From assembly GCA_021776235.1 (NCBI GenBank), contig JAJFGG010000152.1, positions 62,001 through 126,000 of the forward strand: 64,000 nt of DNA. Reading direction: 5' to 3'. The notes below the pieces were generated by a model. The model was given only the letters and a program-made list of their open reading frames with translations, was not told the DNA's origin and made no database searches. Source of the stretch: Alphaproteobacteria bacterium (GTDB lineage Bacteria; Pseudomonadota; Alphaproteobacteria; GCA-2731375). Of this stretch, positions 1 to 64,000 are shown one piece after another (the stretch's first letter is position 1; every line of letters begins with the position of its first letter). Position numbers and translations under genes: made by a program.

Positions 1-342
1 AAGGCCGCTGTGGTCCAGGACGGCACCAATTTCCCGCGCCCAGGTATCAGGGAGATAGGTTTCGCGGGCGCCGCTGTCGCCCATGCCCGATAGATCAATG
101 GCCGCGACCCGATAAGACGCCGCGAAAAAGGGTGCAATGAAACGCCACCAGTTGGCATGCGCGCCGCCGCCATGAACAAACAGCAGGCCCGGACGATTAT
201 CGTCTTGCGCGCCATTATTGGCGTCAAACCAGGTCAAATAGTGGACGGCACAACCTTCCACATCGACAAACCGCGAATAGGCCGGATGATCGATGGCGCG
301 CTGGAACCAGTCAGGTGCGTTGGGCGTCGTTTGGTTCTGCAT
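1..342 (-). CDS. Alpha/beta hydrolase, N-terminal part (cut by window edge)
   Basis: The reading frame runs off the left edge, so only the first 114 codons are seen. It starts with ATG at 342 (MQNQTTPNAPDWFQ). Around residues 55-75 lies HGGGAHANWW, the oxyanion-hole HGG region of alpha/beta hydrolases, followed by a strand and AAIDLSGMGDSG, the usual segment before the nucleophile elbow. The catalytic Ser, Asp and His would lie beyond the edge. No signal peptide is visible, so a cytoplasmic hydrolase of an ester, lactone or C-C bond is likely; the substrate cannot be told. It is divergent from the Nudix gene. Confidence 0.8.
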   Translation of the reverse strand, partial: MQNQTTPNAPDWFQRAIDHPAYSRFVDVEGCAVHYLTWFDANNGAQDDNRPGLLFVHGGGAHANWWRFIAPFFAASYRVAAIDLSGMGDSGARETYLPDTWAREIGAVLDHSGL

Positions 343-538
343 TACATTTATCGTGACCAGGTGAATTGATGGCTGCGGGGCGCTTGGCAAAACGGCGCAA
401 CCCCGCGCGGGCCGGTCGTTTCCAAATACCTGCGCCAATATGCTCGGGAAATCCAGCCGAGACAAGACGAGGTACGCCCGAGCCCGGCCCACGCGGCGCC
501 ATGGTTGTCCGCCACGGATTTAAAGGCTATCAGGGGAA

Positions 539-1198
539 GTGTCGGAGCAAACGGATTTGAGCATGGAAGACACACATTACCGCTATGACGAAGCCATGCG
601 GGCCCGCATCGCCGCCAACCTCGGTGGTTTCGCGCGGACCCCGGCCTCGGCCGAGGGCCTGAAGCATGCCGCGGTGGCGATTACCCTGGTCTGCGACAGC
701 AACGGCGAGGGCGCCTACGTGCTGACACGGCGCACGCCGCGCCTGAACAGCCATGCGGGGCAGTTTGCCTTGCCCGGCGGGCGCATCGACGCGGGCGAGA
801 CGCCCATCGAAGGGGCGCTGCGGGAATTGCGCGAGGAAGTGGACCTGCACCTGGAGGCAGACGCCGTCCTGGGCCTGCTGGACGACTACCGGACCCAATC
901 CGGCTATCTGATTACGCCGATCGTGGTCTGGGGCGGCGCAGATGCCAAGATGGTGGCCAACCCGCACGAAGTGGCGCGCATTCACCGGATCACGTTTCGC
1001 GAGCTGAACCGGCCGGATTCACCTGAATTTGTTGACATCCCGGAAAGCGAACGACCGGTGATCCGCCTGCTGATGGGCGATGACGACGCGCTGCATGCCC
1101 CCTCGGCGGCCATGGTCTATCAGTTTCGCGAGGTTGGCCTGTATGGCCGTCAGACCCGGGTCGCGCACCTGGGTGAACCGGTATGGGCCTGGCGCTAG
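539..1198 (+). CDS. Nudix hydrolase, CoA pyrophosphatase type (NudL-like)
   Basis: The protein carries a Nudix box at residues 81-103 (GRIDAGE...RELREEVDL), which binds the divalent metal and diphosphate. The usual Gly near the end of the box is Asp102. Just before it, LTRRTPRLNSHAGQFALPGG fits the extra CoA-pyrophosphatase signature (LTxR...HxGxxxxPGG) of the NudL/YeaB group, which splits CoA and its derivatives into 3',5'-ADP and acyl-phosphopantetheine. The length of 219 aa suits that group. The start is uncertain: GTG at 539 sits directly against AGGGGAA, too close for a good ribosome site, so ATG at 563 (MEDTHYRYDE) is an alternative. Confidence 0.85.
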   Translation: MSEQTDLSMEDTHYRYDEAMRARIAANLGGFARTPASAEGLKHAAVAITLVCDSNGEGAYVLTRRTPRLNSHAGQFALPGGRIDAGETPIEGALRELREEVDLHLEADAVLGLLDDYRTQSGYLITPIVVWGGADAKMVANPHEVARIHRITFRELNRPDSPEFVDIPESERPVIRLLMGDDDALHAPSAAMVYQFREVGLYGRQTRVAHLGEPVWAWR

Positions 1199-1265
1199 TT
1201 TGATAATCTCGGTTCCGGGTGATTTCCGTTCCCGTCTTTTTGTTGAGATCAGGGGAGAAGAATTG

Positions 1266-2348
1266 ATGTCCTCGCTATCGCGTTTCATGGGCATGGAAAA
1301 ACCCGACTTTTCACAATTGCCTTGCGTTGTCATGCCGCTGAAATTCCCGGGCTTTATCATGGGCGTGGTCGCTTTTGTCGCCACTCTTCTTGGATCGATT
1401 TTCCTTTTGGACAAGTTTCCCGGGCTGATTCCGAAACCGATTGTCTTGATTTTGCCCGTTATTGCCTTTGTCATCGCGCGCCTTCTAATCCTGCGCCGCG
1501 CGGAGACCGTGACAATGGCTGATGAAGAGGTATTCGCCACCCACAACGGCGTTGAACTTTGGCGGGATCATATCCAGGCGTTCGATGGGGTGCTGTGGCA
1601 GGAGGTGCTTGTTGAAGGCTCGAACAACAAAAATTCATTGCATCAGATTGTCGAACTTCGCCACGCGACAATCAGTGACCGGTCGGTTGAATTGTTGGAT
1701 AGTCAAAGTGTCGACGGTGTTCGAAAGGTATGGGAAGACGCGGCGCGGGCATTGAACCTGCCTGCAATTCGCGAGACCGCCGAGGGCTGGGAGCGCCGAA
1801 ATCCGGACGAATTGGACACCTCGCTGGCCGACCGCGTTCGTACGGGACAGATAGAGGCCAAATTCGATCCGGAATCGCCCTCCGGTATCAGTTGGTCGGG
1901 AAGTGACGGCGAAATTGCTGTCACAATTCGACCCGAGGGCAGGTTTCGATTCATACTCATGGCTTTCGGTGGCTTTGGCCTATGCATTGTGACATTCGTG
2001 CTTTCCGGCTTTTTTCTCCCCCTCCCGGTCGGGCAAATACTCATCCTCGTAGCCGTTGTTTTCCTGACCGCTGAAATTATGCTCTTCGGGTTGCACTGCC
2101 GATTGAGGGTTACGCCGCAAAACCTCAGCTATTCCGTTCAGTTGTTAGGTGGTTTTCGGATTTATCGCAAGACCCGTGCCCTGGACACAATTGAGAGCGC
2201 CGCCATCGTAAAAGGCATCGGCTTAGGGGACATGGCGCTCCGGATCGAAACCGACGGCGGCGATACGCGGATCGCGCTTTTGACCCCTGAGGGCGCCGAA
2301 TGGCTAAGGAGTTTTCTTATGTCGGCGCTGGCGGAAGCGCCAGACTGA
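1266..2348 (+). CDS. Unknown integral membrane protein
   Basis: I chose ATG at 1266, 5 bases after the purine-rich GGGGAGAAG, giving 360 aa. Two hydrophobic stretches lie near residues 25-75 (FPGFIMGVVAFVATLLGSIF and PIVLILPVIAFVIARLLIL). A soluble segment of about 135 residues follows, then a second hydrophobic pair near residues 222-275 (ILMAFGGFGLCIVTFVLSGF and ILILVAVVFLTAEIMLFGL). The last 80 residues look like a small beta-rich cytoplasmic domain with a strand pattern ending in LLTPEGAEWLRSFL. I recognise no family. It follows the Nudix gene by 67 bp and may share its transcript. The role is unknown. Confidence 0.75.
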   Translation: MSSLSRFMGMEKPDFSQLPCVVMPLKFPGFIMGVVAFVATLLGSIFLLDKFPGLIPKPIVLILPVIAFVIARLLILRRAETVTMADEEVFATHNGVELWRDHIQAFDGVLWQEVLVEGSNNKNSLHQIVELRHATISDRSVELLDSQSVDGVRKVWEDAARALNLPAIRETAEGWERRNPDELDTSLADRVRTGQIEAKFDPESPSGISWSGSDGEIAVTIRPEGRFRFILMAFGGFGLCIVTFVLSGFFLPLPVGQILILVAVVFLTAEIMLFGLHCRLRVTPQNLSYSVQLLGGFRIYRKTRALDTIESAAIVKGIGLGDMALRIETDGGDTRIALLTPEGAEWLRSFLMSALAEAPD

Positions 2349-2541
2349 TTGCCGGAACCATGGCTATCGGCCGTCAAGAGTAGACGACGCGCCAAAGGTC
2401 AGGCCGGTCTTCTGGGCATCACCGGACGGTCACCATCAAGAGAAGGGGAGTCTGTGAGTAATCCGATGCATCGGGTCGTTTAACGGGAAGCGGCGGGACG
2501 AAATACTGAACTTGGAATTCTTTCGCCCGTTGAAGGAGGCC

Positions 2542-2567
2542 AGAGACGCTGCCGTGGCAGCGCCTCT
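2542..2567. terminator. Hairpin between convergent genes
   Basis: AGAGACGCTGCC-GT-GGCAGCGCCTCT can fold into a 7-bp perfect stem (CGCTGCC/GGCAGCG), extended by AGAG/CTCT after one mismatch. It lies between the convergent membrane-protein gene and the sulfatase gene. There is no U-tract, so it is at best a weak or bidirectional terminator; the role is inferred from position. Confidence 0.4.
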
Positions 2568-2621
2568 GCGCGCATTTCAATTCACGCTAAGATTGTTCCC
2601 TTCTGATTTGATGTATCATTT

Positions 2622-4070
2622 TTATTGGTAACCGTTGAAATCTTCACCCGGCTTGATGTTCGGGTATTTCTGCATACTCTTGTTGATTTCCCCGATATAC
2701 ATGAGCGCATCCGTTGCAGCCCAGATGTATTTGCCTACACCCTCCGTTTGGTTCAGCTCTCTTGTTTCACCAGGATCGGCGCCAATGTTATACATAAGGG
2801 GAACGGACCACTTGAGAACCGGTGCCACCCGGCCTTCGCGCGTCAAGAAATGCACCTTGAAGTTGCGCCATTTCACGGCAACAAGGTCGTCAGCGATGTA
2901 CATTGCGTGGAATTCGCGGTTGGATTTTTCCTGCTTGCCCAGCAGGAAGTCTGACTGGTCGATGCCATCGATGGGGCGGTCTGTCGGTATACGCTTCTCC
3001 TCGCCGAGGATCGCGGCAAGCGTTGGCATCCAGTCCAGGGCGGCGAAGATTTCGTCAGAGACGCGGTCCGCCTTAATCTTACCGGGCCAGCGGATCATAG
3101 CCGGTGAGCGGAACCCCCCTTCGTAGCCGGTTCCGAGCCCGCCCCGCCAGGGGCCATTGTTACCGGTGCCAAATCCTATCCCGGTAACGGGGATACCTTC
3201 AAAGGCTCCATTCTCACCCGAAAGGATGAAGACCGTATTGTCTGCGATACCAGCGTCGTCAACCGCATCGACAATGCGGCCCACGTTATGATCAAGTTCC
3301 GCCAGCATATCGGGGAAGGGGCCAAAACCTGTTTTGCCCTCGAAGTCGGGATTTGGGACAATCGGCGGGTGCATAGCCAGCGTGGTTACCATCAGGAAGA
3401 ACGGTTTTGATTCCTTGCCATGTTTCTTGATGAATTTGACCGAACGATCAGTGATCATCCCGTCGGCTTTGCCCCGCGTTTCCAATGTGAAATCCATGGC
3501 CTTTACGGGCGCTTTTCCTCGGGTGCTTTGCAGTATCGCGGGTGCGCCCTTGGTTGCCCTCAGGGTGCTCGGGTCAAAGCCATGAGAACTGGCAAATTGG
3601 GCCGAATTGGTCGACTGCGGGAGGCCCCACCATTCATCGTAGCCTTGATCGGTCGGGAAGCGCCCCTCGGAACTGCCCACGTGCCACTTACCGTACATCG
3701 CGGTGGCGTAGCCGGCGTCTTGGAACAACTCCGCGATTGTGTATTCCCAGGGTGCCAGTCCTTCAGTGTCCGCCGACCAGGAGTTCTTGGCCGTACCGGA
3801 GCGGGTCGGCATACGGGCCGAGTGAATGGCCGAGCGGGTCGGCATGCATTGGCTCTCCACGTTGTAGTTGGATAAGCGCAGGCCCTGGCGTGCGAGTTCG
3901 TCAATGCGCGGAGTGGGAATGGTGCTGCCCTGTACACCAAGATCACCCCAGCCCCAGTTATCCACCACGATGAAAACCACGTTGGGTTTGGCTGCCCAGG
4001 CCGGCGGGTGTCCAAGGACCAGCAGCGTTAAAACGGCAAATGATCTGAGAGTCAGTACAACTAAATTCAT
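2622..4070 (-). CDS. Secreted arylsulfatase-family hydrolase
   Basis: A signal peptide (residues 1-26, ending PPAWA) precedes the sulfatase alkaline-phosphatase-like fold. VVDNWGWGD (Asp37, Asn38, Asp43) gives metal ligands, and CMPTRSAIHSARMPTR at Cys75 is the sulfatase signature C-x-P-T-R, whose Cys is converted to formylglycine. It is therefore likely a periplasmic sulfate-ester hydrolase (type I sulfatase). With 482 aa the length is normal. The start at 4070 is fixed by AAGGAG upstream and by the signal peptide; a longer frame to 4142 exists but lacks support. No formylglycine-generating enzyme lies nearby, so maturation must be encoded elsewhere. The substrate is unknown. Confidence 0.92.
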   Translation of the reverse strand: MNLVVLTLRSFAVLTLLVLGHPPAWAAKPNVVFIVVDNWGWGDLGVQGSTIPTPRIDELARQGLRLSNYNVESQCMPTRSAIHSARMPTRSGTAKNSWSADTEGLAPWEYTIAELFQDAGYATAMYGKWHVGSSEGRFPTDQGYDEWWGLPQSTNSAQFASSHGFDPSTLRATKGAPAILQSTRGKAPVKAMDFTLETRGKADGMITDRSVKFIKKHGKESKPFFLMVTTLAMHPPIVPNPDFEGKTGFGPFPDMLAELDHNVGRIVDAVDDAGIADNTVFILSGENGAFEGIPVTGIGFGTGNNGPWRGGLGTGYEGGFRSPAMIRWPGKIKADRVSDEIFAALDWMPTLAAILGEEKRIPTDRPIDGIDQSDFLLGKQEKSNREFHAMYIADDLVAVKWRNFKVHFLTREGRVAPVLKWSVPLMYNIGADPGETRELNQTEGVGKYIWAATDALMYIGEINKSMQKYPNIKPGEDFNGYQ

Positions 4071-4192
4071 GGCTGCGTTCTCCTTGTCTTTCCTTGATTC
4101 AGCGTTACACGTCACCAACAAAATAGGCCCTAGTGCCGCCATCTCGGGCGATGGCGCCGCCTGTCAGGCCGGCGGAAATCCCACGCGTCGGC

Positions 4193-4429
4193 TTATTCGG
4201 CTGCTTTGCCACCCACTACCGTGCCCAACAAAGCGCCAGCGCCAACTGCCACCGCTTTACCGCTACCACTGCCGAACATTGAACCAACGGCAGCACCGGT
4301 CGCACCGCCAATAACCTGACCGCGAAGCTTCTTGTCTGCCGAGGAATTTGTGCAGGCCATCAGGCCAAATGAAGACAGTCCCAACAGCAGTGCCGCAATG
4401 AATGTCGTTTTGCTGATAGTGTTCATCAT
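4193..4429 (-). CDS. Small glycine-zipper outer-membrane lipoprotein
   Basis: This is a 78-residue protein with a lipoprotein signal peptide ending in the lipobox LMAC. The mature part is mostly GQVIGGATGAAVGSMFGSG..., a repeated GxxxG pattern typical of glycine-zipper (OsmB/SlyB-like) lipoproteins thought to insert in or stabilise the outer membrane. Two ATGs occur in a row (4429 and 4426) after AGGGGGA; either could start. It sits 122 bp upstream of the sulfatase and 20 bp downstream of the EF-hand gene, all on the minus strand, so the three may be co-transcribed. Confidence 0.75.
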   Translation of the reverse strand: MMNTISKTTFIAALLLGLSSFGLMACTNSSADKKLRGQVIGGATGAAVGSMFGSGSGKAVAVGAGALLGTVVGGKAAE

Positions 4430-4448
4430 ATCGTCCCCCTTGGTTTGT

Positions 4449-4856
4449 CTACTTGAGCTGTTCGAACCGGCGTAATTCGGCAAATGAAAGGGTGCCGCTG
4501 CGGTCCGTGTCGGCATCGAAAAAGTCAATTACCTTGTCGCCAACAGCCTCACCCAATGACAGCTTGACATCGCCGTTGCGGTCGATCTCGCGAAACCTAT
4601 CATTGACAGAACCTCCCACTTCGTCCGGTGTGAGAATTCGGTTGTTATCCTTATCCAATGAATCAAATAGGCGCACCATGTAGGCGGCATATTCGTCAAT
4701 CTCGAGGACATCATCGCCATTGAGATCACCGTCATCGAACGCCGCCCGTAGTTCTTTTTCCGTGGCGACAGATTTTGCGCTGATTGCAGGAATTGAAAGC
4801 GCCAAGCAACAGATGGCGGCCACTATTCCGAAACATGCTCTTGGTATCGTAAGCAT
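4449..4856 (-). CDS. Exported EF-hand calcium-binding protein
   Basis: After a signal peptide (residues 1-27) the 135-aa protein is almost entirely EF-hand loops: Asp44-Glu55, Asp68-Glu79, Asp92-Glu103 and Asp116-Glu127, each with acidic or Asn residues at loop positions 1, 3 and 5 (Ser at position 5 of the last) and Glu at position 12. Loops 1 and 2 lack the usual Gly at position 6. This fits a periplasmic calmodulin-like protein that buffers or senses calcium. Since sulfatases bind calcium, a link to the neighbouring sulfatase is conceivable, but that is inference only. Confidence 0.85.
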   Translation of the reverse strand: MLTIPRACFGIVAAICCLALSIPAISAKSVATEKELRAAFDDGDLNGDDVLEIDEYAAYMVRLFDSLDKDNNRILTPDEVGGSVNDRFREIDRNGDVKLSLGEAVGDKVIDFFDADTDRSGTLSFAELRRFEQLK

Positions 4857-5076
4857 TCATTGAGCCCTTTCATAATGATCAGGAATATTGCCCTGGTTCC
4901 ATCACTGTGGACACGAGGTCCCGGTGTATGGTTCAAATTTGAGCATGACTCAGGCCACTGCGCCTTGCCGTTCAGGTCAACGACAACGGTAAAAATGTCA
5001 AAATTGCCAACTTGGAGATTTTTCTAAGACGGCTAGGTTCGTAAACATCCCTTCACGACCTGCCCGTACCAAAAAT

Positions 5077-6111
5077 TTAGGACCGTCGGTACTCGAATGG
5101 CGACATACCGGTCCAGCGCTTGAAAGATCGCGTAAAACTCGTCGGATCGGTGTAACCGAGTGATGTCGCAATCTCGGCGATTTTCAGCTCGGTATTCAAC
5201 AACATCGATCTGGCTGCATCGCATTTTAGCGTATCAAGCGCCGATCCGATCGACATGCCCTCGGACGCCAGTTTGCGTGATAACGACCGGTGAGACATTC
5301 CGCATAGCTCTGCCGCGCGTTTGTTGTCCAAAGCCGGTTCCCCAATATGCGGCTCCAGGGTCTGGAAAAAAGCCGCCAGCATGGCTTGTCCCACCACGTG
5401 TTTCTGTCTGTCTGAATAATCCTGTTGTTGAAACTCGGCCGGCACGAAGGGTTCGTTAAGCCAAATTGATGGAAATCGCAGGCGATAACCTTGTCCTTTT
5501 CCCTTGTTCAACGCAACACCGTAAAAGATCGGGGGCAATGCCTTGGGCTCACTCACAGTAACCCGAACTTTTTGCGGCTCCCATAGAGACCCCATTGCGC
5601 GCCTTATCAACGACACCATCAGCGCGGCGAAGAATGCGTCAATTTGCGCAGATGTAAACACTGTATCGAAGCTTCGCCGGCCGCCCAACAAGGCATTTCG
5701 ACCGTTAATTTCCAAGCTATGTTGCGTCGAACTTGAATGTTCGGTTGCTGCAACAGCGATCGCGGTTAGCAAATTTCCCACTGTCGCGAGTCTGCCGCCT
5801 ACGTCCTCAAGCGAGATCCAGCGCGTAACGTCTATTCCTTCCGCTACTTTTGCGGCGAACTGAATGTCATCAGCCTCGGCGGCGACTTCTTCCATAAACT
5901 GATAAACAATCGAAGCATGAAGGAATGTCTCAGGGTCATAAATGGCGTCGCGGGTTAGTCCGACTCGCTCGATGACCTCATGTCCCGAAATCCCACACGA
6001 TTCCAGCGCCTCAAGTAATGGCACTACCAGGCGCAATCTGACGAGAGGGAGCTCTTCCAGATTCAATTCCTTTATCGACCCTTGTGTCATGGATGCAGGC
6101 CTTTTCACCAT
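5077..6111 (-). CDS. AraC-type transcriptional regulator (first of two paralogues)
   Basis: The 344-aa protein has an N-terminal ligand-sensing domain of the long arabinose-binding-like type (residues about 20-210) and a C-terminal AraC DNA-binding domain with two helix-turn-helix units. The second reads IAEIATSLGYTDPTSFTRSFKRWTGMSP, close to the AraC signature. It is divergent from the amidohydrolase-porin genes at 6544-9945, the usual layout for a local activator. It closely resembles the regulator at 10082-11125, sharing for example AVAATEHSSS, AEGIDVT and FPSIWLNEPF. The start could be ATG at 6111 or at 6090 (MTQGSIKE), which follows AAAAGG. Confidence 0.9.
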   Translation of the reverse strand: MVKRPASMTQGSIKELNLEELPLVRLRLVVPLLEALESCGISGHEVIERVGLTRDAIYDPETFLHASIVYQFMEEVAAEADDIQFAAKVAEGIDVTRWISLEDVGGRLATVGNLLTAIAVAATEHSSSTQHSLEINGRNALLGGRRSFDTVFTSAQIDAFFAALMVSLIRRAMGSLWEPQKVRVTVSEPKALPPIFYGVALNKGKGQGYRLRFPSIWLNEPFVPAEFQQQDYSDRQKHVVGQAMLAAFFQTLEPHIGEPALDNKRAAELCGMSHRSLSRKLASEGMSIGSALDTLKCDAARSMLLNTELKIAEIATSLGYTDPTSFTRSFKRWTGMSPFEYRRS

Positions 6112-6543
6112 GGATGCTCTACTGACATCCCTAAGGTAACGGCTCGGTCATCATCGCACCATGAAAGAAAAGGGAAGTCTGGCAATTTGGAAAACCTTTT
6201 GAATGTCGCGGCACGCATTGCCAGTGTTTCTGCAACCAAAATGCCACTAAAGCCAATGATCTTGTCGCGCCCACGCCCGCGTCACCGACGCCGAGCGCTT
6301 ACCTTGTTCGCGGATCGAATTTTGTTTGGATAACTTACAGAAACGTTTGTTCACACCTTTTTGGCGCTTCGGAAAATGGTGCGATCCTGGCAGATTGCGC
6401 GCACTTTCCCTGCGCAGTGGCTTGAATTGCAAGGCGCAGACGGAAAATCCCTGCCTTTAATTATGCCGCGATGAACGTGGATTGACCGAAGTTGGCGGCA
6501 AGCGGACAGCCTTCGGATAAGAGTTGAAAATGCAAGGGAGAGC
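6112..6543. promoter_or_regulatory. Divergent intergenic region, probable AraC control region
   Basis: About 430 bp lie between the divergent AraC gene and the amidohydrolase-derived gene. It is poorer in GC than neighbouring coding DNA and holds no convincing gene; overlapping frames look like non-coding translations. The geometry suggests it carries both promoters and the regulator's binding sites. I could not identify a clear repeated operator or a confident -35/-10 pair by eye. Confidence 0.4.
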
Positions 6544-7347
6544 ATGATGACATACCTTAATTGGATTTTTGTCTTCAGCATATTCACGCTATTCAGCGCG
6601 ATGTCAGAGTCTGCGGGCGCTAAAGAAGATAAGCTAAAACTGCAGATTTTGATCACAAACGTCAAAATTTTTGATGGAAAAAATTCAGCCCTCATCGAAC
6701 AGCAAAGAGTATTCGTCGAAGGGAATCTAATCAAGTCTATCGGCAGGAATGTAAAAGCCAAACCAGGCACTAAAGTGATCGACGGCCGGCATGCGGTTTT
6801 GAAGGCGGTGCGTCTGGACCTCCGTCGTGGTGCCACGCAAACCAAAGTGATGGTGGGCGGTGGTGTCTCCAGTGATTTCGATCCGCTGAATACAACACAA
6901 TGTACCTCGGGCGAACTACGGGCAGCAGCGGCACAGTTATTTTACAACTTCCCGAAAGTTGCGGCGTGGGCACGCAAACATGACGTCTTCATCGTGTCCG
7001 GCGGCGACACGTTTGGATCGAATTTCGACAAGCGCAACATCGAAAACATCATTGTCGAAACGGACCTTGACCTCGGCCCCTATGAGGCCCTGCTGGACGC
7101 CACCGGCAATCCCGGAAAACTGCTTAAAGACACCAAGTTCATGGTCCATGAACTTGATCCTTATCACGACGGTATGCTTGGCGTCATCGCGCCCGGTGCC
7201 TATGCCGGTCTGTTGATTGTCGATGGTAACCCTTTGGAAGAATCGACCGTACTCAGAGATTACCGGAAGGATTTTCGCGTGATCATGAAGGACGGTGCTT
7301 ATCACAAGAATACACTCTGGATCGGCGGGCACGACAATGAGGTTTGA
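6544..7347 (+). pseudogene. Amidohydrolase with internal in-frame deletions
   Basis: The ends match metal-dependent amidohydrolases of the imidazolonepropionase/prolidase-like group: signal peptide, ITNVKIFDGKNS and VIDGRHA at the front, TKVMVGGGVSSDFDPLNTTQ in the middle, and PYHDGMLGVIAPGAYAGLLIVDGNPLEES at the end. Near residue 83 the text jumps from VIDGR to a segment normally about 100 residues further on, so the metal-binding HxH pair is missing. Near residue 129 a second jump removes the region with the two later His ligands. Lys101 (carbamate Lys position) and Asp155 (SGGDTFG) remain. At 267 aa it is far below the usual 400-450 aa. The frame is still open and its stop overlaps the porin start by 11 bp. 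Catalysis is unlikely. AAGGGAG precedes the start (ATG 6544 or 6547). Confidence 0.75.
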
Positions 7348-8593
7348 TAATCCTATTTATCTTGTCGCCGTGTTGGTGGGGTTCATCGCCTTAAGTCTGC
7401 CGGCCCGGGCAGAAGACGGGAAAAAAGATCGGAAATTCGGTGGCCCCAATGCAGTTGAGAATACCCTGGAAGACGATCGGGAGCCGGGGCCGGCACTGGT
7501 CGATGAACGGCTCCTCGAGTCCTGGTTTGAATGGAAGAAGGGCGTTCAGGCGCAAAGCGGTCTCTCCTTCGGTATGGACTATACCACCTTGGCTTTGGCT
7601 TCGAACAGTGATGCGGGGGATGATAATGCGGCCGCGGCAATGTTTCGATTATTCGGTGCTTGGGATCTGATCGGCCGGGGAACCAAGAACACGGGCGCAT
7701 TGCTTTGGAAGGCCGAACACCGGCATCGCTACGCTGACACTGCCCCGAACACTTTTGGCCTGGCCGAACTCAATTATGTCGGTGTGATCGGTGGTCCTTA
7801 CAGCAATCAAGGCAGCCGCCTTACCAACTTGTACTGGCGCCAACGTTTCAACGAGGGCAGAACAACCGTAATCGGCGGCTATCTCGACGTTACGGATTAT
7901 CTTGACGTTTTTATAGGCGGTACACCGTGGACCGGATTTACCAATCTCGCGTTCAGCACCGGCTCGGCGAGCGTCTTTCTGCCCAACGATGCGTCCCTGG
8001 GCGTTGCAGGCGCCACGATGCTTACCGACAACTTCTATGTCATCGGCGGCATCACCAACGCCTTTGCTGATTCCACCGATCCATTCAAGGATAGTTTCAG
8101 TGATTTCTTCGACACGGACGAGCATTTCATGTCCTTGGAAATCGGCTGGACAGCTTCGCCCGGGCGTATTTATTTGGACAACACACATATCACGCTCTGG
8201 CGCGTCGACGAAAGCGCGGCTGCCGGAACGGCCGAAGGGGGCGGGATCGCCTTCTCCCACATCCGCAAATACGGCGATTGGATGCCGTTCCTTCGCGGTG
8301 GCTTCGCGGATGATGGCGGTAGCCTGCTGCAAACGTCGGTTAGCGTCGGTTTGATGCATCAAACCGATCCGGCTGGCGATCTCGCAGGGCTGGGCCTGAA
8401 TTGGAGCGAGGTCAACGAGACGACCTTTGCGGCTGGCCTGGATGATCAAATAACTGCGGAAGCGTTCTACCGAGCCCAGATTACCCAACAGTTCGCAATT
8501 ACCCCGACTCTGCAGTACCTGCGCGACCCCGCCCTGAACGCAAGCGAGGACGATATCTGGATTTTCGGTTTGCGCGCGAGGATTGCGCTGTGA
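7337..8593 (+). CDS. OprB-family outer-membrane porin
   Basis: Starting at ATG 7337 (MRFDNPIYLVAVLV), which overlaps the preceding stop, the protein has a signal peptide ending LPARA and about 390 further residues. It shows alternating amphipathic strands, many aromatic residues, the segment AELNYVGVIGGPYSNQGSRLTNLYWRQ, and a C-terminus (DDIWIFGLRARIAL) typical of OprB carbohydrate-selective porins. It probably forms a substrate-specific channel in the outer membrane. The tight overlap suggests translational coupling to the deleted amidohydrolase, so porin expression may be why that gene has stayed in frame. Confidence 0.85.
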   Translation: MRFDNPIYLVAVLVGFIALSLPARAEDGKKDRKFGGPNAVENTLEDDREPGPALVDERLLESWFEWKKGVQAQSGLSFGMDYTTLALASNSDAGDDNAAAAMFRLFGAWDLIGRGTKNTGALLWKAEHRHRYADTAPNTFGLAELNYVGVIGGPYSNQGSRLTNLYWRQRFNEGRTTVIGGYLDVTDYLDVFIGGTPWTGFTNLAFSTGSASVFLPNDASLGVAGATMLTDNFYVIGGITNAFADSTDPFKDSFSDFFDTDEHFMSLEIGWTASPGRIYLDNTHITLWRVDESAAAGTAEGGGIAFSHIRKYGDWMPFLRGGFADDGGSLLQTSVSVGLMHQTDPAGDLAGLGLNWSEVNETTFAAGLDDQITAEAFYRAQITQQFAITPTLQYLRDPALNASEDDIWIFGLRARIAL

Positions 8594-8718
8594 CCAGTCA
8601 TAGGCGGCCCTCTGTTGGATCAGTACGTGGACTTTGACAGTGAGACCAAAAATGGTGGGTCCCGGAGACTGAAATACCACTTCAGCAGGCTGTTAATCCT
8701 TCTTCTTGGGAGAGAAAA

Positions 8719-9945
8719 ATGATCTACAGAATATTGCACTTTACGATGATAATGCTGAACAGTGCTGTCTTTATAACAGCCGCAGCATTCGCTCAGGCCG
8801 GTGAATGGCAGCCAGTGACCGGGGCCGATAACTTGCGCGCATTCATGGCCGGTACAAAACTCGAATGGAAGGACCTGGGCGGCGACACCAGTCGTGGTGA
8901 GTACCGGGACGACGGCAGCGGTATATTGTATGCCTGGGGCGCCAGTTTCCCCAGGCAATGGGAAACCAAAGGTGACGACCAGATTTGCGTAACCGGCGAA
9001 CCGGCCAGCCAATGTTACCGGCTGGAGAAAAGCAAATCCGAACCAACGCGTTACCGGGCGATAGATGTCGCGACCGGAACGGCGGTCGAAATCCACAAGA
9101 TCGGCCCCAAGGGCCGTGCGGTCGTGAGCGGCGATACAACAAAGCGACCCAGTACTGGTGGCCCTGCGGCAGCCTCGGCATCGGAGATGGCGGCCGAATT
9201 GTCAAACCCAAACACCGCCCTGGCCTCGTTGACCCTCAAGAACATTTATACCTGGTACGAGGGTGATCTACGGAATGCGGACGACCAATCCAACTATACC
9301 ATGCTCTTTCAACCGGTCCTGCCATTCCCACTTGAGAAGAAGGGTACTTCGATCCTATGGCGACCGGCGGTACCGTTGCTGCTGGACCAACCCCTTTTTG
9401 ACGCATCGAGATTGGACTTTGACGAAGAGACGGGAATTGGCGATATCTCAATGGATCTCGCCTATTCGATGAGTTCAGAAAGCGGTTGGCTTACAGCATT
9501 TGGTCTATTCACCGTGTTGCCAACTGCAACCAACAGCCGATTGGCCAGCGGAAGATGGTCGATCGGACCCGAGGTGTTGATCGCAAAAAAAACCAAGAAA
9601 TACATCGCCGGCATTTTTCCAAGCCATCGTTGGGACGTGGCGGGCTGGTCCGACAGAACCGTCAATGTGACGAATCTGAAGCTCATCGCTACTCTGCTAC
9701 CGGGCGGCGGATGGTCGGTCGGCTCAAACCCGGCGTTAAACTATAATTGGGACGCCGAGCAATGGACCATTCCGGTCAACTTGACGCTCTCAAAAACCAT
9801 CATTTCGAGTTCGGGACGGCCTTGGAAATTAGCGCTGGAGGCGGACTATTTTGTCGAGAAATCCGATGCTTTTGGGCCGCGGTTTCGGATCGGTTTCAAT
9901 ATCACTCCGGTCGTGAAAAACGGGCTGGCCGAGCTTTTCAAGTAA
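8719..9945 (+). CDS. Outer-membrane beta-barrel protein with unrecognised N-terminal domain
   Basis: The 408-aa protein starts after GGGAGAG and has a signal peptide (to about residue 26, AAAFA). Residues 27-125 form a compact domain with two Cys (QICV...SQCYRLEK) and the segment GEYRDDGSGILYAWGASFPRQWETKGDD, whose function I do not know. From about residue 165 the pattern becomes a beta-barrel with alternating strands (WLTAFGLFTVLPTATN, FRIGFNITPV) resembling outer-membrane proteins found beside aromatic-degradation genes. It follows the porin by 125 bp and probably belongs to the same operon. Uptake of a hydrophobic substrate is a reasonable guess, not shown. Confidence 0.7.
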   Translation: MIYRILHFTMIMLNSAVFITAAAFAQAGEWQPVTGADNLRAFMAGTKLEWKDLGGDTSRGEYRDDGSGILYAWGASFPRQWETKGDDQICVTGEPASQCYRLEKSKSEPTRYRAIDVATGTAVEIHKIGPKGRAVVSGDTTKRPSTGGPAAASASEMAAELSNPNTALASLTLKNIYTWYEGDLRNADDQSNYTMLFQPVLPFPLEKKGTSILWRPAVPLLLDQPLFDASRLDFDEETGIGDISMDLAYSMSSESGWLTAFGLFTVLPTATNSRLASGRWSIGPEVLIAKKTKKYIAGIFPSHRWDVAGWSDRTVNVTNLKLIATLLPGGGWSVGSNPALNYNWDAEQWTIPVNLTLSKTIISSSGRPWKLALEADYFVEKSDAFGPRFRIGFNITPVVKNGLAELFK

Positions 9946-10081
9946 TCTTGCCGCTACTCTGGACGAAATCGAAACAGCCAACTGAACTTTGGCAATAACT
10001 TTCAAGTAGGTTAGAGTTCAACTCTTCCATCAACAGTAAGGATTATCCGGACAGGGACATTGATTCAGAGAGGCGAATGGG

Positions 10082-11125
10082 GTGCATTGTCATGATCAGA
10101 ATTCGTTCTGGTCTGACATGGGGGAAAATATGGCTGGCTTACCGCTTATTAGATTGAACACCGCCATGGTGGTCGTGGTGGAGCTGGAAAAACGCGGCTT
10201 TTCGGCTGATGCCGTCCTGGAAAAATCCGGCCTCACAAGGACGGCGATGGACAATCCGGACACCTTTATTCATGCAACCGTGATGTACAGGTTCTTGGAG
10301 GAAGCCGCCGCGGCAACTGACGATAGTTTATTCTTCGCCAAATTGGCCGAAGGCATTGATGTCACCAACTGGTTGAATTTGCAGAAAAATGGCGGTGCAC
10401 TTACGACCGTCGGCAGTTTGTTGACAGCATTCGCCGTCGCGGCGACCGAACATTCAAGTTCGATACAACATAGTTTAGTTGTGCACGGAAAAAACGCTTC
10501 ATTCGAAGGCAGTCGAAGTTTCGAAACTCCGTTTACGCCGGGACAGATTGACGCCTACTTCGCAACCTTGGCGGTATCCACCATTCGCCGGGCAGTAGGG
10601 CCGGTCTGGAAGGCGGATGATGTTCTCATCGCGGTTAGCGATCCCAAGGCAATTCCACAGATCTTCTATGGCGTCACCGCGTTGAAAGGGGGAAACAAGG
10701 GATACCGGGTGAATTTCCCATCGATCTGGCTGAATGAGCCTTTCTCGCCACCGGCCTTTGTTAAGAAAGTGGATGAGGAGAATGATGCGCGCCTTGCCAG
10801 CGGTTCAATCACTGCCGCGGTTCGCCAAGCGGTTCGCCCATATATTGGCGAGTTCGATCTGTCGTCCAAACGTGTCGCGGAAATTTGTGGAATGCCGCAC
10901 CGGACCCTGTCACGCAAGCTTGCGGCGGAAGATCAAACAATCGGCAATGTTCTGGACCAGATGAAGTGCGATGCAGCCTGCCACGCCCTGACCGATACGA
11001 GCCAGAAGGTCACAGATGTCGCCGACGCGGTCGGCTATTCGGATCCAACGAGCTTCGCCCGAGCTTTCAAACGTTGGACCGGAAAATCACCCCAGAGTTT
11101 CCGGACTGCTGGTGCCAGGCGATAA
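10082..11125 (+). CDS. AraC-type transcriptional regulator (second paralogue)
   Basis: This 347-aa protein is built like the regulator at 5077-6111: a long N-terminal sensing domain (AVAATEHSSSIQHSL, AEGIDVTNWL, FPSIWLNEPFSPP) and a C-terminal AraC domain (VTDVADAVGYSDPTSFARAFKRWTGKSPQSF). Side by side, roughly half the residues look identical. It lies downstream of the porin and outer-membrane genes and on the same strand. The start is uncertain: GTG at 10082 has GAGAGG in front, while ATG at 10118 and ATG at 10130 better match the length of the paralogue. Confidence 0.9.
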   Translation: MHCHDQNSFWSDMGENMAGLPLIRLNTAMVVVVELEKRGFSADAVLEKSGLTRTAMDNPDTFIHATVMYRFLEEAAAATDDSLFFAKLAEGIDVTNWLNLQKNGGALTTVGSLLTAFAVAATEHSSSIQHSLVVHGKNASFEGSRSFETPFTPGQIDAYFATLAVSTIRRAVGPVWKADDVLIAVSDPKAIPQIFYGVTALKGGNKGYRVNFPSIWLNEPFSPPAFVKKVDEENDARLASGSITAAVRQAVRPYIGEFDLSSKRVAEICGMPHRTLSRKLAAEDQTIGNVLDQMKCDAACHALTDTSQKVTDVADAVGYSDPTSFARAFKRWTGKSPQSFRTAGARR

Positions 11126-11302
11126 GCAGAATCGTTTCGTTCGCGGTGGGTGAACGACCGGACTTGCTTTTCGAGGGTCCGGCTTCGGCAATATCAGCCA
11201 ACGTTTGAATCCAGCTTTATGCCGGCCGATGTGATAACCGTATCCACGACCCTTCAGGCCGCATGGTGCCTGGTTTTATCATCCGGGAGCTGACAACCGG
11301 CT

Positions 11303-12520
11303 ATGCGCGATCTGCTGCAAACGAAAGTCCGCGTTGCCCTGCCGGCGATGCTGGCTATTCAGTCCTTCGGCACCATGTGCAGTTTCGCCGGTGCCGTCGT
11401 GGCGGTGCAGGCGTCCGCCGATCTCGGCGTGAAATCGACCAGCATCGGTGTTTACATGGCCGTGCTGTACATCATCGGCATGCTGTCGGGTCTGGGCGCC
11501 GGCAGTTTTCTGGCCCGCTATGGCGTCATCCGGACCTGCCAGGCCGCCCTGCTGGCGGCGGCCCTTGGTCTCGGTCTGGCCGGCGCCGCCCAGGTATGGT
11601 GGCTGGCGGTGGCCAGCGCCGGCTTGATCGGCATCGGCATGGGGCCGCTCAACCCGGCCAGTTCGCGGATCCTGGCCAGGCATTCGCCGGCGCGATGGAT
11701 GCCCTTCGTCTTTTCGGTGAAGCAGACCGGAACACCCATGGGCGGCATGCTGGCCGGGCTTTTGCTGCCGCCGTTGATGGCGCTTTACGACTGGCGGATT
11801 GCTGTTACCGTAATCGCCGTCCTGCCGCTGCTTACCCTTCTCGGCGTACAGCTTATTCGCAAATGTCTGGATGACGACCGCAATTCCAGCTATCCCATCA
11901 GCCTGGCCGGCGTTGCGGACTCGTTGCGCGTGATCGTCACCTCCAGGCCGCTCGCCACCCTCGCGGCGGTTGGCTATTTCTATACCTTCGCGCAGATGGC
12001 CGTTCTGTCTTTCATGGTGATCTTTCTCGAAGAAGCCAACGGCCTGTCGATGGCATTTGCGGGGGGTATTTTTGCCATCATTCACGGCTCGGCGATCCCG
12101 GCGCGGATCATCTGGGGGGCCGCCGCGGGCCGTTTCGCCAGCAGCTGGGTCCTGCTGGGCCTGATCGGCGTCATGATGTCGGGCAGCATCTTCGCGATGA
12201 GTTTCTTCACGCCGGCCTGGCCGTTCTGGCTGACCGCGCTGGTCGCCGTCATGCTGGGCGCCAGCACCAATGGCGTACTCGGCCTGCTGCTTTCGGAGTT
12301 CGCCCGCCTGGCGCCAACCGACAAGGTGGGTGAGGCCGCGGGCGGCGGCCAGTTCTTTCTGTTCTTCGGGATTGTCAGCGGCCCGCCTATATTCGGCGCC
12401 ATGGTCGAGTTCGGCGGCGGCTACAGCAACGCCTTCTATCTCATCGCGGCCGCTACGCTCGCGGCTGGCGTCTATCTGTTGCTGACGGCCCGGCAGGCGA
12501 AATCAGCGCCGTCCAGCTAA
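11303..12520 (+). CDS. Major facilitator superfamily transporter
   Basis: The 405-aa protein has about 12 hydrophobic segments, a GLGAGSFLARYGVIRTCQ loop between helices 2 and 3 fitting MFS motif A, and WMPFVFSVKQTGTPMGGMLAG resembling motif C of antiporters and nitrate/cyanate-type carriers. It probably moves a small anion or drug across the inner membrane by proton exchange; the substrate is unknown. It converges on merA with a 25-bp gap. It is not obviously part of the mercury locus. Confidence 0.88.
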   Translation: MRDLLQTKVRVALPAMLAIQSFGTMCSFAGAVVAVQASADLGVKSTSIGVYMAVLYIIGMLSGLGAGSFLARYGVIRTCQAALLAAALGLGLAGAAQVWWLAVASAGLIGIGMGPLNPASSRILARHSPARWMPFVFSVKQTGTPMGGMLAGLLLPPLMALYDWRIAVTVIAVLPLLTLLGVQLIRKCLDDDRNSSYPISLAGVADSLRVIVTSRPLATLAAVGYFYTFAQMAVLSFMVIFLEEANGLSMAFAGGIFAIIHGSAIPARIIWGAAAGRFASSWVLLGLIGVMMSGSIFAMSFFTPAWPFWLTALVAVMLGASTNGVLGLLLSEFARLAPTDKVGEAAGGGQFFLFFGIVSGPPIFGAMVEFGGGYSNAFYLIAAATLAAGVYLLLTARQAKSAPSS

Positions 12521-12545
12521 CAAAGTGCGGCGAACGCCGGTCGGC

Positions 12546-13976
12546 TCAACCGGCGCAACAGGACAGTTTGGCGATGTCTTTTTCGAACGTCTGGGCCGCC
12601 AGTTTCAGGCCTTCAACGGTGGTCAGGTAGGGGAAGATCATCTCGCCCAGCTCCACATAGGTCATTCCCTGGTGGATCGCCAGGGCGGCGGTCTGAATGC
12701 TGTCGGCGCCTTCGGGCGCCAGAATATGAGCGCCGAGGAGGCGTTTGCTGGGCCCATCGGCAACCAGTTTGATCAGGCCGCGGGTATCGCGCGCGGCCAG
12801 GGCGCGGGGCACGAATTTCAGCGGCAGCAAGGATGTTGCCACGTCATGGCCCAGGGCCATGGCTCCGGCTTCCGTCAGTCCCACGGTTGCCACTTGCGGG
12901 TCCGTGAAGACCACCGCCGGCATGGCGTTGTTGTCATATTGCCGGGCGTCGCCGTTCAGGGCGTTCTGGGCCGCGATTCTAGCGCCATAGGCGGCCATAT
13001 AGACGAATTGATCCCGGCCCGTGACATCCCCCGCTGCATAGATGCCGGAACGCGAGGTGCGCATTTGTCCATCGACGGCAATGCCGCCATTGTTCAAGGT
13101 GTCGATGCCGGCATCGGCCAGGCCAAGGCCATGGGTATTGGGCCGACGCCCGGCGCTGAGCAACAGACGTTCGGCGCCCAATGTCTGCACTTCGCCCCCT
13201 ATCCTGATATTCAGGGCAACGCCGGCCTCGGTGCGTTCGACGCTTTCATAGGCAAGGCCGTCCAGAACGCCCACGCCTTCGTCGCGCAGATAGCCGCGCA
13301 AGGCGTCGCTGACCTCCGGCTCGCCCTCGGGCAACAGCCGGCTGCGGGTGGCGATAACGACCTCGACGCCGGCGCGGGTCAGCATTTGCGCCAGTTCACA
13401 GCCGATATAGCCGCCGCCGATAAGCAGCATGGAACGCGGCAATACCGTCATCTCGAATGCGGTCGTACTGGTCAGATAGGGCACATCAGCCAATCCCGGT
13501 ATGGCCGGAATATTCGGCTGGGAGCCGGTGGCAACAATGATCTTGTCTGCCGCCAGGGCACTGTCGTCCAGGTACAGGCCGTCGGCGGTGAAGGCGGCTG
13601 GGCCTTCGAGATAGTCAATTCCAGGATAGCTAGGCAGCAGGTCGAGGTATTTGCTTTGCCGCAGGGCGCTGACCAGATCATCCTTTTGCGCCACTACCGC
13701 GCCCCAGTCCGCCAAATGCCCGGCCGCCCGGATACCGGCGAACCGTTCCGCGGCGTTGGCATGATGCAGGGTTTCCGTGGCCCGGATCATGGTTTTGGAC
13801 GGCACGCAGCCGACATTGACGCAGGTGCCGCCGATGGTGCCGTGGCCGATCAAGGCGACATGGGCGCCTTGTTCGGCTCCTGTGATCGCAGCCGAAAATC
13901 CAGCCGATCCGGCGCCAACTATGGCAAGGTCATAACGGCTATTCCCCTTGGCCGCCGCAGGGCTATCCAGACTCAT
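12546..13976 (-). CDS. merA: Mercuric reductase
   Basis: This is a 476-aa flavin disulfide reductase. GAGSAG at residues 21-26 binds FAD, GGTCVNVGCVPSK holds the redox pair Cys52/Cys57, LLIGGGYIGCELAQ binds NADPH, and the C-terminus ends LSCCAG. That terminal Cys pair (473-474) is specific to MerA and delivers Hg(II) to the active site for reduction to volatile Hg(0). It lacks the N-terminal NmerA metal-binding domain, so it is the short form. Its ATG overlaps the merF stop (ATGA at 13973-13976), indicating a merF-merA operon driven by the MerR-type promoter at 14283-14313. Confidence 0.95.
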   Translation of the reverse strand: MSLDSPAAAKGNSRYDLAIVGAGSAGFSAAITGAEQGAHVALIGHGTIGGTCVNVGCVPSKTMIRATETLHHANAAERFAGIRAAGHLADWGAVVAQKDDLVSALRQSKYLDLLPSYPGIDYLEGPAAFTADGLYLDDSALAADKIIVATGSQPNIPAIPGLADVPYLTSTTAFEMTVLPRSMLLIGGGYIGCELAQMLTRAGVEVVIATRSRLLPEGEPEVSDALRGYLRDEGVGVLDGLAYESVERTEAGVALNIRIGGEVQTLGAERLLLSAGRRPNTHGLGLADAGIDTLNNGGIAVDGQMRTSRSGIYAAGDVTGRDQFVYMAAYGARIAAQNALNGDARQYDNNAMPAVVFTDPQVATVGLTEAGAMALGHDVATSLLPLKFVPRALAARDTRGLIKLVADGPSKRLLGAHILAPEGADSIQTAALAIHQGMTYVELGEMIFPYLTTVEGLKLAAQTFEKDIAKLSCCAG

Positions 13977-14230
13977 GACCGGCTATCCGCCGCGTTCGAT
14001 TTTGCCCTCTGGGCGCTTTGGTTGCGGCGGATCAGGGCATAGCCGGTAACACCGAGGAAAAAGACCAGGCCGGGCAACAGGATAAAGTCCAGCCAGGCGC
14101 CCATCAGCGATGAAATCCCCAGCGCCGCGAACAACAGCACCAGGGCCGGGGTAAAGCAGCAGACGGCCAACAGACCGGTACCCGCCAGGCCAAGGCCCAG
14201 CAAACCATTCGGCTTCTTACGGTCATTCAT
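13973..14230 (-). CDS. merF: Mercury uptake protein MerF
   Basis: This 85-aa protein has two transmembrane helices (LLGLGLAGTGLLAVCCFTPALVLLFAALG and AWLDFILLPGLVFFLGVTGYAL). The Cys pair at residues 24-25, in VCCFTP, is the MerF hallmark that binds Hg(II) and carries it across the inner membrane. Known MerF proteins usually have a second Cys pair near the C-terminus, which is absent here. No merT or merP is present, so MerF appears to be the only dedicated importer feeding MerA. It overlaps merA by 4 bp. Confidence 0.9.
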   Translation of the reverse strand: MNDRKKPNGLLGLGLAGTGLLAVCCFTPALVLLFAALGISSLMGAWLDFILLPGLVFFLGVTGYALIRRNQSAQRAKSNAADSRS

Positions 14231-14282
14231 GTCTGCCGTGCTCCTTCGATCCAGCGCATTTGCCTCGTCCGTGAATGCTGCT

Positions 14283-14313
14283 AACCTACATCCTGTAGTT
14301 ACTACGGGATCAA
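14283..14313 (-). promoter_or_regulatory. MerR-type operator-promoter of merF-merA
   Basis: On the minus strand TTGATC (14308-14313, -35) and TAGGTT (14283-14288, -10) are separated by exactly 19 bp. In that spacer lies the perfect dyad GTAGTTACTAC (14295-14305). An over-long 19-bp spacer with a central dyad is the hallmark of promoters that MerR-family regulators untwist on metal binding. It points toward merF-merA. merR starts at 14322 on the other strand, so MerR probably also represses itself from this site. Confidence 0.88.
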
Positions 14314-14321
14314 GACGGAAA

Positions 14322-14735
14322 ATGCCTGCTCACAAAGACGTTACGGCGTTGTCCATTGGCGCCCTGTCGAAGCGGACCGGCGTGCATCTGGAGACGGTGC
14401 GCTATTACGAAAACATCGGCATCATGCCGCCGCCGCCGCGCAGCGCGGCCGGACACCGCCGTTATGATCATGACCACCTGAAACGCCTGACCTTCGTGAA
14501 ACGCAGCCGCGAGTTGGGCTTTACCCTGAAAGAGGTGCGCGCCCTACTGGCCCTGGTCGACGGCGGTGATTACACCTGTGGCGAAGTGCATGACCTGACC
14601 GTGAAGCATCTGCACGAGGTGCGGCAAAAGATCGCCGATCTACAGCGCCTGGAAGCCACCCTGGCGGAGATCTCGGCTCAATGCGCGGACGGTACTATTC
14701 CCGAATGCCCGGTCATTGAGACCCTGTTCCGGTAG
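14322..14735 (+). CDS. merR: Mercury-responsive MerR regulator
   Basis: From ATG 14322 (MPAHKDVTALSIGALSK) the protein is 137 aa. The N-terminal winged helix reads IGALSKRTGVHLETVRYYENIGIMPPPPRSAAGHRRY, a textbook MerR DNA-binding domain. Cys86, Cys121 and Cys129 (TCGEV, QCADGTIPECPV) occupy the three positions that bind Hg(II) in MerR. The spacing of the last two is one residue shorter than in Tn501 MerR. The frame is open back to 14229, but that part lies across the promoter and is probably not translated. It is divergent from merF-merA, which it should switch on with mercury. Confidence 0.9.
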   Translation: MPAHKDVTALSIGALSKRTGVHLETVRYYENIGIMPPPPRSAAGHRRYDHDHLKRLTFVKRSRELGFTLKEVRALLALVDGGDYTCGEVHDLTVKHLHEVRQKIADLQRLEATLAEISAQCADGTIPECPVIETLFR

Positions 14736-14860
14736 CCGCGGCAATGCCCGCCTGAATTTTGACATTGGCAGACAAACTCGATCGACTGCCATAAAGTATG
14801 ATCACTTATGACGGCAACGTCGAACGGCTGGAATCATGGACAAAATGTCGGGGAGGGCCC

Positions 14861-15796
14861 GTGGCGCTACTTATCGTTAATCTGGATAAATTTATCGGCA
14901 ACGCAGATGCGTGGCGCGATGCATTCGAGGAACAGCTTCCCGAACTCGAAATTCGTATCTGGCCCAATGCGGGTGAATTGGGGGATATTGAGTATCTCGC
15001 ATTTATGCACCCTGATTTTGATATTCTGCCGCCATTTCCGAATTTGAAAGCCATGCTCTCGCGCGCGGCTGGCGTCGATGACATTGTCAACCATCCGAAA
15101 TTGCCGCAGGCGCCACTGGGCAAGCTGGAGCCGTCGGGCGGTGACCCAATGATGACCGAGTATGTCGTCATGCATGTACTTCGTTTCCATCGCGATATGC
15201 CCGCCTATCAGGCGTATCAGGCCAAACGGGAATGGCATCGGGCGCCGATAATGCGGCCCGAGCAAAGGCGCGTTGGCTTTCTGGGTTACGGCATGATGGC
15301 CAAGGCGCCGGCGTTGGTTTTGAAATCGCTGGATTTCAACGTATCGGCCTGGGTCCGAACGCCCAAGGAAGATGCCGAAGTTCCGATTTTTCACGGCCCC
15401 GATCAGCTTGAGCCTTTCCTCAGGCAAACCGACATCGCCGTCTGCCTGTTGCCGCTGACCCAGGAAACGGAGGGTATATTCTGCGCCCGCACTTTCGCCA
15501 TGATGCCGAAAGGCGCGATGCTGGTTAACGTTGGACGCGGCAAACATGTGGTTGACGAGGATTTGATCGAGGCGCTCGATTCCGGGCAATTGTCCTACGC
15601 CGCCCTTGACGCCCTCTGGCCCGAGCCCTTGCCGACGGAAAGCCCCTTGTGGGCGCACCCAAAGATCACGGGGATGCCGCATGTGGCGCGGCGGCCGACT
15701 GTCGCCGGCCTGGTGACGGAAATTGCCACCAACATTCGGCGCCTGGCGGCGGGCGAATCCCTGCTACAGGAAATTGATATCGCGGCGGGCTACTAG
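14861..15796 (+). CDS. Glyoxylate/hydroxypyruvate reductase-like D-2-hydroxyacid dehydrogenase
   Basis: I start at GTG 14861, preceded by GGGGAGGG at ideal spacing, giving 311 aa, the usual length for the GhrA group; the frame is open back to 14798. VGFLGYGMMAKAPALVLKSLDF is the NAD(P)-binding glycine motif. The catalytic Arg lies in LVNVGRGKHVVDEDL, Glu in DALWPEPLPTESPLWAHP, and His in PHVARRP. The enzyme probably reduces glyoxylate, hydroxypyruvate or a related 2-keto acid. Its downstream neighbour on the other strand is a keto-acid hydratase. Confidence 0.88.
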   Translation: MALLIVNLDKFIGNADAWRDAFEEQLPELEIRIWPNAGELGDIEYLAFMHPDFDILPPFPNLKAMLSRAAGVDDIVNHPKLPQAPLGKLEPSGGDPMMTEYVVMHVLRFHRDMPAYQAYQAKREWHRAPIMRPEQRRVGFLGYGMMAKAPALVLKSLDFNVSAWVRTPKEDAEVPIFHGPDQLEPFLRQTDIAVCLLPLTQETEGIFCARTFAMMPKGAMLVNVGRGKHVVDEDLIEALDSGQLSYAALDALWPEPLPTESPLWAHPKITGMPHVARRPTVAGLVTEIATNIRRLAAGESLLQEIDIAAGY

Positions 15797-15807
15797 CCCC
15801 ACATGAT

Positions 15808-16572
15808 CTAGATGAAACTGGCCCGAACCTCGCCCATCCCGCCGAAATCGCCCACAACTTTGTCGCCTGGCGAAATGGGCGTGATGCCGGTGCAGGTGCC
15901 GGTCATGACCAGGTCGCCCGCACACAGGCCGCGTTGAGCAAGTGCGGGATGGCGCTGGCACCAGGCCAGGGCATCGAAAATGTGGTCCCATAGCAGGACC
16001 GACGTATTACCGTCGTTCACTGTTTCGCCGTTGATGGACAGCGTCACCGGATGATCGGTTAGATCAAAGTCGCACCAATTCCGGACTTCCGGTCCGAGAA
16101 CCGTGCCCACGTTGGCGCCGCCATCGGCGATCACCCTAAAACCGGCGCCCGCCAATTCGCCCTCAAAGCGGGCGCCAACGATTTCGAACGATGGGTGGAT
16201 AGCCGCCACGGCGTTTTCAATCTCGGCTCGTTCATAGGGAGGATCTTTCGGCGGGAGATCCGAATGCAACCGCACGGTCATTTCAGTCTCGACATTGTGC
16301 CCGGGCAGCACTTTCACCGCCGCATCGCTTTCATGGGTGAAGCGCTGAAACAATGGCCCGAGAAACGGCTGGCTAACGCCCAACACTGCGAACAGGGCTT
16401 CGACGGTCGCGCCGATTTTCCAACCCGTCACCGGAAGTCCCGATGCCGCGATCATTGCGGCCTGTATCTCGTAGGCTTCGTCTTCCGTATCGGGGCTGCC
16501 GGCGAAATCACCTGGCAGTTTCAAGTCATTGACCCGTGAAGTCCAAAGTTGCTGCGCCACGCTGTCTGCCAT
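15808..16572 (-). CDS. 2-keto-4-pentenoate hydratase family protein
   Basis: From ATG 16572 (MADSVAQQLWTSR) the protein is 254 aa. It has GWKIGATVEALFAVLGVSQPFLGPL near the N-terminus, the conserved metal-site region ETEMTVRL, and LVMTGTCTGITPISPGDKVVGDFGGMGEVRASF at the end, all typical of the MhpD/HpcG/FAH-related hydratase family. Members add water to 2-hydroxypenta-2,4-dienoate-type intermediates in aromatic meta-cleavage, or act as decarboxylases. The frame is open to 16668, but the extra residues do not look like the family. Confidence 0.85.
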   Translation of the reverse strand: MADSVAQQLWTSRVNDLKLPGDFAGSPDTEDEAYEIQAAMIAASGLPVTGWKIGATVEALFAVLGVSQPFLGPLFQRFTHESDAAVKVLPGHNVETEMTVRLHSDLPPKDPPYERAEIENAVAAIHPSFEIVGARFEGELAGAGFRVIADGGANVGTVLGPEVRNWCDFDLTDHPVTLSINGETVNDGNTSVLLWDHIFDALAWCQRHPALAQRGLCAGDLVMTGTCTGITPISPGDKVVGDFGGMGEVRASFI

Positions 16573-16863
16573 GCCGATCATCCAATCCCGTATTTCATGG
16601 TTTCCGCAATCTGCATTGTACTCAAGATCGCCGAGCTTAATCAGAAATTTCCCCAGAAAAAACGGCACGCCGCAATTGCCGACCCTAGATTAATGCGTTG
16701 CGCAGGCGACTTTGTGGCGAGCGGGCCGAGGCATTTGGGCCAGTACCGACAGCGGCTATCAGCATCGGAAGCCGACATATCAGTCCAAAACCAAGTGCTT
16801 TCGGCCAGACGTTGCCTTTGCCATGACGATTCATTAGCGAGACAGGTGTTGGCCCCGACCTAC
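16573..16863. other. Intergenic region, no gene seen
   Basis: About 290 bp separate the hydratase start from the stop of the lipoprotein gene. Overlapping frames on both strands look like shadows. The promoter of the hydratase gene should be here, but I could not define it. Confidence 0.35.
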
Positions 16864-17529
16864 CTATTGACGAGACTTTGTTGCTGCCTGGTGAACCATA
16901 CGCTGGAAGGATCCATCTTTCAGAATTTCCTCAATTGATGACCGCAATCCTTTTTGAAGATCCTCGCCAATCGAGTCTCCCGACATGAATATATCGAGAG
17001 CACAGTGGGAATTTTCGATTTCTGAATCCCGTTGGATTTCTGAGAGGGCAACGCCCCGCATCAAGATTTTAATGGTTAGATCAAATTTTGTGGTTGTTTT
17101 CCAATCATGGCACCAGCCTCTTCCCCCATAGTAACCGTCGATTTTAGGCTTAACGTTGACTATCGCAGTCTTATCGGAATTCGGATCCAGTTTGAATAAC
17201 TGGGCCATTACATTTTGCACTTCGTCCTCAAAGTCTTCTTGAAGTACATAGGTTACGGCATTTTCCCACGAAGCTGAATTGTGACCAAGCCCCCTGGACG
17301 TCGTCGTGGCCTCCATGCCTAACACTTTTGTTCCTTTGCGCGGCGCGTTAACGGTGATTTTTGCTACTTTCAATCGGTCCACACTCGCTAATCTTATCCT
17401 GTCGTTGGATTCCAAGTGGCCAATATGAACCTCGCGGGTCTGATACCTCTGTGTCTTTTTCGTAAGTTCGCAGGAAGAAATCCCTAATAAAACTATAGTA
17501 TAAATTGAAATTCTCAAAAATAAGATCAT
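16864..17529 (-). CDS. Unknown lipoprotein, AT-rich gene
   Basis: A 221-aa protein with a lipoprotein signal (residues 1-20, lipobox GISSC). The mature part has no family I recognise; it includes TTTSRGLGHNSASWENAVTYVLQEDFEDEVQNVMAQL and KIDGYYGGRGWCHDWKTTTKFDLTIKILMRG, a pattern like envelope lipoproteins with a mixed alpha-beta domain. Codon use is clearly more AT-rich than the neighbours (many ATT, AAA, TTA), and the adjacent 80 bp are very AT-rich, so it may have been acquired. It is not obviously linked to genes on either side. Confidence 0.7.
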   Translation of the reverse strand: MILFLRISIYTIVLLGISSCELTKKTQRYQTREVHIGHLESNDRIRLASVDRLKVAKITVNAPRKGTKVLGMEATTTSRGLGHNSASWENAVTYVLQEDFEDEVQNVMAQLFKLDPNSDKTAIVNVKPKIDGYYGGRGWCHDWKTTTKFDLTIKILMRGVALSEIQRDSEIENSHCALDIFMSGDSIGEDLQKGLRSSIEEILKDGSFQRMVHQAATKSRQ

Positions 17530-17609
17530 GAATATTTCTATGCAAAATTTAATGGTTAGCCTATTAGTTTATTAAAACCTTTGAATTGAGGCAATCAAAA
17601 TTTCGATAC

Positions 17610-18629
17610 CTATAGCCCCGACCGTACCAGGGGGAAAACCTCCTCGGCTAACATTTGCATCTCGTCCAGAACCATTTTCTGGGGCATGCCGGGGAATTGC
17701 ACGCCCATGACGAAGTGGTTGACGCCGAAGCGGCGCACCAGATCGAGGATCTGCGCCGCGATTTCTTCCGGTGAGCCAAACAGGAAGCGGTCCTGGACCA
17801 GATCCTCGAAATCTATGGCGAAATCGTTGTCCCCCGCCGGCATCACCTTGTCCTGGCCCCATTGGTGATAGGCGCTGTATTTGGCCTCCAGATACGGTTG
17901 CGCCATGCGCATGGCCTCTTCGCGCGAGGCGGCGACCACGACTTCCCGCATCATGGGAAACTCGGCCGGGAACGGCTTGTTGCAGGCATCCAACTCGCGC
18001 TTGTAGACCTCCATCTGCCTTTCGATGGTGTCCAGGCGGTTGTGGGGATTGACGAACCAGGCGTCGGTCAACCGGGCGGCACGGCGAATGGCGATATCGG
18101 CGTTGGCCCCGGTCCAGATGGGCGGCATGGGTTTTTGTGCCGGCTTGATGGTGCAGACCGCCTCGATCAATTCAAAGTGGGAGCCGATCATGGAGACCTT
18201 GTCCTCGGTCCATAGGCGCTTGATGGCCGCCAGGCCTTCTTCCAGGCGCGGCCCGGCCTCCTTGAAGGTGGTGCCAAAGGCGCGGAACTCCACATCGCGG
18301 TAACCGATGCCGACGCCAAAGATCAGGCGGCCGCCGGACATCACATCGATATTGGCGAACTGTTCGGCGATATCCAGGGGCTTGTGCAGGGGCAGCAGGA
18401 CGACGCCGGCGATCAGGCGCAGTGACGGCGCCTCGGCCATGATGCGGGCCAGAAACGGCACCTGCTGAAACTCGGACAGGGGGTGGGTGGTGTAGTGGGA
18501 GCCCTTCATGATGGAATCAAAACCCAGCTTTTCGGCCCAGCGCACCTGTTCCAGCATTTCCGCCCAATGCTGGGCCGCATCGCCGCCAACCGGGAACTGC
18601 CCCCGGTTCATCAAGCCGAATTGGATCAT
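17610..18629 (-). CDS. LLM-class flavin-dependent oxidoreductase
   Basis: This 339-aa protein has the luciferase-like monooxygenase (TIM-barrel) pattern: WAEKLGFDSIMKGSHY, SLRLIAGVVLLPLHKPLDIAEQFANIDVMSGGRLIFGVGIGYRDVEFRAFG and PPIWTGANADIAIRRAARLTDAWFV. Such enzymes use reduced FMN or F420 to oxidise organic substrates. The C-terminal FGSPEEIAAQILDLVRRFGVNHFVMGVQFPGMPQ is also typical. The substrate is unknown. It is divergent from a carboxymuconolactone-decarboxylase-like gene, and oxidoreductases of this kind often sit in catabolic clusters. Confidence 0.9.
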   Translation of the reverse strand: MIQFGLMNRGQFPVGGDAAQHWAEMLEQVRWAEKLGFDSIMKGSHYTTHPLSEFQQVPFLARIMAEAPSLRLIAGVVLLPLHKPLDIAEQFANIDVMSGGRLIFGVGIGYRDVEFRAFGTTFKEAGPRLEEGLAAIKRLWTEDKVSMIGSHFELIEAVCTIKPAQKPMPPIWTGANADIAIRRAARLTDAWFVNPHNRLDTIERQMEVYKRELDACNKPFPAEFPMMREVVVAASREEAMRMAQPYLEAKYSAYHQWGQDKVMPAGDNDFAIDFEDLVQDRFLFGSPEEIAAQILDLVRRFGVNHFVMGVQFPGMPQKMVLDEMQMLAEEVFPLVRSGL

Positions 18630-18734
18630 TACCTGTACACCTCCATGTTATCATGGCCAGTCTATGGCAAATTGGTGGCCGGCCCAAATTCGTGCCCTGA
18701 ATTCGTCATAAGAAAACCAGAGGAGTTTGCGGAT

Positions 18735-19316
18735 ATGGCGGTGACGGAACCACGCGTGCCCATGCTGTCGGAAGAGGCGGCCCGCGCCATCGGCAAGGAG
18801 GCGGGCATCCCATCTACCATGGCCGGGCTGAACGTATTTCGCGTGTTCTCGCAACATCCCACCCTGGCGGCGGCTGTCAGCACACAGTTGTCCATGCTGC
18901 TGTTCAAGGGCAATAAGCTGGATTTACGCCTGCGGGAACTGATCATCATTCGGATTGGCTGGCGCACGGGCGCCGCCTACGAGTGGACCCAGCATTGGCA
19001 TGTCGCCCTGCGCATCGGCATGGCGGAAGAAGACATACTGGCGGTCCGCGACCCGGAAAACGCAACCTGTCTGAGCGCCGCCGACCGGGCCGTGATTGCC
19101 GCAACCGACGATGTGCTGGACCATGGAGCCGTCAGCGAGGCGACGTGGCGGGCCTGTGCCGGGCACCTGCCCAGCAACGAGGAACGCCTGGAGCTGGTGG
19201 CGGCGATCTGCAACTGGAACAGCTTTTCCATCCTGTTGAAAAGCCTGAAGATTCCCTTGGAAGACGGCATGGAGGCCTGGCCCCCCGACGGCCTGGCGGC
19301 GCCGGCGGCGGATTAG
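18735..19316 (+). CDS. Carboxymuconolactone decarboxylase-like (AhpD-fold) protein
   Basis: From ATG 18735 (MAVTEPRVPMLSEE), with GGAG about 9 bases upstream, it is 193 aa. LDLRLRELIIIRIGWRTGAAYEWTQHWHVALRIGMAEEDI is the CMD/AhpD core, but the CxxC redox pair is replaced by AAYEW, while the His of the motif is kept. It is therefore not a peroxidase reductant; a decarboxylase, hydrolase or isomerase-like role is more likely. The frame is open back to 18483, overlapping the LLM gene in antisense, which I reject. Its stop overlaps the convergent YqaA gene by 4 bp. Confidence 0.82.
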   Translation: MAVTEPRVPMLSEEAARAIGKEAGIPSTMAGLNVFRVFSQHPTLAAAVSTQLSMLLFKGNKLDLRLRELIIIRIGWRTGAAYEWTQHWHVALRIGMAEEDILAVRDPENATCLSAADRAVIAATDDVLDHGAVSEATWRACAGHLPSNEERLELVAAICNWNSFSILLKSLKIPLEDGMEAWPPDGLAAPAAD

Positions 19317-19741
19317 ACAGACGACGCCGTTATTGCGACGATGATATAGCGCCCGGTCTTGCCGACGGCGACCAGCGCCAGAAAGATGGGGAAGCGGACC
19401 CGCAGGATGCCCGCCACGACGGTCAGGGGGTCGCCAACCACCGGCAGCCAGGCGAACAACAGAGACCATAGGCCAAAGCGTTGAAACCACGCGGCGGCCC
19501 GCTGTTGCCGCCCTGGTGTCAGGGGGTACCATTTTCGATCGCTGAAGCCGGACAGGAAGCGGCCAAGCAGCCAGTTGACCACGGCGCCGGCGGTATTGCC
19601 GGCGGCGGCAACGGCGATGGCAGGCCATAGCATCGCCGGGTTATGGGCGACCAGGGCCCATAGCGCGATCTCGGACGCCGCCGGCAATATCGTTGCCGCG
19701 ACGAAGGCATTCAAAAAAAGCGCGGTGAGGGATGTAGCCAT
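19313..19741 (-). CDS. YqaA-type (DedA/VTT superfamily) membrane protein
   Basis: This 142-aa protein has about four hydrophobic segments, with AAGNTAGAVVNWLLGRFL in the first half and FGLWSLLFAWLPVVGDPLTVVAGILRVRFPIFLALVAVGKTGRYIIV in the second. The latter matches the conserved G(D)P(L)T..AG..R pattern of YqaA proteins, small relatives of the DedA/SNARE-associated family. They sit in the inner membrane and may take part in lipid or ion handling. The gene converges on the CMD-like gene. Confidence 0.85.
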   Translation of the reverse strand: MATSLTALFLNAFVAATILPAASEIALWALVAHNPAMLWPAIAVAAAGNTAGAVVNWLLGRFLSGFSDRKWYPLTPGRQQRAAAWFQRFGLWSLLFAWLPVVGDPLTVVAGILRVRFPIFLALVAVGKTGRYIIVAITASSV

Positions 19742-19866
19742 GCAGGCCAGCTTTTAGCCCAGGGTCAGCTTTGCCTGCAAGCTGCCGTGGTGCCGCGGTA
19801 TCGTTTTGGCTATGCTGACCCCGGCCTTGCAGGCCATTTGACAATGATCGTTCAAGTGGGGATGCG

Positions 19867-20889
19867 ATGATCACGACGACAGTAGCGGGCAGTCTGCCGA
19901 AGCCGGCCTGGTTGGCGGAGCCGGAGGCGCTGTGGGCGCCCTGGCGCTTGCAGGGCGCGGCCCTGATCGAAGGCCAACAGGACGCGGCCCTGGCCTGGAT
20001 CAAGATTCAGGAAGACGCCGGCATTGATATCGTCAGTGACGGCGAACAGTTCCGCAAACATTTCGTGCATGGTTTTTTGGAAGAGATCGAAGGCATTGAT
20101 TGGCAGCGCATGACCACCATGGGCATCCGCGATGACCGCTATGACGCCCAGGTGCCAACCGTGACAGCGGCGCTCGGGCGGAAAAATTCCGTGCATGGGG
20201 ACGGGGCAAAATTCTGCCGCGAACGCACTTCTCATCAGCTCAAATTCACCCTGCCCGGCCCCATGACCATCTGTGACACCATCGCGGATTCCCATTACGG
20301 CAGCCGGCCGAAAATGGCCATGGCCTTTGCCGAACTTCTGAACCAGGAGGCGCGGGAACTGGATGCTCTGGGTGTCGACGTCATTCAGTTCGACGAGCCG
20401 GCCTTCAACGCCTTCATGGATCAGGTCCCGGTCTGGGGTGTGGATGCCCTGCATCGGGCCATCGATGGTTTGAGCTGCAAGACAGCCGTACATATTTGTT
20501 ATGGCTACGGCATCAAGGCGAATATTGACTGGAAAGAGGGGCTGGGCGCGGAATGGCGCCAGTACGAGGAATTCTTCCCGGCCCTCAATGACAGCCGGAT
20601 CGATCAGGTCTCGTTGGAATGTGCGGATTCGAAAGTACCGCTATCGGTGCTCGGCTTGCTCAAGGACAAGGATGTTCTGGTGGGAGCAATCAATGTCGCC
20701 AATAACGAGATCGAGACGCCGGAAAAAGTCGCCGCCACCCTGCGCGCGGCCCTCGAATTTGTCGATCCGGAACGGATCATCGCCTGCACCAACTGCGGCA
20801 TGGCGCCCATGCCCCGCGACGTAGCCGAAGGAAAGCTGAAGGCGCTGGGCGCCGGCGCGGCATTGTTGCGCAAGGAATTGGGCGGCTGA
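19867..20889 (+). CDS. Stand-alone MetE catalytic-domain methyltransferase
   Basis: This 340-aa protein corresponds only to the C-terminal catalytic half of cobalamin-independent methionine synthase (full MetE is about 750 aa). The zinc ligands are all present: His209 and Cys211 (VHICYG), Glu251 (SLECAD) and Cys310 (CTNCGMAP). DVIQFDEPAF is the conserved Asp-Glu segment. It starts MITTTVAGSLPKP, as core-MetE enzymes do. Such short forms transfer methyl groups to thiols such as homocysteine, using methyl donors other than polyglutamylated folate. No DUF1852 partner lies beside it. Confidence 0.88.
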   Translation: MITTTVAGSLPKPAWLAEPEALWAPWRLQGAALIEGQQDAALAWIKIQEDAGIDIVSDGEQFRKHFVHGFLEEIEGIDWQRMTTMGIRDDRYDAQVPTVTAALGRKNSVHGDGAKFCRERTSHQLKFTLPGPMTICDTIADSHYGSRPKMAMAFAELLNQEARELDALGVDVIQFDEPAFNAFMDQVPVWGVDALHRAIDGLSCKTAVHICYGYGIKANIDWKEGLGAEWRQYEEFFPALNDSRIDQVSLECADSKVPLSVLGLLKDKDVLVGAINVANNEIETPEKVAATLRAALEFVDPERIIACTNCGMAPMPRDVAEGKLKALGAGAALLRKELGG

Positions 20890-20923
20890 CGGATATTTTG
20901 CAGCGTCAGGCGCCGGAGTCACC

Positions 20924-22357
20924 TTAGGCGGTTTCGGACTTTAGCGTCTCCACCTCTGTCTCAACCACGGTGCCCTTGAAGAAATCCGGGTTCATGCCGG
21001 TGTGCATGCGGACCACATTGGCGTAGGTGAAATCGCGGAAATCGTCTTCGGTGACAAATCCATCATCCAGCAACTCATAGGCCTCGACCATCACCTTGGT
21101 CATATCGGGCACGTCCCAATGGCCAATGTCCGAGCCCAATACGGCGTTCAGCTTGGCGCCGTGGTGGTTCAGCCTGCTGTCGAAGGCGACGGCGGTCATA
21201 CGGTCGTCGGCCTCGGAACCAAAGTAAAAATTCTGATCGAAGATGCGGCGGATATCTTCCGGCTGCCTGATGCCGCTGGCGGCGAAATCGTCCAGCTCTT
21301 CCGGTGCCCCGAAGAATTGGGTCGAGGCGGGTTGGTGCGGATCGGCACGGACCCGTTCCGCGGTAAGATGTTCGTCGCCAAATTTTTCGAACATCTCGAC
21401 CAGCAGCTCGATATCCAGCCTGGCTGGGTCCAGGTTGCGGGCCAGGGCAGCCACATTGCGTTTCTCCCAGTATTCGAACAGGCTGTTATAGAGTTGCCCG
21501 GCCCAGCCGGCGCCGCCTTCCAGGAAACAGAATTTCAGATCGGGAAACCGGTGGGGCACACCGCCGAAGAACAGCGAGCGGCAGAAAAACTCGCTGCTAT
21601 CGCCAAAACTGCCAAGGGAGTTGAAGCAATAGTTCCTGGGCGAGCCGTGGGTCGTGGTGCGCCCGCGAAAGGCGTTGTGGCAACTGGGCGCCACGCCCAG
21701 CGCGACGCATTTCTCCCACACCGGATCGTAGGCGTCAGCCATATCGATGCCGGGGGATTCCAAATTCAATGCCAAATGCGCCAGATGGGGCGCCTCGCGC
21801 AGCACCTCCGGGGCCGGCCGGTACAGCAGCGTATTGACGACGATGGCCTTCAAACCCAATTCGCCAACGGCGAAATCAAGCTCGGCCATGGCCTCCTCGG
21901 GCGTGTGCATGGGAATAAGCGCCGCGGGGGTCAAACGGTCGGACACATCCTTGAACATATCCGCGTACAGCATGTTCATGGCCCGGTAGACCACGGGGCG
22001 CAGGTCGTCATCATCCAGCCGCAGGACGCTCAAGGCCAGGGTGCCGTAAACGACGCCAAAATCGATCCCGGCCTCGTCCAACCGCGCCCGGTACAGTTTG
22101 GGCAGCATCGCCGTGGCCCGGTCTATGGAGCCGGGACCGGAATTGCCAACCCATACGGCGCGCCGGCCGGGGCCAGTTTGATCGCCGCGCAACATATCCT
22201 GGTATCGATTGGCGATATCGGGGCCGCCGACCTGGCGCACGAAGTCCAGCACGGCGAAGGTGGACTCGATCATATGCCCGTCCGCATCGACCACCGGATG
22301 GTTTAGTTTGGCACGGATATCCGCACCGGTCAGGCCGCTATTGGCATGGCTCGACAT
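20924..22357 (-). CDS. Amidohydrolase-2 family metal-dependent hydrolase
   Basis: This 477-aa protein starts after GGGAGGG. It has VVDADGHMIE near residue 25, the D-x-D-G-H metal-site variant common in Amidohydro_2 hydrolases and decarboxylases. Next come RLDEAGIDFGVVYGT, LIPMHTPEEAMAELDFAVGELGLKAIVVNTL, FPDLKFCFLEGGAGW, and VLGSDIGHWDVPD near the end, where the catalytic Asp sits. Family members are TIM-barrel hydrolases or decarboxylases of aromatic and related acids. It is followed in the same direction by nothing close, but shares its strand with the upstream flavin monooxygenase gene 78 bp away, so an operon of the two is likely. Confidence 0.88.
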   Translation of the reverse strand: MSSHANSGLTGADIRAKLNHPVVDADGHMIESTFAVLDFVRQVGGPDIANRYQDMLRGDQTGPGRRAVWVGNSGPGSIDRATAMLPKLYRARLDEAGIDFGVVYGTLALSVLRLDDDDLRPVVYRAMNMLYADMFKDVSDRLTPAALIPMHTPEEAMAELDFAVGELGLKAIVVNTLLYRPAPEVLREAPHLAHLALNLESPGIDMADAYDPVWEKCVALGVAPSCHNAFRGRTTTHGSPRNYCFNSLGSFGDSSEFFCRSLFFGGVPHRFPDLKFCFLEGGAGWAGQLYNSLFEYWEKRNVAALARNLDPARLDIELLVEMFEKFGDEHLTAERVRADPHQPASTQFFGAPEELDDFAASGIRQPEDIRRIFDQNFYFGSEADDRMTAVAFDSRLNHHGAKLNAVLGSDIGHWDVPDMTKVMVEAYELLDDGFVTEDDFRDFTYANVVRMHTGMNPDFFKGTVVETEVETLKSETA

Positions 22358-22435
22358 TATAAATTCCCTCCCAGAAAGCCCTATTGATGATCCCCGCCGC
22401 TGTCCATTGCCTTGGAAAGCAGAGCCATGGCTATT

Positions 22436-23602
22436 TCAAAGGGGAAAGCCGTGCGTGTCCAGGCCTACCAGGGTGCGGCCGTAGGCTTGCGCGGAGGTGT
22501 CGATGTTGATCATCTCGTGCTTGGCGGCCATGGTCAGGTCACGAAAGGCCCGCTGCAGGGCGCTGTCATCAAATGCCGAGCGGGCGCCGGCCGCCGCCAT
22601 CAAGCGGTCGACGGCGCGGCGAAACAGTTCCACCGCATAGGCAGCCTGATATTTGGCCTGCGCCCGCAGCGCCGGGCTATGGTCCTGATTGGCGGCTTCT
22701 TCCAACAGATTGAGGGTATCGCCGAGCAGCCGCGAGGCACAGGTAAGCTCGCCGCGCGCCTCCGCCAGGCGCATATGCAACCCTGGCCGCGCCAATTTCT
22801 TGTTACCGGTGTAGCGGTCCCGCTGGCTGGTGATCCGATCCAGCGCGGCATCGAAGGCGTTTTCCGCGATGCCCTCGGTGGCGGCAGCCAGGTAAGCCGC
22901 TAGCCCCGGAATGATCGGTATGCGGTAGAGATCGCTGTCATGGCGCCTGGCCCATTCGCCGCGGCCGCCAAGCAGCAGCCCGGTATCCATGGCGCGGTGT
23001 TCCGGCACGAAGACATCCTGCGCCGTGGCGTCCACGCTGCCGGTTCCCCGCAGGCCAATAGTCTGCCAATTGTCGTCAAGGGCCAGATCCGCCCGGGGCA
23101 CCACCACATGATAGAGCCGCGGTTTGCTGCCCCGATCCTGATCGCTCCTGCGGTCCGCGTTGCCCAGCAGGAACCAATCGCCGTGCGCGGCGCCGGAATT
23201 GAACGACCAACGGCCGGTAATTCTGAAACCGCCGTCGACGGGCGCGATCGCGCCGCTTGGCGCCAGTGAACCGGGGGTAACGCCATCGGGGCCATCACGC
23301 CAGACGTCGTCCTGGGCCGCCTCGGGAAAGCCGGCGATGATCCAGTCATGTGCGGCCGAGACCATCAGTACCCAGCCGGCCGCGCTGCAATGGCGCGAGC
23401 AGGCGGAGATCAGCGCCGCCGCGTCACGGAAACCGCGCTGGTCGCCGCCGGCCCGTTTGGGCACCAGCAGCCGCCACAATCCGGCCGCCCGCATGGCCTC
23501 CACGCTTTCACGGGCCAACTGCCGCGCCTCGTCGGACCTCGCTGAATGGTCCGCCAATGTGCTCAGCAGATCGGAGGGCAAGGCGTCCTTTGCCTGGTTC
23601 AT
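22436..23602 (-). CDS. Acyl-CoA-dehydrogenase-like flavin monooxygenase
   Basis: The 388-aa protein has the acyl-CoA dehydrogenase fold with signs of the two-component hydroxylase branch (HsaA/DszC-like): LWRLLVPKRAGGDQRGFRDAAALISACSRHCSAAGWVLMVSAAHDWI, then GGFRITGRWSFNSGAAHGDWFLLG and a C-terminal helical bundle ending AKHEMINIDTSAQAYGRTLVG. There is no catalytic Glu motif of true dehydrogenases. It probably uses reduced flavin from a separate reductase to hydroxylate an organic compound. It precedes the amidohydrolase gene, probably in one operon. Confidence 0.85.
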   Translation of the reverse strand: MNQAKDALPSDLLSTLADHSARSDEARQLARESVEAMRAAGLWRLLVPKRAGGDQRGFRDAAALISACSRHCSAAGWVLMVSAAHDWIIAGFPEAAQDDVWRDGPDGVTPGSLAPSGAIAPVDGGFRITGRWSFNSGAAHGDWFLLGNADRRSDQDRGSKPRLYHVVVPRADLALDDNWQTIGLRGTGSVDATAQDVFVPEHRAMDTGLLLGGRGEWARRHDSDLYRIPIIPGLAAYLAAATEGIAENAFDAALDRITSQRDRYTGNKKLARPGLHMRLAEARGELTCASRLLGDTLNLLEEAANQDHSPALRAQAKYQAAYAVELFRRAVDRLMAAAGARSAFDDSALQRAFRDLTMAAKHEMINIDTSAQAYGRTLVGLDTHGFPL

Positions 23603-23963
23603 CGCACAATTTCACCCATAATAAGCCTCCGAAACGCCTACGCCGCCGGCCCAGGCTCTACCAAGTCGATCCCCACGCCAACGTCCTGGATATCCTTCAT
23701 GCCCACCATGACTGGACTGGCAGCCGCGCGCGGCGACTGGTGCGATGTTGCGGCAGGCCATTGTTCCAAAGCAGATGCAGGGATGATATCATGGGCAACG
23801 TCCCTGGCCAAAATTTCGTCTGGGCACAGCGGGATACCGGTTTCGACCCCGGCTGGCCGGGATAAATTCGGGACCGCGCCGTTGTGGGACATACCGCGCG
23901 GCCAATTGGATTTACGGTCGGCGACTGATTGATCCCCGATGCGGACGATAGGCAGGCAGCGCC
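23603..23963. other. Non-annotated stretch with coding-like frames
   Basis: These 360 bp between divergent genes have no convincing gene. One minus-strand frame (23638-23985) ends with a plausible protein-like tail (VMVGMKDIQDVGVGIDLVEPGPAA) but overlaps the start of the next gene. I recognise no family and see no good ribosome site. It may be a remnant of a lost gene or simply GC-rich open frames. Confidence 0.3.
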
Positions 23964-25571
23964 ATGGACAGGCCCGAACGGCCAACAGAGCTAAACCCTT
24001 CGGCGGATGCCTTCGTTGGCTGGGCCCGGCAGCAGGCCGTTGCGCTGTCCATTCCCCGGCAGGACGATAACTATGATGACCTCGGGTTCATGCCCGCCGT
24101 GATTGGCCGCAAGCGGGTCGTCGCCGTGGGTGAGAGCGCTCACTATCTGCACGAATGGAACCGGTGGCGCGCCCGGTTGTTCAAATATCTTGCGCTTGAG
24201 CATGGGTTCAGCACCTTCGTCCTCGAATCTGGTCTGGTAGAAGGCCGCCGGGTACATGACTATGTCGCCGGCGCCGACTATGACTGGGACACCGTCGCAG
24301 CAGCGATCAACAACGTCTGGGGTGTTTGGGCCGAGCTCAACGAGCTCATACGTTGGATGCGGGAATGGAATGCGAACCCGGACCGTCCGCGGGAGCTTCG
24401 CTTTTATGGCATGGACGGCACCGGCAACTGGGCCCATGCCCGGTATGCCTACCGCGCCGTGCACGACTTCGCGGTCCAGGTTGACGAGGATCTGGCCGAC
24501 GATATCGCCAGGGACCTTGAACAGGCGGTGGCGCAGGTGACACTCGAGACCCGCGAGCAGGTCACCGGGTCCACCTTCAGGGACCTGATCGGCGCGGCAT
24601 CCCTGGTGGTGAGCAGGATCGAGCAAGCCCGCATTGCCTATACCACGGCGACGTCGCACGACGATTACGACTGGGCCTTGCGTTGCGCACAAATTCTTCG
24701 GGACGTGATACAGGGCATTGCGCAAACGGAATTTGACTTCGAGGTCGGCTTACGCCAGTTCTGGAATGTGCGCGATGTGTCCATGGCGGAATCGTTGCAC
24801 TGGATTCGTCAGCGCGAGGGCTGGGATGCCGGCATCGTGGTCGGCGCTCACAACACACACCTGCAACTGCACCCAGTGCGAACGCAAAAAGCGACTTCCA
24901 TGGGCTCGTACTTCTCCAGCCGCTTCGGGCGCGATGACGTACTGTTTATTGGTGCTACGAGCGAGCGCTCGGTGAAGGGAGAGCCGGCGCGGTCCGACAG
25001 TAACCAGGCTGCCTACGCAAAGATTGGTCCGGACAGCTTTTTCCTGGATTTGCGCGAGGCCCCGAGCAGCGGTCCGGTGGCAGATTGGCTCAACGTTGAA
25101 CGCCCGGACCGCTCGAACCTGAGATACCAACCGGTGTGTGCGGGCGACGCCTGGGACTGTCTGCTGTTCCACCGGACGCTCTCCACGGGCGAGGTCGAGC
25201 TTCCGGGTTATCTGCGGGCCCTCCCGGCCGAGCATCCCGTGGACGGGCTCGCACGCTTCAGTGGCCGGTACGTGATCCACGGCTTCCTTGCCGCCGTCAA
25301 TACGCTGGATGTGTTCTTCGAGGACGGCATTCTTTATACCGATGGCCAGGACGACACCAGCGGCGAGGTATTCCCACCCTACAAGGTACCCATGTACGCC
25401 TGCGATGACGGCCGCTTTCGCTGGTCGAGCTGGCCGGCCATCCTCGAGTTCCATCAGGACGGGGACCGGGTAAGGGTAAGCATTGCGACGCCGGGCGGGG
25501 CGCTATATCACGGCGCTCGCGTCGGCGACGCGGTCCGAAGCCAGATGCCAACACCAGGCGGGGAAGGTTAG
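23964..25571 (+). CDS. Erythromycin-esterase family hydrolase
   Basis: The N-terminal 380 residues match the erythromycin esterase (EreA/B/C) superfamily: RVVAVGESAHYLHEW (His60 in the GE-x-x-H motif), FVLESGLVEGRRVHDYVAG with the catalytic Glu, and GIVVGAHNTHLQLHP with the His of GxHNxH. These enzymes add water through a His-Glu site; some open macrolide lactones, others have unknown substrates. A C-terminal extension of about 100 residues (VDGLARFSGRYVIHGFLAAVNTLDVFFEDG...), beta-rich, is not part of Ere and could be a separate domain. Resistance should not be assumed. Confidence 0.85.
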   Translation: MDRPERPTELNPSADAFVGWARQQAVALSIPRQDDNYDDLGFMPAVIGRKRVVAVGESAHYLHEWNRWRARLFKYLALEHGFSTFVLESGLVEGRRVHDYVAGADYDWDTVAAAINNVWGVWAELNELIRWMREWNANPDRPRELRFYGMDGTGNWAHARYAYRAVHDFAVQVDEDLADDIARDLEQAVAQVTLETREQVTGSTFRDLIGAASLVVSRIEQARIAYTTATSHDDYDWALRCAQILRDVIQGIAQTEFDFEVGLRQFWNVRDVSMAESLHWIRQREGWDAGIVVGAHNTHLQLHPVRTQKATSMGSYFSSRFGRDDVLFIGATSERSVKGEPARSDSNQAAYAKIGPDSFFLDLREAPSSGPVADWLNVERPDRSNLRYQPVCAGDAWDCLLFHRTLSTGEVELPGYLRALPAEHPVDGLARFSGRYVIHGFLAAVNTLDVFFEDGILYTDGQDDTSGEVFPPYKVPMYACDDGRFRWSSWPAILEFHQDGDRVRVSIATPGGALYHGARVGDAVRSQMPTPGGEG

Positions 25572-25687
25572 CGATTGCCAGGAGTGCCAATCGGGTATCC
25601 AGGTACTTACCTTCTTGCGGCCGAGTGGCGGACTCTGGCAACATTCCTAAGAATTGAGGCATAAGTAACGAAACCGGGAGTATCGCC

Positions 25688-26722
25688 ATGCACACTGCCA
25701 TCCACCCCTTCGACCATCCGGCGGCCTGGAGTGCCACGGATTTTGGGTCCAAGGAGGACCTGACCATCGAACTCGACGGCCGCCATCTGTCCGCACTGGA
25801 GGCAGGGCTGGCCGCGCTCAAGGCAAAGAGGTACGGCAATGGGGACATCACCCGCGAGCGCTTTCCTCTGGACGCCATAGCCGAGGACGTCGCCGCCTGG
25901 CGGGAAGAGGTTCAGCGCGGCCGCGGCATTCTCATCCTGCGCGGTTTTCCGGTGGCGGACATCGATACCGAGGACCTGGGTCTGATGTATCTGGGTTTTG
26001 GCAGCCACTTTGGCCGGCCCACGTCCCAGAGCCCCCTGGGCGATCTGATCGGCGAGGTCGTCGATGTCGGCGGCAAGGACCGCCAAGAGCGCGCCTACCG
26101 CAGCAGCCGGCGGCTTTTGTTGCACACCGACCGCTGCGATCATCTTGCCATGCTGTGTGTCCGTCCGGCCGTCTCGGGTGGCATGAGCGGTTACGCCAGC
26201 GGGCTGACCGCCCACAACATCGTGCTGCAAGAGCGGCCGGACCTGATCGAGGCGCTCTATCGAGGCTATCACCATCACCGCTTTGGCCAGCAAGCCCCCG
26301 GCGAACCCCTGGTCACCAGGGAACGTGTCCCGATCTTCTCGGTGGCCGAGGGCGTGCCGTCGGTCATTCTTATTCGCGGCTATATCGATCTGGCGGTACA
26401 GGAAGGCCATGTCCGGCTCAGCGACATGGAATTGGAGGCGCTTGATTTCCTGGAATCCGTCACCGAGCGCCCCGATGTGAAGTTGGAGTTCATGATGGAA
26501 CCGGGTGAACTCAGCATCGCCAACAACTGCCTGTTGCTGCACAATCGAACGGCGTTTGAGGACGCCGGCGACGCGGCGCAAAAAAGATTATTGTTGCGCC
26601 TATGGTTGCGTGAAGACGCACGGCCCATGGCGCCTGGCGTGCTGGTGCACAAGGGAGCGGCCGGCATCGTCAGGCAGGATGGCAAAGGAACCTACTACAC
26701 CCCAGATGCCAAGGCGTCTTGA
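25688..26722 (+). CDS. TauD/TfdA-type Fe(II)/2-oxoglutarate dioxygenase (first)
   Basis: This 344-aa protein starts after GGGAG at good spacing. It shows the iron facial triad: LLLHTDRCDHLAML (His-x-Asp) and CLLLHNRTAFED (distal His), with LLLRLWLRED giving the Arg that binds 2-oxoglutarate. GRGILILRGFPVADIDTEDLGLMYLGFGSHFG is the conserved N-terminal strand of clavaminate-synthase-like/TfdA enzymes. It hydroxylates an organic substrate using oxygen, with succinate and CO2 as co-products. A second enzyme of this family follows 75 bp downstream. Confidence 0.9.
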   Translation: MHTAIHPFDHPAAWSATDFGSKEDLTIELDGRHLSALEAGLAALKAKRYGNGDITRERFPLDAIAEDVAAWREEVQRGRGILILRGFPVADIDTEDLGLMYLGFGSHFGRPTSQSPLGDLIGEVVDVGGKDRQERAYRSSRRLLLHTDRCDHLAMLCVRPAVSGGMSGYASGLTAHNIVLQERPDLIEALYRGYHHHRFGQQAPGEPLVTRERVPIFSVAEGVPSVILIRGYIDLAVQEGHVRLSDMELEALDFLESVTERPDVKLEFMMEPGELSIANNCLLLHNRTAFEDAGDAAQKRLLLRLWLREDARPMAPGVLVHKGAAGIVRQDGKGTYYTPDAKAS

Positions 26723-26803
26723 AGCAAGTGTCATGGATGGATAGGTGGATGTTCGCGCCATTAGCAGGCATGATGGCGGGCGGGAATTGGAAGGGACTTG
26801 GCT

Positions 26804-27673
26804 ATGCAGATATCACCGCTTAACGATGCCATCGGCGCCCGGGTAGACGGCGTTGATCTGGCCGCCGGCTTCGATGACGAGACCTTCGCGGCCATTCATC
26901 AGGCCTGGCTGGATCGTTGCGTGCTGTTGTTCCGCAGGCAAAAGTTGACGCCAGCCCAGTTGGTTGCCTTCGCGGCCCGTTTCGGGCCGTTGGAACCTCC
27001 CCCCGGCAGTGAAAAAGACCTGCGCTCGGATGCCGGTGCCGACGAGGCGCGGGATATGTGGATCATTTCCAACGTGGTAGAGAACGGCAAAGCCATTGGC
27101 GCTCTTGGCTATGGCGAGGCGGAATGGCATTCCGACATGACCTATCTGAACGTACCGCCCACGGCCTCTGTGCTGTACGGCCATGAAGTGCCCGCCATGG
27201 GAGCCAATACCTGGTTTGCCAATATGTATGCTGCCTGGGAACAGATGCCGCAGGATCTGCGGAGCGCTGTGGAAAATGCCCAGGCCCTGCATAATTCCTC
27301 CTATACCTCGGCCGGCGAATTGCGCAAGGGAATGGACGCGGTGACCGATGTGCGGGATGCGCCCGGCGCGGTGCACCCCATCGTCATCACGCATCCGGAA
27401 AATGGCCGCCAGGCGCTGTTTCTGGGCCGACGCACCAATGCCTACATCAAGGGCATGACGGTCGCGGACAGCGAAACCATGCTGGACCGGCTTTGGGATT
27501 ACTGCGTGGCTGACAGGTTCAGCTATTCCCATCAATGGCAACCCGGCGATGTGCTGATCTGGGACAACCGTTCCACACTGCATCGCCGCGACGCTTTCGA
27601 TCCCGAGGCCCGGCGTATCCTATGGCGCTGTCAGATCAAGGGTACGGCCTTACCGGCGGCGAATGCCGCCTGA
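26804..27673 (+). CDS. TauD/TfdA-type Fe(II)/2-oxoglutarate dioxygenase (second)
   Basis: I start at ATG 26804 (MQISPLNDAIGARVDGVDL), 7 bases after AAGGGA, giving 289 aa, the normal TauD length. EWHSDMTYLNVPP provides His and Asp, STLHRRDAFDPEARRILWRCQIKG the distal His and the 2-oxoglutarate Arg. IGARVDGVDLAAGFDDETF is the TauD start. Family members break down taurine, 2,4-D and other acids. It is more typical of TauD than its upstream neighbour and only distantly like it, so the two are not a recent duplication. The start of the GNAT gene overlaps its end by 11 bp. Confidence 0.92.
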   Translation: MQISPLNDAIGARVDGVDLAAGFDDETFAAIHQAWLDRCVLLFRRQKLTPAQLVAFAARFGPLEPPPGSEKDLRSDAGADEARDMWIISNVVENGKAIGALGYGEAEWHSDMTYLNVPPTASVLYGHEVPAMGANTWFANMYAAWEQMPQDLRSAVENAQALHNSSYTSAGELRKGMDAVTDVRDAPGAVHPIVITHPENGRQALFLGRRTNAYIKGMTVADSETMLDRLWDYCVADRFSYSHQWQPGDVLIWDNRSTLHRRDAFDPEARRILWRCQIKGTALPAANAA

Positions 27674-28187
27674 CCTGGATACGGCACGCCTGCATTTGCG
27701 GCCCTGGCGGCTGGACGATCTGGAGGTCTGCGTCGCCATGAACATGGACCGGGAGGTGGGCCGCTACCTGTTTCCCCATGGCTCACCGTTAGAGGCCGAG
27801 CAGCGTGAGCTTTGCCGCCACAAGATCACCAGCGGCTGGCCGCAACGTGGCGCCGTTTGGGCGGTTGAATGGGCCGGTGCGGACGAGATGCTGGGTTGGT
27901 GTGGCCTGTTCCCTTTGGAAGAGACCGGTTTGATCGAAATCGGCTATCGCTACCTGACCACGGCCTGGGGCAAAGGTGTGGCGACGGAGGCGGCGGCCCG
28001 GGTGCTTGGGCATGGCTTCGGGGTGTTGGCGTTTGATCCCATCGTCGCGGTCACCCATCCCGACAACCTGGGCTCGCAGCAGGTGTTGACGAAGATCGGT
28101 TTGCGGCCCGGCGGCCTGCAATTCCACTACGGCCTGGATCTCAGCTTCTTTGCCCTGGAACGCGCCGACTACTTCGCGTCCCGATAA
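27663..28187 (+). CDS. GNAT-family N-acetyltransferase (RimJ/RimL-like)
   Basis: This 174-aa protein begins LDTARLHLRPWRLDDLE, the usual start of RimJ/RimL-type acetyltransferases. IEIGYRYLTTAWGKGVATEAAARVLGHGF is the acetyl-CoA-binding motif, with the loop at WGKGVATEA, and VAVTHPDNLGSQQVLTKIGL is the following conserved segment. It would transfer an acetyl group to an amine of a small molecule or a protein N-terminus. It overlaps the dioxygenase stop by 11 bp, suggesting one operon. Confidence 0.88.
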   Translation: MPPDLDTARLHLRPWRLDDLEVCVAMNMDREVGRYLFPHGSPLEAEQRELCRHKITSGWPQRGAVWAVEWAGADEMLGWCGLFPLEETGLIEIGYRYLTTAWGKGVATEAAARVLGHGFGVLAFDPIVAVTHPDNLGSQQVLTKIGLRPGGLQFHYGLDLSFFALERADYFASR

Positions 28188-28270
28188 TCCAGCCCTCAAT
28201 TGTCTGCCGGCGGCTTTCGTCATCAAACATCTACGATTGCGCTTGAGGGGCAATGACGAGATCTACCGTC

Positions 28271-28290
28271 ACACCCGCGAAAGCGGGTGT
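28271..28290. repeat. Perfect hairpin, REP-like palindrome
   Basis: ACACCCGCGAAAGCGGGTGT is a perfect 8-bp stem (ACACCCGC/GCGGGTGT) with a GAAA tetraloop, in a context (cgtc...ccagg) seen as an interspersed palindrome in many alphaproteobacterial genomes. It lies between the convergent GNAT and acyl-CoA dehydrogenase genes and could stop transcription from both sides. No second copy was noticed in this window. Confidence 0.6.
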
Positions 28291-28322
28291 CCAGGGCAAC
28301 GGGGGGCTGCGTTCCACACTAT

Positions 28323-29489
28323 TCATTTCTCGATGAATGATCGCCCTATCAGCTGGCGGTGGATCTGGTTGGTGCCTTCATAGATCTGCGTGATCTTGGC
28401 ATCCCGCATATAGCGTTCCATGGGGTAATCCTTGCAATAGCCGTAGCCACCGTACAATTGCACCGCATCCGTGGTGATCCGCATGGCCAGGTCCGAGGCG
28501 CGCATCTTCAGCATCGAGGCCTCGATGCCGATATCCTCCTCGCCCGCATCGATCATGGCGCCGACCCGCCACAGCCAGCTTTCGCACAACGCCAGATCCG
28601 TGACCATATCCGCCAGCATGAACTGAATGCCCTGGAATTCTATGATATTGCGGCCCGATTGCTGCCGTTGATTGATATAGGCAACGGCGTCCTCGAAGGC
28701 GGCGCGGGCGATGCCCAGGGCGTGGGCGGCGATGGAGGGGCGGGACTTGTTGAGGGCCGAGAACAGGATTTTCAAGCCGTCTCCCGGCTCGCAAAACAGA
28801 TTTTCACGGGGCACGCGCACGTTGTTGAAGCTGAGACCGACGATAGGCGCGGCGCGCTGGCCCATCTTGTCCTCCTTGCCCAGCACTGTCAGGCCCTCGG
28901 CGCCTTTTTCCACCAGGACGAACGAGATCGCCGCCCTGTCGTTATCAATCTCGGACCATTTGCCGAACAATCCGTAAAATTCCGCGTGGTTGCCGCAGGT
29001 GATGAATATCTTGCTGCCATTGATGATGATATCGTCACCGTCGGGCGTAAACCGCGTCTTCATCCCCGTCGCATCGGAGCCCGCGGTGGGTTCGGTGATG
29101 CAGAGCGACACCAGGCCGCCAGCGGCGATCTTCGGCAGCAGGCGGGTCTTCTGTTCATGGGAGGCGAAATCGATCACCGGTTTGACCGCATGGAAAGTAT
29201 TGCTCCAGACCATGGCGGAAGAGGCGCAGGCCTTGGCCATCTCGCGCACCGCGGCCAGATAGCTCACGTAGGAGGTCATGGCGCCGCCATATTCGTCGGG
29301 GATGAACATGCCGTTCAGGCCCAGCTTGTTGATGGCATGGACGTTGTCCCAGGGAAATTCAGCGCTGCGGTCATATTCGGCGGCATGTGGCCGCAAATGA
29401 TCCCGGCACAGGGCGCGCACGGCGTCCAGCAGCAACCGCTCCTCCTCCGCTAGAGCAAGACTGTCGTCGAGGCGCTGTAACACTTTCAT
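28323..29489 (-). CDS. Acyl-CoA dehydrogenase
   Basis: From ATG 29489 (MKVLQRLDDSLAL), preceded by AAGG, it is 388 aa. SLCITEPTAGSDATGMKTRFTPDGDDIIINGSKIFITCGNHAEFYGLFGK is the FAD and substrate site of acyl-CoA dehydrogenases, and AVQLYGGYGYCKDYPMERYMRDAKITQIYEGTNQIHRQLIGRSF is the C-terminal signature with the catalytic Glu of the YEGT motif. It should remove two hydrogens from a short or branched acyl-CoA and pass electrons to ETF. The SDR and enoyl-CoA hydratase genes upstream on the same strand form a beta-oxidation-like operon with it. Confidence 0.94.
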   Translation of the reverse strand: MKVLQRLDDSLALAEEERLLLDAVRALCRDHLRPHAAEYDRSAEFPWDNVHAINKLGLNGMFIPDEYGGAMTSYVSYLAAVREMAKACASSAMVWSNTFHAVKPVIDFASHEQKTRLLPKIAAGGLVSLCITEPTAGSDATGMKTRFTPDGDDIIINGSKIFITCGNHAEFYGLFGKWSEIDNDRAAISFVLVEKGAEGLTVLGKEDKMGQRAAPIVGLSFNNVRVPRENLFCEPGDGLKILFSALNKSRPSIAAHALGIARAAFEDAVAYINQRQQSGRNIIEFQGIQFMLADMVTDLALCESWLWRVGAMIDAGEEDIGIEASMLKMRASDLAMRITTDAVQLYGGYGYCKDYPMERYMRDAKITQIYEGTNQIHRQLIGRSFIEK

Positions 29490-29499
29490 GCTCTTGACC

Positions 29500-30246
29500 T
29501 TATTGGTTGATGCTTTGGCCGCCATCCATGACGATGGTTTCACCGGTCAGGCTGGGCAGATCCTCGGCCACCAGCATGGCGACCAGACGGGCGACTTCCT
29601 CGATACTGGCGGCATCGCCGGTAGGTATGCGGCGACGGATAAAGTTCCGGAAACTTTCGTGCGTCATGTATTCCGCGTTCAGGTCGGTCTTTACAAAGCC
29701 GGGGGCCACATTGACCACGCGGATTTTGTCCTGCGCCCACTCCACCGCCAGGGTGCGGGTCAACGCCCCCAAGGCCGCCTTGGTGCAATTATAGGCCAGG
29801 TTGCGCTTGGCACCCAGGCGTTCGAAGAATGAGCCGATATTGATGATCAGACCGCCGCCCTGGGCAACCATGTGCGGATAGACCTCGCGGCAGGCCAGAA
29901 ATGGCCCGGTAATATTGGTCGCCAGGGTGCGTTCGAATTCGGCCTTGGGGACTTCGGCGCTTATGCCTTCCAAATGCAGACCGGCATTGTTGATCAGCAC
30001 GTCTATGCGCCCGGCCTGGTCCGCCAGGGATTTTAGGGCCGTGACGACCTGCGCTTCATCTTCCATGTCGCAAACCAGATTGATCAGGTTGCCCGGAACC
30101 TCCCGATCCTCGGGTCCCAGGCCCTTGCGCGACAGGCAGCCGATGGTGTGGCCGAGCCCGGCAAGTTCAGCGACAAGGCCCGAGCCGATGCCCCGGCTGG
30201 CGCCGGTTACGGCGATGATCTTGCTCTCTGGCGCGCCCGACGCCAT
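29500..30246 (-). CDS. Short-chain dehydrogenase/reductase
   Basis: This 248-aa SDR has TGASRGIG for cofactor binding, NNAG at the fourth strand and YNCTK (Tyr-x-x-x-Lys) as the catalytic pair, with Ser in NIGSFFERLGAK before it. The ending SLTGETIVMDGGQSINQ is typical of classical FabG-like enzymes. Asp in VCDMED fits NAD(P) discrimination. Placed between enoyl-CoA hydratase and acyl-CoA dehydrogenase genes with 10 bp or less between each, it probably acts as a 3-hydroxyacyl-CoA or related alcohol dehydrogenase in the same pathway. Confidence 0.93.
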   Translation of the reverse strand: MASGAPESKIIAVTGASRGIGSGLVAELAGLGHTIGCLSRKGLGPEDREVPGNLINLVCDMEDEAQVVTALKSLADQAGRIDVLINNAGLHLEGISAEVPKAEFERTLATNITGPFLACREVYPHMVAQGGGLIINIGSFFERLGAKRNLAYNCTKAALGALTRTLAVEWAQDKIRVVNVAPGFVKTDLNAEYMTHESFRNFIRRRIPTGDAASIEEVARLVAMLVAEDLPSLTGETIVMDGGQSINQ

Positions 30247-30248
30247 GC

Positions 30249-31016
30249 TCAGCGGTCCTTGAATTCTGGCGCACGCTTTTCCAGGAAGGCATTGGCCCCT
30301 TCGGTTGCATCCTCGCCCTGGAAGGCCAGGGTGTTCAGATCCCGTTCAATGGACAAGCCTTCCGCCAGGGCGGTGTTATCGGCGCGCATGACCGCTTCCC
30401 GGCCATAGCGCAGGACCGGCAGGGAGAAAGCCGCGAATTCCCGTGCATAAGCAATGGCGCCGGCCACGGCGGGGGTTTCGACCAGCCGGTTGATCAGGCC
30501 CATGCTCAGGGCTTCCTCCGCCGCGACCATGCGTCCGGTCATGACCATGTCCAGGGCCCGTCCCTGACCGACCAGACGGGGCAGGCGCTGGGTGCCGCCA
30601 TATCCCGGGATCAGGCCCAGCTTGATTTCCGGCACCCCCAGTCTGGCGTTCGCCGTGGCCACGCGCAATGTGCAGGCGGTCGCCAGTTCCAGGCCGCCGC
30701 CCAGGGCATAGCCGTTGATGACCGCCACCGAGGGGATGGTCAGACTGTCCAGCTTGGCGAAAGTCTTCTGGCCCAACTCGGTCGCGGCCATGGCCTCGAC
30801 AATGTTGCGGCCCATGAACTCGGATATATCGGCCCCGGCGCAAAAGGCCTTGTCGCCGGCGCCGGTGACCAACAGGGCCCGGGCATCGGATCCGGCGGCC
30901 GCATCAATGGCGGCGCCAATATCCTTGACCACCTGAACGCTCAGGGCGTTCAGTGCTTCCGGACGGTTCAGGGTGATCAGGGCGAATTCTTCTACCCTGG
31001 TGAATTCAACGGGCAT
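30249..31016 (-). CDS. Enoyl-CoA hydratase/isomerase
   Basis: From ATG 31016 ([25 protein letters not shown]), preceded by GGAGGAG, it is 255 aa. [10 protein letters not shown] and [45 protein letters not shown] hold the oxyanion hole and the catalytic Glu (VPEIKLGL); a second Glu-like position is replaced by Gly/Tyr in PGYGG. It should hydrate trans-2-enoyl-CoA. The SDR gene starts 2 bp after its stop. Its 5' flank abuts the palindromic element at 31082-31344, so the promoter of this operon must lie in or next to that element. Confidence 0.93.
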
Positions 31017-31081
31017 GGCGAGGCTCCTCCGTACAATATAAATCAAGTGTAGAAGGGCCGCCGGTCGGGGACAAGCGCGGC

Positions 31082-31344
31082 TAGACCACGTTCACGGAAC
31101 ATAGACCCGTTTGACCGCACTTCCCAGCTTCGTGGCTAGGCGAAGGTTGCCGCGCGTAGTGGGACTACGGGCAAAACCTTCAACGACGCCACGGCGCTGG
31201 GAAGCGCGGCCCTCGGTAGCGCGTGGAGGCCCTTCGGATGCGTTGTTTTGCTTGCCCGTAGTCCCACTACGCGCTGCGCAAAACGCCTACCCGAATGACC
31301 TCCACACGCCATCAAACGGATCTATGTTCCGTGAACGTGGTCTA
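31082..31344. mobile_element. Two-lobed palindromic element, MITE-like, TA-flanked
   Basis: The ends are a 33-bp inverted repeat (31082-31114 and 31312-31344) with one mismatch (31106 against 31320). Inside lie two long imperfect hairpins, 31116-31208 and 31219-31309. Their tips carry the same 23 bp in opposite orientation (31152-31174 and 31252-31274), with core GTAGTGGGACTACGGGC. There is no ORF worth naming. The outermost bases are TA on both sides, so the element proper may run GACC...GGTC (31084-31342) with a TA duplication, as IS630/mariner-type transposases make. It would then be a non-autonomous element. It ends exactly in the stop codon of the patatin gene. Confidence 0.75.
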
Positions 31345-33690
31345 AAGGGCGGCGATCTCGCGGCGCAGATCGGCCAGCAAATCGGCACTTTTGCCCAGGT
31401 GCAGCGCCTCTGAATCCAGGATTGCGGTGAAGGCCCGCTTTTTCATGGCGACCACATCAATGCCGCCCGCCGCGTCCTCCAACTCGGCGCAGTTTATGAC
31501 GATGTCAATCAACCGCTCGGCGCCGTGCAGGCGGCCCCACAAATAGTCGTTCTCGCGATGGCGGCGGCTGAAAAAGGCGGCGAAATGTCCCAGGCCCACG
31601 CCCTTCAGAATTGCCTCGGCACCGCCCCGGTTCAGGCTGTTGGCATCATCAGGCGAGATCCGGTCAACGCGGATTTCATCAAATTCCCCGATGTCGCGCC
31701 ACGACGTAACCGTGAAGGCCAAGACATCCCAGAAGGCAAACCCGATGAAGCTGTTCAACAGGACCTGGCCGGCCTCGGCGGGCAAATCCGTATTGGTCGC
31801 TTGATCAAGCATCTGGTCGACGCGCCGGCTCAGCCCGCTCAAGGCAAAATCGTCAGCCACCAGGCCGATCAGGGCGCCGATGTTATGGTCCCGGCCGGAT
31901 TCAATAGCGGCGGCCATGTCCCGGCAACGGCGGCTAAGCACCGACGCGTCCTGGCAGCGGCGCAGGTCTTCCAACAGATCATAGATCCGCCCTTTCGTCC
32001 GGTCCAGGGCGGCCGCGGTTTCAGAGGCTCGAAAGGTGCCATACATTTCATTCAGGCCGCGCACCACGAAGCGCAACCGGCGGGCCCGGTAATCAGCGTC
32101 CAGGCCGCGTAGAAAGGCCGCCTGTGCCGCGTCTTCGCCGCCGCCATACCGGGGATAGACCCCGGCATCGCCGGCCCAGGTCCGCAGGCGTTCGGCCCAG
32201 CGGTCAATTGCGGCCCGGTCCGCCCGGTGCCCGATGGACCGGGCCAGAATGGTCGCCAATTGCTCGATCACGGCTTCGATCCGCAGGCGCAGATAGCCGT
32301 CGTAGGCATAACCGGATCTGGCCGCCGCCAGGCGGCCGGCCGTGGCCCGCCATTCGGTAATGCGCTCCGTCCGGAACGGCGATGTGCTGGTGTCTCCCAT
32401 GACCTCGGCCACCATTTCGTCAATCCGCGGCATGGCGCTATCCAGCACGGTTTTGAGGCGGTCGACCCGTACGTTGAAACCATGTATCCAATCCAGCTCG
32501 TCGCGGATCGGTTCATTTCTAGGAATGTCCGACAGGGCGCCTTTCAGGGTTCGCAGCATGCTGGGTGCCCGGCGCGGGCTGCCGCCGGCGTTGTTGCCGG
32601 CCTGTTCGGGAGCGGGATCAATATAGACCAGGCGGCGGTCAACCTGACGATAGGCCGGGCGCTGCTTGATGGCGTCGATGGCCTGGGCAAAGGGCTTATT
32701 GTTCAGCACGCTGCCGTCGATAAAGGCGGCGTCTTCCGGGTTCTGCCCGGCGACATCATAGGCGGTAAAATTGTCCGCAAGGAATTGCCTCCGTCTATCC
32801 CAGCGTGCCTTGCGCCGCTCCACCAGACGGTCAATTTCGGCAATACGGGCCGGGGGAAACGCGCCGGGAAAGGACGAGGTCGCTCGTGCGGCGAAAACCA
32901 GAGCCGGCAAATCCGGCGCATCGAAATCGGTGCTCATATTTCCGGCGGAGACATAGCGGTGGCGGAAATGCAGACTATGGCGATGCTCGCGCTCGGTGAC
33001 CATATTTGGGTCATGCAGGGGGATGGGCTGGCTGTAGCCGAAAAAGTCCGTCAGGGTGATATACAGGTCCAGCCATTGGCCGGTGGGCGTCAACGAGGTG
33101 CGCGGGCCTTTGCCGTAGCCCATGGCGGCCATGCCGTCATACAGCGTATCGCACAGGGCCGGGCCGCCGAAAGGCGGGCGAAACCAGCGCGAACGGATGA
33201 ATAAGGACAGCTTATCCCGCATTTCCTGATCCGGGGTCAGACGCGCCATCCTGCGCCGGGTCAGGCCCCAGCGCAGCACTGGGCGCAAAATCCATTTGCT
33301 CCACATGGAGGCCCGGCGGTCCGGGGCCAGCAATTCGGAGACATCCGCCTTGTTCAGCCACATGTCGCGCAATGGATCAAAGGCCAGGTCCAGGGCCAGG
33401 GCCCGGGCCAGCAGAATGCCGTTGATGCCGCCCGCGGAAGCGCCGGCGATGACATCCACCACCACATGCAAATTCAGATGCCGGCCGATGTCATGCAACA
33501 GATCCAGATAGACAGCTTCCGTATCCGTGAAATCGCTGTTGGCGGCCCGGCCGCCCGCTTCGGCGCCGGCCTGATGATCAACCGAGGCCCGGGTCAGTTT
33601 CAGAATTTCCTTGCTGACTCCGTGCATGTAGACGGCCAGCGAAACACCGCCATAACAGACCAGTGCCAGGCGCAATTCCTTTTCCCGCAT
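31342..33690 (-). CDS. Large patatin-like phospholipase
   Basis: The 782-aa protein starts MREKELRLALVCYGGVSLAVYMHGVSKEI, with the glycine-rich oxyanion loop. IAGASAGGINGILLA holds the Gly-x-Ser-x-Gly nucleophile (Ser85) and AAFIDGSVLNNKPF the catalytic Asp (Asp-Gly), the Ser-Asp dyad of patatins. The size and the motif order match the long bacterial patatin-related family rather than the short RssA type. It lacks a signal peptide, so it probably works on membrane lipids from the cytoplasm. Its TAG stop is made from the TA next to, and first G of, the element at 31082-31344; the native C-terminus may have been altered by that insertion. Confidence 0.9.
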   Translation of the reverse strand: MREKELRLALVCYGGVSLAVYMHGVSKEILKLTRASVDHQAGAEAGGRAANSDFTDTEAVYLDLLHDIGRHLNLHVVVDVIAGASAGGINGILLARALALDLAFDPLRDMWLNKADVSELLAPDRRASMWSKWILRPVLRWGLTRRRMARLTPDQEMRDKLSLFIRSRWFRPPFGGPALCDTLYDGMAAMGYGKGPRTSLTPTGQWLDLYITLTDFFGYSQPIPLHDPNMVTEREHRHSLHFRHRYVSAGNMSTDFDAPDLPALVFAARATSSFPGAFPPARIAEIDRLVERRKARWDRRRQFLADNFTAYDVAGQNPEDAAFIDGSVLNNKPFAQAIDAIKQRPAYRQVDRRLVYIDPAPEQAGNNAGGSPRRAPSMLRTLKGALSDIPRNEPIRDELDWIHGFNVRVDRLKTVLDSAMPRIDEMVAEVMGDTSTSPFRTERITEWRATAGRLAAARSGYAYDGYLRLRIEAVIEQLATILARSIGHRADRAAIDRWAERLRTWAGDAGVYPRYGGGEDAAQAAFLRGLDADYRARRLRFVVRGLNEMYGTFRASETAAALDRTKGRIYDLLEDLRRCQDASVLSRRCRDMAAAIESGRDHNIGALIGLVADDFALSGLSRRVDQMLDQATNTDLPAEAGQVLLNSFIGFAFWDVLAFTVTSWRDIGEFDEIRVDRISPDDANSLNRGGAEAILKGVGLGHFAAFFSRRHRENDYLWGRLHGAERLIDIVINCAELEDAAGGIDVVAMKKRAFTAILDSEALHLGKSADLLADLRREIAAL

Positions 33691-33711
33691 GGACCCGGTC
33701 CCGATGGCGCG

Positions 33712-35271
33712 TTAGGGCCGGATACCGAAGTGGCGCGGTCCCAGCAATTGCGGCAACAGCGGCTGCACCAGCTTGATCCAATCGCATAACATGGGCCGGG
33801 TCTCGCGGGGGTCGATCAATTCGTGAAAGTTGTAGGATTCCGATCGTGGGAAAGGCGACAGGCGGGCCGCCAATTCGTCCTCCAGTTCCTTACGCCTGGC
33901 TTCCGGATCCTCGGCCGCTGCGATTTCGCGGCCAAAGGCGACCGCAACGCCGCCCTCCAGGGGCAGGGCGCCCATCTCGGCCGAGGGCCAGGCCAGGACA
34001 TAGGCATCGGGGCCATAATGGGCTGCCGCCGCGACGCCATAATTCTTACGCACCAGGACCGAGGCCCAGGGCGCCGAATAGGTCGCCGCCGCCAGGACAG
34101 CCGAGGTGCCATAGCGGATCGCGCCGCCGCTTTCGGCCTCCGGCCCGATCATGAAACCCGGTTCGTCTATCAAGGAGATCATGGGCAAGTGAAAGGTGTC
34201 GCAAATTTCGATGAAACGGCGGACTTTCTGCGCGCCTTCGGAGGTCATGGCGCCGGCGTAAAAGCGGCCATCATTGGCCAGAATGCCGACGCTTTGACCA
34301 TTCATCCGGGCCAGGCCGGTAATCTGCCCGGGGCCGTATTTGCGCCCCATCTCGAAAAACGAGTCCAGATCGGCTACCGCCGCAATAAGTTTCCGCATAT
34401 CAAAGGCTTTGCGGCGGTTGCGGGGAATTATGCCGGCCAGTTTTTCTTCGGCCCGGTCAGGGCGGTCGCCGCTATCGACAATGGGCGCCAGTTCCCAGAC
34501 GTTCTGCGGCATGTAGCCAAGGAATGTGCGGATCTGCGCCAGGGCCTCGGCCTCGTTCTCGGCCACCGCATCGACCACGCCATTGGCGGCATGTACCGCC
34601 GCGCCACCCAACTCCTCCTTGCTCATTGAGATGCCCAGGGCACGGTCCACAACTGCCGGCCCGGCGATCAGAATTTGTGCGGTTTCCCGGCTCATGGTGA
34701 CGAAGTGCGAGGCGACCAGACGTGCCGCCGGCAGCCCGGCCACCGGCCCCAGGGCGGCAGAGGCGACGGGCACCATGGCCATGGCCTCGGCCACGGATTT
34801 GAAGCGCGGGGGTGCGGCGACACTGTCGCCGACCGGGCCGCCGCCCTTTTTGCCGCTCGCGCCCATGACAGAGCCGCCGCCGCCTTCGTGCAGGCGCACC
34901 AGAGGAACTTTATAGCGGCAGGCCAGTTCTTCCGTGTACACGCTTTTGCGCAAGCCAGCGACGGTGGGCGAGCCGCCGCCGATGGTGAAGTCCTCGCCGC
35001 CAACGATGCAGGGCCGCTGGTTGACCTCGGCAAAACCCAGAATGAAATTGCCCGGTGTAAAGCCGGTCAGATTGCCGTGTTCGTCTTTTTCCGAACCGCC
35101 GGCACCCATCCCGGTTTCCTTGAAGCTGCCGGGATCGATCAAGCCGTCGATCCGCTCCCGCAGGGTCAGCCGTCCCTTGGCATGATGGCGCGCGACGGCT
35201 TCCGGGCCGCCATGCTGCTTGGCCAGGGCACGTCGCCGGTGGATCTCTGCTATTTCCTTGTCCCAACTCAT
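33712..35271 (-). CDS. Acyl-CoA carboxylase, carboxyltransferase (beta) subunit, first paralogue
   Basis: The 519-aa protein has both crotonase-like halves of the biotin-dependent carboxyltransferases: AKGRLTLRERIDGLIDPGSF and EDFTIGGGSPTVAG, KVPLVRLHEGGGGSVMGASG in the N-half, and FEMGRKYGPGQITGLARMNG, FHLPMISLIDEPGFMIGPEAE in the C-half. It moves a carboxyl group from carboxybiotin to an acyl-CoA. The biotin-carrying alpha subunit is not nearby, so the acyl substrate (propionyl-, methylcrotonyl- or another CoA) cannot be assigned. It sits 21 bp upstream of the patatin gene on the same strand. Confidence 0.92.
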   Translation of the reverse strand: MSWDKEIAEIHRRRALAKQHGGPEAVARHHAKGRLTLRERIDGLIDPGSFKETGMGAGGSEKDEHGNLTGFTPGNFILGFAEVNQRPCIVGGEDFTIGGGSPTVAGLRKSVYTEELACRYKVPLVRLHEGGGGSVMGASGKKGGGPVGDSVAAPPRFKSVAEAMAMVPVASAALGPVAGLPAARLVASHFVTMSRETAQILIAGPAVVDRALGISMSKEELGGAAVHAANGVVDAVAENEAEALAQIRTFLGYMPQNVWELAPIVDSGDRPDRAEEKLAGIIPRNRRKAFDMRKLIAAVADLDSFFEMGRKYGPGQITGLARMNGQSVGILANDGRFYAGAMTSEGAQKVRRFIEICDTFHLPMISLIDEPGFMIGPEAESGGAIRYGTSAVLAAATYSAPWASVLVRKNYGVAAAAHYGPDAYVLAWPSAEMGALPLEGGVAVAFGREIAAAEDPEARRKELEDELAARLSPFPRSESYNFHELIDPRETRPMLCDWIKLVQPLLPQLLGPRHFGIRP

Positions 35272-35665
35272 GGGTCGGCAAACTCCTGTGCAAATCGATC
35301 TCTGGCCATGGTACAGCGCCCAGTGGCGCGAACCAAACAGAAGAGTTCTTCTGCTTAGCCCGCACGCTGATCTTAAGCATCCAGTGGTCTTTCCGACCCT
35401 TGAGGTTGGGAACTATCCGTTGCAAGCGGATGACCAGGGATTGCGGAGCCAGCATCCGGTTCCCAATATCCGTACGGATAGCGCGTCGAGAGCCGGATTA
35501 GCAATTATGACGAGTAGAGCGCAGGCGAAACAACGCGGCAAGTTTGCTCCAGTGACAGTTTGCCGCATCGCGCATTGGAAGCATAACAATTACAAGACCG
35601 CGCTGTAATCCAGTATGCTAAACAGCGGATGCGCCGTTGCGCGCTCATCGTTTGGGGATCCATTG
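35272..35665. promoter_or_regulatory. Intergenic region upstream of cbb3 oxidase, with dyads
   Basis: About 390 bp between divergent genes hold no credible gene. Two dyads share the half-site ATCCG: TATCCGTACGGATA at 35468-35481, a perfect 14-bp palindrome, and ATCCG-N7-CGGAT at 35415-35431. A third half-site occurs at about 35454. They could bind a regulator of ccoN or the carboxyltransferase gene. I saw no FNR/Anr-type box (TTGAT-N4-ATCAA), though such boxes often control cbb3 oxidases. Confidence 0.45.
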
Positions 35666-37273
35666 ATGCATATTCTGTCCATGTTGATGTTGGCGCTGGG
35701 CGCTGCTGCCACGGTGACGCTTGCCCTGCAGGCCAGTGACGGGGTGATGAGTTTTCATGCCGGCCTGATGGCGCTGTTCTTCCTTGCCGGCATCGTTCTC
35801 TTGCACCGGCGCCGAAGCAAATGGACTGGCGATGAAGGTTACGAAGACGGCATTATCCGGGCCGGCGCCATCGCTTCGACTTTCTGGGGCGTGGTGGGTT
35901 TTCTGGTCGGATTGGTAATCGCGCTGCAACTGGCCTTCCCGGTGTTGAATTTCGACCTGCCCTGGACGAATTTCGGCCGGCTGCGGCCGCTGCACACTTC
36001 GGCCGTGATCTTTGCCTTTGGCGGCAACGTCTTACTGATGACATCTTTTCATGTCGTGCAACGGACCTGCCGGGCCCGCCTGGCCGGCGGCTGGGCGCCA
36101 TGGTTCGTATTCTGGGGCTATCAGCTGTTCATCGTCATGGCGGCGACGGGCTATGTACTGGGCGTCACCCAGTCAAAGGAATATGCAGAGCCGGAATGGT
36201 ATGTGGACCTGTGGCTGACCCTGGTCTGGGTCGTCTATCTGCTGGTCTTTCTTGGGACGCTATGGAAGCGGCGGGAGCCGCACATCTATGTCGCCAACTG
36301 GTTCTATCTGGCTTTCATCGTCACCGTGGCGATGCTCCATATTATTAACAATCTTGCCGTTCCGGTCAGTTGGACGGGTACCCAGTCGTATGGTCTTTGG
36401 GCCGGCGTTCAGGACGCTTTGACCCAGTGGTGGTACGGCCATAACGCGGTCGGGTTTTTCCTGACCGCCGGCTTTTTGGGGATCATGTACTATTACGTGC
36501 CCAAACGGGCCGAACGGCCAATCTATTCCTATCGCCTGTCCATTGTGCATTTCTGGTCGTTGATATTTCTCTACATCTGGGCCGGGCCCCATCATCTGCA
36601 CTACACCGCCCTGCCGGAATGGTCGCAGACCCTGGGCATGACCTTCTCCATCATTCTGTGGATGCCGTCCTGGGGCGGCATGGTCAACGGCCTGATGACC
36701 TTATCGGGCGCCTGGGACAAGCTGCGAACCGACCCGGTGCTGCGCATGATGGTGGTGTCCCTCGCGTTTTATGGCATGAGCACTTTTGAAGGGCCGCTGA
36801 TGGCGATCAAGGAAGTCAATGCGTTGAGCCATTACACCGACTGGACCATCGGCCATGTGCATTCGGGCGCCCTGGGCTGGGTCGCCTTTGTTTCCTTTGG
36901 CGCGCTTTATCATATCGTGCCCATCATGTGGGCCCGGCAGCGGTTGTATTCCATGGTTCTGGTCAATGTTCATTTCTGGATCTCCACCATCGGCATCCTG
37001 CTCTACATCACCGCAATGTGGGTCTCGGGTATTCTGCAGGGTCTGATGTGGCGGGCCTATGACCACCTGGGATTCTTGGAATATTCCTTTGTCGAGACGG
37101 TGGCGGCGATGCATCCCTTCTATGTCATCCGTGCTCTGGGCGGGTTGTTGTTCGTGATCGGCTCTTTGGTCATGACCTATAATTTATGGCGCACCATGCG
37201 TGGCGATCTGCGGCTCGAGGCCTCGCCCATACCTTCAGCCGAGCCTGCCCCGGCGATGGGAGCCGCGTCATGA
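35666..37273 (+). CDS. ccoN: cbb3-type cytochrome c oxidase subunit I
   Basis: From ATG 35666 ([12 protein letters not shown]), 7 bases after GGGGA, it is 535 aa. The protein has about 14 transmembrane segments. The heme and CuB His ligands are seen in [32 protein letters not shown] (the His near the active-site Tyr), [14 protein letters not shown] (two adjacent His for CuB) and [14 protein letters not shown] (the two heme ligands). It reduces oxygen to water and pumps protons, with high affinity for oxygen. It opens the ccoNOQP operon; its stop overlaps ccoO (ATGA). Confidence 0.96.
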
Positions 37274-37998
37274 TCAAGCATGCGACGATAGAGAAGAATT
37301 CAATCCTGCTGACCGTGCTGGTCCTGGTGGTGGTGTCGATTGGCGGCATCGTGGAATTGGCGCCGTTGTTCTATCTGGAAAGCACCATCGAGAAAGTGGA
37401 GGGGATGCGTCCTTATTCACCGTTGGAGCTGTCCGGGCGCGACATTTATGTCCGCGAAGGCTGTTACAATTGCCACAGTCAAATGATCCGCCCGTTGCGC
37501 GACGAGGCCGAACGTTATGGCCACTACAGCCTGGCGGCGGAGAGCATGTACGACCATCCGTTCCAATGGGGCTCCAAACGCACGGGGCCGGATCTGGCCC
37601 GGGTCGGTGGGCGTTATTCCGATGAATGGCATACCGCTCATATGCGGGATCCCCGCGCTTTGGTGCCGGAATCGGTTATGCCCGGCTATCCCTTCCTGGC
37701 CACGACGCCCCTGGACAGCGCGGATATTGCCGCGCATCTGAAAGCCAACCGCATGGTCGGCGTACCCTATACGGACGAGATGATCGCCAACGCCGCAACG
37801 GATCTGGCGGCCCAGGTTGATCCCGACAGCGACGAGATGGAGGCCCTGCTGGCGCGTTACCCAAAGGCGCAGGTGCGCGATTTCGACGGTAATCCCGAGA
37901 TGATTTCAGAAATGGATGCTCTGATTGCGTACATGCAGATGCTGGGCACGTTGGTCGATTTCGGCAGTTACAAGGCCGAAGGCGAGAACCTGCGCTAG
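37270..37998 (+). CDS. ccoO: cbb3-type cytochrome c oxidase subunit II (mono-heme)
   Basis: ATG 37270 overlaps the ccoN stop by 4 bp, giving 242 aa; the open frame goes back to 37186 but that part is in ccoN. One N-terminal transmembrane anchor ([25 protein letters not shown]) is followed by [12 protein letters not shown], the single c-type heme site, and [11 protein letters not shown], whose Met is the axial ligand. It passes electrons from CcoP to CcoN on the periplasmic side. ccoQ follows 11 bp later. Confidence 0.96.
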
Positions 37999-38009
37999 GG
38001 AAGGGAAAT

Positions 38010-38162
38010 ATGATGACCTATCAGGACGTTTCCGCATTCGCCCAGACCTATGGCCTGCTCTATCTGTTCCTGCTGTTTGTCGGCATGGTGATTTACGCCC
38101 TGTGGCCGGGTAACCGGAAGCGCTTTGATGCCGCCGCCAAAATTCCATTGCAGGAGGATTAG
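38010..38162 (+). CDS. ccoQ: cbb3 oxidase small subunit CcoQ
   Basis: A 50-aa protein, MMTYQDVSAFAQTYGLLYL..., with one transmembrane helix (GLLYLFLLFVGMVIYALWP) and a charged tail (GNRKRFDAAAKIPLQED). This is the usual CcoQ form, a small anchor that stabilises the oxidase complex. AGGGAAGGGAA lies in front of the start; either of two consecutive ATGs (38010, 38013) may be used. It lies precisely between ccoO and ccoP, and its 3' end carries the AGGAGG that serves ccoP. Confidence 0.9.
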   Translation: MMTYQDVSAFAQTYGLLYLFLLFVGMVIYALWPGNRKRFDAAAKIPLQED

Positions 38163-38166
38163 TCCG

Positions 38167-39030
38167 GTGAGCAAGAAACAGATCGACGAATTCAGCGGGA
38201 CAGAGACCACGGGCCATGATTGGGACGGCATCCGCGAATTGAATTCGCCGATGCCGCGCTGGTGGGTGTGGACCTATTACGCCACGATCCTCTGGGCCGT
38301 GGCCTATTGGATCGCAATGCCTGCCTGGCCCCTGCTGTCGGATTATACCAGAGGTCTGTTGGGGCATTCGCAACGGGCGCAATTGTCAGATCAGATCGCC
38401 GCCGTCAAGGCGGGCCAGGCCGATTTGATCGCCCGCACCGCCAAGGCCGGCCTGACGGAAATCCAGGCCGATCCGGAATTGCTCGAATTCGCCCTGGCCG
38501 GCGGGCGTTCAGCCTTTGCCGTGAATTGCTCCCAGTGCCATGGCACGGGCGCGTCGGGCAGCGACGGTTATCCCAATCTGAACGATGACGATTGGCTTTG
38601 GGGCGGTACGGTGGCGCAGATCGAGGCAACCATCCAGTACGGTATTCGCGCGGATCATGACGATACCCGGATCAGCGAAATGCCGGCCTTTGGCCGGGAT
38701 GAAATCCTGAACCCGCAACAGGTGGATGAAGTCGCCGATTATGTCATGGCGCTGTCTCGGGATGATGACCTGGCCGAAAGCCTGCCCGGAAAGGCGCTGT
38801 TCAGCGAAAATTGTGTGGATTGCCATGGTGCCGGCGGCAAGGGCAACAGCGAACTGGGTGCGCCCAATCTGGCCAATGGTATCTGGCTGTATGAGGGCGG
38901 CAAGCCGGCCGTGGTAGACACCATCACCCATAGCCGTTCGGGCATGATGCCTGCCTGGGTCAGCCGACTGGATCAGGTCGCCATCAAACAGTTGGCGGTC
39001 TATGTCCATTCTCTGGGCGGTGGTGAGTAA
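38167..39030 (+). CDS. ccoP: cbb3-type cytochrome c oxidase subunit III (di-heme)
   Basis: The start is GTG 38167, 9 bases after AGGAGG (inside ccoQ), giving 287 aa. A transmembrane helix (WWVWTYYATILWAVAYWIAMPAWPLL) is followed by two c-type heme sites, NCSQCHGTG and NCVDCHGAG, with axial Met residues in ISEMPAFGRD and GMMPAWVSRL. It takes electrons from soluble or membrane cytochrome c and passes them to CcoO. The GTG start and position 4 bp after ccoQ suggest translational coupling. Confidence 0.95.
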   Translation: MSKKQIDEFSGTETTGHDWDGIRELNSPMPRWWVWTYYATILWAVAYWIAMPAWPLLSDYTRGLLGHSQRAQLSDQIAAVKAGQADLIARTAKAGLTEIQADPELLEFALAGGRSAFAVNCSQCHGTGASGSDGYPNLNDDDWLWGGTVAQIEATIQYGIRADHDDTRISEMPAFGRDEILNPQQVDEVADYVMALSRDDDLAESLPGKALFSENCVDCHGAGGKGNSELGAPNLANGIWLYEGGKPAVVDTITHSRSGMMPAWVSRLDQVAIKQLAVYVHSLGGGE

Positions 39031-39041
39031 CGGGACCGGCC

Positions 39042-40520
39042 GTGCCGACGGCAGAACAAACTTCCGCACCACCCGGCGCCATCGATAGCGTCGAGACGGT
39101 CGATGTAAAGGCCCTTAATACCAGGGTCACCGGCGCCCTCTACAAAAAGCGCGAGAAGATCTTCCCGCGCCGGGTGCGAGGCACTTTCCGCAGTCTGAAA
39201 TGGACTGTCATGGCCGTTACCCTGGCGATCTATTACCTGGTTCCCTGGGTGCGGTGGGAGCGCGGCCCCGGCGCCCCGGATCAGGCTGTATTGATCGATC
39301 TGCCGGCCCGTCGGTTCTATTTTTTCTTTATCGAGATCTGGCCGCAGGAAATCTATTACATAACCGGTATCCTGGTGATCGCCGCCCTGGCTCTGTTTCT
39401 GTTTACCTCGGTCGCCGGCCGGGTCTGGTGCGGCTATACCTGTCCGCAAACCGTCTGGGTCGACCTGTTCCTGATCGTCGAACGTTTCATCGAAGGCGAC
39501 CGTAACGCGCGCATTCGTTTGGAAAACGCCAATTGGACTTTTCTTAAAATCGGCAAACGGCTTGCCAAACATACAATCTGGTTGACCATCGCGGCCCTGA
39601 CGGGTGGTGCCTGGGTATTCTATTTCGCCGATGCGCCGACCCTGCTGGTGGATCTGTTCACCCTGGAGGCGGACGAGTTGGCCTACATCACGGTTGGCGT
39701 ATTGACGGCCACGACGTACGCCTTGGGTGGTTTGGCGCGCGAGCAGGTTTGCACCTACATGTGCCCCTGGCCACGTATCCAGGCTGCCATGATCGACGAG
39801 GAGTCTCTGATCATCTCGTACCAGGGGCAGCGGGGCGAGCCACGGGGCCGAGGCGGCCGCCGGGAAGGTCTGGGCGACTGCGTCGATTGCAACCAATGTG
39901 TCGTGGTCTGCCCCATGGGTATCGATATTCGTGATGGCATGCAGTTGGAATGTATTTCCTGCGCCCTCTGCGTGGATGCCTGCAACGGCGTGATGGACAA
40001 AGTCGGCAAACCCCGTGGCCTGATCGGTTACAACACCCTGGCCAATGTTGATAAGGGCGAAGAGTTGCAACGCAGCCAAATTCGCCTGCTGCGTCCCCGC
40101 ACCATAGTCTATAGCGTTCTGATCGCGGTTGTTGGGGCGATCATGCTGGCTGCCCTGCTGACCCGACCGGCCCTGGAATTGAACGTACAGCGGGACCGCA
40201 ACCCCTTGTTCGTCAAATTGTCGAATGGCGATATCCGTAACGGCTATACCGTCAAAATTCTCAATAAAGTGCACGCGACCCGGCATTTCCGACTGACCCT
40301 GGATGGCTTGCCGGATGCGGCGATCAAGGTGATCGGCCGTGACGACGGGGCACCTCTGTTCACGGTTAAATCGGACCGGCTGGCCAGTTTTCGCGTTCTG
40401 ATTTCGACCGCCCGCAGCAATCTGAAGGGCGATACCACCGATATTCGTCTGCGGATTATGGATCAGGACAGCGGCACCACGGCGGACAACGACACCGTCT
40501 TCAGGGGCCCCGAAGAATGA
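39042..40520 (+). CDS. ccoG: cbb3 oxidase assembly/copper-reducing protein CcoG
   Basis: This 492-aa membrane protein begins with GTG 39042, 11 bp after ccoP. It has several transmembrane helices and two ferredoxin-like Cys clusters, CVDCNQCVVVCPMG and CISCALCVDACN, for two 4Fe-4S centres, plus Cys pairs in the membrane region (WCGYTCPQTVW, VCTYMCPWPRI). It matches RdxA/FixG/CcoG, shown to reduce Cu(II) to Cu(I) for oxidase assembly. The last 120 residues form the Ig-like periplasmic domain typical of the family. Its stop overlaps ccoH. Confidence 0.95.
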   Translation: MPTAEQTSAPPGAIDSVETVDVKALNTRVTGALYKKREKIFPRRVRGTFRSLKWTVMAVTLAIYYLVPWVRWERGPGAPDQAVLIDLPARRFYFFFIEIWPQEIYYITGILVIAALALFLFTSVAGRVWCGYTCPQTVWVDLFLIVERFIEGDRNARIRLENANWTFLKIGKRLAKHTIWLTIAALTGGAWVFYFADAPTLLVDLFTLEADELAYITVGVLTATTYALGGLAREQVCTYMCPWPRIQAAMIDEESLIISYQGQRGEPRGRGGRREGLGDCVDCNQCVVVCPMGIDIRDGMQLECISCALCVDACNGVMDKVGKPRGLIGYNTLANVDKGEELQRSQIRLLRPRTIVYSVLIAVVGAIMLAALLTRPALELNVQRDRNPLFVKLSNGDIRNGYTVKILNKVHATRHFRLTLDGLPDAAIKVIGRDDGAPLFTVKSDRLASFRVLISTARSNLKGDTTDIRLRIMDQDSGTTADNDTVFRGPEE

Positions 40521-41002
40521 CCGGGCGCAAGGTATTGGCCATGTTGCTGGGTTTTTTCGGCCTGATCCTACTGGTCAATGGTGTCTTCATTTTTTTCGCT
40601 CTGAGCAGTTTCAGTGGCCTGACGACCGAGAACGCCTATGTCAAAGGGCTGCATTTTAATCGCGCAGTGGCCCGGGGCAGGGCGCAGCAAGCCGCCGGTT
40701 GGCGGGTTACGGCAACCGCCACGCAAACAATGCCGGGCCGCGAGCTGGTCTTGCAGGTGCGGGTTGAGGATCGCAATGGCCGGCCCTTGGAGGATCTGAA
40801 GCTGTCAGGCCAACTGCGCCGCCCAACCCATCAGGGCGGCGATTTGGCCTTGTCGTTCGAGGCCACCGGCAATGGCGGCTATCGCGCCTTTGCCGCGCCA
40901 AAGACGTCGGGGCAATGGGATTTGCGCTTGGTGGCGCAAGCCAACGACGCGGCCCACGAGAAGATCGATTATCGTTGGGAGAAGCGATTTTGGCTGAAAT
41001 AG
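40517..41002 (+). CDS. ccoH: cbb3 oxidase assembly protein CcoH (FixH)
   Basis: A 161-aa protein with one transmembrane helix (residues about 5-31, VLAMLLGFFGLILLVNGVFIFFALSSFSG) followed by a periplasmic beta-domain (WRVTATATQTMPGRELVLQVRVEDRNGRPL). It fits FixH/CcoH, needed to assemble the oxidase and to link it to CcoI. The ATG overlaps the ccoG stop by 4 bp. ccoI begins at TTG 40990 inside its 3' end, so the two are translationally coupled. Confidence 0.92.
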   Translation: MTGRKVLAMLLGFFGLILLVNGVFIFFALSSFSGLTTENAYVKGLHFNRAVARGRAQQAAGWRVTATATQTMPGRELVLQVRVEDRNGRPLEDLKLSGQLRRPTHQGGDLALSFEATGNGGYRAFAAPKTSGQWDLRLVAQANDAAHEKIDYRWEKRFWLK

Positions 41003-43191
41003 CTCTCAATGAGGATATCCCGACCGACGCGCCAGCGGATGTCGCGGCATATATCCGCACCGATGAGACAGGCATTGCTTCGTTGAATCTGGCGGTGGAA
41101 AATCTTCATTGCGGCGCTTGTGTGCGGCGGATAGAGGCTGCCTTGGCGGCCAGGGATGCGGTCACCTCGGCCCGGGTCAACCTGACGACCCGGCGCCTGG
41201 CCCTGCATTGGCGCGCCGATCAGGCCGGGGCAGGGGAATTGCTTGGCGCCGTAGCAGAGCTGGGCTACCGCCTGGTGCCGTTTGACCCGGAGCTTTTGCG
41301 GGATGGCGCCGCCAACGAAGACCGCACCCTGTTGCGGGCCATGGCGGTGGCGGGATTTGCCGCCGCCAATGTCATGATGTTATCGGTGGCGGTCTGGGGG
41401 GGTGAGGCGTCGGGCGACATGGGACCGGCCCTGCGCGACCTGCTGCATTGGATATCCGCGCTGGTGGCCTTGCCGGCCGTGGCCTACGCGGGCCGGCCCT
41501 TCTTCCGCTCGGCCTGGGGGGCCTTGCGCCACGGCGCGATGAACATGGATCTGCCCATATCAGTTGCGGTCTTATTGGCCGCCGCAATGTCTTTGTTTGA
41601 AACCATCAGCCATGGCCAGCATACCTATTTCGATGCCTCGGTGGGCCTGTTGTTCTTCCTTTTGATTGGCCGTTATCTGGACCGCCGGGCTCGCAGCAAG
41701 GCGCGTTCGGCGGCCGAGCAGTTGCTGCTGCTCTCCGCGGCCGCGGCCAGGGTGGTCGGGACCGACGGCAAGGTCCGCGCCCTGCCGATTGGCGCCGTGA
41801 AAACGGGTATGACCGTACGCGTGGCGCCAGGCGACCGGGTGCCTGTGGATGGCCGCGTCAGTTTCGGTCAGGGTGCGATCGATGCCAGCCTGATAAGCGG
41901 AGAAAGCGAACCGAAATCGATCAAGATCGGCGACTGGGTCCATGCCGGCACGATGAACCTGAGCAGCCCGTTAGAGGTCAATGTGGCGGCGGCCGGCGAT
42001 GACACCCTGCTGGCGGAAATCGTGCGCCTGACGGCGGCGGCGGAAAGTGGCAAGGCGGCCTATGTTCGGCTGGCGGACCGGGCCGCGCGGATTTATGCCC
42101 CGGCGGTGCATCTGCTGGCGCTGGCCGGTTTTCTTGGCTGGTGGGGCCTGGGCGGCCTGGACTGGCAAGCGGCGCTTTTGATTGCGGTGGCGGTGCTGAT
42201 CATCACCTGCCCCTGCGCTTTGGGTCTGGCCGTGCCGGTGGTGCAGGTGGTGGCCTCGGGCCTAGCCATGCGGCGGGGCATTCTGGTCAAGGCTGGCGAT
42301 GGCTTCGAACGTCTGGCGGAGGTGGATACCCTGGTTTTTGACAAGACCGGTACCTTGACCCATGGCCGCCCTGAACTCGTCAACCGGGCCGCGGTTGCGG
42401 CACCGGTGCTGGCCCGGGCCGCCTCTTTGGCGGCGGGCAGCCGGCATCCCCTGTGTCAGGCCCTGGTCCGGGCCGCCGGGCCCGTGGCGTCGCGGCTGGA
42501 AGTGCACGAGCAACCTGGCATGGGTCTGGCGCTGGGCGGCACCCGCCTGGGCAATCGGGTCTGGTGCGAAGTTGCCGCGGCCAGCCCAAAGGATGGCAAC
42601 AGTGAATTATGGTATCGCGAAAGCGGCCAGGAACCAGTCCGTTTTGCCTTTCGGGACCGGCTCAAACCGGATGCGCCGGCCGTTATTGAAAAGTTGCAAA
42701 AGGCCGGCTGGCGGGTTGAGATTGCCTCCGGTGACCGGGCCGAGGTGGTGGAGCCTCTGGCCCGGCAATTGAAGGTTTCCCAATGGCGGGCGGACTGCCG
42801 GCCGGATGAAAAAGTAGCCTACCTGCAAGATCTGGCCCAATCCGGGCGCAAAGTGGCGATGATTGGCGATGGCCTGAATGATGCGCCCGCCCTGGCTGTT
42901 GCCCATGCCTCTCTATCGCCGGCGCGGGCAGCGGACGTGGCCCAGGCGGCGGCGGATTTCGTCTTTCAGGGCGAACGGCTCGTCCCGGTTGCCGTTACGT
43001 TGCTTCTGGCCCGGCGGGTGCGGCGTCTGATCCGGCAAAATTTTTCCCTGGCCCTGGCCTATAACCTCCTGGCCGTGCCGCTGGCCCTGGCCGGCCTTAT
43101 GACGCCGCTGTTTGCCGCCATCGCCATGTCGTCATCCTCTTTGCTGGTTACCCTGAACGCCCTGCGGCTGCATGCTAGGGATGCGCCATGA
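40990..43191 (+). CDS. ccoI: Copper-exporting P-type ATPase CcoI (FixI)
   Basis: I start at TTG 40990, 5 bases after GGAGAAG and overlapping the ccoH stop, giving 733 aa; the open frame goes back to 40915. The heavy-metal domain has NLHCGACVRRIEAAL (Cys-x-x-Cys), the membrane part the CPCALGLAVPV metal site, and the catalytic parts DKTGTLT (phosphorylated Asp) and GDGLNDAPAL. It lacks the Cys-rich N-terminal extension seen in many FixI. It supplies copper to the periplasmic side for the cbb3 CuB centre. The ccoS start overlaps its stop. Confidence 0.95.
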   Translation: MAEIALNEDIPTDAPADVAAYIRTDETGIASLNLAVENLHCGACVRRIEAALAARDAVTSARVNLTTRRLALHWRADQAGAGELLGAVAELGYRLVPFDPELLRDGAANEDRTLLRAMAVAGFAAANVMMLSVAVWGGEASGDMGPALRDLLHWISALVALPAVAYAGRPFFRSAWGALRHGAMNMDLPISVAVLLAAAMSLFETISHGQHTYFDASVGLLFFLLIGRYLDRRARSKARSAAEQLLLLSAAAARVVGTDGKVRALPIGAVKTGMTVRVAPGDRVPVDGRVSFGQGAIDASLISGESEPKSIKIGDWVHAGTMNLSSPLEVNVAAAGDDTLLAEIVRLTAAAESGKAAYVRLADRAARIYAPAVHLLALAGFLGWWGLGGLDWQAALLIAVAVLIITCPCALGLAVPVVQVVASGLAMRRGILVKAGDGFERLAEVDTLVFDKTGTLTHGRPELVNRAAVAAPVLARAASLAAGSRHPLCQALVRAAGPVASRLEVHEQPGMGLALGGTRLGNRVWCEVAAASPKDGNSELWYRESGQEPVRFAFRDRLKPDAPAVIEKLQKAGWRVEIASGDRAEVVEPLARQLKVSQWRADCRPDEKVAYLQDLAQSGRKVAMIGDGLNDAPALAVAHASLSPARAADVAQAAADFVFQGERLVPVAVTLLLARRVRRLIRQNFSLALAYNLLAVPLALAGLMTPLFAAIAMSSSSLLVTLNALRLHARDAP

Positions 43192-43337
43192 CCGCCCTGT
43201 TGATATTGATTCCGGCGGCGCTGTTCTTAGGGCTGTTGGGCCTGGGCGCATTTCTGTGGGCCTTGCGCTCCGGTCAGTTCGAGGATCTGGACGGCGCCGC
43301 CGAGCGCATATTGTATGATGACGACCTGGAATGCTGA
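43188..43337 (+). CDS. ccoS: cbb3 oxidase maturation protein CcoS
   Basis: A 49-aa protein, MTALLILIPAALFLGLLGLG..., with a single transmembrane helix and the conserved acidic motif FEDLDGAAERILYDDD. That motif is the fingerprint of CcoS, required for cofactor insertion into cbb3 oxidase. The ATG overlaps the ccoI stop (ATGA), and the GNAT gene starts inside its last codons at 43331. Confidence 0.92.
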   Translation: MTALLILIPAALFLGLLGLGAFLWALRSGQFEDLDGAAERILYDDDLEC

Positions 43338-43819
43338 TCCGAGAGGATGATCTGCGTGGACCGGAGGTCGCCGGCCTCTTGCTGGCGCATCTTGACCATA
43401 CCAGCAGTCATTCCCCTGCAGAGAGCATGCATGCCCTTGATCTTGCGGCATTGCGGGCGCCCGAGATTACCTTCTGGACAGCCTGGAACGGGGCGGATCT
43501 GTTGGGATGTGGCGCGCTGAAGAACCTTGGCAAGCGTCATGGTGAGATCAAGTCAATGCACACGGCGCAGTCACACCGTGGCAAAGGAGTTGCTTCGGCT
43601 ATTCTCGAGCAGATCCTGGATGAGGCATGGCGGCGAAAATACCAGCGGCTGAGTTTGGAGACCGGCGGGATGGACGTGTTTGCCCCGGCCCGCGCCCTCT
43701 ATGCCGGATTTGGATTTACCCTGTGCGAACCATTTCCGCCTTATCGCGAAGATCCATTCAGCGTTTTTATGACATTGCATATGACCGACCGCGACGGTAC
43801 CGGCAGCAATTCGAACTGA
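43331..43819 (+). CDS. GNAT-family N-acetyltransferase
   Basis: This 162-aa protein starts MLIREDDLRGPEVAGLLLAHLDHTSSHSPAESMHALDLAAL and contains KSMHTAQSHRGKGVASAILEQILDEAWRRKYQRLSLETG, the acetyl-CoA pocket (RGKGVASAIL), and ALYAGFGFTLCEPFPPY. This pattern is typical of the PhnO/YedL-like putative acetyltransferases. Its ATG lies 7 bp inside ccoS, so it is translated from the cbb3 assembly transcript, though no link to the oxidase is known. Confidence 0.88.
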   Translation: MLIREDDLRGPEVAGLLLAHLDHTSSHSPAESMHALDLAALRAPEITFWTAWNGADLLGCGALKNLGKRHGEIKSMHTAQSHRGKGVASAILEQILDEAWRRKYQRLSLETGGMDVFAPARALYAGFGFTLCEPFPPYREDPFSVFMTLHMTDRDGTGSNSN

Positions 43820-43948
43820 GACAGAACCGGCGTACGATTGGCCGTAGCCTGGGTTATAGGCAGGAGTCATCGATCCCTGGCGCATGCGCGACATGCTCTA
43901 AATCGTGAAGCCGTCTATAGTGTGCTCCTGGCAATTTCAGGAGCGGTT

Positions 43949-45508
43949 ATGGACTGGCAGGACGAGAGCGACGAATTGCGCCGCCGGCAGGCGTTGGCGC
44001 AAAACCTTGGCGGCGCGGACAAGATCGAGCGGCAGCACAAAGGCGGCCGTTTGACGGTACGGGAGAGGATCGACCGGATTCTCGATGCCGGCAGTTTCCA
44101 GGAAATTGGCGGCCTGGCAGGCGCTTTCGAATATGACGAGGCTGGCAATATCTCGTCCCATTCGCCAACCAACTGCGTCATGGGCCGGGGCCGGATCGAT
44201 GGCCGGCCGGTGGTCGTTTCCGGCGATGACTTTACCGTGCGCGGCGGCTCGGCGGATGCGACGATCGCGGTAAAGGCCCAGTACCCCGAAAGCATGGCGC
44301 GGGAATTGCGCCTGCCAATCATTCGCCTGATCGAAGGTTCGGGCGGCGGCGGCTCGGTCAAAACCATCGAGACCAAGGGCAGGGCCAATCTGCCCGGCGG
44401 GATGGGCACGTCCTCGGGCTTTCATTTACTGGCCGAGAATATGGCGACGGTGCCGGTCGTGGCCCTGGGCCTGGGATCGGTTGCCGGCCTGGGCGCGGCG
44501 CGCCTGGCGGCCAGCCACTATTCCGTATTGGTCAAGGATATCGGCGCCATGTTCGTCGCCGGGCCACCGGTCGTGAAACATATCGGCGAGGATCTGGATA
44601 AGCAGGAACTGGGCGGCCATGCCATTCAGACGGCCGCCGGTGGCGTCGATCACGCGGCGGAAAGCGAAGCGGACGCCTTCGAATGCGCGCGCCGCTTTCT
44701 CTCCTATCTGCCGTCATCGATCTATGATCTGCCGCCACGCGGAGCGCGACCGGATAACGCGATCCTGCAGGACGAAATGCTGGACAGCATTATTCCCAAG
44801 AACAAGCGCAAGGTCTATCGCATGCGCAAGATCGTCGAGGCGTTGGTCGATCAGGAGTCGTTTTTTGAAATGGGCCGGATGTTTGGCCGTTCGATCATTA
44901 CCGGTCTGGCCCGCCTTGATGGCTGGCCTGTGGCCTTGATGGCCTCGGACCCGCATTTCTATGGCGGTGCCTGGACCGCGGATGCCTGCCAGAAAATTGT
45001 CCGTTTTGTCGACTTGGCCGAGACCTTTCACCTGCCGGTGGTTTATCTGGCGGATTGTCCCGGCTTTCTGGTCGGTGCCGAGGCGGAACGGACGGCGACC
45101 ATCCGCCATGGTGTCCGCGCCATGGCGGCGGTCAACCAATCCACCGTGCCCTGGTGCTCGATTATCGTACGCAATTCCTTCGGGGTGGCCGGCGGCGCCC
45201 ATCGCCCCGTCGGCCGTTATTCCGTGCGCTATGCCTGGTATACGGCGCGCTGGGGCTCGCTGCCCCTGGAGGGCGGGATCGAGGCAGCATATGCAGCCGA
45301 CCTCGAGGCCGCCGACGACCCGCAGGCAAAGCTGGCCGAGATCGAAGAGCGGCTGAACCGGTTGCGCTCGCCATATCGTACTGCGGAGACTTTCTGGATC
45401 GAGGACATTATCGAACCGCACCGGACCCGGCCACTGTTGTGCGATTTTGCCAATCTGGCGGCACCGTTACGGACGCCGGGCCCGTCCAGTTTCGGCATGC
45501 GACCTTAG
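43949..45508 (+). CDS. Acyl-CoA carboxylase, carboxyltransferase (beta) subunit, second paralogue
   Basis: From ATG 43949 (MDWQDESDELRRRQALAQNLGG), with CAGGAG in front, it is 519 aa, the same length as the paralogue at 33712-35271. It has KGGRLTVRERIDRILDAGSF, DDFTVRGGSADATI, LPIIRLIEGSGGGGSVKTIE, and in the C-half FEMGRMFGRSIITGLARLDGWP and FHLPVVYLADCPGFLVGAEAE. Again no biotin carboxylase or biotin carrier gene is nearby. It is more distant from AccB/PccB enzymes than the usual, so the acyl-CoA substrate is open. Confidence 0.92.
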   Translation: MDWQDESDELRRRQALAQNLGGADKIERQHKGGRLTVRERIDRILDAGSFQEIGGLAGAFEYDEAGNISSHSPTNCVMGRGRIDGRPVVVSGDDFTVRGGSADATIAVKAQYPESMARELRLPIIRLIEGSGGGGSVKTIETKGRANLPGGMGTSSGFHLLAENMATVPVVALGLGSVAGLGAARLAASHYSVLVKDIGAMFVAGPPVVKHIGEDLDKQELGGHAIQTAAGGVDHAAESEADAFECARRFLSYLPSSIYDLPPRGARPDNAILQDEMLDSIIPKNKRKVYRMRKIVEALVDQESFFEMGRMFGRSIITGLARLDGWPVALMASDPHFYGGAWTADACQKIVRFVDLAETFHLPVVYLADCPGFLVGAEAERTATIRHGVRAMAAVNQSTVPWCSIIVRNSFGVAGGAHRPVGRYSVRYAWYTARWGSLPLEGGIEAAYAADLEAADDPQAKLAEIEERLNRLRSPYRTAETFWIEDIIEPHRTRPLLCDFANLAAPLRTPGPSSFGMRP

Positions 45509-45549
45509 AGCAACTTGTCTGCGTTCGTTTGATCTCGCGGGAAGTTTTC

Positions 45550-46413
45550 CTATTCGGCGCCGTTCAGGCGCCAATCGTAGGTGGCGCGGTCCAGGCGGCC
45601 GTGATTGGCGAGCTTTTTAGCCAGGGCGGGCGCGGCATATCGTTGCAGATGGGATAGCACGCCCGCCTCACTGTCGCCGAAATCCTCAATGAACCAGTCA
45701 TAGATGCTTGAGACGACCAGCGCCCCGTCCGCAAAGCGCACGCCTCTGGGGTGGTTGACGAAGGCCCGCGCGGCGGCCTCCAGACGGGCCTCCATATCCT
45801 TTGCCCCATAGGCCCTGGCGCCCAGATTGGGGCAACCTAAGGAGGCGCAATTCAGGGCGTAATGGATCCGCGGGTCACGCCACAGAGGCCGCAGAATACG
45901 ATGCTCCATGTCATTCAGGCTGACGTCTTCACCCTCGATCCGCAGCAATTTCTTGTCCCAGGGTCCATCGCTGAAAAATCCGGGCGAGATATCGATATCC
46001 CGGATCGAGGCGACGGGGCCGTTGTCCAGCACCACCTTGACCGTCAGGGCATTGTAAAGATTGATCCAATAGGCCCGTTGCTGGGCCCGGTTGTAGGCGC
46101 TGATGGGCAGGGCCGCCAGTCTTGCGACCAATTGATCCAATTCGGCGCGGTCGGCGGCGCTGACCGCGCCGTAGCGGAACAGGTTTATGCCGCCGGGTGA
46201 AGGCTTCAGATAGCGCCGCAACAGAGCGTCCCAGGCCGAGAAATCGATTTCGGCGGCATTATGTTCGTCCGCCTGGTTCCAGCGCGGCCAGGGGTCGGCG
46301 CCGGGCGCGGCCAATGCCTCGAATGAACGAAAACCCGATGCCGGCGCCAGCGAGGGGGCTGTTGCGACGGCCGCCAGCAGAATCAGGCCGAATAAGTACG
46401 CCGGCAAATTCAT
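45550..46413 (-). CDS. DUF547-domain exported protein
   Basis: From ATG 46413 (MNLPAYLFGLILLAAVATAPSLAPASG), with a clear signal peptide, it is 287 aa. ISAYNRAQQRAYWINLYNALTVKVVLDN, the VSLNDMEHRILRP stretch and IHYALNCASLGCPNL (with the conserved Cys) are the DUF547 signature. The domain has a cysteine-peptidase-like fold of unknown role. The start overlaps the stop of the EamA gene (ATGA at 46410-46413), so both are one transcript. An open extension to 46608 lies in the transporter gene and is rejected. Confidence 0.9.
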   Translation of the reverse strand: MNLPAYLFGLILLAAVATAPSLAPASGFRSFEALAAPGADPWPRWNQADEHNAAEIDFSAWDALLRRYLKPSPGGINLFRYGAVSAADRAELDQLVARLAALPISAYNRAQQRAYWINLYNALTVKVVLDNGPVASIRDIDISPGFFSDGPWDKKLLRIEGEDVSLNDMEHRILRPLWRDPRIHYALNCASLGCPNLGARAYGAKDMEARLEAAARAFVNHPRGVRFADGALVVSSIYDWFIEDFGDSEAGVLSHLQRYAAPALAKKLANHGRLDRATYDWRLNGAE

Positions 46414-47321
46414 GCTCCAACCTCGCTGCTTGCCCGTTTCTTGGCGCGGGCCTCGCGGTGGGCGATGTAGGTGGCCGAGGTCACGATAATACCGCCCCCC
46501 ACCCAGGTCCAGATATCCGGTTCTTCGGCAAAGGCGTAGAAACCCAGAATTGTGGCCCAGACCAGTTGCAGGAACGATATCGGTTGCAGGGCCGTGACTT
46601 CGGCGCAACGGAAGGCCTGGGTCATGGTCATATGGCCCACGGTGGCCAGACCCGCGACGGCGAACAGCCAGATCATCTCCTCACCGGTCGGCGTGCGCCA
46701 GAAATACATGGCCGGCGGGAAAAGGGTCAGGGTTACAAAGACCCCCATGACCGCGACGATGGTGCCGTTATGTTCGGTCTCGGTCAATTTCTTGCCGATC
46801 AGCAAAGAGGCGGCAAAGAACGGCGCGGCGACCAGCTGTGCGATCGCGCCCAGTTCGATCACTTGCAGCCCGGGTCGCAGAATGACAATGGCGCCGGCGA
46901 AGGCAATCAGCACGGCGCTGATGCGGCGCAGATACAGTCTTTCGCCCAGAAACAGGGCGGCGCCCAAAGTCGCGAAAATGGGTGCAGTGAAACCAAGCGC
47001 GGTCACCTCGGCCACCGGAATATGGGCCATGGCGTAAAACCACAGCATGACGCCAAAGGCATGCATCAGACCACGGGCCGCGTGCAGGCCGTAGCGCCGG
47101 GGCCGGTTGCGATAGCTGCGAATTTCCCGCCACAGAATGGGCGTCAGAAATATCAGGGCAATGGCATAACGCAGAAAGGCCAGCTGTATGGGGTGCATAT
47201 TGCTGCCCAAATGGCGAACCACCCCGGTGACGCCGACAAAGATCAACCCGGTCAGGAACATCCAGGCGATACCCTTGGCGTTGCCGCTGCTGGCGGCGAA
47301 GATCACGCTCAATCTGGACAT
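46410..47321 (-). CDS. EamA-family (drug/metabolite) transporter
   Basis: The 303-aa protein has ten hydrophobic helices in two EamA repeats: GIAWMFLTGLIFVGVTGVVRHLG... and ...GLATVGHMTMTQAFRCAEVTALQPISFLQLVWATILGFYAFAEEPDIWTWVGGGIIVTSATYIA. The segment AEVTALGFTAPIFATLGAALFLGERLYLRRISAVLIAFAGAIVILRPG is the hallmark helix 4-5 region with GE. Such carriers move amino acids, nucleotide metabolites or similar solutes in the inner membrane. The direction and substrate are unknown. Confidence 0.92.
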   Translation of the reverse strand: MSRLSVIFAASSGNAKGIAWMFLTGLIFVGVTGVVRHLGSNMHPIQLAFLRYAIALIFLTPILWREIRSYRNRPRRYGLHAARGLMHAFGVMLWFYAMAHIPVAEVTALGFTAPIFATLGAALFLGERLYLRRISAVLIAFAGAIVILRPGLQVIELGAIAQLVAAPFFAASLLIGKKLTETEHNGTIVAVMGVFVTLTLFPPAMYFWRTPTGEEMIWLFAVAGLATVGHMTMTQAFRCAEVTALQPISFLQLVWATILGFYAFAEEPDIWTWVGGGIIVTSATYIAHREARAKKRASSEVGA

Positions 47322-47565
47322 CTAGCCTTGGTTTCCTATCTGGTCCGGGGCCGTTCTACCGCCGAACGGGCCATTATTGCCGGATAAAGGCGGCAACTTG
47401 GCCATGCACCTTTGACACCGATCCAATTGAACAAGCAACGGTATTTCTTCTAGGCTGTAACGGTGAGCTGTTTGCGGTCGACCGGGATGGGGACCACATC
47501 CGGTTTACCGCGTCACGATGTTACGAATTTGCATGAATGCAGAAACTCATGGATAGGAGAGGCTA

Positions 47566-47967
47566 ATGGCTGAAAGTGAAAATTATACCAAGGGCCGGGA
47601 AATCCGCCGCCAGTTGATGGGCGATGCCATGGTCCAGGATATGGCGACGACCACCTACAATAACCCGACCATGGAAAAGTTCGGCCAGTATACCTCGGAA
47701 GCGATCTTCGGCATGCTCTGGTCCCGGCCAGGGCTGGATCTCAAAACCCGGACCCTGATTTGCGTCATCTCGGACACCTCGACCGCCCGCTGGCCGGAAC
47801 TGGAAATTCACCTGCGAATGGCCTTGCGCCAGGGTTGGACCGAGGACGAACTGGGCGAGGTTCTGCTGCATCTGGCCGGCTATATCGGCGTGCCCTCGGT
47901 GCGCGAGGCCATGATCATCGCCGACAAGGTCTTCACCGAAACGGCTGCCGAGGGCGCGGGCGACTGA
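47566..47967 (+). CDS. Carboxymuconolactone decarboxylase family protein
   Basis: This 133-aa protein has GREIRRQLMGDAMVQDM at the start and LDLKTRTLICVISDTSTARWPELEIHLRMALRQGWTEDELGEVLLHLAGYIGVPSVREAMIIADKVF in the rest, which is the compact PcaC-like CMD fold. The His of the core (EIHLRMALRQG) is kept, and the CxxC redox motif is absent, as in decarboxylases. The length is near that of PcaC (about 130). No beta-ketoadipate genes are close, so the substrate is open. GGAGAGG precedes the start. The neighbour on the other strand is an enoyl-CoA hydratase. Confidence 0.88.
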   Translation: MAESENYTKGREIRRQLMGDAMVQDMATTTYNNPTMEKFGQYTSEAIFGMLWSRPGLDLKTRTLICVISDTSTARWPELEIHLRMALRQGWTEDELGEVLLHLAGYIGVPSVREAMIIADKVFTETAAEGAGD

Positions 47968-48005
47968 CCGCAACGCGGCGTTTTACATTATCAAGGGCGG
48001 CCGGT

Positions 48006-48776
48006 TTATGCTTTCTCGCCGCCCCGGGTCGCCAGGAAGGCTTCGATGACCGCCTGGGCCTGGCCCGTGGCATAGGCTTCCTGTTGCCCCAGGACGCCCG
48101 CGCGGAAGGCCTCGTCGAAGCCGGCCAGGGCGATCTCGCGAAAGCGCGCCTTGGTGCGGGCCCAGGCGACGGTCGGTTTGTCCGCCAGGGTCGTGGCCAG
48201 TTCGCAGGCCTTGGCAATGACCTGATCCTGTTCGACCATGAAGTTGATCAGGCCCAGGTCATGGGCTTCTTCCGCCGCCATCAGGCGCCCGGTCATGGAT
48301 AGTTCCTGGTTCCTGGACCAGCCCAAATGCAGGGACATCCAGTAGGAACCCATGATGGACGGGATAGCGGCATTGATTTCCGGCTGTCCCATGCGGGCGC
48401 CGTCGTGGCTGACGCGCAGATCAGAGACCAGGGCAATCTGAAAGCCGCCGCCTGCCGCGATGCCGTTGATGGCGGCGATGACCGGTTTGTCCGTCAGCAG
48501 AATCTGACGATAGACATTGCAGACCGTACCGAACCAGGTTTCGATATCGGCAACCTGCATTCCCCGGGCTTCCTGCAGGTCCACGCCGGCGCAAAAGGCG
48601 CGCTGACCCGCGCCGGTCAGGACAATGCCCCGCACGGTGTCATCGCCGTCCAGATCGATCAAGGCGGCGGCGATACCTCGCGCCAGGGCCAACGACAATG
48701 CGTTGAGATTATCGGGCCGGTTAAAGCGCAATATGGCGATATCGCCCGCCCGTTTCACCTCTATGACATCAGGCAT
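48006..48776 (-). CDS. Enoyl-CoA hydratase/isomerase family protein
   Basis: This 256-aa crotonase-family protein starts MPDVIEVKRAGDIAILRFNRPDNLNALSLALARG. FCAGVDLQEARG and NGIAAGGGFQIALVSDLRVSHDGARMGQPEINAAIPSIMG form the acyl-CoA oxyanion hole and the catalytic-residue region (Gln-Pro-Glu at the first Glu position; Ile/Pro-Ser in place of the second). The catalytic details suggest hydratase or isomerase activity on an unidentified enoyl-CoA. It lies 33 bp downstream of phaC on the same strand, so it might supply (R)- or (S)-hydroxyacyl-CoA, but R-specific PhaJ has a different fold. Confidence 0.9.
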   Translation of the reverse strand: MPDVIEVKRAGDIAILRFNRPDNLNALSLALARGIAAALIDLDGDDTVRGIVLTGAGQRAFCAGVDLQEARGMQVADIETWFGTVCNVYRQILLTDKPVIAAINGIAAGGGFQIALVSDLRVSHDGARMGQPEINAAIPSIMGSYWMSLHLGWSRNQELSMTGRLMAAEEAHDLGLINFMVEQDQVIAKACELATTLADKPTVAWARTKARFREIALAGFDEAFRAGVLGQQEAYATGQAQAVIEAFLATRGGEKA

Positions 48777-48809
48777 TCCCGCTCCTGAATCCTCTTCTCG
48801 TGGGCAGTT

Positions 48810-50627
48810 TCATTCCTGCTCATCCGAGCGGACCTTGACGTAGCTGCCCGGTGCATCCTCCAGGATCGGGGCCGCCTCGCTGCCCGGCAAGCGTGCCTTG
48901 ACCTTTGCGCCGGATTGCCTGGCGATCCATTCGCCCCATTGCGGCCACCACGAGCCTTCGTGCTGCGTCGCGCCCGCGAACCATTCATCGGGGCTGGCGG
49001 GATTCTCCGGATTGCTCCAATAGCCGTATTTTTTTGCCGCCGGCGGATTGACGATGCCGGCGATATGGCCCGACCCGGCCAGGGTAAATGTGGTCTCGCC
49101 GCGATAAAGCTGGGTGGCCGCGTAGGTGCCCTTCCAGGGCGCAATGTGGTCTTCCTTGGTGGAAATGATGTGCACGGGGATCGTCACGGCCGTCAGGTCG
49201 ATGGGTGTGCCACCCAGTTCGATCCCGCCCGGCTGGGACAGCAAATTATCCTGGTACATATTGCGCAGATAGAAACTGTGCATCTTTGCCGGCATCCGGG
49301 TCGAATCCGAATTCCAGTACAGCAGATCAAAGGGGAAGGGGTCCTTGCCCATCAGATAATTGTTGATGACGAAGGACCAGATCAGATCGTTGGCGCGCAG
49401 CATATTGAAGGTGGAGGCCATGGCCGCGCCTTCCAGAATGCCGCCCTGATCCGCCATCTTCTGTTCCAGCTGGGACAATTGCTCGTCATCAATGAATATG
49501 GACAACTCGCCAGGTTCGGCGAAATCCACCAGGGCGGTAAAAAAGGTCGCGGATTTGATGCGCTGATCGTTCTTGGCCGCCATGTGGGCCAGGGTCGCGC
49601 CGGTTAGGGTGCCGCCCAGGCAATAGCCGATAATGTTGACTTCGTCCTCGCCGCAGGCGGCCTTGACACCGTCCAGGGCCGCAAAAATGCCTTCGAACAT
49701 GTAATCTTCAAAGGTTTTTTCCGCCAGCCGCTGGTCAGGATTGACCCATGAAATCACGAATACTGTCAGGCCCTGGGCGACGGCCCATTTAATGAAGGAA
49801 TTTTCCGGTTTCAGATCCAGGATGTAGAATTTGTTGATCCAGGGCGGCACGATCAGCAGGGGACGCTTGTGTACCTGGGCCGTACTGGGTTGGTACTGGA
49901 TCAATTGGATCAGGTCACTTTGCCAGACGACCTTGCCCTCGCTGACGGCAATATTCTCCCCCACCGAAAAGGCATCCGGGTCGGTCATCTTGATGGCCAG
50001 TTTGCCTTTTCCCCGCTCCAGGTCGTCCAGCATGTTCTGCATGCCGCGCACCAGGTTTTCGCCCTTGGTCTCGACGGTTTCGCGCAGCACTTCCGGATTG
50101 GTCGCGACGAAGTTCGAAGGCGCCATGGCGTCGGTGAACTGGCGGGTATAAAAATCGACTTTTTGTGCCGTGGCCTCGTCCAGGCCTTCCACGTCGTGCA
50201 CCGTGTTTTGCACCCAGCGCGAGGTCAGCAGATAGGACTGTTTGATAAAATCGAAGATCTGGTTGTTTTCCCATTCTTCGCCACGGAAACGTTTGTCGCC
50301 CTTTTCCGGCTTGACCAGCGGTTCCGCCCCTTCGCCCAGCATGCCCTTGGCGGCGTTTTGCCACAGGTTCATATAGTCCTGCCACAAGGCCATCTGTGCC
50401 TCCACCAACTTGGTGGGGTCGGACATCATTTTGCTTGTCAATTCCATGAACGCGGATCCAATATTCATCGGATCGGTATCCACCTGCCCGCCATCCTTGG
50501 CCTGCCGTTGCAGGAAATCGTTAACCATAGTCTGGCACTGTTCGGCAACCTTGATCATGTTTTCGGAGAATTCGGCCGCTTGCGGATTGGCCGATCCGGT
50601 CGCGCCGGTTTCAGTATCTTGGGGCAT
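48810..50627 (-). CDS. phaC: Class I poly(3-hydroxyalkanoate) synthase
   Basis: The 605-aa protein has the lipase-like box GYCLGG with the nucleophile Cys336, and the regions VPPWINKFYILDLKPENSFIKWAVAQGLTVFVISWVNPD and DHIAPWKGTYAATQLY with Asp and His near the end, which complete the Cys-Asp-His triad. Length and pattern fit class I PhaC, which polymerises 3-hydroxybutyryl-CoA at the granule surface. No phaA or phaB neighbours are seen. The enoyl-CoA hydratase gene follows closely downstream. Confidence 0.95.
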   Translation of the reverse strand: MPQDTETGATGSANPQAAEFSENMIKVAEQCQTMVNDFLQRQAKDGGQVDTDPMNIGSAFMELTSKMMSDPTKLVEAQMALWQDYMNLWQNAAKGMLGEGAEPLVKPEKGDKRFRGEEWENNQIFDFIKQSYLLTSRWVQNTVHDVEGLDEATAQKVDFYTRQFTDAMAPSNFVATNPEVLRETVETKGENLVRGMQNMLDDLERGKGKLAIKMTDPDAFSVGENIAVSEGKVVWQSDLIQLIQYQPSTAQVHKRPLLIVPPWINKFYILDLKPENSFIKWAVAQGLTVFVISWVNPDQRLAEKTFEDYMFEGIFAALDGVKAACGEDEVNIIGYCLGGTLTGATLAHMAAKNDQRIKSATFFTALVDFAEPGELSIFIDDEQLSQLEQKMADQGGILEGAAMASTFNMLRANDLIWSFVINNYLMGKDPFPFDLLYWNSDSTRMPAKMHSFYLRNMYQDNLLSQPGGIELGGTPIDLTAVTIPVHIISTKEDHIAPWKGTYAATQLYRGETTFTLAGSGHIAGIVNPPAAKKYGYWSNPENPASPDEWFAGATQHEGSWWPQWGEWIARQSGAKVKARLPGSEAAPILEDAPGSYVKVRSDEQE

Positions 50628-50840
50628 GGCGGGTCTCGATCCTTGAAAGACGGGTCTTCTGATAACGGCTACCCGGTTTGACGAACACTGACTTGGTCAT
50701 ACTATGCCGAAGTGATTCGTTGAAGATAGCGACGGTTGTTGGCAAACTACCTGAAGTCTATAACAATGGCCAATATAGTTCCAATTGGGCCCTGCCGCGG
50801 TCCGGATTTGAGCTATCCCAGTCGGAGGAGCATGCGCGGG

Positions 50841-52337
50841 ATGAACGGACAAATAGCACAAGGTCACGTCGCCCGGACGGAGCGCGGGTCTGTCGGGCGA
50901 AAGTCCGGGCAGCTGACCGCCCTGGTAATGATACTTGCCCTGGCCGGCTGCGCCGATACCCCGGACTGGGCTGATCCGGGCGACTGGTTCAACGACGATG
51001 TGGAACAATTGCCGCCGGCGCCGCAATCGTCGGCCAAGACGCCGGGCGCCGACAAGCCCTACCCCAAGCTGAGCGAGACGCAGGCACCGGCAAATACCGG
51101 TAGCTCTGCCGCGGCGCTGCAGGAACTGACAAACAGTCTGGTCGCCGACCGGGACAACGCCAGATACACCAAGCAGGATGTGCGCGCCGTGGATCAGCGC
51201 GTGGCAGCCTTGCCACCACCGCCGCCAACCCTCAAGCCCATCCCGGAAGCCAAGGCCCAATCGGCCGCGCCAAAACGGATTGAGGACGTCAGCCCGCAAC
51301 GGATGGCGGCCATACCGGCGACCCAGGGCACGGCGCCCCGGTCGGAATTGCCATCCTTGCCCGCCGCGCCGACACCTATGGCCGCAAGCCCGGACAGAAA
51401 TAGTGGTACGACAGCCTCTGGCGGCTTCGCTCAAGTGCCCTCCATCGTGCAACGCCGTGGCAGCGCGCCGCCGCCGCCGCCGCCAACTCCCATCGCCGAA
51501 GTGTCGCGGCTGCCGATCCCGCAGATCGTCCAGAAGGGCGACGCTAACGGTCAACAGGCGGTTGGTACGGCCGCATTGCCCCAGCCGCCTGCCGCCGTGG
51601 CGCCGGCCCCGGCTGTGACCCGCCCCGAGGCGCCCAGGCTTATGCCGTCCACCGCCCAAGGCGTTCCGCAACTTGCGGCCCAGGGTGGCGCGGCGATGGC
51701 GCCGTCGGTACAGGTCAATCTGCAGGTTGGTCAGGATCAGTCGATCCTGGCGCAGACATTTGCCGCCTCAGTGGCGGCCCAGGGTAGTTCCACCGTACGC
51801 CAGCCGGGCAATGTCTTCTATGCCTCGAACGCCACGCCCATCGGCGGGCAATGGCCGACCGTCGTGCCCGGCGTCGTACAACAGGCCTTTAATGCGTCCC
51901 TAAACAGTGCCGATCAGGGTGTGCCGACGGTACAGGGCTCTGTCATAGCGTCGCCGCAAATGAGCAACGACGCCATGCGGCGTTTGCCAGGTGCGCCGGG
52001 GCTGATCCGCTTTGGCCACGGTTCGACCCGCTTGAGCGGGAAGGAAAAGAAATACCTGAAGCAAATTGCCAAACAGGCCCAAAGCGAAGGCAAGATGGTT
52101 TATGTCGTTGGGCATGCCAGCCAGCGCACGGGTGATATGGACTATGCCAAGCACAAACTGGTAAATTTCAATCTCTCGCTGGATCGGGCCAATGCCGTGG
52201 CGGGCGAACTGCGCCGCAGTGGTGTTGCCTCGGATCGGATCGTGGTGCAGGCAAAGGGCGACGCCGACCCGTTGTATTTCGAATTTATGCCGGATGGCGA
52301 GGCACAGAATCGCCGGGTTGAAGTTTTTATCCGTTAG
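50841..52337 (+). CDS. OmpA-like lipoprotein with Pro/Ala-rich linker
   Basis: From ATG 50841 the protein is 498 aa; ATG 50832 lies too close to GGAGGAG. The signal peptide ends in lipobox LALAGC, so it is anchored in a membrane. A long Pro/Ala/Gln-rich stretch without regular structure follows (about residues 60-330). The last 115 residues (IRFGHGSTRLSGKEKKYLKQIAKQAQ...VVGHASQRTGDMDYAKHKLVNFNLSLDRANAVAGELRRSGVASDRIVVQAKGDADPL) form an OmpA/Pal domain that binds peptidoglycan. The linker is longer than in Pal, so it may span the periplasm. Confidence 0.85.
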   Translation: MNGQIAQGHVARTERGSVGRKSGQLTALVMILALAGCADTPDWADPGDWFNDDVEQLPPAPQSSAKTPGADKPYPKLSETQAPANTGSSAAALQELTNSLVADRDNARYTKQDVRAVDQRVAALPPPPPTLKPIPEAKAQSAAPKRIEDVSPQRMAAIPATQGTAPRSELPSLPAAPTPMAASPDRNSGTTASGGFAQVPSIVQRRGSAPPPPPPTPIAEVSRLPIPQIVQKGDANGQQAVGTAALPQPPAAVAPAPAVTRPEAPRLMPSTAQGVPQLAAQGGAAMAPSVQVNLQVGQDQSILAQTFAASVAAQGSSTVRQPGNVFYASNATPIGGQWPTVVPGVVQQAFNASLNSADQGVPTVQGSVIASPQMSNDAMRRLPGAPGLIRFGHGSTRLSGKEKKYLKQIAKQAQSEGKMVYVVGHASQRTGDMDYAKHKLVNFNLSLDRANAVAGELRRSGVASDRIVVQAKGDADPLYFEFMPDGEAQNRRVEVFIR

Positions 52338-52442
52338 GGCTCGCGCCGGCCAATCGTTTCGGGCATAAAGCTCGCCGTCAGGTTGGCCCCGTGCGGGGCT
52401 GTCCCCACGACTGCTGCAATCGAAACCAGATGCTGACGGCCC

Positions 52443-53663
52443 ATGCCCTTTGATTTTCACCGTATCAAACGATTGCCTCCGTATGTATTTGCCGAAGTAA
52501 ACGCCATGAAGGCTGCCGCCCGGGCCCGGGGCGAGGATATTATCGACTTCGGCATGGGCAATCCCGATACCCCGCCGGCACAGCATATAATCGACAAGCT
52601 GGTGGAGGCGGCGCGGGACCCAAAGACCCATCGCTATTCCACTTCCCGCGGCATTCCGGGCCTGCGCCTGGCCAACGCGAACTATTACAAACGCCGCTTT
52701 GGCGTTGATATCGATCCCGAGACCGAGACCATTGTGACCCTGGGTTCGAAAGAAGGCCTGGCGAACCTGGCCCAGGCCATTACCACGCCGGGCGATGTTA
52801 TCCTGGCGCCAAATCCGAGCTATCCGATCCACCCCTACGGGTTCATTATCGCCGGCGCCGTGATCCGGCATATTCCCGTCGGGCCGGCGCAGGATTTCTT
52901 CGCAAATCTCGATAATGCGGTGCGTCATTGTGTACCGCCGCCCACGGCCATCGTCCTGAACTATCCGGCCAATCCCACGGCAGAGGTGGTCGACCTGGCG
53001 TTTTACGAGCGCGTCATACGCTTCGCGCGGGAGAAGAATTTATTTCTGTTGTCCGATCTGGCCTATGCCGAGATCTATTTCGATGGCAGGCCACCGCCCT
53101 CCATTCTGCAAGTGCCCGGCGCCAGGGACGTGGCCGTGGAATTCACTTCGTTGTCCAAGACCTATTCCATGCCCGGATGGCGCATGGGTTTTGCCAGCGG
53201 CAACCGCCGGCTGATCGCCGCCCTGACCCGGATCAAATCCTACTTGGATTATGGGGCATTTACGCCGATCCAGGTGGCCGCCTGTGCCGCCCTGAACGGC
53301 CCGCAGGATATTATCGAGGATATCCGCGACCTTTATCGCCGCCGCCGGGACGTTCTCATTCAGGGCTTGGGAGCCGCCAATTGGGAGGTGCCTTCGCCGC
53401 AGGCGACCATGTTCGCCTGGGCGCCGCTGCCGGAGGGTTTCACGCATTTGGGCTCGCTGGAATTCTCCAAGCTTTTGTTGGACAAGGCCAAAGTGGCGGT
53501 TTCGCCCGGAATTGGCTTTGGCGAATATGGCGACGGATTTGTGCGCATCGCGTTGGTCGAGAACGAGCATCGTTCGCGGCAGGCTATTCGCAATATCAAA
53601 CGCTTCTTACAGGACTACAAAGACATGGACATCGCGGATATGCGTACTTCGGTGGCGCAATGA
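52443..53663 (+). CDS. alaC: Class I aminotransferase, AlaC-type
   Basis: A 406-aa PLP enzyme with FTSLSKTYSMPGWRMGF, whose Lys239 forms the Schiff base; NYPANPTA and SDLAYAEIYFDG hold the Asn and the Asp-x-x-Tyr cofactor contacts. IIDFGMGNPDTPP is the fold-type I start. Overall it resembles E. coli AlaC, a glutamate-pyruvate aminotransferase, and the diaminopimelate-aminotransferase group. In many alphaproteobacteria this gene is linked to hom, as here: its stop overlaps the hom start (ATGA). Confidence 0.9.
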   Translation: MPFDFHRIKRLPPYVFAEVNAMKAAARARGEDIIDFGMGNPDTPPAQHIIDKLVEAARDPKTHRYSTSRGIPGLRLANANYYKRRFGVDIDPETETIVTLGSKEGLANLAQAITTPGDVILAPNPSYPIHPYGFIIAGAVIRHIPVGPAQDFFANLDNAVRHCVPPPTAIVLNYPANPTAEVVDLAFYERVIRFAREKNLFLLSDLAYAEIYFDGRPPPSILQVPGARDVAVEFTSLSKTYSMPGWRMGFASGNRRLIAALTRIKSYLDYGAFTPIQVAACAALNGPQDIIEDIRDLYRRRRDVLIQGLGAANWEVPSPQATMFAWAPLPEGFTHLGSLEFSKLLLDKAKVAVSPGIGFGEYGDGFVRIALVENEHRSRQAIRNIKRFLQDYKDMDIADMRTSVAQ

Positions 53664-54964
53664 ATGCAGCAATCGGCGCGCCCTTGCGCTTGGGTATAGC
53701 AGGGCTGGGTACGGTGGGCGGCGGTGTCGTCCGGCTGCTGCAACAGCATGGCGATTTACTGGCGGCCCGGTGCGGCCGCCCGCTCCAGGTTACCGCCGTA
53801 TCCGCCCGGGACCGGAACCGGGACCGTGGTCTCGATCTGAGCCCCTTCACCTGGTACGACGATCCCGTGGCATTGGCGGCTGGGGATGACATCGATGTGC
53901 TGGTCGAATTGATCGGCGGCGACGAAGGGCCGGCCAGGTTGGCGGTGGAAGCCGCCATCGCCGCCCGTAAGGATGTCGTGACCGCCAACAAGGCGTTGAT
54001 CGCCCGCCATGGCACGGCCCTGGCCGGCGCGGCGGAAAGCCAGGGCGTGGCCCTGAACTTCGAGGCGGCGGTGGCGGGCGGCATTCCCATCGTCAAAGCC
54101 ATGCGCGAAGGCCTGGCCGGGAACCGCTTTTCCCGCGTCTACGGCATCCTGAACGGCACCTGCAACTATATTCTGTCCGCCATGCGGGATAGCGGACGGG
54201 ACTTCGCGGACGTGTTGGACGAAGCCCAGGCTCTGGGCTATGCCGAAGCCGATCCGGCCTTTGATGTCGATGGCGTGGACGCGGCCCACAAGCTGGCAAT
54301 CCTGACCAGCCTGGCGTTTGGCTGTCCCGTCAATCTGGCCGCGGTGCATATCGAAGGCATCCGTCATGTTTCCGCCATCGATATCGAATTCGCGACTGAA
54401 TTGGGCTATCGCATCAAGCTGCTGGCCATCGCGCGCTTGACCGAACATGGGGTTGAACAACGGGTGCACCCCTGCATGGTGGCAGAGGGCACTTCTATCG
54501 CCCACGTCGACGGCGTCTTCAACGCGGTGGTAGCGGAGGGCGACTTTGTCGACCGGGTGGTCTTTGAAGGCCGCGGCGCGGGCGAGGGGCCGACGGCCTC
54601 GGCGGTGGTTGGTGATCTGCTCGATATCGGCCGCAATATCCGGCTGCCTGCCTTTTCCATTCCGGCCAATGCCTTGTCGCCGTTGCCGGCCGCCCCCATG
54701 GAACAGCACGTGGGGCCCTACTACGTACGCCTGTCGGTGCTGGACCGGCCGGGTGTGATCGCCGATATCGCGGCCATACTGCGGGATCAGCAAATTTCCA
54801 TCGGCAGCATGCTGCAGCGGGGGCGCGACCCGGGAGAGGCGGTGCCGGTGGTGCTGATCACCCATGAAAATCAGGAAGCAGCCATGCTCCGGGCCATGGC
54901 CTTGATTGGTGCTCTGGACTCGGTGGTGGAAGAACCCAAATTCATCCGTATCGAGTCGCTATAG
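53660..54964 (+). CDS. hom: Homoserine dehydrogenase
   Basis: ATG 53660 overlaps the alaC stop; an open frame back to 52928 is inside alaC and not used. LRLGIAGLGTVGGGVVRLL is the NAD(P)-binding motif. DVVTANKALIARHG, EAAVAGGIPIVKAMREGLAG and NGTCNYILSAM contain conserved residues of the reductase core, and ALGYAEADPAFDVDGVDAAHKLAIL includes the catalytic Lys. The C-terminal 80 residues (YYVRLSVLDRPGVIADIAAILRDQQISIGSMLQRG) form an ACT domain for feedback by threonine. Length 434 aa is standard. Confidence 0.96.
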   Translation: MNAAIGAPLRLGIAGLGTVGGGVVRLLQQHGDLLAARCGRPLQVTAVSARDRNRDRGLDLSPFTWYDDPVALAAGDDIDVLVELIGGDEGPARLAVEAAIAARKDVVTANKALIARHGTALAGAAESQGVALNFEAAVAGGIPIVKAMREGLAGNRFSRVYGILNGTCNYILSAMRDSGRDFADVLDEAQALGYAEADPAFDVDGVDAAHKLAILTSLAFGCPVNLAAVHIEGIRHVSAIDIEFATELGYRIKLLAIARLTEHGVEQRVHPCMVAEGTSIAHVDGVFNAVVAEGDFVDRVVFEGRGAGEGPTASAVVGDLLDIGRNIRLPAFSIPANALSPLPAAPMEQHVGPYYVRLSVLDRPGVIADIAAILRDQQISIGSMLQRGRDPGEAVPVVLITHENQEAAMLRAMALIGALDSVVEEPKFIRIESL

Positions 54965-55017
54965 TTTCGCGGCGGATTCGCTACAATAGCTTGTACACAG
55001 AATCATAGGGGCGCGTC

Positions 55018-55980
55018 ATGTCCGAAAAGACCACATTAGACCGAAATCTCACCATCGAGGCCGTGCGGGTGACCGAGGCCGCCGCCATCGCCGCCGCCGA
55101 GGTCATGGGCCGGGGCGATGAAAAGGCCGCCGACCAGGCTGCCGTGGACGCCATGCGCACCGCCCTCAACCGCCTGCACATGGCCGGTACGGTGGTAATC
55201 GGCGAGGGCGAACGCGACGAGGCGCCGATGCTGTTCATCGGCGAGGAAGTGGGCACCGGCGATGGGCCAAAGATCGACATCGCGCTTGATCCCCTGGAAG
55301 GCACCACCATCACCGCGAAAGGCATGCCCAACGGTCTGGCCGTTCTGGCCCTGGCCGAAAGCGGCAAGCTGTTGAACGCCCCGGATGTGTATATGGACAA
55401 GATCGCGGCCGGCCCGCTGGTGCCGGCTGATGCCATCGATCTGGACAATCCGGCCGGCGAAAATATCGCCAATGTCGCCAAGGCCCTGGGCAAGAACGCC
55501 AAGGACGTGGTGGCCTGTATCCTGGACCGGCCCCGGCATGGGGAAATGATCGCTGCCGTCCGTGCCGCGGGCGCCCGCATTGTCCTGATCGGCGATGGCG
55601 ATGTGGCGGGTGTCATGGCGACGGCGATGCCCGAGACCGGCGTCGATATTTATATGGGCACGGGCGGCGCCCCCGAAGGGGTGCTGGCCGCCGCCGCCCT
55701 GCGTTGCATCGGCGGCAACATCCAGGGCCGTCTGCTGTTCCGCAACGATGACGAACGGGGCCGTGCCGCCAAAGTGGGGGTCGAGGATCTGAACCGCAAA
55801 TACGAAATCACCGATCTGGCGGCTGGCGACGTGATCTTCGCCGCGACCGGCGTGACGGACGGCAACATGTTGCAGGGGGTGCGCCGCACGGCCACCAGCC
55901 TGTCCACGGAATCGGTCGCCATGCGGGCCCGCACCGGCACCGTGCGCTGGATTCGCATGCAACACCCCATCGGCAAGTAG
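55018..55980 (+). CDS. glpX: Class II fructose-1,6-bisphosphatase
   Basis: This 320-aa protein has VVIGEGERDEAPMLFIGEEVG (metal-binding acids) and IDIALDPLEGTTITAKG, the metal and phosphate site of GlpX. MGTGGAPEGVLAAAALRCIGGNIQGRLL and FAATGVTDGNMLQGV complete the GlpX signature. It removes a phosphate from fructose-1,6-bisphosphate for gluconeogenesis; close relatives also act on sedoheptulose bisphosphate. It follows hom by 53 bp and precedes recJ by 4 bp, an arrangement found in many alphaproteobacteria. Confidence 0.96.
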   Translation: MSEKTTLDRNLTIEAVRVTEAAAIAAAEVMGRGDEKAADQAAVDAMRTALNRLHMAGTVVIGEGERDEAPMLFIGEEVGTGDGPKIDIALDPLEGTTITAKGMPNGLAVLALAESGKLLNAPDVYMDKIAAGPLVPADAIDLDNPAGENIANVAKALGKNAKDVVACILDRPRHGEMIAAVRAAGARIVLIGDGDVAGVMATAMPETGVDIYMGTGGAPEGVLAAAALRCIGGNIQGRLLFRNDDERGRAAKVGVEDLNRKYEITDLAAGDVIFAATGVTDGNMLQGVRRTATSLSTESVAMRARTGTVRWIRMQHPIGK

Positions 55981-55984
55981 CGCC

Positions 55985-57793
55985 ATGAGCTTATCCGCGG
56001 TTTCGCCTTCGCCCTCCGAAGGCGGGGCTGTTCTGGATGTGCTGCAATCGGTCTCCGGCCGCCTGTGGCGGCAACGCGCCGCCGAGGACCGCATTGCCAT
56101 GGCCCTGTCGCAACGCCTTGGCGTGCCAGATATTGTCGGCCGGGTCCTGGCCGGCCGCGGCGTGAGCCTCGAAGACGGCGACGGATTCTTGAACCCGACC
56201 TTGAAATCGGCCCTGCCGGACCCCTCCCGGCTGCGCGACATGGACAAGGCCGCCGAGCGTCTGGCGACCGCCATTCAGGACGGCGAGCGGGTGGCCGTGT
56301 TCGGCGACTATGATGTGGACGGGGCTACCTCGGCGGCCCTTCTGCAACGTTATTTCCGGGCTGTCGGCGTTGAACTGACGGTCTATATTCCGGATCGGCA
56401 AAAGGAAGGTTATGGTCCCAACGGTCCGGCTCTGCTGGCCTTGCAGGAACAGGGCGCGGCGGTAGTGGTGACCGTGGACTGCGGCATCGCGGCCTACGAG
56501 CCCTTGCAGACGGCGGCCGATGCGGGACTGGATGTCATTGTTGTGGATCATCACCAGGCGGAGCCGCGCCTGCCGGCCGCCTGCGCCGTGGTCAATCCAA
56601 ACCGCCTGGACGATGACAGCGGCCTTGGCCGCCTGGCGGCGGTGGGCGTCAGCTATTTGCTGGTGGTGGCCCTGAACCGCGCCCTGCGCGCCCGCGGCTG
56701 GTTCCGCGGCCGGGTCGAGCCGAACCTGCTGCAATGGCTGGATCTGGTGGCGCTGGGCACGGTCTGTGACGTGGTGCCTTTGACCGGCCTCAATCGGGTG
56801 CTGGTGGCCCAGGGTTTGAAAGTGGCGGCGCAACGGGACAATCCCGGCCTTGCCGCCCTGGCCGACCTGGCCGGCATGGATCAAAGGCCGGGCGCCTATC
56901 ACCTGGGCTTTGTCTTTGGCCCGCGCCTGAATGCCGGCGGCAGGGTGGGAAACCCTCATCTGGGCGCCCGCCTGCTGGCAACCGATGACGGGGACGAGGC
57001 CCGCGCCATCGCGGCCCGGCTGAACGAATACAACCTGGAACGGCGCGAGATCGAGGCGACCATTCAGGCCCAGGCCACGGAGCAGGTGGAAGGCGGCGGC
57101 GGGGACAAACAGGCTTTGTTGTTTCTGGCCGACCGCCGCTGGCACCAGGGGGTGATCGGTATCGTCGCCTCCCGCCTGAAAGACCGCTATCGCCGGCCCG
57201 CCATCGTCGTTGCCATGGAGGACGAGGTGGGCAAGGGCTCGGGACGCTCCGTCCCCGGCGTCGATCTGGGGGCCGCCGTTACCGCCGCCAAACAGGCGGG
57301 CCTGTTGCTGGCCGGCGGTGGGCATGCCATGGCGGCGGGGCTGACCGTGGCCGCGGACAAGCTGGCGGAACTGGAAGCGTTCCTGACGGCCCGCATTGCC
57401 CAGGCCATGGCCGGACAGCCGCAGGGCCGCGAATTAGACCTGGATGGCGCCCTGACCGTATCGGGCGCCAGCCGCGATCTGTTCGATACCCTGGAAAGCG
57501 CCGGTCCCTATGGTGCCGGCTATCCCGAACCGCGCTTCGCCATCGCCAATGCCGAACTGGTCAAGGCCGACCTGGTGGGGCAGAACCATGTCCGCGTGGT
57601 GCTCGCAGGCGCCCGCGGCGGCCGCCTGAAAGGCATCGCCTTTGGCGCCGCCGATAACCCCCTGGGCCAGGCCATGCTGTCGGCCCGCGGCCGCAGCCTG
57701 CATCTGGCCGGCCATCTGCGCGCCGACGACTGGCAGGGCCGGCGCGGCGTGCAGCTTTTCATCGAAGACGCGGCCTTTCCCGAGAATTCATAA
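55985..57793 (+). CDS. recJ: Single-stranded-DNA exonuclease RecJ
   Basis: A 602-aa DHH phosphoesterase. VFGDYDVDGATSAALL, VTVDCGIAA and DVIVVDHHQAEPRLPAACAVVNP hold the Asp/His metal ligands; LDLVALGTVCDVVPLTGLNR and GPRLNAGGRVGNP are RecJ-specific. GSGRSVPGVDLGAAVTAAKQAGLLLAGGGHAMAAGLTV is the DHHA1 domain. It degrades single-stranded DNA 5' to 3' in recombination and mismatch repair. It lies immediately after glpX and is the last gene of this run; the tRNA-Glu gene begins 109 bp further on. Confidence 0.96.
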   Translation: MSLSAVSPSPSEGGAVLDVLQSVSGRLWRQRAAEDRIAMALSQRLGVPDIVGRVLAGRGVSLEDGDGFLNPTLKSALPDPSRLRDMDKAAERLATAIQDGERVAVFGDYDVDGATSAALLQRYFRAVGVELTVYIPDRQKEGYGPNGPALLALQEQGAAVVVTVDCGIAAYEPLQTAADAGLDVIVVDHHQAEPRLPAACAVVNPNRLDDDSGLGRLAAVGVSYLLVVALNRALRARGWFRGRVEPNLLQWLDLVALGTVCDVVPLTGLNRVLVAQGLKVAAQRDNPGLAALADLAGMDQRPGAYHLGFVFGPRLNAGGRVGNPHLGARLLATDDGDEARAIAARLNEYNLERREIEATIQAQATEQVEGGGGDKQALLFLADRRWHQGVIGIVASRLKDRYRRPAIVVAMEDEVGKGSGRSVPGVDLGAAVTAAKQAGLLLAGGGHAMAAGLTVAADKLAELEAFLTARIAQAMAGQPQGRELDLDGALTVSGASRDLFDTLESAGPYGAGYPEPRFAIANAELVKADLVGQNHVRVVLAGARGGRLKGIAFGAADNPLGQAMLSARGRSLHLAGHLRADDWQGRRGVQLFIEDAAFPENS

Positions 57794-57902
57794 CCGCTGC
57801 GCTCGAGTTACGGGGCAAGGAACGCGCCGGCGCGGCGCAGGGAACAAAATCTTAGATCACGCTTGCATTTCGCGGCTGATTTGGCTACTTCCTCCCCACC
57901 GC

Positions 57903-57978
57903 GACCCCGTAGTCTAAAGGTTAGGATGCCGGCCTTTCAAGCCGGAGATGCTCGGTTCAAGTCCGGCCGGGGTCGCCA
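57903..57978 (+). tRNA. tRNA-Glu (anticodon UUC)
   Basis: The 76-nt sequence folds as a cloverleaf: acceptor stem GACCCCG/CGGGGTC (7 pairs), D arm GTCT...GGAT, anticodon stem CCGGC/GCCGG around loop CTTTCAA (anticodon TTC), a 5-nt variable loop, and T loop TTCAAGT. The discriminator is G and CCA is encoded. The T stem (CTCGG/CCGGC) has a C-C mismatch at its first pair and a G-U next to it, and the D stem has a G-U closing pair, so it is a little weaker than usual. It reads GAA and GAG. Confidence 0.95.
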
Positions 57979-58012
57979 ATATTTTCAATGAGTTAGCTGT
58001 CATCTGCCGTGG

Positions 58013-58028
58013 GCCCCAAGGGGGCTTT
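58013..58028 (+). terminator. Hairpin after tRNA-Glu
   Basis: GCCCC-AAG-GGGGC followed by TTT (58013-58028) can form a short GC-rich stem ending in a small T-run, 35 bp after the tRNA. It probably ends tRNA transcription. The stem is only 5 bp, so this is tentative. Confidence 0.4.
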
Positions 58029-58517
58029 CAACCCTTGTTTCAAACCCTTTCGTCCTGACCTGCTGCGGTGATGCCCGTGCGGAGCGCCTAGAGTCCTTGG
58101 TTTTGCCGGCATAAAACTTGGCCATGGGGCCGCCTTCGATCTTCCTGGTCAGGCGCTTGGAGCCGCCGCCATGGGTGCCATCGCGTCAGGAAGAGTTCTG
58201 GAGGGTTTGGCCTCGGCGACGGGTTGCGCAGCGCCGGCCTGACGATGTCAGGCCGCATCTGGCTGGTTTTCCGGCAGGGCGTTCCAAAATTCCCGCAACC
58301 TGCAGGCCTCGACCCTGCGTATGAAGGCCAACCGCGGGGATGCGATTGGAGCGGCCAACGAGTTCCCGAAATGGCGCCGGGCGGGCGGCCGTATTCTGCG
58401 TGGCCTAGTGCGGCGGCGGGCGGCGGAGCGGGCGTTGTGGTTGGCGGGATAGCTGCAGAATGGCAACCGTAGAGCAACTACGCCGTGACACCGTAACCCG
58501 TTGAGGTTATCCATGGG
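58029..58517. other. No recognisable gene; low-coding stretch after tRNA
   Basis: About 490 bp have only short overlapping frames with no signal for translation and no known family. The base composition is GC-rich. Because tRNA genes often serve as integration sites, I looked for an integrase remnant or a repeat of the tRNA 3' end and found neither. Confidence 0.4.
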
Positions 58518-59717
58518 TTATTTGCCCTTCAAATCAGTACAGAGATCAACAACTTTGACGGAAGGTAGAATTTCGTTTGTGAGTCGAACGTCGTCAGCCG
58601 CCCATTTATGGAAGAACGCAAGCTTGCAGGTGTCCGGCGACAAGACGGGGTGTCGGAAGTACCCGGGAATAACTCTCGCAACCTTACCTTTTTGGAAGCG
58701 ATACAGTCCGGCGGCGCCATAGTCCCGGTCGTCTTTCACATCGTCGCCAGGCTTTGCAATGAAAAAGATGCCTGCCGCCGATGAGAAGATTCTGTTGAAA
58801 TAGCGATTATGCCCGCTCCATGGTCCGGCGGGAATGCAGTCCGCACGCACCTTTGCCGTAGCCTCGTCGATCAACCAGAATTTCAAGCATTGGTCGGCAG
58901 GCCATTCGTAGCCGAGGTCGGCGGGACAGGACCAAATAAGGAAGCGTTGGTTGGCCGGGTCATGTGCGATGCACGAGCTTTCGCTATTGTACCGCGTGAT
59001 CGGCAACGGAGTGCGTTGCCATAGTTTCGTGTCGACTAGATGAAATCGCCATGTTTTTGCGGTGTCAGGATCTATCGCGCTGACACCAATAAATTCATGC
59101 AAGTCAAGGTAATGGCTACCGTCCGCGTCCTGCACCCAGACCCGCCCATACATGCGCGGGTCTGGCACTCGAATACAGCGGTTTCGCCCAGATCTGTAAT
59201 AAATGTGGCGTCTGGGAAGTTGAGAATGCTCGATCCCGGACGCTAGTGGCTGGGGGCGATTTTCAAGCTTTTCTTGACCGGGTGGACCAGCATACCAGTT
59301 TTGAAAAGTAAGTCCCTGCGCCGGATCCTCGTTAACCCATTGGCCGCCGTAAAAGATGCGGCCCGCTTCCGCGCAGTAATACGGATACCAAGACTTCGCT
59401 TCCCACCGTTTTACGGGATACTCCTTGGCTGGTTTGCCGGGTCGCCAAATGTACAGCTGCGATTCCAATCTTTTGTACTGAGCCCGTTTTTCGGGTTTCC
59501 TTTCGCCATTGCCGGCGAAGATCACCCTATCGTTATCCAGCCAATAGATTGCAGTACCGGTTAGCTTGGCAACGTAAATCCCGGACTCATACAGTTTCAA
59601 CGGGACATTTGATTTCATCTCCGCAACATGTTCTTCGTGGCTGTCGCAACCCGCGATGGTCAGCGCAGCAATACATGCGGCAAGGGCTCTCAATCCAGAC
59701 TTCACAGGCGGCTTCAT
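58518..59717 (-). CDS. Unknown lipoprotein, possibly beta-propeller-like
   Basis: From ATG 59717 (MKPPVKSGLRALAACIAALTIAGC), with lipobox TIAGC, it is 399 aa. The mature protein shows repeated short strands with Trp, Tyr and Asp (AIYWLDNDRVIFAGNGE, RIFYGGQWVNED, KTWRFHLVDTKLWQR, LYRFQKGKVARVIPGYFRHPVLSPDTCKLAFF), suggestive of a WD40- or TolB-like propeller. Eight or so Cys in the mature part are unusual. I recognise no family. It is not clearly in an operon. Codon use is slightly less GC-rich than the recJ region, so acquisition is possible. Confidence 0.7.
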   Translation of the reverse strand: MKPPVKSGLRALAACIAALTIAGCDSHEEHVAEMKSNVPLKLYESGIYVAKLTGTAIYWLDNDRVIFAGNGERKPEKRAQYKRLESQLYIWRPGKPAKEYPVKRWEAKSWYPYYCAEAGRIFYGGQWVNEDPAQGLTFQNWYAGPPGQEKLENRPQPLASGIEHSQLPRRHIYYRSGRNRCIRVPDPRMYGRVWVQDADGSHYLDLHEFIGVSAIDPDTAKTWRFHLVDTKLWQRTPLPITRYNSESSCIAHDPANQRFLIWSCPADLGYEWPADQCLKFWLIDEATAKVRADCIPAGPWSGHNRYFNRIFSSAAGIFFIAKPGDDVKDDRDYGAAGLYRFQKGKVARVIPGYFRHPVLSPDTCKLAFFHKWAADDVRLTNEILPSVKVVDLCTDLKGK

Positions 59718-59853
59718 CGATTCGCGCGGGTCGTGGCGCTCACTCTTGCGCCGGCCCAGTGCCATCGCTGGAGATATGCCCACCAGCGACCACCTCATTG
59801 CGCCCACACCCCAACCTCAAACCCTGTCCCTTCGGCCTTCGGCCGCACGGTCA

Positions 59854-60036
59854 TCAATGCACCACCCCCTCAACCACCACGCTCCGCAACTCCTCAACCG
59901 CCGCAAGTACCCGCCGCCAAACTACCCGTCCATCTAGATCACCCTTGTCCAGCATTTCATCCACCCGGATGCCGGCGTGAAGGGCTGCGTCTTCGCCATG
60001 CTGATCGATTAACAGCCTGGCGGCAAGCGTCCCCAC
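59854..60036 (-). CDS. Small conserved-type hypothetical protein
   Basis: A 60-aa frame from GTG 60036 whose core LLIDQHGEDAALHAGIRVDEMLDKGDLDGRVVWRRVLAAVEEL looks like small alphaproteobacterial proteins of unknown role with the pattern LID-x-x-G-x-x-A...DE-x-x-x-GD-x-x-G. The family memory is from general reading, not a search. The beginning looks shorter than usual and the start codon is weak, so it may be truncated. Confidence 0.45.
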   Translation of the reverse strand: MGTLAARLLIDQHGEDAALHAGIRVDEMLDKGDLDGRVVWRRVLAAVEELRSVVVEGVVH

Positions 60037-60053
60037 TTGGTAGCGAGAACTTG

Positions 60054-60269
60054 ATGGGCAGGATCGGCAAGGTCCTGCGGACTATCCTCCGCCAGCCCAG
60101 CGGCAACATCGATAAAGTTCAAGACCACGCCGAATATGCCGCCCTGTAAGACGCGTACGAGATCCAAGAGGCCGCGCTATAGGTCAAAGGCTTCACGGTG
60201 CCGCCCAAGTCCATTGCAGATTGGCTGGCCTTCATGCGGCTTCATGGCGCCAACACGAACACGTCCTAA
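60054..60269 (+). pseudogene. Possible small ORF broken by two stops
   Basis: Starting at ATG 60054, the frame reads MGRIGKVLRTILRQPSGNI... for 31 residues, then TAA (60147-60149), ten residues DAYEIQEAAL, TAG (60180-60182), and VKGFTVPPKSIADWLAFMRLHGAN to TAA 60267-60269. Both internal stops sit where CAA or CAG (Gln) would fit by one C-to-T change. That looks like a gene worn down by nonsense mutations. I recognise no family, so a chance open frame is possible. Confidence 0.35.
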
Positions 60270-60429
60270 ATGTCGTTGGCGCTCAGCCTGCAGGCCACAT
60301 GACCGATATTCGCCTCGGTCCGGACGCGCATGATTTCCACCGCAGCGAAGGCTTGCGGAAGCTTTTTCCGGCGTATCTCGACGGGCACGCCGTCACCGTC
60401 CCGCCGGGGTCGCCATGGTTTCGAACGGT
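60270..60429. other. Intergenic stretch, no gene identified
   Basis: This stretch is between the broken ORF and the RidA-fusion stop. A plus-strand frame from ATG 60300 (MTDIRLGPDAHDFHRSEGLRKLFPAYLDG...) looks protein-like for about 45 residues but runs on antisense into the next gene. I see no support for translation. Confidence 0.3.
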
Positions 60430-61647
60430 CTATGCGGCGTCTTCCGGTCCCAGCCATTCGATGTCCTTGTGGGCGCCTTTGACCGCCCAGGCGTCCATTT
60501 CCACCAGCATGTCCGGCATGCCAAGGCCGGCAATCCGGCAACCCATGGAGACCGGGCGGCTGTCCGCGAACCAGGCTGGGCCTTCGCCATGGGGTCTATT
60601 CTGTTCCGCGGATGCGACAGTGAAAATACGGCGGCGCACCACATCGTCAAGGCAGGCCCCGGCCTGGGCCAAAGCTGCCGCGACGGCCTGGTGACACAGA
60701 TCGTATTGCGCGGCCCAGTCCCCCGGCGCCGCCACGACGCCGTTCGCATCCATTGAGGTACAGCCGCTGACGTGGATCACATCGTCCACGGCCACGGCAC
60801 GGGCATAGCCACGGGGCTTTTCGCTGTCATTGCCGGTATAGATGTCCTGACGCGCCGCTGCGGCGCCGATGATCGCTTCCGCTTCGACTTCAACCAGCAT
60901 TTCAGGCGCGATCAGCGCCGGAATGCCGATCAAGGTCGCCGTCGGCCGTACCTCGCCCAGGGCTTCGAGCTTGGCCCGGGTCCCCCCGGCGGCTTGCGTC
61001 AGGTCGGTGACGAAAGTCTTGGAGTAGACCAGGTCTCCGGGCCCACCGCCCGCTGCTTCCAATGCTTCCAGGATGGCCGCGTAGGTATCCCGGGCCTGGC
61101 TGTAGAGGTCGCCGGGATGGGCGACGTTGCCCTGATCGTCGAGGGCCGTCGTCCCGGATATGAAGACCCGCTTGCCGACCTTCACGGCGCGGGAATAGGC
61201 GTAAATCTCCTCTGTTGGCCGGCCGGAAGAGATCCGTTGCGCGGATTTTCCGGCGCCGTCAATTGCGTCGAGTTCTATCTCGATCAGTTGCGCCGGCCGG
61301 GCCAAACGGCTGACCTGGACCAATGTCGCGGCGGGACGCACGTCCTTGAAATACTTTGCCAAGGCACGGCCCGCCTGATCCGCCAAACTGATGTCGGTAA
61401 CATAAATACGCGCCCGCACCACATCGTCGAGCCGGCCACCGGCCTGGCCCATGGTTCCCTCGGCGATGGCCATGATGGCGTCGACCTGCTGGGCCACATC
61501 GCCTTCCCCGATGACATTGCCCTGGGTGTCAATTGCCGTCGTGCCCGATTGCAGCACCATGTCACCGACACGCATGGCGCGGGAATATTGGGCCAGCGGT
61601 TCCAACGGCCGGCCGGAGCTGACATTGATGCGGCGATGACTTGCCAT
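60430..61647 (-). CDS. Three tandem RidA/YjgF domains in one protein
   Basis: The 405-aa protein is three RidA-like units of about 125 residues each: 6-130, 136-262 and 268-395. Each has the pattern YSRAxxVGDxxxxSGxT-x(3-5)-G-x(2)-xxxxDxxxQ, then a DDVV-like segment with an I/F-x-T repeat, and ends IEIELDAI, VEVEAEAI or VEMDAWAV. RidA is normally a homotrimer of 130-aa chains that removes reactive enamines/imines. The Arg105 that binds the substrate carboxylate in RidA is not present in any copy (PAATL, PTATL and PVSMG at that place), so substrate or function may differ. It could fold as a single-chain trimer. Confidence 0.88.
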   Translation of the reverse strand: MASHRRINVSSGRPLEPLAQYSRAMRVGDMVLQSGTTAIDTQGNVIGEGDVAQQVDAIMAIAEGTMGQAGGRLDDVVRARIYVTDISLADQAGRALAKYFKDVRPAATLVQVSRLARPAQLIEIELDAIDGAGKSAQRISSGRPTEEIYAYSRAVKVGKRVFISGTTALDDQGNVAHPGDLYSQARDTYAAILEALEAAGGGPGDLVYSKTFVTDLTQAAGGTRAKLEALGEVRPTATLIGIPALIAPEMLVEVEAEAIIGAAAARQDIYTGNDSEKPRGYARAVAVDDVIHVSGCTSMDANGVVAAPGDWAAQYDLCHQAVAAALAQAGACLDDVVRRRIFTVASAEQNRPHGEGPAWFADSRPVSMGCRIAGLGMPDMLVEMDAWAVKGAHKDIEWLGPEDAA

Positions 61648-61962
61648 GGCATGCTGTCCTTGTATTGGTAGGGGCGGGTGCGCCTAGCCAAAAAGATAAA
61701 GCAAGCGCCGCACCGAAGCCAGCGCACGGGCGCCCGCGTTGTTCTCGATGGTATTGGTTCCATGCCGTTCTCGCACAGGTAAAGCCATGACCTGCGACGG
61801 CGTCGGCTTTGCATTCGATACTGCGGCGTGACCCGAGCGAGGGCGCGCGACAGCAGGTAGACGCGGCCAGTCAGCAAATTTTCCCAATATTGCCGGTAAC
61901 ACTTTATTAACCATTAGAATTCAATAATTTTGCTCGGGGTATGGGCGAGGAGTTAGATCTTT
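61648..61962. other. Intergenic region, no gene seen
   Basis: About 315 bp lie between the divergent RidA-fusion gene and the histidine kinase gene. A 76-codon minus-strand frame exists but has no family resemblance or ribosome site. The region should hold both promoters; the last part before 61963 is AT-rich (ATTAACCATTAGAATTCAAT). Confidence 0.35.
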
Positions 61963-63852
61963 ATGTCGAGGGTTCACGGTTCCGGCGATGGGGCCGCCGC
62001 TGACAACCAATTTGGTGTGTTCATCGGAACCATTTTCAACAATTTGTTGGGACGTGGCGCCGGTGCGGCGACTGGACTTCGCCTTCAATCCATCCTGTTT
62101 ATCGGCTTCGTGTTGATTTCGGCTTTGCCGGTTGTTCTGCTGTCCGCCTGGGATCAGCACACCGCATTGCGGGACGAGTATCGTTCCGTGAACGAAAAAC
62201 ATCTTATCATTGCGGAAAACCTGAGCGGCGCGTTTGAACGCTACGTCAATGACGTCAAAGAAGGTTTCCTGTTTGCCGTCGTCAATGCGGAGAATGGCGT
62301 GCCGAGTCCGGCATCGAGCCGTTTCCTCAGGTCTTTGAGTTTTTGTGATGTCAATATTATTGACGGCAGCAATACCGTCGTCCAATCCTTGATAACGCCC
62401 CCTGACGGCGAAGCGCCCTATCCATCCGCGGAAGTTATCGCGCGTCTGCGTACGGTCGCCGCAGAGGCGAATGGAAAGGTTACGATCTCCAATGTCATCC
62501 GGGACCGAAACAAACCATTCTTCTTTGTCGTGAAGGATTTGGGCGGTTCCAGATTTGCGGTTGGATCCTTGACCACGAACTACATTCGCAAGATGCAACG
62601 GCAGATTGGCTTCGGCAAGCGCGGCCATTCCATGGTTGTCGATGCCAATGGCGTCGTTGTCGCCCATCCCAATCAGGCGTGGGAGCAGACATCAAAGAAT
62701 GCCTCAAAATTATCGGTGGTCGGCGCCATGATGCGCGGTGAAACGGGGGTTTCTGAATTTTACTCGCCGCCGATGAAGGCCAACATGATCGCCGGCCATA
62801 CGGCGGTTCCCGGGGTGGGCTGGGGTGTCATGGTGCCGCAACCGGTCGAGGAACTTGAGCATCATGCCAATTATGTCAAAAGGACCGGGATCTTGATCAC
62901 CTTGGCTGGCATGATGCTGGCGATCGTCTTCAGTTGGTGGCTGTCCCGTTTTCTCGCCAAACCCATCATTTCCGTTGGCGAGGCCGCTGCCTCGGTGGCG
63001 TCCGGCGAACTGCGTACCCAGGTCGCGGAGCTGCCACTGGGCAGTCCAAGGGAACTGCACGGCCTATCCACGGCGTTCAACGGCATGGTCAGACAGCTGC
63101 ACGAGCGCGAGGAAAGGTTGCGCATCGTAAAAGACGAGGCGGTCGCCGCAAACCGGGCAAAAACAGATTTCCTGGCCAATATGAGCCACGAGCTGCGGAC
63201 GCCCCTGAACGCCATCATCGGGTTTTCCGAGATGATCAAGGTCGAGACATTCGGCCCCATCGGTGCGGCGAAATATGCCGAATATGTCGACGACATCCAT
63301 AAATCGGGCAGCCATCTACTAAATGTCATTAACGACGTACTCGATATGTCGAAGATAGAATCGGGTCGGATCGAACCCTCGTTTGACCAGATCGATATGG
63401 CCAAAATCGCCGAAACCTGCATTTCCTTCTCGTCGGATCGGGCCAATAAGGGTGAGGTTGCCTTAGAATCCAGTATCTGCAGTGACCTGCCGGAGCTGTT
63501 CGCAGACGGGCGGATGATGAAACAGATAATCCTCAATCTTCTTTCCAACGCGATCAAGTTTACCCCCGCGCAGGGCACCGTGGAACTTTCCATTTCCTGC
63601 GAAGCGCAACAGGGCTGCGTGATCCAAGTGCGCGACAACGGCATCGGCATGGATCCCTCAAAGCTTAACATCGTCATGCGGCCATTTGGTCAGATCGACG
63701 CCAGGCTGGACCGGAGCTATGAGGGTACGGGCCTGGGCCTGCCGCTGGTAAAATCAATGGTCGACATGCATGCCGGCAGCCTCGACATAGACACGGCGCT
63801 GGGCCGAGGGACAACTGTTACCATAACAATCCCGCCCGCGCATTTTTGCTGA
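61963..63852 (+). CDS. Membrane sensor histidine kinase (Cache-HAMP-HisKA)
   Basis: The 629-aa protein has a transmembrane helix at about residues 42-62, an extracytoplasmic dCache-like sensing region (70-300, with SMVVDANGVVVAHPNQ and GHTAVPGVGWGVMV), a second helix (308-328), a HAMP linker, and a kinase core. FLANMSHELRTPLNAIIGFSEMI holds the phosphorylated His409. MKQIILNLLSNAIKFTP (N box), DNGIGM (G1) and GTGLGLPLVKSMV (G2) form the ATPase. It senses an unknown small molecule in the periplasm. No response regulator follows before the window ends, so it is an orphan here. Confidence 0.93.
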   Translation: MSRVHGSGDGAAADNQFGVFIGTIFNNLLGRGAGAATGLRLQSILFIGFVLISALPVVLLSAWDQHTALRDEYRSVNEKHLIIAENLSGAFERYVNDVKEGFLFAVVNAENGVPSPASSRFLRSLSFCDVNIIDGSNTVVQSLITPPDGEAPYPSAEVIARLRTVAAEANGKVTISNVIRDRNKPFFFVVKDLGGSRFAVGSLTTNYIRKMQRQIGFGKRGHSMVVDANGVVVAHPNQAWEQTSKNASKLSVVGAMMRGETGVSEFYSPPMKANMIAGHTAVPGVGWGVMVPQPVEELEHHANYVKRTGILITLAGMMLAIVFSWWLSRFLAKPIISVGEAAASVASGELRTQVAELPLGSPRELHGLSTAFNGMVRQLHEREERLRIVKDEAVAANRAKTDFLANMSHELRTPLNAIIGFSEMIKVETFGPIGAAKYAEYVDDIHKSGSHLLNVINDVLDMSKIESGRIEPSFDQIDMAKIAETCISFSSDRANKGEVALESSICSDLPELFADGRMMKQIILNLLSNAIKFTPAQGTVELSISCEAQQGCVIQVRDNGIGMDPSKLNIVMRPFGQIDARLDRSYEGTGLGLPLVKSMVDMHAGSLDIDTALGRGTTVTITIPPAHFC

Positions 63853-64000
63853 GTTGAGCCATAGCGCGCGACTTGCTAGACCGGCCGTGCCGGTCTGGAA
63901 CAGTATTGCGGCGTGCGTCGCCTATTGAGATATCCCAACCCGTAATCACGCCACAGCCTAAATGCGGAAATGCCCGGCGGCCCGGCAACACTCTGTCGCC
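63853..64000. other. Window end, no gene seen
   Basis: The last 148 bp after the kinase stop show no supportable gene or hairpin. Confidence 0.4.

Follow-up and report, generated by a model that had tools for sequence, protein, structure and literature searches.

A 263-bp MITE inserted at CTAG beside a patatin-like gene, and its two-lobed hairpin core across the Alphaproteobacteria

Within the window, the whole stretch of 64,000 nt of alphaproteobacterial DNA analysed here, which is contig C60 of a 6.36-Mb assembly, an element of 263 bp separates a patatin-like gene from an enoyl-CoA hydratase gene; the two genes are encoded on the minus strand (Table 1). The element is bordered by terminal inverted repeats (TIRs) of 33 nt that are 97% complementary and encloses two lobes, which are inverted copies of one hairpin of about 65 nt and whose tips, in opposite orientation, are identical at 25 of 26 positions. 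An initial annotation of the locus had described a 33-bp TIR with one mismatch, two hairpins whose tips share 23 bp in inverted orientation, flanking TA dinucleotides and a distance of 65 bp to the start of the enoyl-CoA hydratase gene; the repeat was recovered, the shared stretch of the tips was found to extend over 26 bp, TA is present at both element ends and the likely ATG fits the distance. Folding of these 263 nt, both as single-stranded DNA and as RNA, gives z values of -12.3 and -12.9 against dinucleotide shuffles. Only one open reading frame of the size of 100 aa overlaps the interior of the element, and it looks like a chance frame.

Table 1. Positions of the element, its parts and the adjoining genes in the window
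Feature	Position	Strand	Length or score	Remark
Whole element	31082..31344	none	263 bp	both copies of the TA target duplication included
Left TIR, A-type	31082..31114	+	33 nt	TAGACCACGTTCACGGAACATAGACCCGTTTGA
Right TIR	31312..31344	-		one mismatch to left TIR
Lobe 1	31130..31194	+	75.9 bits	model R1; sense copy of the conserved hairpin
Lobe 2	31232..31296	-	78.7 bits	model R1; inverted copy of the lobe 1 hairpin
Stem arms of lobe 1	31115..31136 / 31188..31209
Inverted similarity between lobes	31134..31174 / 31252..31292
TA target duplication, patatin side	31343..31344			with adjoining C at 31342 (G on minus strand) forms the TAG stop codon
TA target duplication, enoyl-CoA hydratase side	31082..31083
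Patatin-like gene	31342..33690	-	782 aa	stop codon at element border
Enoyl-CoA hydratase gene	30249..31016	-		likely ATG at 31016, 65 bp from element
Overlapping open reading frame	31111..31413		100 aa

Further copies, which the initial annotation had proposed to look for, are numerous. In its own genome the element belongs to a subfamily, termed A, of ten full-length paired copies of 263-264 bp that are 94-100% identical; the nine copies other than the one described here are 94-97% identical, with ends that pair at 263-264 bp, two additional copies at contig ends are nearly complete, and about 55 A-type ends are present in the genome as compared with none for a reversed control pattern. Shorter paired forms of 184, 82 and 46 bp lack one lobe, both lobes or nearly all of the interior respectively, the one-lobe forms of 184 bp being found in several genomes and the no-lobe forms of 82 bp in the own genome. 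A second subfamily, B, is 263 bp long in most copies and has ends (TAGAGCATTTCCGGGCTATTCTGA) unlike those of A, while its two-lobed core agrees with that of A at roughly 70%; about 45 matching places are listed for B in the own genome and 44 in the congener G010. The named relatives with an A end are Rhodospirillaceae MAGs of the SI072 series. The dispersed copies contain no transposase gene, which, together with the long and nearly perfect TIRs, is the make-up of a MITE. Lone A-type ends with apparently unique sequence beyond were observed on eight G000 contigs (L041-L048; C107, C37, C78, C90, C115, C121, C163 and C167); no partner end lies within the stretch read, and these are perhaps truncated copies. 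At L005 (1501-1763), an A copy is situated inside an IS630-type element similar to the one at L056, at its CTAG end, so that CTAG ends of other transposons also serve as targets; the loci L060 and L058 resemble this arrangement.

The orthologous site is devoid of the element in all 10 congeners that possess the patatin gene. In the two congeners that align best past the border, G010 (CTA-TA-AGCCGCGCGCTTGTCCCC) and G006 (CTA-TA-GGCCGGGTGCTTGTCCCC), a single TA is found at this one locus, as compared with two in the own genome (CTT-TA[element]TA-GCCGCGCTTGTCCCC), which identifies the TA as a target duplication, seen at one locus and clear in 2 of the 10 congeners. The inserted DNA, with one TA counted in, therefore amounts to 261 bp, and the patatin gene has a stop codon composed of the target TA and the first G of the element. 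The initial annotation had attributed part of this stop codon to the element, which is correct only for the G of TAG, the TA being duplicated target, and had considered that both genes are possibly altered, which does not hold for the patatin-like protein, as it is unchanged by the insertion. With many genomic copies and an empty orthologous site that carries one TA, its view of a MITE-like element is supported.

Immediately 5' of the terminal TA, A ends carry C in 50 of 52 cases and a pyrimidine in all 52; B ends carry C in 62 and T in 21 of 86, a pyrimidine in 83 of 86, which defines the target as CTAG or YTAR. The assignment of the element at 31082-31344 as a MITE inserted at CTAG is secure. 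The element end coincides with the in-frame TAG stop codon of a long open reading frame in 37 of 64 elements, as compared with 30 of 132 YTAR sites (p 2e-6) and with 31 of 75 other CTAG sites, a small background set (p 0.06); active preference for stop codons was discarded as an explanation, as the docking is mostly accounted for by where CTAG occurs. Restoration of TAG from CTAG provides a simple reason why insertions at gene ends can be tolerated.

The two-lobed core extends far beyond the genus. A model of the lobe hairpin (R1) matches 45 of 385 genomes of the class, in 35 of 276 genera and about 28 families; no more than 13 candidates were scored in any one genome, which makes the copy numbers minimum values. 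Among the loci examined, the order is almost always sense lobe first and antisense lobe second, lobe starts are about 102-106 nt apart in most loci and the elements mostly measure 263-273 bp. Irregular members were observed as well: the linker between the lobes is longer than usual in L295 and L296, the latter a 311-bp member (1304-1614) in which a short GCCGCATCGGAT-like unit is repeated and enlarges the tip region, and L288 (1186-1566) is an irregular array of four lobe matches on alternating strands, one strong and the others weaker. Fourteen-mer matches in viral contigs look like chance, with none of the 80 loci tested fitting the lobe model. The family is apparently undescribed, as no earlier account was found in the open-access literature, subscription journals being largely outside that search.

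The TIRs that surround this core vary and comprise many kinds of TAGAGC... ends, TAGACC..., TAGCCCGSATTTCTCACCA, TAGCACCC... and TACCAA.... The end TAGCCCGSATTTCTCACCA, which is unlike the TAGAGC ends, is common to members from several families (L302, L303, L305 and L310) and may point to another IS group. Between the consensus sequences of A and B, the outer TIR (positions 5-26 and 238-259) agrees at only 32-36%, whereas agreement reaches 90-100% in the adjoining inner TIR and in the segment that separates the lobes; within the lobes, agreement is about 64-86% in conserved parts and 25-45% in the covarying outer stems. Because the boundary of identity is sharp and the end types are unrelated, exchange of TIRs between lineages is tentatively favoured over rapid divergence. 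Lobes may also mix between subfamilies, as one lobe of a B-ended element (L061) has a tip that resembles those of A.

Both the genus and the class at large contain IS630-type elements of 1052-1062 bp with ends CTAGAGC..., the transposase of which was found with PF13358. The end of one such element (L229, TAGAGCATTTCCGTGTTATTCTGA) agrees with the B TIR at 22 of 24 positions and that of another from a congener of the same genus (L091, TAGAGCATTTCCGACTTACTCTGA) at 20 of 24, so that IS630 appears well founded as the mobiliser of subfamily B, although a shared TIR is no proof that the transposase acts on the MITE ends. For A, the best single IS end agrees at 17 of 24 positions, which is not convincing. 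A search of the family with PF13358 and the A-end pattern recovered no transposase with A-type ends, and no A-ended element was found via the L091 transposase in 15 genomes of the order and the class matches examined (385 class genomes), a result to be read in the light of the frequent loss of multi-copy IS elements from MAGs. The full-length IS630-type element with the same ends that the initial annotation had suggested seeking was thus found in closely similar form for B and not for A. No match was found in plasmids. In the own genome a single IS630-type transposase was found (L056:1-1259). It is apparently frameshifted into two frames, and its element was rejected as the mobiliser of A, as its ends CTAGTACTCCGCATCAT and CTAGTGGTCTGAATCAT are unrelated to A ends.

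IS630 itself prefers CTAG. For A, we infer an IS630 mobiliser because this subfamily has its core in common with B, duplicates TA and targets CTAG. An IS630-type transposase is very likely the mover, and the entire reading of a MITE moved by such a transposase is held with good confidence. The interpretation in the initial annotation is thereby supported; it had missed the class-wide two-lobed core, the varied TIRs, the covariation, the preference for CTAG and the unaltered protein.

The covariation was assessed on 52 full-length A and B elements, in which 51 of 87 pairs show compensatory change and 97.0% of cells are paired, as compared with 80.8% in shuffles and 35-41% in controls with slid partners. 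In the lobe hairpin, 19 of 22 pairs are compensatory, and while the lobe stems change, unpaired AGG, AA and AAC positions are kept. In a diverse lobe set with 20 pairs predicted on both strands, GU cells outnumber AC cells by 58 to 16, and by 27 to 5 with one lobe per locus, and in 50 of 54 lobes of this set it is the sense strand that folds better. The alignment behind these counts was fitted to a model that had itself been built on the fold of the sense strand; an independent MAFFT alignment of 35 lobes gave 41 to 6 at 19 common pairs. In the TIR stem, GU and AC number 40 and 28. When the recent copies of A and B are taken by themselves, the whole element and lobe 1 show no imbalance between GU and AC, in part owing to the mirrored lobes, which cancel each other; the evidence for a strand asymmetry thus comes from the diverse set. 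Sites in double-stranded DNA would give about equal numbers, and the surplus of GU suggests that selection acts on a single-stranded fold, be it RNA or single-stranded DNA, in which G-T wobble is tolerated too. The interior of the element is likely a selected module.

On this basis a mechanism can be proposed. The element inserts at CTAG with duplication of TA, and the enzyme that moves it in trans is most likely a DDE transposase of the IS630 family that recognizes the TIRs; insertion into a C-TAG stop codon spares the protein, as the TA and the first base of the element, a G at either end, rebuild TAG. The interior is a module of its own, in which the hairpin of about 65 nt is present twice in inverted orientation, so that a transcript of either strand carries the sense copy first and the antisense copy second. 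The sense hairpin would act as single-stranded nucleic acid, most likely within the 3' terminal part of the mRNA from the gene upstream; there the hairpin, folded and independent of orientation, might be bound or processed and keep insertions tolerable, and the module would be kept while the TIRs change by lineage to suit the available transposases. We infer that selection acts on the RNA and not on the DNA, and that the benefit lies in tolerance or mRNA processing; an RNA role of the lobes, taken by itself, is put forward tentatively. The broader proposal, that many different transposons have carried a structured, mirror-duplicated hairpin module with exchangeable TIRs between their ends and so distributed it among the Alphaproteobacteria, parasite-like on several transposases and with an RNA or single-stranded DNA function of its own, is likewise possible and offered with reserve.

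Covariation and the asymmetry of GU and AC are also compatible with a role of the lobes of this MITE in transposition or replication, in which they would function as hairpins of single-stranded DNA and might be recognized by a second enzyme or by a host factor linked to replication; the mirrored duplication would present the same hairpin on either template strand, and the one-lobe and zero-lobe derivatives resemble hairpin deletions during replication. On the other hand, the 184-bp one-lobe and 82-bp no-lobe forms indicate that full lobes may be dispensable for movement, and IS630/mariner chemistry is not known to require single-stranded hairpins, so that this explanation seems rather unlikely. 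Template switching within a palindrome can restore pairing without selection, and many truncated copies and solo ends are present, as expected of an ordinary decaying MITE with functionless lobes, the palindromy of which is kept only by arm-to-arm correction in hairpin replication. Such correction yields no excess of GU over AC, though, and the conservation of the unpaired positions along with one geometry across about 28 families with differing ends also speaks against decay, which we regard as unlikely.

The two inverted hairpins, and the GTAG that precedes the hairpin in many B lobes, would be compatible with a REP/REPIN doublet moved by a RAYT tyrosine transposase instead of an IS630-type enzyme, a very improbable reading given TIRs of 24-33 bp, the TA duplication, the CTAG target and a tetranucleotide that varies class-wide between GTAG, CTAG, CAAG and CCAG. 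A strong fold directly after a stop codon might equally suggest a fixed regulatory RNA or terminator of the patatin/enoyl-CoA hydratase locus. The locus is, though, empty in 10 of 10 congeners and copies are numerous elsewhere, the reverse of the sole copy conserved at its locus that the initial annotation had named as the opposing case; no intrinsic-terminator or promoter pattern was found in the element, and no Rfam family was assigned at curated thresholds to eight loci with A, B and class-wide elements, with weak chance matches only elsewhere. As the origin of the element, a fixed RNA or terminator is refuted, and as a reading of the locus it is scarcely credible; a secondary role of the element in mRNA processing is possible. 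With the preferred reading of a selected module, the family makes it testable whether a bacterial MITE carries a structured module under selection between transposase systems, and also what the hairpin does after stop codons, where many copies sit.

Among known repeats, RUP of pneumococcus, a gene-less element of 107 bp with a 9-bp TIR, TIRs like those of the IS630 family and TA ends, is moved by IS630-Spn1 (PMC2229807). The present family is likewise short, gene-less and TA-ended, but differs from RUP, as described, by its length of 263 bp, its TIRs of 33 bp, a conserved pair of mirrored hairpins and one core combined with many TIRs. With the Correia/NEMIS elements of Neisseria, of about 107 and 155 bp with TA ends, a long TIR, a fold-back structure, size variants with or without an internal segment, an IHF site and proposed RNase III processing (PMC2229807), it shares TA ends, long TIR, fold-back and size variants, although length, interior and hosts are, by description, different. 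The CIR repeats of Caulobacter and Brucella, about 110 bp long and without TIR, have a conserved GANTC, TA ends and, in an RNA model, two arms with a linker (PMC2229807); occurrence in Alphaproteobacteria, TA ends and two arms joined by a linker are common to both, but, set against the description of CIR, the TIRs, the length of 263 bp and the absence of GANTC in 39 of 52 copies set the family apart. REP, BIME and REPIN sequences, tagged pairs of short stem-loops often located downstream of genes, have been attributed to RAYT transposases (PMC3733652). They resemble the present elements in their short hairpins as an inverted pair and are distinguished by the TIRs, the TA duplication and the variable tag found here, with no conserved GTAG or CGTC at the hairpin foot. 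With the IS630 family itself, the elements have in common the TA duplication, the CTAG target and, for B, TIRs similar to the IS ends, while IS630-type elements are of about 1.05 kb with a transposase gene, as opposed to a gene-less MITE of 263 bp. While MITEs are usually seen as deletion remnants of IS elements with an irrelevant interior, here the interior is conserved and the ends differ.
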